A stretch of DNA of 25,330 nt, from IMG/VR virus record IMGVR_UViG_3300043409_001165, positions 1-25,330 of that record; one strand, given 5' to 3'. Made by a program: the position numbers and the translations under genes. Origin of the DNA: a virus. Shown here piece by piece: positions 1-25,330 of the stretch (positions are counted from its first letter, which is position 1; each line of letters begins with the position of its first letter). Below the pieces are notes generated by a model. It was not told the DNA's origin, made no database searches, and saw only the letters and a list, made by a program, of their open reading frames with translations.

Positions 1-68
1 TCGGCTGATGACATATCTGCAATAACTTCTTCACCACTAATCAATCGTATAATCAATATATCATTCAT
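1..68 (-). CDS. Sm-like domain protein, N-terminal part (runs off window)
   Basis: A minus-strand frame opens with ATG at 68 and runs open to the window edge, giving 22 residues that begin MNDILIIRLISGEEVIAD. This resembles the start of the Sm-like protein at 16054-16437 (MSDICYIKMSNGEDVVST): both show M-x-D-I, a hydrophobic strand, a basic residue and G-E-(E/D)-V. The ATG overlaps the stop of the preceding gene by one base (TAATG), which fits translational coupling. It is probably a second, paralogous copy of a small beta-barrel (Sm/SH3-like) family common in T4-like phages. Only the first strand or two can be seen, and the function is unknown. Confidence 0.55.
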   Translation of the reverse strand, partial: MNDILIIRLISGEEVIADMSSA

Positions 69-268
69 TATTTTTTCTTTGCCTTTTCTGGAACCTTCTT
101 ACCATCAAATTTTTTGTGAATTTTCACAATTCTGCATTTTTGAGTAGTCTTACCTTTTACAGTTACATTTTTGCAAACTTTTTTACTCTCAGCTGCATAA
201 ACACTACTATTCAATCCAAAAAATAATAATGTTCCCATAAGAATTAATGCAGATACATTTCTAGCCAT
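68..268 (-). CDS. small exported Lys-rich protein in the lysis cassette
   Basis: A 66-residue protein with a clear signal peptide: basic start (MARN), hydrophobic core at about residues 6-19, and a probable signal peptidase I site after SSVYA-A (residues 21-26). The mature part of about 41 residues has 15 Lys and 1 Arg against 3 acidic residues, and two Cys (C32, C45) that could form a disulfide in the periplasm. No lipobox is present, so it is not an outer-membrane spanin lipoprotein. The RBS AAAGGA lies about 9 bases before the ATG. It follows the endolysin and holin genes, so a role in lysis, for example at the outer membrane, is plausible but inferred. The family is not recognised. Confidence 0.7.
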   Translation of the reverse strand: MARNVSALILMGTLLFFGLNSSVYAAESKKVCKNVTVKGKTTQKCRIVKIHKKFDGKKVPEKAKKK

Positions 269-284
269 AGTAATTTTCCTTTAG

Positions 285-689
285 TTAAAGTGCTGGAGGT
301 TCTTCCTGTTGAGGTTTTTTAATCAGTGCTGTAGGAATTGATACTGCGGGAATCGGTGCTACAGGAATTGATACTGCGGGAATCGGTGCTACAGGAATTG
401 ATACTGCGGGAATCGGTGCTTTTGGTGGTTCAATATTGCTAGCTGCACCAGCCACCTTCTCTTGTGTCCTACCAAATGCAGCAATGCCTAATACCGCACC
501 CATAGCTATATGAAATAATCCGGCACCTTGAAGTGTGAGTGGCATCCATTGTGAAATAGGTTGCTTAGTCAAAACTTGAGCCAAACTCCAAATAATCGGA
601 AACACTGCCATATCTAGTAAACAAATAATCATATAAGTCCAACCCATAGCTGGTCTCCATTTCTTTTGCATCCAATCTTCTTCTGCCAT
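285..689 (-). CDS. phage holin (3-TM type) with proline-rich repeat tail
   Basis: A 134-residue membrane protein. The N-terminus (WMQKKWRPAMGWTYMIICL, residues 6-24) and following hydrophobic segments (about 17-39 and 54-72) resemble the three-TM phage holin family linked to gene-transfer-agent release (from memory). A holin forms inner-membrane lesions that release the endolysin. Residues 91-120 are three copies of the decapeptide APIPAVSIPV (the last ends in T), encoded by 30-bp repeats, followed by a KKPQQEEPP tail. The start codon directly abuts the endolysin stop, and an RBS (AGGAG) lies in the endolysin 3' end. The repeat tail is unusual for a holin and could set lysis timing or span cytoplasmic contacts; that is inference. 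Confidence 0.72.
   Translation of the reverse strand: MAEEDWMQKKWRPAMGWTYMIICLLDMAVFPIIWSLAQVLTKQPISQWMPLTLQGAGLFHIAMGAVLGIAAFGRTQEKVAGAASNIEPPKAPIPAVSIPVAPIPAVSIPVAPIPAVSIPTALIKKPQQEEPPAL
331..420. repeat. three tandem 30-bp repeats inside the holin gene
   Basis: Three 30-bp units at 331-360, 361-390 and 391-420. Units two and three are identical, and unit one differs only in its first three bases (gta versus aca). In frame they encode the decapeptide APIPAVSIPV on the minus strand. The near identity at DNA level points to recent expansion by slippage or recombination. Confidence 0.9.
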
Positions 690-1316
690 TTAAGCTCCTA
701 AAACGTGCAGAGCATGGGCATAATGTTTTTTTCGATCCTCAAGTCCAATAGTTCCGCCGTTAATACGTTTGGTCATTGTTAAAATATCGCCACTATCAGC
801 ATATTGATTTAAATTATTCTCACTCCAAAAATATGCAGCTGATTGAACAGCGCCCTCAAATGTCGAAAGATATTCCGGTAATTCTTCTATGGGGGTCTCG
901 ATACTTTCTGCAAACGCAGTATAATTATCTTTTCCTGTTAGTTGAATCAATCCACGACCACAATAACGATACCCATCACCAGATGCTTCATCACCATTAC
1001 CCATGCGATTACCATAAGCACGATTTGCGATCATCTCTGGCTTATGTGCATATTGATTTGCTATTTCAATTGTTGGAAATAATCTAGGCCAAACTCTACA
1101 TAAAGATGCGGCCTGATAATTTAAATTCTCTTTCAGTGCCTTAAATCCGCCGCTTTCATGAGCACATTGAGCAATAAAAGCAGCAACTCTTTGTGGAGTC
1201 GTTATATCATATTCGGGAAGCACTTTAGATAAAGCGTCATACCATTCATCTAAATATGGTATACTCGGAAGAATTTCTTTAAGATGATTTTTTGTGAATT
1301 CGAATGACATGGACAT
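690..1316 (-). CDS. endolysin, GH19 chitinase-like muramidase
   Basis: A 208-residue protein of the glycoside hydrolase 19 fold, used by many phages as a peptidoglycan-cleaving endolysin. Visible signatures: RVAAFIAQCAHESGGF (residues 43-58), where Glu54 is the expected catalytic acid; ENLNY (63-67); YGNRMGNGD (101-109); and YCGRGLIQLTGKDNY (118-132), the substrate-cleft segment. The length is typical of a single-domain phage enzyme, with no signal peptide, so release needs the downstream holin. A TATAAATA late promoter lies 28 bases upstream and AAGG about 10 bases before the first ATG; an ATG two codons later is possible. It heads the lysis cassette. Confidence 0.9.
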   Translation of the reverse strand: MSMSFEFTKNHLKEILPSIPYLDEWYDALSKVLPEYDITTPQRVAAFIAQCAHESGGFKALKENLNYQAASLCRVWPRLFPTIEIANQYAHKPEMIANRAYGNRMGNGDEASGDGYRYCGRGLIQLTGKDNYTAFAESIETPIEELPEYLSTFEGAVQSAAYFWSENNLNQYADSGDILTMTKRINGGTIGLEDRKKHYAHALHVLGA

Positions 1317-1343
1317 AGAAATTATACCTTATAGGATTTTTTC

Positions 1344-1351
1344 TATTTATA
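1344..1351 (-). promoter_or_regulatory. T4-type late promoter for the lysis cassette
   Basis: The minus strand reads TATAAATA, the exact consensus of the T4 late promoter recognised by the gp55 sigma factor, which is encoded in this window. It ends 28 bases before the endolysin ATG and overlaps the foot of the terminator hairpin at 1348-1380. Confidence 0.8.
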
Positions 1352-1380
1352 AGATGGGGAGGATAATTCCCCATCTTATA
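1348..1380 (-). terminator. hairpin after hsp20 and the 24-aa ORF
   Basis: A perfect 13-bp inverted repeat (1348-1360 against 1368-1380) with a 7-base loop and a core of GGGGA/TCCCC. It sits directly after the stop of the 24-codon ORF on the minus strand. The run following it is A-rich, not T-rich, so it may act as an mRNA-stabilising or processing stem as well as a terminator. Confidence 0.6.
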
Positions 1381-1391
1381 TCACATATATT

Positions 1392-1466
1392 TTAATCTTT
1401 TCGAAGTTTTCTGACTTGTTTAAGATATAAGTGCACAGCTTTATACATCTTAATAATTTCAGCCAT
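1392..1466 (-). CDS. 24-residue small ORF coupled to hsp20
   Basis: An ORF of 24 codons on the minus strand, beginning MAEIIKMYKAVHLYLKQ and ending RKLRKD. It has the strong RBS GGAGG six bases before its ATG, and the ATG overlaps the hsp20 stop region by eight bases (ATGGCTGA). The predicted peptide is a single amphipathic, strongly basic helix. The sequence between its stop and the hairpin at 1348-1380 is only about a dozen bases, so the ORF fills the space exactly. Start, RBS and position support translation; no homolog or function is recognised. Confidence 0.55.
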   Translation of the reverse strand: MAEIIKMYKAVHLYLKQVRKLRKD

Positions 1467-1950
1467 GATTAACCTCCGTCAAAAATTCTTTAGCATTGAC
1501 GCCATGAAATCCAATCGGATTTTGGGAAGCATTAATCTCGATTTTTTTTGGCTTTTTATTGTCGGGAACAATATACTCCAAAGAAATTTTGAGCATGCCA
1601 TTCACCAAATCTGCATTTCGAATTTCAACATTATCTGCTAATTCGAATTTTCGTTTAAAAGATCGATCAGCGATTCCTTTATGTAGGAATTCTTCTTTAG
1701 AATCGTTAGTCTTTGCTGATGCAGAAACAGTCAAACTTCCATCAGTTAGTTCTATATCAATATCTTCTTTCGAGAATCCGGCGACAGCTAATTCAAGAAC
1801 GTAGAAATTCTTTTCTGTCTTTTTGATATTGTATGGAGGATAACCCGGAACAGCTTTACTAAGCGCGGTATTGAAGAGCTCAAGACGATCAAACATCTTA
1901 TCATAACCAATTGAGAACGGATCAAATTTATGTAGGTCTAACAGTGTCAT
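1459..1950 (-). CDS. hsp20: small heat-shock protein Hsp20 (IbpA-like)
   Basis: A 163-residue ATP-independent holdase chaperone. The alpha-crystallin domain is clear: YPPYNIKKTEKNFYVLELAV (residues 37-56), AGFSKEDIDIEL, the strand GIADRSFKRKFEL (92-104), NGMLKISLEYIVP (117-129) and KPKKIEIN. The YPPYNI start of the domain is typical of IbpA-type proteins. Two ATGs compete. The first (1956) directly abuts the AAGGAG RBS with no spacing, while the ATG at 1950 has six bases, so 1950 is chosen. Hsp20 genes are common in T4-like phages of aquatic bacteria and may help capsid or tail folding. A late promoter lies about 86 bases upstream with a structured leader. Confidence 0.9.
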   Translation of the reverse strand: MTLLDLHKFDPFSIGYDKMFDRLELFNTALSKAVPGYPPYNIKKTEKNFYVLELAVAGFSKEDIDIELTDGSLTVSASAKTNDSKEEFLHKGIADRSFKRKFELADNVEIRNADLVNGMLKISLEYIVPDNKKPKKIEINASQNPIGFHGVNAKEFLTEVNHG

Positions 1951-1983
1951 ATACATCTCCTTATATTAAGCAAGATTAAAATA

Positions 1984-2028
1984 AAGCTCCCGAAGGCAGC
2001 TTATTCGAAAACAATCGACTGATTGTTT
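1984..2028 (-). promoter_or_regulatory. structured leader of hsp20 (two hairpins)
   Basis: Between the late promoter and hsp20 the minus strand holds two stems. One is an 8-bp perfect stem with a 4-base loop (2009-2028). The other has seven pairs, one bulged G and a C-TTCG-G tetraloop (1984-2002), followed by the T-rich tract TTTATTTTAAT. The second looks like an intrinsic terminator, yet it lies downstream of the promoter and upstream of hsp20, so it may attenuate or stabilise the hsp20 mRNA. Confidence 0.45.
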
Positions 2029-2035
2029 CTGAATT

Positions 2036-2043
2036 TATTTATA
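2036..2043 (-). promoter_or_regulatory. T4-type late promoter for hsp20
   Basis: The minus strand reads TATAAATA, an exact late consensus, just after the regA stop. It leaves a leader of roughly 80 bases before the hsp20 ATG, longer than at the other late genes of this window. Confidence 0.7.
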
Positions 2044-2051
2044 ACGTAGTT

Positions 2052-2456
2052 TCAACTAGATCGTTTTTTTCCTATGTTATATTTTTGCTCTAATATCCAA
2101 TCAGATTTTTCTTTGTATGCAATAATCTTTATCTGTGATATTGGAGCGACTGGGCTTTTTGTTTTTTCTGGATTGATAATTTTATATAAATTCCACTCTG
2201 CAAGAAGATTGCTGATCGTATTTCTACGAGCAATATCGTCCTCAGAAAAATTCGTAGGCTTTCCATCCAAAGCAAAAAGCTCTTTGAAATGAACGATGAA
2301 ATATCTATTTTGTTTATGTAGAATATGACAAGATTGGAATATTTTTTTATCTTTCTTTGAAGCTACACCAATTCGTGTCAGAGTTTCCCGAATCTTTAGA
2401 AAATCGTCGGGAGATTCTAATAGAACTTCAATCATGTTATCGACTATTATATTCAT
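2052..2456 (-). CDS. regA: RegA translational repressor
   Basis: A 134-residue homolog of T4 RegA, an RNA-binding protein that represses translation of early mRNAs at their start sites. Residues from M8 on (MIEVLLESPDDFLKIRETLT) match the T4 start MIEITLKKPEDFLKVKETLT closely as I recall it, and KDKKIFQSCHILHKQNRYFI, VHFKELFALDG and EDDIARRNTI follow the family pattern. The ATG at 2456 is chosen because AAAGGTG lies six bases before it. A GTG three codons upstream overlaps the RBS, and the T4-equivalent Met at 2435 lacks one, so this protein carries seven extra N-terminal residues. It lies at the end of the clamp operon, as in T4. Confidence 0.92.
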   Translation of the reverse strand: MNIIVDNMIEVLLESPDDFLKIRETLTRIGVASKKDKKIFQSCHILHKQNRYFIVHFKELFALDGKPTNFSEDDIARRNTISNLLAEWNLYKIINPEKTKSPVAPISQIKIIAYKEKSDWILEQKYNIGKKRSS

Positions 2457-2484
2457 TATAAGCACCTTTAATACATATATCTAG

Positions 2485-2492
2485 TATTTATA
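2485..2492 (-). promoter_or_regulatory. T4-type late promoter upstream of regA
   Basis: The minus strand reads TATAAATA. It ends 28 bases before the chosen regA ATG, in the gap after gene 62. It would give regA, and read-through into hsp20, a late transcript in addition to early transcription from the clamp promoter. The match is exact, but regA is usually an early or middle gene, so its use is uncertain. Confidence 0.6.
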
Positions 2493-2497
2493 ATAAT

Positions 2498-2893
2498 CTA
2501 CTTTTTCGTTCCTCCAGTATAGATGTAGTCTTTCACAACTTCAAACTGTTCATTCGTTAGAATCTTCGATATATCTATGGCTTTTCTAAGATTACACTTA
2601 TAAACTTCTTGAATTATGTCTAATTTTTTAGATTCTTCTGGCTTTAACCACTTACTAAACCTTTTACGACTTCGAAGGCTTTTCATATAGAAGTCATACT
2701 GTAATAGATTATCTAGATGACCCATACGATTCATTTCATTTGCATACAGAATAGAATCAGCGTGGAATGATAACGAGCGATTCGCTAAGAATGGTTTATA
2801 ATCTTTTTCTGCGAGATCGTCATTCTCAGTTCCCCGCATCATATCTTTTTTGATATGACTTACACTGTTTATATAATCAAATGGACTAGACAT
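2498..2893 (-). CDS. 62: clamp-loader small subunit gp62
   Basis: A 131-residue protein in the gene 62 position between gene 44 and regA. The stretch YKPFLANRSLSFHADSIL (residues 32-49), the LDNLLQYDFYMKSLRSRKRF segment (60-79), SKWLKP, and a C-terminal LTNEQFEVVKDYIYTGG resemble the short gp62 proteins of aquatic T4-like phages, which are smaller than T4 gp62 (187 residues). gp62 forms a 4:1 complex with gp44 and loads the gp45 clamp onto DNA. Its ATG overlaps the end of the upstream ORF by eight bases and has no visible Shine-Dalgarno, so translation probably depends on coupling. Confidence 0.75.
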   Translation of the reverse strand: MSSPFDYINSVSHIKKDMMRGTENDDLAEKDYKPFLANRSLSFHADSILYANEMNRMGHLDNLLQYDFYMKSLRSRKRFSKWLKPEESKKLDIIQEVYKCNLRKAIDISKILTNEQFEVVKDYIYTGGTKK

Positions 2894-3491
2894 AGAATTC
2901 GCAAATCGTATTCGTTGTCGGAGTTTTACCAGTGCCTCGCGTTATGATTTGTTTTCTATTGCTGTTAAATTTCGATTGTAGACCCCGTATAAGTATTGTT
3001 TCGATTTCCTGAGACTTTAATATGAACGGGCGCGGATCATTATTATAAAGCGCCTCAATAAATTCTTCTGAGATAAACGACATATAAAATTGACCCGAAT
3101 CAATCATAGATTTCACTCGAGATGGACCATATTCCGTTATCATTTTTTTTGCGGCCGGATGGTCGATGTGTGGTCCATTATTTTCTATAAGAACTTGAAG
3201 AAATACTCTAATTCGACCAATAATATCACTATTTCCTAACACAGCACCTACATACAGATAATCTCGTGTCGTGTCGAGGGGTGATTTAGATCTCCAAATA
3301 GAATATACACCTCGAATTTTACAACCATAAACATACTTGCTAATATGACAAATTGGTTTTTTGTGTGTTGAAACTTTATTATAATCTAGATGATAAAAAA
3401 GTTTACGAGTATTTTCATCCTTTAGAAGCTCTTGTTCGCATAGAAGTTGAATGTCGTGATCAGGAGAAGACTTTATAATTAAATTATTCAT
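2886..3491 (-). CDS. probable GIY-YIG endonuclease inserted between genes 44 and 62
   Basis: A 201-residue protein with a GIY-YIG-like pattern: GVY at 61-63, YLYVGAV at 78-84, an Arg pair in IIGRIRVF (R93, R95), HPAAKKMITEYG (111-122), and a late QEIETILIRGLQSKFNSN (161-178) that would supply the catalytic Glu. The GVY-to-YVG spacing (about 17 residues) is longer than usual, so this is a divergent member or a look-alike. GIY-YIG nucleases are typical mobile genes of T4-like phages. It starts three bases after the gene 44 stop, lacks a visible RBS, and overlaps gene 62 by eight bases, so it separates two genes that are adjacent in T4. Confidence 0.5.
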   Translation of the reverse strand: MNNLIIKSSPDHDIQLLCEQELLKDENTRKLFYHLDYNKVSTHKKPICHISKYVYGCKIRGVYSIWRSKSPLDTTRDYLYVGAVLGNSDIIGRIRVFLQVLIENNGPHIDHPAAKKMITEYGPSRVKSMIDSGQFYMSFISEEFIEALYNNDPRPFILKSQEIETILIRGLQSKFNSNRKQIITRGTGKTPTTNTICEFYV

Positions 3492-3494
3492 AAT

Positions 3495-4439
3495 CTATTT
3501 AAACTGACAGTCAGCCATGATGGAAGTCAAACAAGCAGCTATGTTTATTTCTTGGTCTACCACAAATGCGCTCTTGTATTGATAGTCTCCAAGAGTCAAA
3601 ACCAATTGAGGAACTGATTCCGGCTTTAGATAATCATATGCGGATTCATACAATTTACGAAAGAGAGTATTAGTTTCCATCGCATTATTCTGTGCAACCC
3701 ATTTTCGCATAGAAGTAAAATCGCGCTCTTTAAGATGTTTAATGATATCTTTTAAATCTACATCTGCAACCTGAGCTAAAATTCCGGCATCGATTTTACC
3801 AGTCGCTGCGTGGCGTTGTAATTCGTTTAGAACGCGACGCCAATCCGGAAAGAATTTAGTGATAAGCTGAGCAACAACTTTCTTATCATATTCGATTCCT
3901 TCTGCTTCTAGAATAGTATAAGTTCTTTTTAGGAACTGTGTCGCAAGTTCAGCTTTTTCATTGCCTGCTATCTTAAAATCAATAACAGAACATCGGGAAT
4001 GCAGAGGAGCAATAATCTTATTCTTAAAATTACAGGTCAGAATAAATCCACAATTATTCGAGAACTCTTCCATAAAATTGCGAAGAGCTGGCTGAGTAGA
4101 ATTAGCATTTAGATAATCCGCTTCATCCAATATAACATACTTCCGATCAGAAGTGAAAGAAACAGTTGCAGCATAATTTCGAATATCATTACGAAGTGTA
4201 TCGATATTACCATTCATCGATCCATTGATAATGATGTAATCACCATTAATTTCATCCAGCATCGCACGAGCAACAGTTGTCTTTCCGACTCCAGGCCCAC
4301 CATTCAATAAGAGATTTGGAATTCCTTTATCATCAACAAACTTCTGAAAAACCGTTTTTAGATTATTTGGAAGTATACAATCCGATATTTTGTGGGGGCG
4401 ATATTTTTCAACAAATAAAAATTCTTCACGATCAAGCAT
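3495..4439 (-). CDS. 44: clamp-loader ATPase large subunit gp44
   Basis: A 314-residue AAA+ ATPase of the clamp-loader family. It drives opening and loading of the gp45 sliding clamp at primer-template junctions. Visible parts: VEKYRPHKISDCILP (residues 10-24), the clamp-loader N-terminal signature; Walker A GGPGVGKTT (47-55); Walker B YVILDEADYL (101-110); sensor 1 LTCN (134-137); the SRC motif (148-150) carrying the Arg finger; and a sensor 2-like WRRVLNELQR region. The length matches T4 gp44 (319). RBS GGAG lies five bases before the ATG. It lies downstream of gene 45 and a small gene, in the same operon. Confidence 0.95.
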   Translation of the reverse strand: MLDREEFLFVEKYRPHKISDCILPNNLKTVFQKFVDDKGIPNLLLNGGPGVGKTTVARAMLDEINGDYIIINGSMNGNIDTLRNDIRNYAATVSFTSDRKYVILDEADYLNANSTQPALRNFMEEFSNNCGFILTCNFKNKIIAPLHSRCSVIDFKIAGNEKAELATQFLKRTYTILEAEGIEYDKKVVAQLITKFFPDWRRVLNELQRHAATGKIDAGILAQVADVDLKDIIKHLKERDFTSMRKWVAQNNAMETNTLFRKLYESAYDYLKPESVPQLVLTLGDYQYKSAFVVDQEINIAACLTSIMADCQFK

Positions 4440-4467
4440 TTAAACTCCATAATATAAATTTTATATT

Positions 4468-4650
4468 TTACTTCTCTGAAGTAGGTGCAGGTGCTGCTGC
4501 AAGTTTTGCAGCTTCAATTTCAGCTTGAGCTTGTGGACCAGCTTGTTCCTGTAACTTAACGATCACTGAATTGACCTGGATATACGGCATCTGACCAAGT
4601 GCTTGTAGTACAATATTAACTTCATTTAATTCCAATTTTAGAACGATCAT
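4468..4650 (-). CDS. small conserved phage protein (LEVN..ALGQ type)
   Basis: A 60-residue protein between genes 45 and 44. The pattern LELNEVNIVLQALGQMPYIQ followed by VNSVIVKLQEQ resembles a small protein seen in many unrelated phages (from memory), predicted as a short helical domain; the C-terminal third is an Ala/Pro-rich tail. T4 has rpbA next to gene 45, but I see no similarity to it. RBS AAGGA lies 10 bases before the ATG. The function is unknown; the location in the replication operon suggests an accessory to replication. Confidence 0.7.
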   Translation of the reverse strand: MIVLKLELNEVNIVLQALGQMPYIQVNSVIVKLQEQAGPQAQAEIEAAKLAAAPAPTSEK

Positions 4651-4677
4651 AGTAATTTATTCCTTAAATTGCGGTTA

Positions 4678-5340
4678 TTAAGCGGAAGTAGAACCTTGCT
4701 CTGTAGCAATCCAATACTCGATATCACCAGTCTTAGATTTGAAATTCGCAATACCTTTGGCTGAGACAGTCACATCATAGTCACGCGGAAGCAATTTCAA
4801 ATTTTCTACTTTAAAAATCATGTTATAATTAGTCGTAGAAGTTCCGACCGTATGATTAAACACAGCGCCTGCGTCGTGTCGTGAATCAATCGCAGTAAGG
4901 CATGCTGATCCACCCTTTCCCAATAGAGCAACTTCCGGTAGCATCATATTTGCTGCGGCTTTAACCGCTTCAGCCATAACTTCCTTCATGATTGTGAATG
5001 TCACATCTACACTAGGAAGAATGATATCTTTTTCGGGAGGAGATGTTATCGTAGAGATACTAGCATATGGAATTCTAGAAAATGCCAGACCGTTTTTAAT
5101 TTCAACAGACGTTTCACTGAAATCGATCTCTGGATCTTCATACATTTCTGCCATGTTTATCAACATGTTCAAGTCGTAGATTGCACATTCTTTCATAAAG
5201 GTTTCCGAAACGATCGCCTGCGCCAGAATAGTTTTCTGAGGAGATACAGTTCGAATTTTACTTCCTGGCTTCAATACGACAGACATGTTAATAGAAGAAA
5301 AGTTTTTCAAAATTTCAATTGTTTGCTTAGAAAGTTTCAT
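4678..5340 (-). CDS. 45: sliding clamp gp45
   Basis: A 220-residue homolog of the T4 trimeric processivity clamp, close to T4's 228. Family features are the opening MKLSKQTIEILKNFSSIN, the segment SVVLKPGSKIRTVSPQKTIL (residues 20-39), and the overall order and length of a two-domain clamp. gp45 tethers the polymerase to DNA and, in T4, also activates late transcription together with gp55 and gp33. RBS GGAG lies seven bases before the ATG. It is the first gene of the 45-x-44-nuclease-62-regA operon, preceded by a strong sigma70 promoter at 5365-5393. Confidence 0.93.
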   Translation of the reverse strand: MKLSKQTIEILKNFSSINMSVVLKPGSKIRTVSPQKTILAQAIVSETFMKECAIYDLNMLINMAEMYEDPEIDFSETSVEIKNGLAFSRIPYASISTITSPPEKDIILPSVDVTFTIMKEVMAEAVKAAANMMLPEVALLGKGGSACLTAIDSRHDAGAVFNHTVGTSTTNYNMIFKVENLKLLPRDYDVTVSAKGIANFKSKTGDIEYWIATEQGSTSA

Positions 5341-5364
5341 TTATTACTCCATTATTAAAATATA

Positions 5365-5393
5365 ATTATAACACACTCAATTCAAAATGTAAA
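5365..5393 (-). promoter_or_regulatory. sigma70 promoter for the clamp operon
   Basis: On the minus strand TTTACA (5388-5393) and TATAAT (5365-5370) are separated by 17 bases. This is 11 of 12 consensus positions, immediately after the glycosyltransferase stop and about 25 bases before the gene 45 ATG. It would let host RNA polymerase transcribe the replication operon early. Confidence 0.8.
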
Positions 5394-6251
5394 TCACTTT
5401 TTCTTCTTTTTCTTCAGCATACCCACATCAGCAGTGGCAGTTACTCCAAGATTAGCTAGATCTACCAAAGATCCACCAAACACATATGTTCCTTGATGCT
5501 CAAGTTTCATCCACGGACATAGCCAGACTTTCATTCCAGCATCTCTAGCATACTGACAGAACATATAATCTTCAGAAAGATATCGTTTTGTTTTCGGATC
5601 GATTACGCAATCGAAATACGCATGAATTTCGCGGGATCCATCAAAATGCTCAGTTCGAACATGATCTGGCTTATATGAAAGATGCGGATATGCTTTTTTG
5701 TATTTCTCAAACACACCGCGCTGAATAATCATGAATCCAGTTCCGCCTTCTAGAACTTCAACTGGTTCATTTAGGGCAATAGAATCTTGACCATCTGTCG
5801 GATTGAAAACATAATCACCGACATATTTTTCTAACTGTTGTGGATCTTTATCTGCGAATCCGCGATCAACAGCCTTCTTAATCTTTTCCCAAGAAATACA
5901 TTTCTTTGGGTATGGACCACAAACAACTTCTTTATCGCTTCCTGTTTCTGCAATTACAGAAAGAGCAATTACATCGTCGGGATCGAATCCGATATCTGCA
6001 TCGATAAACATCAGATGCGTACAATCGCTTCGCAAAAATTCATCTACTAGATAATTTCTAGCTCGTGTGATTAGCGATTCATTGTATAGATAGAAAAATC
6101 TAACATCCATTCCATATTTGGAAGAGAGTATGGCTAGATCAGCAGACGATTTGCAATATTGACCAGTGCACATTCCACCATACATCGGCGTGGCAACAAA
6201 GATCTTTCGCTTGCGAAGATCTTCAATGGATACTGAGACTTCTATAGACAT
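5394..6251 (-). CDS. GT-A fold glycosyltransferase
   Basis: A 285-residue protein of the nucleotide-diphospho-sugar transferase (GT-A) type. An N-terminal strand KIFVATPMYGGMC (residues 16-28), NESLITRARNYLVDEFL (57-73), and a DxD metal-binding motif in THLMFIDADIGFDPDD (78-93; D84, D86) are typical. CGPYPKK (115-121), GGTGFMIIQR and the late SEDYMFCQYARDAG segment resemble the acceptor and base regions. The C-terminus ends in a run of six Lys. The sugar and acceptor are not readable; candidates are modified phage DNA or a virion or host glycan. A late promoter 34 bases upstream argues for a late function. RBS AAAGGTG is present. A terminator at 6324-6355 isolates it from the wHTH gene. Confidence 0.75.
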   Translation of the reverse strand: MSIEVSVSIEDLRKRKIFVATPMYGGMCTGQYCKSSADLAILSSKYGMDVRFFYLYNESLITRARNYLVDEFLRSDCTHLMFIDADIGFDPDDVIALSVIAETGSDKEVVCGPYPKKCISWEKIKKAVDRGFADKDPQQLEKYVGDYVFNPTDGQDSIALNEPVEVLEGGTGFMIIQRGVFEKYKKAYPHLSYKPDHVRTEHFDGSREIHAYFDCVIDPKTKRYLSEDYMFCQYARDAGMKVWLCPWMKLEHQGTYVFGGSLVDLANLGVTATADVGMLKKKKKK

Positions 6252-6284
6252 AATATTTCACCTTTAACATTCATATCAAAAACT

Positions 6285-6292
6285 TATTTATA
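6285..6292 (-). promoter_or_regulatory. T4-type late promoter for the glycosyltransferase
   Basis: The minus strand reads TATAAATA, ending 34 bases before the glycosyltransferase ATG and just downstream of the terminator at 6324-6355. This is a complete stop-then-start boundary. Confidence 0.78.
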
Positions 6293-6323
6293 TTGAAATT
6301 CAGTATATTTGAATCAATAATAG

Positions 6324-6355
6324 AAAAAACAGGGGATATTATTCCCCTGTTTTTT
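6324..6355 (-). terminator. intrinsic terminator, bidirectional
   Basis: Inverted repeat AACAGGGGA/TCCCCTGTT (7 G:C pairs in the core), extended by an A-run and a T-run to 13 pairs, with loop tattat (6337-6342). On the minus strand the stem is followed by TTTTTT, so it ends transcription from the wHTH/CobS-like operon. The A-run on the other side makes it work on either strand. Confidence 0.9.
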
Positions 6356-6364
6356 AGAACAAGA

Positions 6365-6622
6365 CTACGCAGCGAGTGCGCGATAGCCAGCAGCAATTAC
6401 CTTGCGAGTCGGAGCACCATGCTTATAGACTGATGCAGTATTACCATTCGAAAACGTCTTACGATTGCAATAAATCGCATAACCCTGCATGCGCAGATAC
6501 GAAGCAACAGCCGACATATTGCGAATGCCGAATCGAGTGGCCGCCTGACTTTCTGTGATATCATTACCTTGTTTCAGGTAGGAAAGAACACGCGCGGTTT
6601 TGCTAATTTTAGTTTTTACCAT
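6365..6622 (-). CDS. winged-helix DNA-binding protein
   Basis: An 85-residue basic protein. The pattern KTARVLSYLKQGNDITESQA, then a turn and recognition helix (ATRFGIRNMSAVASYLRMQG, residues 28-47), then a beta-wing (YAIYCNRKTF...ASVYKHG, residues 48-69), fits a winged helix-turn-helix domain of the small phage type. It may act as a transcription factor or a DNA-bending accessory. RBS AGGAG lies about 10 bases before the ATG. It follows the CobS-like gene by 30 bases and is the last gene before the terminator, so it is probably co-transcribed from the promoter at 7872-7900. Confidence 0.7.
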   Translation of the reverse strand: MVKTKISKTARVLSYLKQGNDITESQAATRFGIRNMSAVASYLRMQGYAIYCNRKTFSNGNTASVYKHGAPTRKVIAAGYRALAA

Positions 6623-6652
6623 ATTTTGAAACTCCTATTTAAGTTTAAAAAC

Positions 6653-7837
6653 CTACGCCACGACAGGTGGCATAGTCTCCTGCACATCAGACTCAACACT
6701 GCTATCTGATGCTACTGAAGTCGGGGTGACTGTTTCATCTACTTTTGAATACAGATCAAGAAATGCAGTTTTCGTTTCTTCGTCAAAACGATTAATACAC
6801 ATACGAATTGAACGCATACGATCACCAAAGAGCTTATACGTCTGGACGATATGGACAAGACGGCGTGTAGATATAACTTCATCAATCGCATTTTCTGCAA
6901 ACGTCTTTCGAATTACTTCAGCCCACATAATGAGTTTATCTATAAATTTAGATTCGTCCTCTACTATCTGACGATTATCTGAAAAATACAGAGTTAGAAT
7001 TTTTCGTTCAATAGTCGCATTCGGAAACTGCTGCTCGATCGTGATAGGGAATCGTTCAAGCCATGCATCATCCAACATCGTGGCAGAAACATAACGACCA
7101 TCTTCTGAACCTTTGCCTTTGGTATTGGCTGTAACGATAATATTGAATCCCTGCTCGGCATAAACAACTTCACCAGTTTTTTTCACGAAATACGGTTTGC
7201 CTTCAAGAACGCCCTGCAGACACATGATCTTACCAGGATCTGCGCGATCTGCTTCATCTAAAAGAAGCAATGCGCCGAGTTCCATTGCGCGAAGAACAGG
7301 ACCTTTAATGAATTTCGTTTCTCCGTTGATGAGTCGAAACCCACCCATCAAATCATCTTCATCGGTTTCTTTGGATAACTGAATACGAATCATTTTGGTT
7401 TTCGAACGAGAACACGCTTGTTCAACCATAAACGTCTTACCGTTTCCAGACATACCAGAAATAAATACTGGAAAAAATTGTTTTGATTTTATAATTTTTT
7501 CAATATCTTTAAATTCACCAAATGGCACATAGTGAGAATCACGTTCTGGAACAATCGCATAGTTGTGTGAGGATTCTGCGTTTGGATCAAATTGCATCTT
7601 ATTCTCAATCTTTACTTCACGAGTAATCGGAACAACTTGCGCAACCATATTAATATTAGAAGATTTCAGGTCCGAAGGCAATTGAAACTTACCCCAACCC
7701 ACATTGAATTTCTTTCGATAAAGAAATTTTGCATTATCATAACCGATTGACTGAACATACTCTTCGATATCTTTTTTACGAAGAATAGCATTCTCGCCAA
7801 ATTTTTTAATAAGCTCTTCAAGAATAATCTGTTTCAT
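6653..7837 (-). CDS. cobS: CobS-like AAA+ ATPase (MoxR type)
   Basis: A 394-residue AAA+ ATPase. It has an N-terminal wing-like region (1-60, IEEYVQSIGYDNAKFLYRKK), Walker A GMSGNGKTF (128-136), the segment EDDLMGGFRLINGETKFIKG (160-179), Walker B LLLLDEADRA (190-199), sensor 1 IIVTANT, and an arginine-finger region WLERFPITI. This layout matches cobaltochelatase subunit CobS and its phage relatives, which pair with VWA (CobT-like) partners to remodel other proteins. No CobN is in the window, so cobalt chelation cannot be concluded; a MoxR-VWA remodelling role is more likely. The VWA partner is directly upstream. No clear RBS; a perfect sigma70 promoter precedes it. Confidence 0.85.
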   Translation of the reverse strand: MKQIILEELIKKFGENAILRKKDIEEYVQSIGYDNAKFLYRKKFNVGWGKFQLPSDLKSSNINMVAQVVPITREVKIENKMQFDPNAESSHNYAIVPERDSHYVPFGEFKDIEKIIKSKQFFPVFISGMSGNGKTFMVEQACSRSKTKMIRIQLSKETDEDDLMGGFRLINGETKFIKGPVLRAMELGALLLLDEADRADPGKIMCLQGVLEGKPYFVKKTGEVVYAEQGFNIIVTANTKGKGSEDGRYVSATMLDDAWLERFPITIEQQFPNATIERKILTLYFSDNRQIVEDESKFIDKLIMWAEVIRKTFAENAIDEVISTRRLVHIVQTYKLFGDRMRSIRMCINRFDEETKTAFLDLYSKVDETVTPTSVASDSSVESDVQETMPPVVA

Positions 7838-7871
7838 TTTATTTTCATCATATAGTTGATACGGAATTAAT

Positions 7872-7900
7872 ATTATACTTCATTCACAGCTAATTGTCAA
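7872..7900 (-). promoter_or_regulatory. perfect sigma70 promoter for the CobS-like gene
   Basis: Minus strand: TTGACA (7895-7900), 17-base spacer, TATAAT (7872-7877), all 12 positions consensus. It sits between the CobT-like stop and the CobS-like ATG, giving a leader of about 28 bases. It shares CCTTGACAATTA with the promoters at 10076-10104 and 18383-18411. Confidence 0.9.
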
Positions 7901-7906
7901 GGCAAA

Positions 7907-10048
7907 TTATGCTGCAATTTTCTCAATAAATTTCGATAAGAGAACGCGACTAACACCACGGCGAACATTGGCTTTCATAAACGCTTTCATAAGGGTATTT
8001 TTGGTCTCGTGTATTTCATCACCTAACAAAGAATCTTCGGTATTGATATTTTCTCCACCATGGATCAAGAAATAATCATCGAATTTCATGAAATCCTTCA
8101 TCTGAAAATATTTTTGTTTTCGCATTTTTTTGCAATTTATTTCCGCGATCTCAAGATCGTATGCGCCATGAATTGTTTTTCTGATTCTTGAATATGAATT
8201 TTCAATTCGATAACAAATTACATTAATATCGCATCTGTTTCTAAGAAATTCAACAAAAATATCAGTATTTCTCTGACCATATGCAGTATCGTGTGTGGAT
8301 TTTTTTATTACGATTTCTTGTTTAGTCTGAATATCACGAGCGATCAGTTTGGATCTAATGCTATATCCGAAACCAACAGGTCCCAATTCACCTACATACG
8401 AATTAGCATTAGAGTCACCATCAGTCAAAACAACGCAATTAACTATTTGTGCATTTGTCTGTTTTTTGAAATCTGTAATTAATTTGCGTGCATAAATTAA
8501 TGATGAATTCAATGGTGTTGAATTCAAATGAATACACGAAGAATACCATTTATCTGCATCATGTTTAATATAGTTTCTAGTTCTATATCTATCAAGTCCC
8601 TCTGCAAAATTCAAAAGCCATTCACCCATTTCAGAAAATTGATTATTTCGCATTTTCTCTGTAAAGAGTTCGAGCAATTTATCTTCATCACGAACAATGA
8701 TATCACCAACACGATTAGAAATATAAGATGGTTTAGGCATATATTCCTCACTAAACTTCTGATCAGTAAACGCATAAACGCGATGAGGAATATTAATTCT
8801 ACGACAAAATAAAGTCAAGCATAGTAATTGTTCAATTGTTCCGTGCATATTCTCGGACATAGATCCAGAAAAATCAACGAAAAGAACTAATCCATGATTT
8901 TTAGATTCTGGTAAAATTACGGTCTTTTTAAAGATATCATCAATAATCGTATATGCATGAAGTTTATTGCAATTGATAACTCCCGTTTTTGCTTCGCGCT
9001 GTCTGATGTAATGATCTGCAGCCTTTTTCATTTCAAATTCTTTGACTAGATAAGAAACGACTTTACTATTTACATTTAAGAACTTATTCCACGAAACTTT
9101 ATTTTGTTTGGCGATTTTGGAAATTAAATCTTCACGACTACCTATATTTCCACAATTTATAGATTTGTTTTTTTCATCTCTAAACATCTGAAGAATTGTT
9201 GTATAAGAAAGTGTTTTATCTTTATATTCAACATCTTCGATATTTACATAGACGAATGGTTTTGATTTATCATCAATCAATTTTTCTGCAATATTATCAT
9301 TCATAGCTGTTTGCGTATTGCAAGAAAATTCATCTTCTCCATCAGAATCTTCTTGGCCTTCTCCATCAGAATCTTCTTGGCCTTCTCCATCAGAATATTC
9401 TTGGCCTTCTCCATCAGAATCTTCTTGACCTTCTCCATCAGAATCTTCTTGACCTTCTCCATCAGAATCTTTCGATTTATCTCCACGAATATATTCTGGA
9501 GGTGAATCTAAATCATCCTCTTTTTTCTTTAAGAAATTAAATATTCGATTTGTTATATCTATAATTTCATTCCATGTTTTTGCATTTTCGACATCATCTA
9601 CAAAACATTTTTCATCTTCTTCAAAAGGAATACTTTGGAATGCGCCTATCTTAAAATGTAGATTTAGGCGATCCAAGAAATTCATCGTTTCTATTTTTTT
9701 ATCTTTGATCTTGAAAAAATCTTTATCAAAGAGTTCTTTGTATCCTTCGTAGAAATCACGACGAAGCCCTGGATATTTAATCTTCATCTTACGCTCAATT
9801 CGAGCATCTTCTACAACATTACAGATCATTTTCTTTTGATTAGCCATCTGACTCCAACCGGAATCTGGAGTATATAGAGCATGACCGACTTCATGACCCA
9901 CTAATAGTGTTTCCAATGTATGGGATGTATCTTTCCACATCGGAAGAGTTAAAATTCTATTCTTAGTATCAAAAGATGCTGTAATCGCATTACGATGTTC
10001 GACAATGATATCTTCTGTCGCGAGCAATTTTGCAAGTTTGTCAATCAT
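7907..10048 (-). CDS. cobT: CobT-like VWA protein with HEXXH metalloprotease-like N-domain
   Basis: A 713-residue protein. The N-terminal part has HEVGH (residues 52-56) and a downstream NVVEDARIERK (77-87) whose Glu could be the third zinc ligand, so it looks like a gluzincin peptidase or its inactive relative. Residues 194-238 are an acidic linker of DSDGEGQE repeats. A von Willebrand A domain follows: MIDAS FVDFSGSMS (390-398), Thr near STPLNSSL (510-517), and VVLTDGDSN (539-547). The acidic-linker-plus-VWA layout is that of CobT, partner of CobS-like ATPases. Function in phages is unknown; an AAA+/VWA machine acting on a protein complex is inferred. A perfect sigma70 promoter lies 28 bases upstream. 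Confidence 0.85.
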   Translation of the reverse strand: MIDKLAKLLATEDIIVEHRNAITASFDTKNRILTLPMWKDTSHTLETLLVGHEVGHALYTPDSGWSQMANQKKMICNVVEDARIERKMKIKYPGLRRDFYEGYKELFDKDFFKIKDKKIETMNFLDRLNLHFKIGAFQSIPFEEDEKCFVDDVENAKTWNEIIDITNRIFNFLKKKEDDLDSPPEYIRGDKSKDSDGEGQEDSDGEGQEDSDGEGQEYSDGEGQEDSDGEGQEDSDGEDEFSCNTQTAMNDNIAEKLIDDKSKPFVYVNIEDVEYKDKTLSYTTILQMFRDEKNKSINCGNIGSREDLISKIAKQNKVSWNKFLNVNSKVVSYLVKEFEMKKAADHYIRQREAKTGVINCNKLHAYTIIDDIFKKTVILPESKNHGLVLFVDFSGSMSENMHGTIEQLLCLTLFCRRINIPHRVYAFTDQKFSEEYMPKPSYISNRVGDIIVRDEDKLLELFTEKMRNNQFSEMGEWLLNFAEGLDRYRTRNYIKHDADKWYSSCIHLNSTPLNSSLIYARKLITDFKKQTNAQIVNCVVLTDGDSNANSYVGELGPVGFGYSIRSKLIARDIQTKQEIVIKKSTHDTAYGQRNTDIFVEFLRNRCDINVICYRIENSYSRIRKTIHGAYDLEIAEINCKKMRKQKYFQMKDFMKFDDYFLIHGGENINTEDSLLGDEIHETKNTLMKAFMKANVRRGVSRVLLSKFIEKIAA
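9335..9469. repeat. 24-bp tandem repeats coding an acidic linker
   Basis: Five full 24-bp units and one partial unit, encoding DSDGEGQE (one copy starts with Y instead of D). The units differ at only a few bases. They open long artefactual frames on both strands. Copy number is probably variable between relatives. Confidence 0.9.
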
Positions 10049-10075
10049 GATTTTTTTCCGTAGTTTAATGATATT

Positions 10076-10104
10076 ATTATACTACCATGAAGGTTAATTG
10101 TCAA
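10076..10104 (-). promoter_or_regulatory. perfect sigma70 promoter for the CobT-like gene
   Basis: Minus strand: TTGACA (10099-10104), 17-base spacer, TATAAT (10076-10081), all consensus. It lies between the CmoA-like stop and the CobT-like ATG, with a predicted leader near 20 bases. Confidence 0.9.
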
Positions 10105-10107
10105 GGC

Positions 10108-10779
10108 TTATTTTATCGCTAGAAATCCTACAAATGCGTGATTTTGCCAGAAAGATTCGATTTTACTAAAACCTGCCTCGCTGCACATATTTAGCAATTC
10201 GTCATATGTATTTGGTTTGGCCATCGACCGCAAAGTTTTTTCTTTATCCATAATATCGTCAGTTGTGAAACTCTTTCTCTTATAGTCATAATATGTGAAA
10301 GTTCTAATATCTTGAATTTTTGCAGAGTCTGCCATGGTCTTCTCGGAAAAAACGAACGCACCACCGGAATTTAATCCATCATAAATATTACAGATAACGT
10401 CCTTTCGTTGATTTGGTGGCATAAACATCAGAGTAAAAATCGAAGAAACGAAAGAACAATTATCAAAAGTATATGAGCGAACATCTTCGTTTAAGAACTC
10501 TAAATTTGGTGTTGTAATTTCTTCCCATCCAGCAACAAATTCTTTTTCTAATTCAATTCCAACATACTGTGCGCTTTTAGAAAAGGAATTTTGATCTATC
10601 ATAGCTCTCAGCATTTTTCCGGTAGAGCATCCAATATCAACAACATTTGTGTCATCTTCCACAAAATATTCTGAAAATTTCAGAACATCGTCTATTAAAT
10701 TCGAATATCCTCTAATCGACAAATCTATATGTGTATCGAATCCTTCAGAGCGTTGTGCGAATGTAAATGGTTGTGTCAT
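10108..10779 (-). CDS. cmoA: CmoA-like carboxy-S-adenosylmethionine synthase
   Basis: A 223-residue SAM-binding protein that follows E. coli CmoA from end to end as I recall it. RGYSNLID (residues 23-30) matches the CmoA GYSNII block; VVDIGCSTG (46-54) is the SAM loop (CmoA: VYDLGCSLG). FTLMFMPPNQRKDVICNIYD (115-134) with GLNSGGAFVFSEK (135-147) matches [20 protein letters not shown] with GLNPGGALVLSEK. LRSM (183-186) matches the CmoA RSM block containing the Arg that contacts the carboxylate, and the end WQNHAFVGFLAIK matches FQCFNFGSLVALK. CmoA converts SAM and prephenate to carboxy-SAM. No CmoB or tRNA gene is present, so a tRNA role is less likely. The ATG overlaps the methyltransferase stop (ATGA). 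cxSAM supply for that methyltransferase is inferred. Confidence 0.82.
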   Translation of the reverse strand: MTQPFTFAQRSEGFDTHIDLSIRGYSNLIDDVLKFSEYFVEDDTNVVDIGCSTGKMLRAMIDQNSFSKSAQYVGIELEKEFVAGWEEITTPNLEFLNEDVRSYTFDNCSFVSSIFTLMFMPPNQRKDVICNIYDGLNSGGAFVFSEKTMADSAKIQDIRTFTYYDYKRKSFTTDDIMDKEKTLRSMAKPNTYDELLNMCSEAGFSKIESFWQNHAFVGFLAIK

Positions 10780-12011
10780 GATATATCCTTATAAGGTTTC
10801 AATATATTTTTATAAACGTGGCTTGCTAAAGCGAACATCATCTTCGGAGCAACCATTCTTCCGATGCGCTCTGCTTGTTGGTCGAAAGTTCCTGTCAATT
10901 CATAATCATCAGGAAGGCTCATTATACGCTTCAATTCATTAATTGTCAACTTGCGATCTTCATTATAATGTATAACACCCGATGCACCTTTTTGTTGACC
11001 AGTTTGAGTCAGAGTAGGACACGGAAGATGACGGGCTGGTCGCTTTAAATTAAAACACGTTTCTTTTGGCTGCAAAACTTTAGATGGATTTTTTGGTAAC
11101 AAAGCTACGAACTTTTTTAGAAATCCATTTTCAACAACATCTAATAGTTCTTTTACTTCTTTCGGATCGTTGACTAGATCATCGATCGCTTTCTCAATAG
11201 AAACATCTTTAGAATATTCTCCACGTTCTTTTGGAGTAGATGGATCTGGAAATGCAATACTATTTACATTTAGCATATTCATTCCGATTGCATCAGCAAC
11301 GTCTTCTCTTACACAAACAAAGAACGTTCTTTGTCTACTCTGCGGAACTCCATACTCAGCCGCATTTAATACTTTATATGTGGTAAGATATCCGATCTTT
11401 TCGAATCCGTTAATGAACTCGGCTAGTTTAGCCCGAGCTGTTTCCATTGTCAAACCTTTTACATTTTCTGCGATAATGACTTTAGGTTTTATATCTTTAG
11501 CAATGCGAATGAATTCGATGAATAGATCTTCAATAGCCTCTACAGTCTTTCCATCAGAATACGACTTTATACCAGAACTGATTTTCACAGATCCCTCGTG
11601 AACCATTTCGCCTTCGTCATCGAAATATGATTTTCGAGTATCTACTATTGCTCCTTTCCAATTCTTTCCCTTAGATGAAGAAGAAACAGAAAATGCAGAG
11701 CAAGGAGGAGAACCATCAAATATATCTAACTCCCCTTCTTTTAATCCAGAGATATCTAGAAAGTCTTTTCCGGAAAGTTTTTTTATATCACCAGGAATAA
11801 TTTTAGTATCTGGAAAGTTCAGCGAATACGTTTTAATGGCTTCTTCAACGAACTCATTTATTGCAAGAACATTTCCTCCAGCCAAACGATATCCAGTAGA
11901 GGATCCACCTCCGCCAGCAAATGTAGAAATTACAGTGAATAATTTTTTGGACGACTCTAAAGTAACATCACTCTTAAAGTAGTGCATGTTGTCTCTGTTT
12001 TTGTTTGACAT
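10776..12011 (-). CDS. C5-cytosine DNA methyltransferase, predicted carboxymethyltransferase
   Basis: A 411-residue C5-cytosine methyltransferase. Motif I FAGGGGSSTGYRLAGG (31-46); motif IV SPPCSAFS (101-108) with catalytic Cys104; motif VI ENVKG (182-186); motif VIII QSRQRTFF (224-231); target-recognition region about 235-350 with CPTLTQTG (331-338); motif IX RKLTINELKRIMSLP; motif X ERIGRMVAPKM (381-391). Motif X normally reads GN(S/A/M)V; here the Asn is Arg385 (AGA, two base changes from either Asn codon). By family knowledge this Asn borders the SAM methyl-donor pocket, and a basic replacement can let a C5-methyltransferase use carboxy-SAM. The CmoA-like gene follows with a 4-base overlap. 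No restriction enzyme is adjacent. It overlaps the deformylase gene by 38 bases; an internal Met at 11987 is an alternative start. Confidence 0.9.
   Translation of the reverse strand: MSNKNRDNMHYFKSDVTLESSKKLFTVISTFAGGGGSSTGYRLAGGNVLAINEFVEEAIKTYSLNFPDTKIIPGDIKKLSGKDFLDISGLKEGELDIFDGSPPCSAFSVSSSSKGKNWKGAIVDTRKSYFDDEGEMVHEGSVKISSGIKSYSDGKTVEAIEDLFIEFIRIAKDIKPKVIIAENVKGLTMETARAKLAEFINGFEKIGYLTTYKVLNAAEYGVPQSRQRTFFVCVREDVADAIGMNMLNVNSIAFPDPSTPKERGEYSKDVSIEKAIDDLVNDPKEVKELLDVVENGFLKKFVALLPKNPSKVLQPKETCFNLKRPARHLPCPTLTQTGQQKGASGVIHYNEDRKLTINELKRIMSLPDDYELTGTFDQQAERIGRMVAPKMMFALASHVYKNILKPYKDIS
10921..10949 (-). promoter_or_regulatory. perfect sigma70 promoter inside the methyltransferase gene
   Basis: Minus strand: TTGACA (10944-10949), 17 bases, TATAAT (10921-10926). 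It lies in the codons for methyltransferase motif IX, about 140 bases before the CmoA-like ATG. It could give the CmoA-like gene extra early transcription independent of the methyltransferase. The codons (LTINELKRIM) could be constrained by the protein, so chance is possible. Confidence 0.6.
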
Positions 12012-12504
12012 AGATTTTCTGTTTACGTTTCGCTTTTTCTATGTGGTAAGGTTTAGCCATATCAGTGTAGAGGATTCCTTGTAGATGATCAAATTCATGA
12101 AGAAATACTCTAGCAGTCATACCATCAAATTTTATTGTATCTGTATAATTTTTATAGTTTGTGTATCGAACACGGATTGCGCTATTACGTTTCATCCTAA
12201 CAAATAGACCAGGAAATGTTAAGCAGCCTTCATCATAGTATACTTCTGTTCCTATATCTTCAATAATTTTTGGATTAAATACTGATACGATAGAAGAAGG
12301 ATCAGATGGATTTCCCATAATAAAAACATTTAAAGGAATACCACATTGCGGAGCAGCTAATCCTATACCACGTTCTTTGCACATGAGATCACACATGCTT
12401 TCAAATAATTCTTTTGGATCATATATTCCAACTACATCAAAATTAAAATCTTCAGCTTTTTGACGAAGTATCGGATGATCAGGACTCACTAAAGATAATT
12501 TCAT
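11974..12504 (-). CDS. def: peptide deformylase
   Basis: A 176-residue enzyme that removes the N-formyl group from nascent proteins. All three motifs are intact: GIGLAAPQ (46-53), EGCLTFPG (92-99) with the metal ligand Cys94, and HEFDH (136-140) with two His ligands and the catalytic Glu137. The start at 12504 is chosen because it overlaps the upstream stop (ATGA) and has AAGGA seven bases before it; an in-frame ATG at 12522 lacks a good RBS. Phage deformylases are common in T4-like phages of aquatic bacteria. The C-terminal 20 residues are very basic (KAKRKQKIYVKQKQRQ), and this 3' end overlaps the methyltransferase start. Confidence 0.93.
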   Translation of the reverse strand: MKLSLVSPDHPILRQKAEDFNFDVVGIYDPKELFESMCDLMCKERGIGLAAPQCGIPLNVFIMGNPSDPSSIVSVFNPKIIEDIGTEVYYDEGCLTFPGLFVRMKRNSAIRVRYTNYKNYTDTIKFDGMTARVFLHEFDHLQGILYTDMAKPYHIEKAKRKQKIYVKQKQRQHALL

Positions 12505-12713
12505 GATTCCATCCTTATCCATTCTTTACCACAAACTAAACATTGCATTCCTACTCTAGAACAATTTTCATTTACAACATTTCCGTGCTTATCATAAACT
12601 TCCGTTTGATTCATCGGAGTAAATTTCTTACCTTTAACTATTCTACAATCAGCGCGATCACATTCCACAATAGGCGGATTAGATCCATATTCAGATAAAA
12701 ATTCTTTTGTCAT
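12501..12713 (-). CDS. small zinc-ribbon-like protein
   Basis: A 70-residue protein with five Cys: VECDRADC (C18, C23), C51, and a typical CLVCGKEW knuckle (C58, C61). The late CxxC followed by G-K-x-W suggests a zinc ribbon with C18 and C23 as the other half. It overlaps the deformylase start by four bases (ATGA) and follows gene 46 by 12 bases, so it is co-transcribed. The function is not known; a nucleic-acid or RNA polymerase contact is possible but not shown. Confidence 0.65.
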   Translation of the reverse strand: MTKEFLSEYGSNPPIVECDRADCRIVKGKKFTPMNQTEVYDKHGNVVNENCSRVGMQCLVCGKEWIRMES

Positions 12714-12725
12714 ATAATCTCCAAG

Positions 12726-14435
12726 TTAAACAGATATTCTAGAAAAGTTTTTATGTTTTTCAAATTTAATCGTGCTTCTAAATTTATCCTGCAAAATGTC
12801 TCCTTTATGAGATATCACGAATACATTTGCATCTTCCAAACTATGAATCAGCTTTAGAAATTCTTCACATCCGTTTGCATCTAATGACGCGTCAAAGACT
12901 TCATCCAAAATAAGAAGATTTGTATTTGCACTATTTTTCATCCTAGCGATAGTTCTCCATGTGAAGAGTAAGGCTAGGTCGATCCTCATTTTTTCACCCT
13001 CACTGAACGAATCATAAGTGAAGTCGTCTCTGTGACGAGAAAGAATAGTTTCTTCGAATGATTCGTTCAATTGAAACTTAACAAAGAAATCCATCGAAGC
13101 AAGATATTTGTTAATCAGAGAATTCATAATCGGTATATATTGCTTGATGATTCGCGACTTAATACCACCATCTCTCAATATAATTCCAGCCAATTCATAT
13201 AATTCTTTTTTATGCAGAAGCTGTTCTTTTATTAATCGTAGCTCACTGAGTCTGTTTTCGATTTGATGTATTTCGATATCTGTTTCTGTTTCTTTATCAG
13301 TTGTGGTATCTGAGATTTGCTTTTGCAGAATACTAATTTCACGTTGATCCGTGAGCACAGAAGCTGACAAAGCATTTGTAATCCTATACTGTTTATCTTT
13401 GATGTCTTTATTAATCTTAGATATTTCTTGATACCTATTCTGAGTTTCACTGAGTTCTTTTCCAAGAACAATAAGCGCGTCGCTAATCTTATCCAATGCC
13501 GATTGTCTTTCCTCGATTTTCCGCGACTTGATAAGTGCGTCAATGGTTTGCGTGCAGGTAGGACAATTATCGTGTTCTTCATAGAATTTTATAGTCTTTT
13601 TGGCTTTAGTTTTTGTAGATTCTAAATCATTCTCTAATGATTCAATCTTAGATATTCTATTGATGACTTTAGATTCATCTTCAATATCAATCAATAATTT
13701 GTCTATCTCGCTTTGAACTATAGCTATTTCTTTGTTCACTCTGTCAATATTGAATTGTAATTCTGATATTCTTTCATTGGAAACAATAATGAATTCATTT
13801 TTCTTTTCACTATTCTTTTTCTTTTGCTTTTCGTGTAGTTCTAATATATCTACAGAATTTTGAATTTCGTTCTTATTCGTTAAAATATCATCTTTGTTGC
13901 TAGATACTCTATCTTTCAATAAAACAGACATTGTCGAAAAGATTCGAATGTCTAAGAGATCTTCGATAACTTCTCTACGAATCCCTGCCGGAAGTTGCAT
14001 GAACGGAACGAAAGACGACGATCCTAGAATTACAATCTGAGTGAACGATTTCATGTTCATTCTCAAAATATTCTTCTCTAGATATTCTTGATAGTCTCTA
14101 CTAGCAGCGTCCTGATCTAATAAAACATCATTCTGATATATTTCAAAAATCGTAGGTTTTATTCCACGAATAATTTTATATTGCTTATTGTATATTTCAA
14201 ATTCAATTTCCACAATAAGCTCGCGACCATTTATAGAATTGAGCAGCTGATCTTTTTTGATCTTGCGAAATGGCTTACCATAAAGAACGAAACAAAGAGC
14301 GTCTAGAACAGACGACTTACCTGCACCATTTTCGCCAACGACTAGAGTATTTGTGTTTCTATCTAATAGGATTTCTGTAAAGGCGCTTCCCGTAGACAGT
14401 AAATTTTTCCATCTAACAGATTTAAATTTCAGCAT
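12726..14435 (-). CDS. 46: recombination exonuclease subunit gp46 (Rad50/SbcC-like)
   Basis: A 569-residue SMC-like ATPase that works with gp47 to resect double-strand ends for recombination-dependent replication. Walker A GENGAGKSS (34-42); about 200 residues of coiled coil on each side of a zinc hook CPTC (291-294); ABC signature SFSEGEKMRIDLALL (476-490); Walker B LLILDEVFD (507-515). The length matches T4 gp46 (560). The ATG overlaps the gene 47 stop by seven bases. A perfect sigma70 promoter sits in the gene 47 tail, 27 bases upstream, so gene 46 may be expressed early on its own. Confidence 0.96.
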   Translation of the reverse strand: MLKFKSVRWKNLLSTGSAFTEILLDRNTNTLVVGENGAGKSSVLDALCFVLYGKPFRKIKKDQLLNSINGRELIVEIEFEIYNKQYKIIRGIKPTIFEIYQNDVLLDQDAASRDYQEYLEKNILRMNMKSFTQIVILGSSSFVPFMQLPAGIRREVIEDLLDIRIFSTMSVLLKDRVSSNKDDILTNKNEIQNSVDILELHEKQKKKNSEKKNEFIIVSNERISELQFNIDRVNKEIAIVQSEIDKLLIDIEDESKVINRISKIESLENDLESTKTKAKKTIKFYEEHDNCPTCTQTIDALIKSRKIEERQSALDKISDALIVLGKELSETQNRYQEISKINKDIKDKQYRITNALSASVLTDQREISILQKQISDTTTDKETETDIEIHQIENRLSELRLIKEQLLHKKELYELAGIILRDGGIKSRIIKQYIPIMNSLINKYLASMDFFVKFQLNESFEETILSRHRDDFTYDSFSEGEKMRIDLALLFTWRTIARMKNSANTNLLILDEVFDASLDANGCEEFLKLIHSLEDANVFVISHKGDILQDKFRSTIKFEKHKNFSRISV

Positions 14436-15499
14436 TCATCTAATTCCATAGACAAAGATTCATTATATAACGAATGCATTAATTTGTCAAGGTCTTTTTT
14501 ATCAACATTAGTTTCTAAGTTTCCTACATATTTGGACAAAATTGTCAAAGTGTCTTCGGCTTCATTGGCTAAATCGGTTGTATCTATATCATTCATATTT
14601 CTATGATCATCAACAATTGTAACATCGGATGGTGCTGCTTCGTAAATTTTATTTACAAATAAATCAAACCAATACGGATTAGTCTTATTCTGAACAATAA
14701 CTTTAACATATGAAGATTTTACATAGTCGAAATTTTGACTAAGAAGTTTATCCAGTGTTTGTTCAGTATCATCATACCATACCTTATAAAACATCTTATT
14801 TGTATTTTCGATAAATTCTAGTTCTCTAGTTTCTGTATCCCATATATGAAATCCGCGAGGATCGCCATGATCCGACCAAGTTATCTCATAAGGCGTTCCT
14901 ACATATCGTATGTTTCCGCTTTCTGATTTTCTATGGAAGTGTCCAGAAAATACAGTATCAAATTTATCAAATTTAGAAGCATCGAATCCATCGTGAGAGG
15001 GCATTCCCCTATACATCTCAAAACCTTTTATTTCTAAATGCCCAAATAAAATTTGAGCCTTAGTCGTTTTCATAATTTCCATACACTCTTCATAATTCGA
15101 ACTATTGATCCATGGCATCATCATCAATTTACATCCATCAATTTCTATTTCTTTAGGACCTGCGTATGCGTGAAGAAAATTATTATCGGAAAACAATTCA
15201 CCCATTGAATTTATAGAATTAGTATTTCTAAACGGGACGTCGTGGTTTCCGATAAGAACGTGTAGAGTAACATTATTGTCTCTATGTTTATCGACAAACG
15301 ATTTGAGTTTGTTTAGAGTTAAATAATTGATAAACTTTCTACGATCGACAATATCACCAAGCTGAATGACTTGATTAATTCCTCGTTTCTCTAATTCTGG
15401 AAAATAAATTTCCTCGAAAAATTTATCGAAATAAGAAAGAAATTCTTGACTATCATTCCTTGCACCAAAATGTAAATCACCTAATATAGCTATTTTCAT
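14429..15499 (-). CDS. 47: recombination nuclease subunit gp47 (Mre11/SbcD-like)
   Basis: A 356-residue metallophosphoesterase, the nuclease half of the gp46/47 complex. Metal-binding motifs: GDLHFG (7-12), GDIVDRR (48-54), GNHD (84-87), a later GHLE and GHFHRK (the GHxH type). The length matches T4 gp47 (339). The ATG overlaps the gene 55 stop by four bases (ATGA). The last 20 codons contain a consensus sigma70 promoter for gene 46. Confidence 0.95.
   Translation of the reverse strand: MKIAILGDLHFGARNDSQEFLSYFDKFFEEIYFPELEKRGINQVIQLGDIVDRRKFINYLTLNKLKSFVDKHRDNNVTLHVLIGNHDVPFRNTNSINSMGELFSDNNFLHAYAGPKEIEIDGCKLMMMPWINSSNYEECMEIMKTTKAQILFGHLEIKGFEMYRGMPSHDGFDASKFDKFDTVFSGHFHRKSESGNIRYVGTPYEITWSDHGDPRGFHIWDTETRELEFIENTNKMFYKVWYDDTEQTLDKLLSQNFDYVKSSYVKVIVQNKTNPYWFDLFVNKIYEAAPSDVTIVDDHRNMNDIDTTDLANEAEDTLTILSKYVGNLETNVDKKDLDKLMHSLYNESLSMELDEC
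14462..14490 (-). promoter_or_regulatory. perfect sigma70 promoter within gene 47 for gene 46
   Basis: Minus strand: TTGACA (14485-14490), 17 bases, TATAAT (14462-14467), all 12 positions consensus and preceded by ACC. It lies in codons for DLDKLMHSLYN of gp47 and 27 bases before the gene 46 ATG, which gives a leader of about 20 bases. Confidence 0.8.
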
Positions 15500-16041
15500 G
15501 CAGCAACTTTTGTTTTAATTTTCTTCTTACTGATTATCTTTTTTTCGAAGTCAGACATAAAAGTATTCATTTGTTCTTGTGACCACTCACCATATTGTAT
15601 CTGATCATTATATTGACGTCCATGATCGTGGTCCTGAAGTTGTGAAGTTTCATGAGTTATATTTGCGCGACCTATGGCTGCATATTTCGTATATAGATAT
15701 TTTTTCTCTTTTTGAATCCTACGAATAAACGCAAAGAATATTATCTGAGTAAAATATGCGAATGGATTTTTAGATTTATTTGGATCAAAATTATTGATAT
15801 ACTGTAAACAATTTTCGATACCATCAGATATCATTTCTTCTCTAAAGGTGTAATTAGAAAAATTAGGCTTATATGCTAAATGGGTGGATATCTTCATAAT
15901 CGATTCTCCGATATAATTAGATATCAGAGGTGGCGGTTTATTATTTTCTAGATTTTCACTCACTGAATTTTTATATTCGACCATTGCCAAATATAGTTTA
16001 GCATTATCTACATAGTGTGGTTTTGTTTTTGTAGTAGTCAT
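15496..16041 (-). CDS. 55: late sigma factor gp55
   Basis: A 181-residue homolog of T4 gp55, the small sigma factor that directs host RNA polymerase to TATAAATA late promoters. PHYVDNAKLYLAMVEYK (residues 8-24) matches the T4 start YNYVNNKELLQAIIDWK, and FREEMISDGIENCLQYINNF, DPNKSKNPFAYFTQIIFFAF, and IRRIQKEKKYLYTKYA match the T4 region 2-like core. Length is 181 versus 185. Seven exact late promoters in this window fit its activity. RBS AGGAA precedes the ATG. It lies between the Sm-like gene and gene 47. Confidence 0.93.
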   Translation of the reverse strand: MTTTKTKPHYVDNAKLYLAMVEYKNSVSENLENNKPPPLISNYIGESIMKISTHLAYKPNFSNYTFREEMISDGIENCLQYINNFDPNKSKNPFAYFTQIIFFAFIRRIQKEKKYLYTKYAAIGRANITHETSQLQDHDHGRQYNDQIQYGEWSQEQMNTFMSDFEKKIISKKKIKTKVAA

Positions 16042-16053
16042 AATATATTATTC

Positions 16054-16437
16054 CTAGTTAATCCAATCGTTTGAAGTATTGGCAGTCCAAAGTTCACGCA
16101 ATTCTGGACTTTCATGCAATTTTTCGTATAGATCTCGTATCTTTGTTGCTATATTTTCTTTTGATAATCCCATTTGCAACTCGTAATGTGCCTTTAATTT
16201 TTCTGGAGCAGGAAGAATTGTAATCAGATTAAACTTATAAATTTGAAATATAGAATTCATCAGTTCTTCAGAAGGAACCCATGGAATCATTCCCATGATT
16301 ATAGATTCATTTGTCGAATTTTTTGTATACACAAATTTTAATGGATATGTAACATAATAACATTCATCGTCTTCTTCTAATACTGTGGAAACTACATCTT
16401 CCCCGTTGCTCATTTTAATGTAACAAATATCACTCAT
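16054..16437 (-). CDS. Sm-like/SH3-like small phage protein
   Basis: A 127-residue protein starting MSDICYIKMSNGEDVVSTVL, with alternating strands (YYVTYPLKFVYT) and IIMGMIPWVPSEE (residues 46-58), a pattern seen in small T4-like phage proteins of aquatic hosts (from memory), probably a small beta barrel. The C-terminal 50 residues are helical (LKAHYELQMGLSKENIATKI). The start resembles the partial gene at 1-68. It begins one base past the uvsW stop, with RBS AAGGA inside the uvsW end. The role is unknown; neighbours point to recombination or late transcription. Confidence 0.65.
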   Translation of the reverse strand: MSDICYIKMSNGEDVVSTVLEEDDECYYVTYPLKFVYTKNSTNESIIMGMIPWVPSEELMNSIFQIYKFNLITILPAPEKLKAHYELQMGLSKENIATKIRDLYEKLHESPELRELWTANTSNDWIN

Positions 16438-16438
16438 T

Positions 16439-17881
16439 CTAATCCTTTAATTTAATTGTGTATATCTGATAAGGAAAGGATTCTTCATTATACATTCTAA
16501 CTCTTTCTATCAGATGATTTAATGTAAAATTCTTCTTATTTTTTAAAGAAATATCATCTGCAATATCGAACAATTTGCAAGAAACTTTTGTATCACTAAC
16601 TCTAAGCCCACGACCAATCGACTGCAAAGTTCTAATTCTACTTTTTGTCGGACTTGCGAATATAATATTATGAAGATTCCTAATATTTATTCCTGTAGAA
16701 AATGTTCCAAAGGAAGCTACAATTATGCTATCGCTCGAACCTTCCACCAAACTACGAATATTTTCTCTTTCATTTCCATCAACATCGCCACTGACAAAAT
16801 GACAGGAATGCGATGCATCGTTTTTCTCGAGTATCATGTCGTATAATATCTGACCATGTTTTTCAACAAATGTATAGAGTAATAGTGTGTTGCCTTTTAG
16901 AGATAGAGCAAGATTCGTTATAAACTTATTTCTAGCATGATTGGAAATAATATATTCGAGTTCTTCCGGATATGTTCTATCTGATGCATTTTGTTTTGGG
17001 TGCTTCAGAACGATAATTTTTATATCGATAGATGCAAGTTTTCCAGAATCAATAAGTTCGCTTGTTTGAATTATTCTTTCTACTTTTCCAAATAAGCCAA
17101 GCAATACTAATTCATGGACCTGAGCACCATCTAACGTTCCTGTCATACCAAATCTATACTGTGTATTGATCATCTTACCCATAATACTTGTAAGACTCTT
17201 CGCTTTAAATAAATGCGCTTCGTCACCAATAACAACTTCAAAATCTGAAAAGAATTCTTGAGGCATATTATACATGGACTGCCATGTAGAAATTGTGATT
17301 TGCCCAGTCGTTTCTTTTTCTACTCCGCCAACCACTTGATGTATAGAATCTTCATAACCATATGAAATGAAATCTTTTTCTAATTGAGATACAAGAGATA
17401 TTGTCGGAACTACAATTAGCGTCTTTACATTATACCATCTAACTATCATATATGCTATTAGAGATTTTCCACTAGCTGTCGGAGAAATTAAAACGGATCT
17501 TTTATTTCTTACTGCTAACGTGAATGCTCTAATTTGATGTTCGTGAGGAACAACAGGCAATTTCAGAGACTTTATGAATTCATTTGCTTCTGTTAAAGAT
17601 ATCTCATCATTACATTGCAGATCTTCATGTGCTTCATAACTATATGAACGTTCATTTGCAAATTCTTCAATAGCTGAATGCAAGCCAGTAAATGCTGTGC
17701 AGTTGCGAGAGTCGACTAATCGCATTTTGCCATCCCACTGACGACTTTTATAGGATGGCATGAATTTTGCACCAGGAACATCAAATGTAAATCTTTCTGA
17801 GATCTCTCTCAGTATTCCTTGATTAGTTTCTATCTTAATCCTAGATTCATTAATCTTGTGGATTATTATATCAGAGGACAA
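16439..17881 (-). CDS. uvsW: UvsW helicase
   Basis: A 480-residue SF2 helicase, the T4 UvsW-type enzyme that unwinds R-loops and branched DNA and moves replication from origin-dependent to recombination-dependent mode. Walker A SPTASGKSLIAY (133-144), DEAH (220-223), motif III TGT (247-249), and late SFGTFSTGINIRNLHNIIFA and QSIGRGLR (motifs V and VI). The N-terminal KFMPSYKSRQWDGKMRLVD matches the T4 UvsW DNA-binding domain. It begins with TTG, preceded by GGTGGA. No in-frame ATG exists before residue 41, and the family needs these residues, so TTG is the likely start. It begins two bases after uvsY ends. Confidence 0.93.
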   Translation of the reverse strand: MSSDIIIHKINESRIKIETNQGILREISERFTFDVPGAKFMPSYKSRQWDGKMRLVDSRNCTAFTGLHSAIEEFANERSYSYEAHEDLQCNDEISLTEANEFIKSLKLPVVPHEHQIRAFTLAVRNKRSVLISPTASGKSLIAYMIVRWYNVKTLIVVPTISLVSQLEKDFISYGYEDSIHQVVGGVEKETTGQITISTWQSMYNMPQEFFSDFEVVIGDEAHLFKAKSLTSIMGKMINTQYRFGMTGTLDGAQVHELVLLGLFGKVERIIQTSELIDSGKLASIDIKIIVLKHPKQNASDRTYPEELEYIISNHARNKFITNLALSLKGNTLLLYTFVEKHGQILYDMILEKNDASHSCHFVSGDVDGNERENIRSLVEGSSDSIIVASFGTFSTGINIRNLHNIIFASPTKSRIRTLQSIGRGLRVSDTKVSCKLFDIADDISLKNKKNFTLNHLIERVRMYNEESFPYQIYTIKLKD

Positions 17882-17883
17882 AT

Positions 17884-18318
17884 TTATCCACCGAGGGTTA
17901 GCCGACGCCAGTCGATTGCATTTTTAATTTGATATCCTCTAGAATTAATAGACTTCATAATATCCTCAAGCGCCTGAACTTTTATTTCGAAAAGAGATAT
18001 CTTAGCATCGATAGAAATTATCAACTCATCTAAATCTACATTGATCATGATTTCATTCTTAAGAGTTTTTCCTAAGAATTGTTCGCGACCAAGATCAGCC
18101 AACTCTTGCTGAGTTGCAGATCCAGAATAATAATTCCGCAACTTTGAAATGATTTGTTTTTTATGACTTTGATATCCGCGAAGGGCTCTTCGATCATCGG
18201 ATAATAATGTTATATATTTCGCATGTAGGTTTGGTATGCGAGTCGACTCAGCGTCTAGATTTAAATCATCTAGAACAGTATCGTTTTTCCACTCAGTTAA
18301 AATTTCATCAATTTTCAT
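17884..18318 (-). CDS. uvsY: UvsY recombination mediator
   Basis: A 144-residue protein matching UvsY, which loads UvsX recombinase on gp32-covered single-stranded DNA. The start MKIDEILTEWKNDTVLDD, then STRIPNLHAKYITLL, KLRNYYSGSA, and the conserved end EDIMKSINSRGYQIKNAIDW (residues 118-137) are family signatures; T4 has 137 residues. The ATG at 18318 is chosen; a TTG three codons earlier lies within the promoter -10 box. No RBS is visible, and the predicted transcription start is only a few bases upstream, so the mRNA may be nearly leaderless. The uvsW gene follows directly. Confidence 0.9.
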   Translation of the reverse strand: MKIDEILTEWKNDTVLDDLNLDAESTRIPNLHAKYITLLSDDRRALRGYQSHKKQIISKLRNYYSGSATQQELADLGREQFLGKTLKNEIMINVDLDELIISIDAKISLFEIKVQALEDIMKSINSRGYQIKNAIDWRRLTLGG

Positions 18319-18326
18319 AAGTACCA

Positions 18327-18355
18327 ATTATATAATAAATTGCAAATAAAGTAAA
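18327..18355 (-). promoter_or_regulatory. sigma70 promoter for uvsY
   Basis: Minus strand: TTTACT (18350-18355, 4 of 6), 17 bases, TATAAT (18327-18332, 6 of 6). The -10 box ends nine bases before the uvsY ATG, so the expected start leaves about two untranslated bases. It is back to back with the plus-strand promoter at 18383-18411. Confidence 0.65.
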
Positions 18356-18382
18356 GGCTTATTTTTGGCTTTGAATTATACC

Positions 18383-18411
18383 TTGACAATTATGTAAGTT
18401 CTTGATATAAT
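18383..18411 (+). promoter_or_regulatory. perfect sigma70 promoter on the plus strand
   Basis: Plus strand: TTGACA (18383-18388), 17 bases, TATAAT (18406-18411), all consensus. It shares CCTTGACAATTA with the promoters at 7872-7900 and 10076-10104. It fires into the 3' end of the tail-tube gene, which is on the other strand. No plus-strand gene lies downstream, so the product would be an antisense or small RNA. Confidence 0.75.
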
Positions 18412-18436
18412 ACATGTGTTCCGAAGGGTCATTGTA

Positions 18437-18979
18437 TTAAGAGACTCTCTCGATGACATAGCGTCTATAACTGAAAGTAACAGTGGCTTCGATGTAGTCA
18501 ACATCTGACGCAGTTGTATCGAAAACCAATTCAGTTAGATCAGTAGGAAACATATCGTAGAAAAAGATATTAATTGATGGATTTCTATTACTTGTTTGAA
18601 TATTCAATGTTCCATCAGAAACAAAAGAGGCTGCGCTTCCGATTCGTCTAATCGGACCAGGAGCATTATTAGATAACTCTCTCGTTTGACTAAAATCTTC
18701 TGGATGTCCTAGCCCAACCATCCAGTCATGAATTTCTATATAATTCTTAAAGTCTTCGTCTACCCTAAAAGATATGGGTATTGTAGAGTATTTTAATTTG
18801 TTTCCTGCTCTTGGAATATTTCCGAAAGGAGTTTGAAATTCAATTGCATCGAGTGATATGCTCGGAAGAGAAGCCTTCTGACAAAAATAATTCACATTAG
18901 GCAATTTCTTTATTGAAAAACGAAATCCTAACTGTGATAAGTAATTTAAATTTGTAGGTTGATTTTCAGATACACTCAT
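18437..18979 (-). CDS. tail-tube-like virion protein (gp19 superfamily)
   Basis: A 180-residue protein. LGFRFSIKKLPNVNYFCQKA (residues 17-36), LPSISLDAIEFQTPFGNIPR (38-57), ISFRVDEDFKNYIEIHDWMV (69-88) and the late YIEATVTFSYRRY form the beta pattern of T4-like tail-tube and tube-junction proteins. The same blocks occur in aquatic T4-like phages (from memory). It would build the tail tube or its end. RBS weak (GGA). It lies downstream of the membrane gene and ends in the intergenic region with divergent promoters. The neighbouring plus-strand promoter would transcribe antisense to its 3' end. Confidence 0.7.
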   Translation of the reverse strand: MSVSENQPTNLNYLSQLGFRFSIKKLPNVNYFCQKASLPSISLDAIEFQTPFGNIPRAGNKLKYSTIPISFRVDEDFKNYIEIHDWMVGLGHPEDFSQTRELSNNAPGPIRRIGSAASFVSDGTLNIQTSNRNPSINIFFYDMFPTDLTELVFDTTASDVDYIEATVTFSYRRYVIERVS

Positions 18980-19006
18980 GATTTAGTTTTCCGTTCAAAA
19001 CTATAT

Positions 19007-19402
19007 TTAGTGTTTTTTAACAACCTGTTTTCTACGAACTTTAGGAGTAGCAGGCTTCATTGCTTCGTCTAGATTATTCGCTGCAACTGCAGATGCAATT
19101 TGAACTGCATCTAATTTATTTTGTTCAACTTTGATAAAAACTCTAGCGCACATGCCTAATACACCCCAAGCACAAAATCCAATCATTGCACCTGCTATAG
19201 CATGATACTCAACAGCATTGGACCAATTCATAGTGTCGATCATGAGAGTTGATCCTATGATCGCAGTTCCTGTAGAAATACCACCTCTGATGGTCGCGTC
19301 TAGTAGCGTTGTAGGTTTCATGAACGCCATAACTGCTAAACCTCCAAATAGTCCGCCGAGTGCTGCTGCAATTTTTGCACCAATAAATGTAGTTGCTGGC
19401 AT
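19007..19402 (-). CDS. three-helix membrane protein after gp23
   Basis: A 131-residue protein with three hydrophobic stretches (about residues 9-28, 38-56 and 66-90), rich in Gly and Ala, followed by a helical and finally basic tail (KVRRKQVVKKH). This layout fits a phage inner-membrane protein; a second holin or a superinfection-related protein are possibilities, none supported by a specific motif. RBS AAAAGGA lies five bases before the ATG, directly after a terminator-like hairpin at 19420-19444. No clear late promoter lies between the two hairpins upstream, so expression may need read-through from gene 23. Confidence 0.65.
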   Translation of the reverse strand: MPATTFIGAKIAAALGGLFGGLAVMAFMKPTTLLDATIRGGISTGTAIIGSTLMIDTMNWSNAVEYHAIAGAMIGFCAWGVLGMCARVFIKVEQNKLDAVQIASAVAANNLDEAMKPATPKVRRKQVVKKH

Positions 19403-19419
19403 AGAATTCCTTTTAAAAA

Positions 19420-19444
19420 AATGGGAGTTTACAAGACTCCCATT
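19420..19444 (-). terminator. second hairpin with T-run, just before the membrane gene
   Basis: Perfect 9-bp stem AATGGGAGT/ACTCCCATT with a 7-base loop. On the minus strand it is followed by TTTTTT and then the RBS of the membrane gene. It may be a second terminator after gene 23 or an attenuator in the leader of the membrane gene. Confidence 0.7.
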
Positions 19445-19477
19445 AAATACACTACAATTATAATTATTATACTTTAA

Positions 19478-19509
19478 AAAAAACCCCGGAAGAAACTCCG
19501 GGGTTTTTT
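19478..19509 (-). terminator. strong intrinsic terminator after gene 23
   Basis: AACCCCGGA/TCCGGGGTT stem with loop agaaac (19491-19496), extended by an A-run and a T-run to 13 pairs, on the minus strand ending in TTTTTTTT. It closes the capsid transcript and is bidirectional. Confidence 0.92.
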
Positions 19510-19538
19510 GTCTTTCTGTATTGCTGTTTTGGGTAGGC

Positions 19539-20924
19539 CTACATGAGATTGGTCACAGCGACGAAGCGATAGTATTTATTACCATCACCAGAACCCAAGC
19601 GAGCAGGAACACCGTTCGCATCAGCTGTTGCGAATGGGTTGGCAACGATACCATAACGTGTCTTGAAGCCGATTTTTGGTTGGAATGTATCTTGACCAAC
19701 CGCACGAACCATTTGGAGAGGAACGTATGGGCAGTAGAACAGACCAGCATCAAACGCAGAACTTCCTTTGTAACCAAGCGTGAAGTATTGCTTGCCGGTT
19801 GACGAAGAGAAATATGGATCGATGTAAACTTTGATACGACCGTTCAATGTACCAGCAAAAGTGCTGCCAGTGTCATCGACTTGAAGATTTACTGCCATTG
19901 CTGGAGTGTAATCAAGAACACCAGCCATCTGAAGCGCAGAAGCAACATCTGAAGAACAAATCATGATGTTAGCTTTGCCGCGACGTGTAGCTTTTGCAAT
20001 CTGGTTCGCATCACGTTCGATTTGGAACAGAAGACCCTTGAACTTCTCAACCATCCAACGACCGTTTGAATCGGTGTCAAGATTGAACGTTCCAGCAGTT
20101 GTTACGTTTTCTTGTGCACCAGCAGTAGCTGAGTAATTGATTGTGCGGATAACTTCGCGGTTAATTTCAGCAAGAACTTCAGCTGAAAGAATATTCGCGA
20201 GTTCTGTTTCTGCATCAAGACCATGAACAGCTTTTAGATCTTGAGCAAGTTCCATCGTGTATTCAGCTTTTAGAGCACGGCTGACTGCAGTGACGGCAAT
20301 CTTTTCGATCGAGAATGCCATTTCTTGGAATTGATGATTAGCACCGAATCCAAGTTGTTCAGCAGCAGCAGTTGTCATACCTGTTTCAACTGTGTAGCCT
20401 GATCCTGAAGCGCGTGCTGTAGGATCTGTACCAGTATGACCAGATCCACCTGAAGCGTTAGCAGCTTGGATAGAAGCTGTGTTACCAGCAGCCGAAGCTG
20501 AGAACGAAGTATTAGCTTCGTTGAACAGAGCTTCTGTGCCAGTCTGACTGGTGAAGCGCGAACGCATTGCGAAAATCAAACCAGTAGGACCGGTCATTGG
20601 CTGAACGCCGCAGATGTCATAAGCGATTAGATTTGGCATTGAACGACGAACCAGCGAGATTAGAACTGGATCGAAAGTATCGATCGCACCTGCTGAAGCT
20701 GTTGAGCTTGAAGCACCCATAGCATTAGTAGGTTGACCAATGGCTTCACCAAGTAGTGAGGTGCCACGATAGCCGCCCGAACCATAACCATCTTCGCGTG
20801 AAGACTTTTCTTGGTTTTCAAGAAGAGTTGCCATTACGTTCCGACGATGTGAATCCCGAATTGCGGGAAGGTCTGGATGCTCTAGAACTGGCAGCCATTT
20901 TTGAATAAGATTTTCTGAACTCAT
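19539..20924 (-). CDS. 23: major capsid protein gp23
   Basis: A 461-residue capsid protein, shorter than T4 gp23 (521). The N-terminal propeptide LIQKWLPVLEHPDLPAIRDS (6-25) and RNVMATLLENQEKS (28-41) match the gp23 start. The predicted gp21 cleavage site is after Glu60 in SLLGE-AIGQ, which fits the (I/L)xE rule. MRSRFTSQTGTEALFNEANT (about residues 119-138) and the C-terminal PKIGFKTRYGIVANPFA are conserved gp23 blocks. It forms the hexamers of the prolate or isometric head. RBS AAGGAG, a late promoter 40 bases upstream and a strong terminator after it suggest a high-level late transcript. Confidence 0.96.
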   Translation of the reverse strand: MSSENLIQKWLPVLEHPDLPAIRDSHRRNVMATLLENQEKSSREDGYGSGGYRGTSLLGEAIGQPTNAMGASSSTASAGAIDTFDPVLISLVRRSMPNLIAYDICGVQPMTGPTGLIFAMRSRFTSQTGTEALFNEANTSFSASAAGNTASIQAANASGGSGHTGTDPTARASGSGYTVETGMTTAAAEQLGFGANHQFQEMAFSIEKIAVTAVSRALKAEYTMELAQDLKAVHGLDAETELANILSAEVLAEINREVIRTINYSATAGAQENVTTAGTFNLDTDSNGRWMVEKFKGLLFQIERDANQIAKATRRGKANIMICSSDVASALQMAGVLDYTPAMAVNLQVDDTGSTFAGTLNGRIKVYIDPYFSSSTGKQYFTLGYKGSSAFDAGLFYCPYVPLQMVRAVGQDTFQPKIGFKTRYGIVANPFATADANGVPARLGSGDGNKYYRFVAVTNLM

Positions 20925-20963
20925 AATTTCTCCTTTTTTCCTTGGGAAAACGTCTTCATTGAT

Positions 20964-20971
20964 TATTTATA
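20964..20971 (-). promoter_or_regulatory. T4-type late promoter for gene 23
   Basis: The minus strand reads TATAAATA, 40 bases before the gene 23 ATG and directly downstream of the gene 22 stop codon. Confidence 0.88.
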
Positions 20972-20976
20972 AAAAG

Positions 20977-22173
20977 TTATTTCTTAACTGAGCGGCTAAT
21001 TGCTGCGGAATACACTTGCATATTTGGTTCAAGTTTCTTTTCCGATATCTCACTTGTTTCAATAAATTCTTCATCAAGTGTCGTTCTACCTTCCGTTACA
21101 TCTTGGCTACGGCTTTCAAAAAAACTCGTGCGAATAGTTTCGAGTCTTTCCTTGTAGCTTTCTGCATTTTCATAATCAACTGCTTCTGCAAGAGATTCAA
21201 ATTTTGCAATCTGCATCTCAGTGAGACCTTCGGAAACATCTACGAAAGCAATTTCACGCTCAAACTTTTCTACTTGTTTCTTGAGTTCAATATTCTTTTG
21301 CATTTCTTCATCAAGACTAGCTGTGAGCTGCTCTACTTCTCCAGCAAGCTCTTCAACAACTTCAACTTTTTCTTCTGGAATGTCAATCCAGTTTTCTGCG
21401 AATAGATTGCGAAGACCGCTGAGAAAGTTCTCTGTGACTTCTGAACGAAGACCAGATTCAACAGCTAGTTTATTTTCTTCCATCCACTGCTCAACAACGT
21501 AATCGAGATACTCGTCGATCTTTGTTGTTAGACCTTCTTCAATACTTTTCATTTCTTCGGCATGTTCTTCTTCGGCTTGCTCAGCCATTTCTGCTAGTTT
21601 CATATTCACTGAAGATACAACAGCTGTTTCGAAAATTTCAGTGGCTTGAGCTTTGAATTCTTCTGAAAGATCTGAACCAGAAAAAGCTGCGGCGATATCT
21701 TCACTAACATTGATATCTTCGCGAGAAATTTTATGAGTTTCTCCCAACTTTTTATTCGCATTTTTTACTCCAGCTGTACGTTTTGCAAGAGTAGGTTTGT
21801 TTCCTGTGATCATTGCTGAACGACCAGAATCTACAGCCTTAGCTTTATAACTCTTTAGTGTTGATGCGTCTAACTCGTCGATCTGTTCTTCAGTTTCATC
21901 GATCTGTTCTTCTTCTTCTTCTGTATCCATTGAAGCTAATTGCTGCTCTACGTCTTCTTTTTTCATTTGCGAAAGTTTTGACATAACAGCATTGATCATA
22001 CTGATTTTGGTTTTTGGAAGAGATGATCCTTGGGGAATCGACTGTGACTCTTGATCACCATTCTTTTGAACTTTACCGGGAGCCACAGCTTTTTTGTCAA
22101 CAGCATCAGCGACCTCGGCATTAACTCCGAAAGATGATTTAACTTCTTCTATTTCTCGATTTTGAATCGTCAT
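20977..22173 (-). CDS. 22: prohead scaffolding protein gp22
   Basis: A 398-residue, highly charged, helical protein in the position of gp22, the main prohead core scaffold, which gp21 degrades on maturation. An N-terminal part ends in acidic EEEEEQIDETEEQIDELD (residues 85-102) with two IDE (I-x-E) cleavage-like sites (91-93 and 98-100), followed by STLKSYKAKAVDSGRSAM. The EEEQIDE block recurs in the protein at 23281-24258. A coiled-coil C-terminal half (about 175-330) with EVVEELAGEVEQLTASLDEE completes it. Longer than T4 gp22 (269). RBS GAGGAG, seven bases before the ATG. Confidence 0.88.
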   Translation of the reverse strand: MTIQNREIEEVKSSFGVNAEVADAVDKKAVAPGKVQKNGDQESQSIPQGSSLPKTKISMINAVMSKLSQMKKEDVEQQLASMDTEEEEEQIDETEEQIDELDASTLKSYKAKAVDSGRSAMITGNKPTLAKRTAGVKNANKKLGETHKISREDINVSEDIAAAFSGSDLSEEFKAQATEIFETAVVSSVNMKLAEMAEQAEEEHAEEMKSIEEGLTTKIDEYLDYVVEQWMEENKLAVESGLRSEVTENFLSGLRNLFAENWIDIPEEKVEVVEELAGEVEQLTASLDEEMQKNIELKKQVEKFEREIAFVDVSEGLTEMQIAKFESLAEAVDYENAESYKERLETIRTSFFESRSQDVTEGRTTLDEEFIETSEISEKKLEPNMQVYSAAISRSVKK

Positions 22174-22207
22174 TGATTTCTCCTCACTTATTTTTGGATT
22201 CTATCTT

Positions 22208-22215
22208 TATTTATA
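22208..22215 (-). promoter_or_regulatory. T4-type late promoter for gene 22
   Basis: The minus strand reads TATAAATA, ending 34 bases before the gene 22 ATG in the gap after gene 21. Confidence 0.85.
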
Positions 22216-22227
22216 AAAACTAAAAGG

Positions 22228-22896
22228 TTAACGCCCTGAAAGTTTTCTCATAAAGTTAGAAAATACTTGAATAGAAGCTGCTTCTGTTTGTTTACGTGCG
22301 GCAGCTTCGTTTATAGTTCTTTTCATCTTATCGATTTCGTTCTCTTTGATGATTCCATTCTCCCAAATCCATTCTTTTCCTTCCATAACACCATGAACGA
22401 AAGCGTCGTGAGCTGAGGGATCAGCGACTATATCTGCTGGAGTAGCCAAATGAAAGTCGCCTTGAACTTCCATAACACCTCTTAATGTGGAATGCTCTTT
22501 CAAAGATCCTAAACCTCGAGTAGAAACTCCTAATCTTGCACCATCGGCCATCAAATTAGCTGCAATATTACCATATGGTGTATTTGAAATTTTAGCTCGA
22601 CCGACGAAATTATCGCCCTCACGTTTCAAACTCTTAATCATGTGTGACACACGCTCTAGATTGATATTTGGTCCAGAAGGATGCCCCAATTCGCCATAAG
22701 CACGATTCATGTCTATATAATCTTTGTTATATCTATCAGATTCGCGCTGCAGAGTTTCTGTTGAATATATTCGTTTATTTTTATTTTCTTTATTACCTTG
22801 CATGAAAATGCCTTCAATGAACCAACTCTTACCACCTTGATCGTTGGCTTCAGAAATGATTTTGACATCTTCATTTATTTCAGTCATTAGTAACAT
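22228..22896 (-). CDS. 21: prohead protease gp21
   Basis: A 222-residue serine protease that processes the prohead core and gp23 at (I/L)xE sites. FIEGIFMQGNKENKNKRIYS (26-45), then NRAYGELGHPSGP (64-76) with the probable catalytic His72, and GARLGVSTRGLGS (119-131) with the probable catalytic Ser125, match the T4 gp21 family. The length is close to T4 gp21 (212). The ATG at 22896 overlaps the upstream stop by one base (TAATG) with GGGAG nine bases before it; a second ATG three codons later has worse spacing. Confidence 0.92.
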   Translation of the reverse strand: MLLMTEINEDVKIISEANDQGGKSWFIEGIFMQGNKENKNKRIYSTETLQRESDRYNKDYIDMNRAYGELGHPSGPNINLERVSHMIKSLKREGDNFVGRAKISNTPYGNIAANLMADGARLGVSTRGLGSLKEHSTLRGVMEVQGDFHLATPADIVADPSAHDAFVHGVMEGKEWIWENGIIKENEIDKMKRTINEAAARKQTEAASIQVFSNFMRKLSGR

Positions 22897-23279
22897 TAGT
22901 AGATACTCCCGCCAGTTACTGCACTGCGTTTGTGTAATTTGATAAGTAGCGTTGAAGGGCCTGAACCAGTTTTCGTAACAACTACGTTTGCGCTCGGTTC
23001 GCCACCTGCTGTATCGATAAGCATACCATCGTTGAGGGCCCAGTTATCATTTCCTGATAAGACTGCAACAGTATTTGCACCACGTTTAATCGTGTAGAAT
23101 GCGTTATTGGCTATAGAAAATTTCATATCAACAATATTCATTGTTTGAACAGTTTCGCCAGGACCATTAGCGCCTGTACCGGATGCTGAAGTATTTAGAA
23201 AAAATGAACCACCAGATCCAATATTAATTGTGACATATCCATTCTTGATACTCTTATTTGTGACTACATTCTGTGCCAT
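22896..23279 (-). CDS. small virion-type protein in the head gene cluster
   Basis: A 127-residue protein rich in Gly, Ser, Thr, Asn and Val, with predicted all-beta content (MAQNVVTNKSIKNGYVTINI, FYTIKRGANTVAVLSG, VVTKTGSGPSTLLIKL). The composition and place between the prohead core genes and protease suggest a capsid decoration or other head structural protein. No specific family is recognised. RBS GGCGG and a one-base gap to the upstream stop; gp21 overlaps its stop. Confidence 0.6.
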   Translation of the reverse strand: MAQNVVTNKSIKNGYVTINIGSGGSFFLNTSASGTGANGPGETVQTMNIVDMKFSIANNAFYTIKRGANTVAVLSGNDNWALNDGMLIDTAGGEPSANVVVTKTGSGPSTLLIKLHKRSAVTGGSIY

Positions 23280-23280
23280 A

Positions 23281-24258
23281 TTACACCGCCTTCGCTGACT
23301 TGTCTACGAAATGCAAAACTTTCATGAATCCAACAACATCTGAATTCATTTTCAATTTCATTTGTTTTGCATTTTCTGGACTGAGTTTATTATAAGCATC
23401 AACAATTTTTCCAGCAGACTTCGAATTTACTAAACCAGTTTCGCCGTTTTTAAATTTTAGATTTCCTGATTTATTTGATGAAGCAAGAGCTTTTAAACTT
23501 GAAAAAACATCTTCATTCATTTCGATATTTTCTTCTTTTATCGGATAAGCCCCATCACTATGATATCTAAATTCCCTAGGATCTCGCGCAATTATTCCAA
23601 TATGAGTTCTCTCATCTGGATGTCCTTTAGGTAGTGGTTGAGTTTTTACTTTAGGAAATCCTTCTTCATGCATAAAAAGCTCATGAGCTTTTAAATGTTC
23701 TTTGGGTATAATATGAGTGATTTTATTTTCATCAATCTGTTCTTCTTCTTTAAGTGTCGAAAGGTGTTTATCTAAACTAGAAAAATTATCTTCACTATCA
23801 CCTTTTTTATTAGTTCCTTTATGATGCCATTCGCCATAACGATTAATAGAGATTTTACCTTTAGTTGGATGTTCCATTCCAGCACCATAGGCTGTAGTCG
23901 TATATTTCATGCCATGTTTTTTAGCAATAGAATCTAGACTCTCATCAATCTGTTCTTCTTCTTTAACTTGAAAAAGTTTTGTGGGTCCTGGTTGACTAGA
24001 GTTACCCTGACGGATTGGATTTTTTTCGCCATCCGCGCGATGAGTCGCTGGCTTCAGATTTGGAGAAAAATGATCATTATCTTTTAATTTATTCGCTTTA
24101 ATTTGAACATCCATTCCATGAGCATCTCTGAAATCCTGTTCACCCTTGACTCTAGACGTACCGAAAAAATCAGATTCTTTATCTTTTGTAGTAGTTTGTG
24201 CTTTGGCTGCTTTGTCTTTCGCAGCTTCGCGAAGCTCGCTAAACGTCTTAATTTTCAT
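23281..24258 (-). CDS. modular prohead core / internal head protein with IDE cleavage sites
   Basis: A 325-residue charged, mostly disordered or helical protein starting MKIKTFSELREAAKDK. It contains EEEQIDE at 100-106 and 171-177, and KEENIEMNED at 241-250, separating modules: a 65-residue module (HGMKYTTTAYGAGMEHPTKG...), a second with HIIPKEHLKAHELFMHEEGF, and a third ending KVLHFVDKSAKAV. The IDE motifs fit the gp21 (I/L)xE rule. It is in the T4 gene 68 position but longer. The ATG at 24258 is chosen: it overlaps the gp67-like stop, and the 22 residues of an upstream frame extension look non-native (they run through the gp67-like gene). GAGGAA lies about 10 bases upstream. Confidence 0.7.
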   Translation of the reverse strand: MKIKTFSELREAAKDKAAKAQTTTKDKESDFFGTSRVKGEQDFRDAHGMDVQIKANKLKDNDHFSPNLKPATHRADGEKNPIRQGNSSQPGPTKLFQVKEEEQIDESLDSIAKKHGMKYTTTAYGAGMEHPTKGKISINRYGEWHHKGTNKKGDSEDNFSSLDKHLSTLKEEEQIDENKITHIIPKEHLKAHELFMHEEGFPKVKTQPLPKGHPDERTHIGIIARDPREFRYHSDGAYPIKEENIEMNEDVFSSLKALASSNKSGNLKFKNGETGLVNSKSAGKIVDAYNKLSPENAKQMKLKMNSDVVGFMKVLHFVDKSAKAV

Positions 24259-24430
24259 CAGATGGCTCTTCCTCTGTTGATGCTCCGAACAACTTTGAAG
24301 CGACTTGTGTTCTTTCCATATCAATCCTGTCGCTCAGTCTAGCCAATAATTCGCTAGAGATCGCGTCTTTAAATTCATTTGGATGCCCATTTGAAAGAGC
24401 ATCGATTGCGATTGCGATATTGTCACTCAT
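24248..24430 (-). CDS. 67: gp67-like prohead core protein
   Basis: A 60-residue protein with IDALSNGHPNEFKDAISSEL, then LARLSDRIDMERTQVASKLF (residues 29-48) and an acidic end (STEEEPSDEN). T4 gp67 has the same layout: short helix, RTIDLIKEEKIAIARNFL-like segment and acidic tail. gp67 is a small prohead core protein cut by gp21. RBS GGAGA precedes the ATG; a late promoter lies 27 bases upstream. It overlaps the next gene by 11 bases. Confidence 0.75.
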   Translation of the reverse strand: MSDNIAIAIDALSNGHPNEFKDAISSELLARLSDRIDMERTQVASKLFGASTEEEPSDEN

Positions 24431-24456
24431 ATGAATATTCTCCAGTTATATTTATC

Positions 24457-24464
24457 TATTTATA
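24457..24464 (-). promoter_or_regulatory. T4-type late promoter for the prohead gene cluster
   Basis: The minus strand reads TATAAATA, 27 bases before the gp67-like ATG. It is the first late promoter after the tail-fibre gene. Confidence 0.88.
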
Positions 24465-24516
24465 AAAACTGATTTTATAATACCGGCGTTATCAACAGCG
24501 ATTAGTGCTGTATGTT

Positions 24517-24538
24517 GAGGCCATGTTAGATTCCTAAT
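24517..24538. repeat. 22-bp direct repeat, downstream copy
   Basis: The 22 bases gaggccatgttagattccta plus at (plus strand) are identical to 25287-25308. On the minus strand the repeat carries an RBS (AGGA) and ATGGCCTC, the start of the fibre gene. Here the ATG opens only ten codons before a stop. Confidence 0.9.
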
Positions 24539-24547
24539 GCTTGAGTT

Positions 24548-25294
24548 TTATTTAGCTTCCAGTGCGGCTATGCGGGTTGCTTGTGTGTCGATGATGGCTT
24601 TAAGCTCTTGGATTGCCGCAGTTAATGTGGCAACTAAAAATGAAGTATCGACGCCCTGATACGATGGAACTGTGCGAGTGCCTTTAACAGCCTGTATCGC
24701 AGGAGTTGTTTCTACGCCCTCTGCATCCACTACCGCAGGAACGGCTGGAGTGACTTCGTATTCTTCTTCGCGGGTTGCGTCTTTTTCACCTGTCACGCAA
24801 TCCGGCACAACCGCTTGCAGTTCGTGAGCGATAAAACCTTGACCGTCAGAACCGTCTGATTTCCAATTGAACGTCACAGGTTTAATTGCAGCAACGGTAG
24901 CCAAAGCACCTGTTAAGGGCTGGACGTTTTCTTTCAAACGATAATCGGATGAGGTGTTGTAAGAGGTTGCAGAGCCGGACGTTGATATTGTTCCTACGTT
25001 GCCATTTGAATTTGAAAAGTAGACATGCGTGTGTGCGGAAGAATTTGCTGCATATATAAATTGACCGTAAGTGCTGGCTCCTCCAACGACTAAGTTTCCA
25101 CCAGACCCCACTTCAAGGTTAGCCCCCGCTGTAATAAGTCCCGTCGCACTCAGCGTTCCCGTGACCGCTGCGCCCGCAGTCGTCAGAGCCACTACCGTAG
25201 TGGTTCCCGCGAGCAGGTTCAGATTGCCCGATGCGTCTGCGGTAGTGACAACGCCGCCGACACCTGTAGTAATTGCTGCTATTGTAGAGGCCAT
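24548..25294 (-). CDS. tail-fibre type protein with S74 intramolecular chaperone
   Basis: A 248-residue protein. The first 115 residues are low-complexity (Ala, Gly, Thr, Ser, Val) with repetitive beta patterns typical of fibre shafts. The C-terminal domain begins SSDYRLKENV (115-124), the S74 (endosialidase-type) chaperone start where self-cleavage occurs before Ser, followed by FNWKSDGSDGQGFIAHELQA and a C-terminal coiled coil (about 221-248). The chaperone trimerises and is released after folding. GC content is clearly higher than in the neighbours, and 22-bp direct repeats flank the gene, so it looks like a recently acquired cassette. RBS AGGA lies in the upstream repeat. Confidence 0.85.
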   Translation of the reverse strand: MASTIAAITTGVGGVVTTADASGNLNLLAGTTTVVALTTAGAAVTGTLSATGLITAGANLEVGSGGNLVVGGASTYGQFIYAANSSAHTHVYFSNSNGNVGTISTSGSATSYNTSSDYRLKENVQPLTGALATVAAIKPVTFNWKSDGSDGQGFIAHELQAVVPDCVTGEKDATREEEYEVTPAVPAVVDAEGVETTPAIQAVKGTRTVPSYQGVDTSFLVATLTAAIQELKAIIDTQATRIAALEAK

Positions 25295-25308
25295 GTTAGA
25301 TTCCTAAT
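25287..25308. repeat. 22-bp direct repeat, upstream copy with the fibre start codon
   Basis: Identical to 24517-24538. On the minus strand it carries AGGA and the ATGGCCTC start of the fibre gene. Together the two copies bracket a 770-bp unit. Confidence 0.9.
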
Positions 25309-25330
25309 TGTTCGTTCGTGGGGCGCGGCA

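Follow-up and report, generated by a model that had tools for sequence, protein, structure and literature searches.

A conserved early-type promoter cassette facing late genes antisense in a lineage of T4-like phages

Results

A sigma70-type promoter at 18383-18411 is the core of a repeated cassette

The window (the whole 25,330-nt stretch analysed here, IMG/VR record IMGVR_UViG_3300043409_001165) carries a perfect sigma70-type promoter sequence on the plus strand, pointing into the late genes against their direction of transcription. It forms the core of a cassette of about 68 bp, laid out as CCTTGACAATTA-spacer-TGATATAAT-ACANNTGTTCCGAAGGGTCA, which recurs in related phages and which the sequence comparisons indicate to be a real, selected, lineage-specific antisense promoter cassette. 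Our best reading, with a probability of about 50%, is that early antisense transcription by the host sigma70 holds late genes down early in infection. The elements of the cassette are:

18377..18444, plus strand: promoter cassette, about 68 bp, from BLAST against relative contigs; present in 18 IMG/VR stretches
18383-18411, plus strand: sigma70-type promoter, TTGACA-17-TATAAT, 12/12, with TGn extended -10
18383-18388, plus strand: -35 box TTGACA, within CCTTGACAATTA
18403..18411, plus strand: extended -10 TGATATAAT, with TATAAT at 18406-18411; TGA closes the 17-nt spacer
18412..18433, plus strand: conserved initial transcribed sequence; start expected at about 18418, from spacing only

No other perfect site was found on the plus strand of the window; the four remaining perfect sites lie on the minus strand, which is the gene strand (at 7900, 10104, 10949 and 14490). 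A first-order Markov model of the window predicts 0.007 perfect sites per strand by chance, and 0.0002 with the TGA extension. When the window was scanned at a threshold of at least 9/12, no excess was seen (49 sites against 51 expected from shuffles), and thus only the perfect class is informative. TTGACAATTA is common to four of the five perfect sites and CC precedes four of them; in sequence class and extended context, 18383-18411 matches the promoters ahead of the phage's early genes. The site is predicted to be a strong promoter of the phage's own early type. The first-pass annotation had described this promoter exactly in sequence, coordinates and orientation.

Surroundings of the site

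The neighbouring genes and signals are as follows:

17884..18318, minus strand: uvsY recombination mediator (PHROG 231, E 1.8e-35)
18327..18355, minus strand: uvsY promoter-like site, TTTACT-17-TATAAT, 10/12; 25 of 29 columns invariant
18437..18979, minus strand: gp3 homologue, tail completion/sheath stabiliser, the late gene read antisense; from cultured cyanophage matches and synteny
19004..19010, minus strand: CTAAATA, late-promoter-like motif ahead of gp3
19007..19402, minus strand: 131-aa ORF, the second gene read antisense; no significant family in the search
19478..19509, plus strand: 13-bp hairpin between A and T runs, possible bidirectional terminator
18418..19509, plus strand: predicted antisense RNA with a length of about 1.1 kb, should it stop at the 19478-19509 hairpin; from promoter and hairpin

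The first-pass annotation had placed all genes on the minus strand, which holds for every gene with a family match, and had set the promoter back to back with that of uvsY. The minus-strand site is indeed present and conserved, with the two -35 boxes 27 bases apart. The end of its -10 is 8 nt from the annotated ATG (18318-18332), so that a uvsY mRNA starting there would be nearly leaderless. The late gene facing the plus-strand promoter had been taken for a gp19 homologue. Its antisense position to a late gene stands, but the identity had to be revised, since matches to gp3 of cultured cyanophages and its position in a gp23-(x)-gp3-uvsY-uvsW order identify 18437-18979 as gp3; PHROG 45, the family of this gene, is merely labelled 'tail tube'. 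The absence of a plus-strand ORF was likewise borne out: the sole frame just downstream is 39 aa long in relatives, and a TGA interrupts it in the window. A short plus-strand peptide was rejected as a candidate, since this frame is broken in the window and overlaps gp3 codons.

In the window, the late-promoter-like motif TATAAATA has seven occurrences, all of them on the minus strand, and late promoters (TATAAATA/CTAAATA) lie on the gene strand both in the window and in the relative described below. Two hairpins with T runs are found at 19420-19509, between gp23 and the next late gene. In the relatives L085 and L086, changes in the 19478-19509 hairpin preserve its minus-strand pairing through G-U, and the hairpin is therefore probably selected for minus-strand termination after gp23.

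Copies of the cassette

The cassette occurs in three contexts, between which homology is limited to the ~68 bp (83-87% by BLAST). It lies antisense at the gp3|uvsY junction in eight IMG/VR contigs besides the window. At the gp16|gp17 junction (both genes identified by family search) it is also antisense, in eight contigs, which are all eight close gp16 relatives found. In two contigs it stands in sense orientation ahead of a 124-aa ORF in the early region (PHROG 27048). The ORF behind one sense copy (L305:3979-4353) belongs to a family to which no function is assigned. In BLAST comparisons, window 18376-18444 matched G001:20387-20318 with 82.9% identity and window 18377-18443 matched G003:60965-61029 with 86.6%. 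All copies at both late junctions retain the promoter and its orientation. In L328, a 102-aa gene (794-1102, PHROG 17776), which we take by eye to encode a HesB/IscA-like protein, is inserted between the cassette and gp17, and the cassette stays with gp16. When a bacterial and archaeal genome collection was searched for the cassette pattern, two isolated matches were obtained, and a bacterial origin of the motif was set aside. The matches listed for a looser motif, TAATACANGTGTTCC, were mostly due to chance.

Conservation at gp3|uvsY

IMG/VR relatives with about 86-96% DNA identity over the region were compared, and invariant columns were counted in seven sequences. All 12 columns are invariant in the -35 block (CTTGACAATTA plus neighbours, 18381-18392), as are seven of nine in the extended -10 and 20 of the 22 nt that follow it (18412-18433). 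The corresponding counts are 4/11 for the spacer, 14/25 for the stretch between the cassette and uvsY promoters and 61/180 for the third codon positions of gp3. This pattern points to purifying selection on the -35 box, the -10 box and the initial transcribed sequence, and not on the spacer. As the first-pass annotation had suggested checking, the site is thus kept at the same place in related phages. Nearly all cassette copies carry TGATATAAT; L085 and L086 have AACATAAT instead, with CATAAT as -10 and the TG lost, and L108 has TGGTATAAT. The changes in L085/L086 suggest that promoter strength varies.

At greater distance the pattern breaks off. L008, with 68% identity in uvsY, has no cassette at gp3|uvsY, and distant relatives have no antisense site at either gp3|uvsY or gp16|gp17, with the exception of L087. 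In this more distant contig (gp3 55%), a 12/12 antisense site of its own stands back to back with a uvsY promoter (3540-3650) and comes without the leader block. Given its absence from L008 and the distant relatives, the cassette seems dispensable for the wider family.

Strand pattern in a relative with three copies

Two contigs from one sample, G001 (42,239 nt) and G003 (80,241 nt), adjoin each other, sharing an exact overlap of 28 nt that corresponds to window 15354-15381. Because of this overlap and their colinear match to the window, they probably represent one phage. G001 comprises the late module plus uvsY, uvsW and gp55, while G003 starts in gp47 and holds early genes. The relative carries the cassette three times, twice antisense at late genes and once in sense. 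Counting sites of at least 11/12, the 42-kb late module in G001 has none in sense and three antisense, two of which are the cassettes; the third (G001:23187, inside gp18) is an 11/12 match with 18-nt spacing, does not belong to a cassette and may be due to chance. The early module in G003 has 19 sense sites and no antisense site. Strand and module are associated in Fisher's test (p=0.0006; p=0.0095 with perfect sites only), although the homologous cassettes do not count as independent draws. Without G001:23187, the late module is left with two sites, whose independence is incomplete because they are homologous copies. Among the perfect promoters of this relative, TGATATAAT followed by the shared block is found in the cassettes and in none of the others.

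The leader and its possible RNA products

Folding gave no support for a stem-loop in the leader. Isolated leaders of 24-26 nt reached -2.6 to -5.1 kcal/mol (z +0.3 to -1.4 against shuffles), and segments of 64-66 nt gave z +1.8 to -1.5 against shuffles. A search against Rfam returned no match. The first-pass annotation had offered a small regulatory RNA as an alternative product; a compact, structured RNA of this kind was rejected, as the leader folds no better than shuffled sequences and no Rfam match was obtained. Nor does the cassette qualify as a PeSL by definition, since the attached stem-loop or terminator is not supported, and we do not apply that name to it. A target of the leader in trans was also dismissed: outside the cassette sites, only 9-mers match in the early module, at chance level. 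No antisense-facing terminator was found downstream of the gp16 copy, and the RNA predicted there may thus be long or end otherwise.

Other backward-facing sites

In three of the four cultured T4-like phages looked at, and in some IMG/VR contigs as well, sigma70 sites of 11-12/12 that point backwards were seen immediately upstream of gp55 or of whichever gene takes its place:

L375:30187 (Syn33), L376:35296 (HTVC008M), L378:20516 (DLP6), minus strand: backward sites upstream of gp55 in cultured phages, 11-12/12
L064:5340, L071:3704, L072:5337, minus strand: backward sites upstream of gp55 in IMG/VR contigs, 11-12/12

In Syn33, two opposed -35 boxes upstream of gp55 overlap. Another lineage has 12/12 antisense sites within the uvsY coding sequence (L064, L065, L067, L069 and L072 near 3326, and L071 at 1695, all on the minus strand).

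Discussion

From the observed sequence, conservation, copy number and orientation of the promoter we infer its activity, timing and effect. The host housekeeping sigma70 would fire the cassette early in infection. The copy in the window would then transcribe the non-coding strand of gp3 and of the 131-aa ORF and may stop at 19478-19509, and the sister copy at gp16|gp17 would transcribe against gp16-gp13. Pairing of the RNAs or collision of polymerases could lower the expression of late structural genes by early read-through, which is a real risk since early and late genes lie on the same strand. Later, the late sigma gp55, acting via the gene-strand TATAAATA/CTAAATA promoters, would take over; the early promoters would then shut off, leaving late mRNA to accumulate unopposed. 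This reading gains strength from the other antisense copy, at gp16|gp17, and from how sites are distributed over the strands in the late module.

Some features fit it less well. The third copy stands in sense orientation before a gene, so that the cassette does not serve antisense use exclusively. Further, antisense pairing requires no fixed sequence, and the conservation of the leader block, which equals that of the promoter boxes, does not fit; the conserved initial transcribed sequence, common to the sense copy, is unexplained by antisense pairing. Part of this conservation would be accounted for by an operator, by a leader that acts in trans on the two late spacers, or by a shuffling element. 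An extended version, in which a dedicated multi-copy cassette forms an antisense regulon that brakes two late operons early and is tied via the shared leader to one early gene, is tentative and, in our judgement, rather unlikely.

Other explanations set out from the same repeats. Shuffling of a promoter cassette, comparable to PeSLs, by recombination of modules at insertion hot spots would make the antisense firing at late junctions incidental. It would suit three unrelated sites in one phage whose homology covers only about 68 bp, one of them a sense copy before a gene, as well as the fact that both late junctions, gp3|uvsY and gp16|gp17, are insertion hot spots in cultured relatives, and the insertion of the 102-aa gene beside the cassette in L328. 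Nevertheless, an inert patch of homology needs neither a kept orientation and promoter nor selection on the promoter elements, the gene inserted in L328 is not driven by the cassette, and no stem-loop or terminator is supported; we consider shuffling unlikely. The copies could instead form a set of co-regulated promoters, the downstream block being an operator or leader for a phage factor or pairing in trans with late mRNA in its gp16-gp17 and gp3-uvsY spacers, and the main product may then be the sense one. That ACANNTGTTCCGAAGGGTCA is common to all copies and absent from other early promoters speaks for such a set, as does its full-length complement on the sense strand of both late spacers. 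We nonetheless hold it to be quite unlikely, as no palindrome was seen, neither a stable RNA structure nor an Rfam match was obtained and no regulator was identified.

Two further readings draw on T4. The promoter RNA could form an R-loop that primes the leading strand at a replication origin, like T4 oriF at uvsY or oriE. The cassette adjoins uvsY, the site of T4 oriF, and has no ORF downstream; the conservation of its initial transcribed sequence might be of importance in an R-loop, and T4 oriE seems to rely on a promoter of the early mode (PMC3016281). Base composition argues against an origin, which we regard as very unlikely: a consistent A+T-rich element is missing, with 36% G+C in the next ~150 nt in gp3 (window mean 36%, sd 6%) and 39%, 29% and 39% downstream of the relative's gp3 copy, the gp16 copy and the sense copy, respectively, and the GC skew weakens over 18-21 kb and then recovers, without a lasting switch. 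Moreover, one copy would drive a gene, and the window promoter points away from uvsY. Finally, the cassette could be a pac-like or recombination box at the 3' ends of gp16 and gp3, recognised by the small terminase, with its likeness to a promoter as a side effect. The repeat is found at the 3' end of gene 16, as such a box would require. Nearly every copy, however, keeps a consensus promoter with 17-nt spacing while the spacer drifts, and the third copy belongs to the early region, where it precedes a gene that has a start codon, which makes this reading highly improbable. Positional parallels in T4 exist for both the origin and the pac reading, but base composition supports neither, and both leave the promoter unexplained.

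A search of the available papers for cyanophage transcription start maps gave nothing useful. To our knowledge, most of what is known of antisense control in virulent phages comes from RNA-seq, in which the promoters are not defined. A cassette that is conserved and defined in sequence renders such control testable, with two loci, one motif and clear predictions of timing. Should the early antisense reading hold, it would explain how late operons are shielded from early read-through in a phage with early and late genes on the same strand.

Comparison with known systems

Putative pac sites have been described in T4 gene 16 and gene 19 (PMC3012670, PMC9958956). The cassette resembles them in that it recurs at a second late gene besides the 3' end of gene 16, but here the second copy is at gp3 and a third in the early region, and the sequence is that of a promoter. 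T4 oriF, or ori(uvsY), relies on a MotA middle promoter and on an A+T-rich element for unwinding (PMC3016281). The likeness consists in a promoter beside uvsY, which in our case is of early type, faces away from uvsY and lacks a consistent A+T-rich element.

With PeSLs the cassette shares the form of a short, repeated early-promoter element at T4-like junctions that may be subject to shuffling; an early promoter is indeed repeated at several junctions of this T4-like genome. PeSLs are reportedly mobile regulatory cassettes of T4-like phages (attributed to Arbiol 2010 and Comeau 2014, by way of PMC4503421). The difference is that a stem-loop or terminator is unsupported here and that, at the late sites, the promoter faces the late genes, away from the inserted or following gene.

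In the virulent Pseudomonas phage PAK_P3, 15 of 20 asRNAs lie in the structural region and are stronger early, and their suggested role is to stop late genes from leaking early (PMC4933390). A virulent phage and antisense transcription aimed at the structural region would be the common traits, and the promoter in the window likewise faces structural genes antisense, without an ORF of its own. The asRNAs of PAK_P3 were measured and lie nearly all within genes, whereas the present case consists of promoters only, which are located at gene junctions and have in common one cassette whose transcribed start is conserved.
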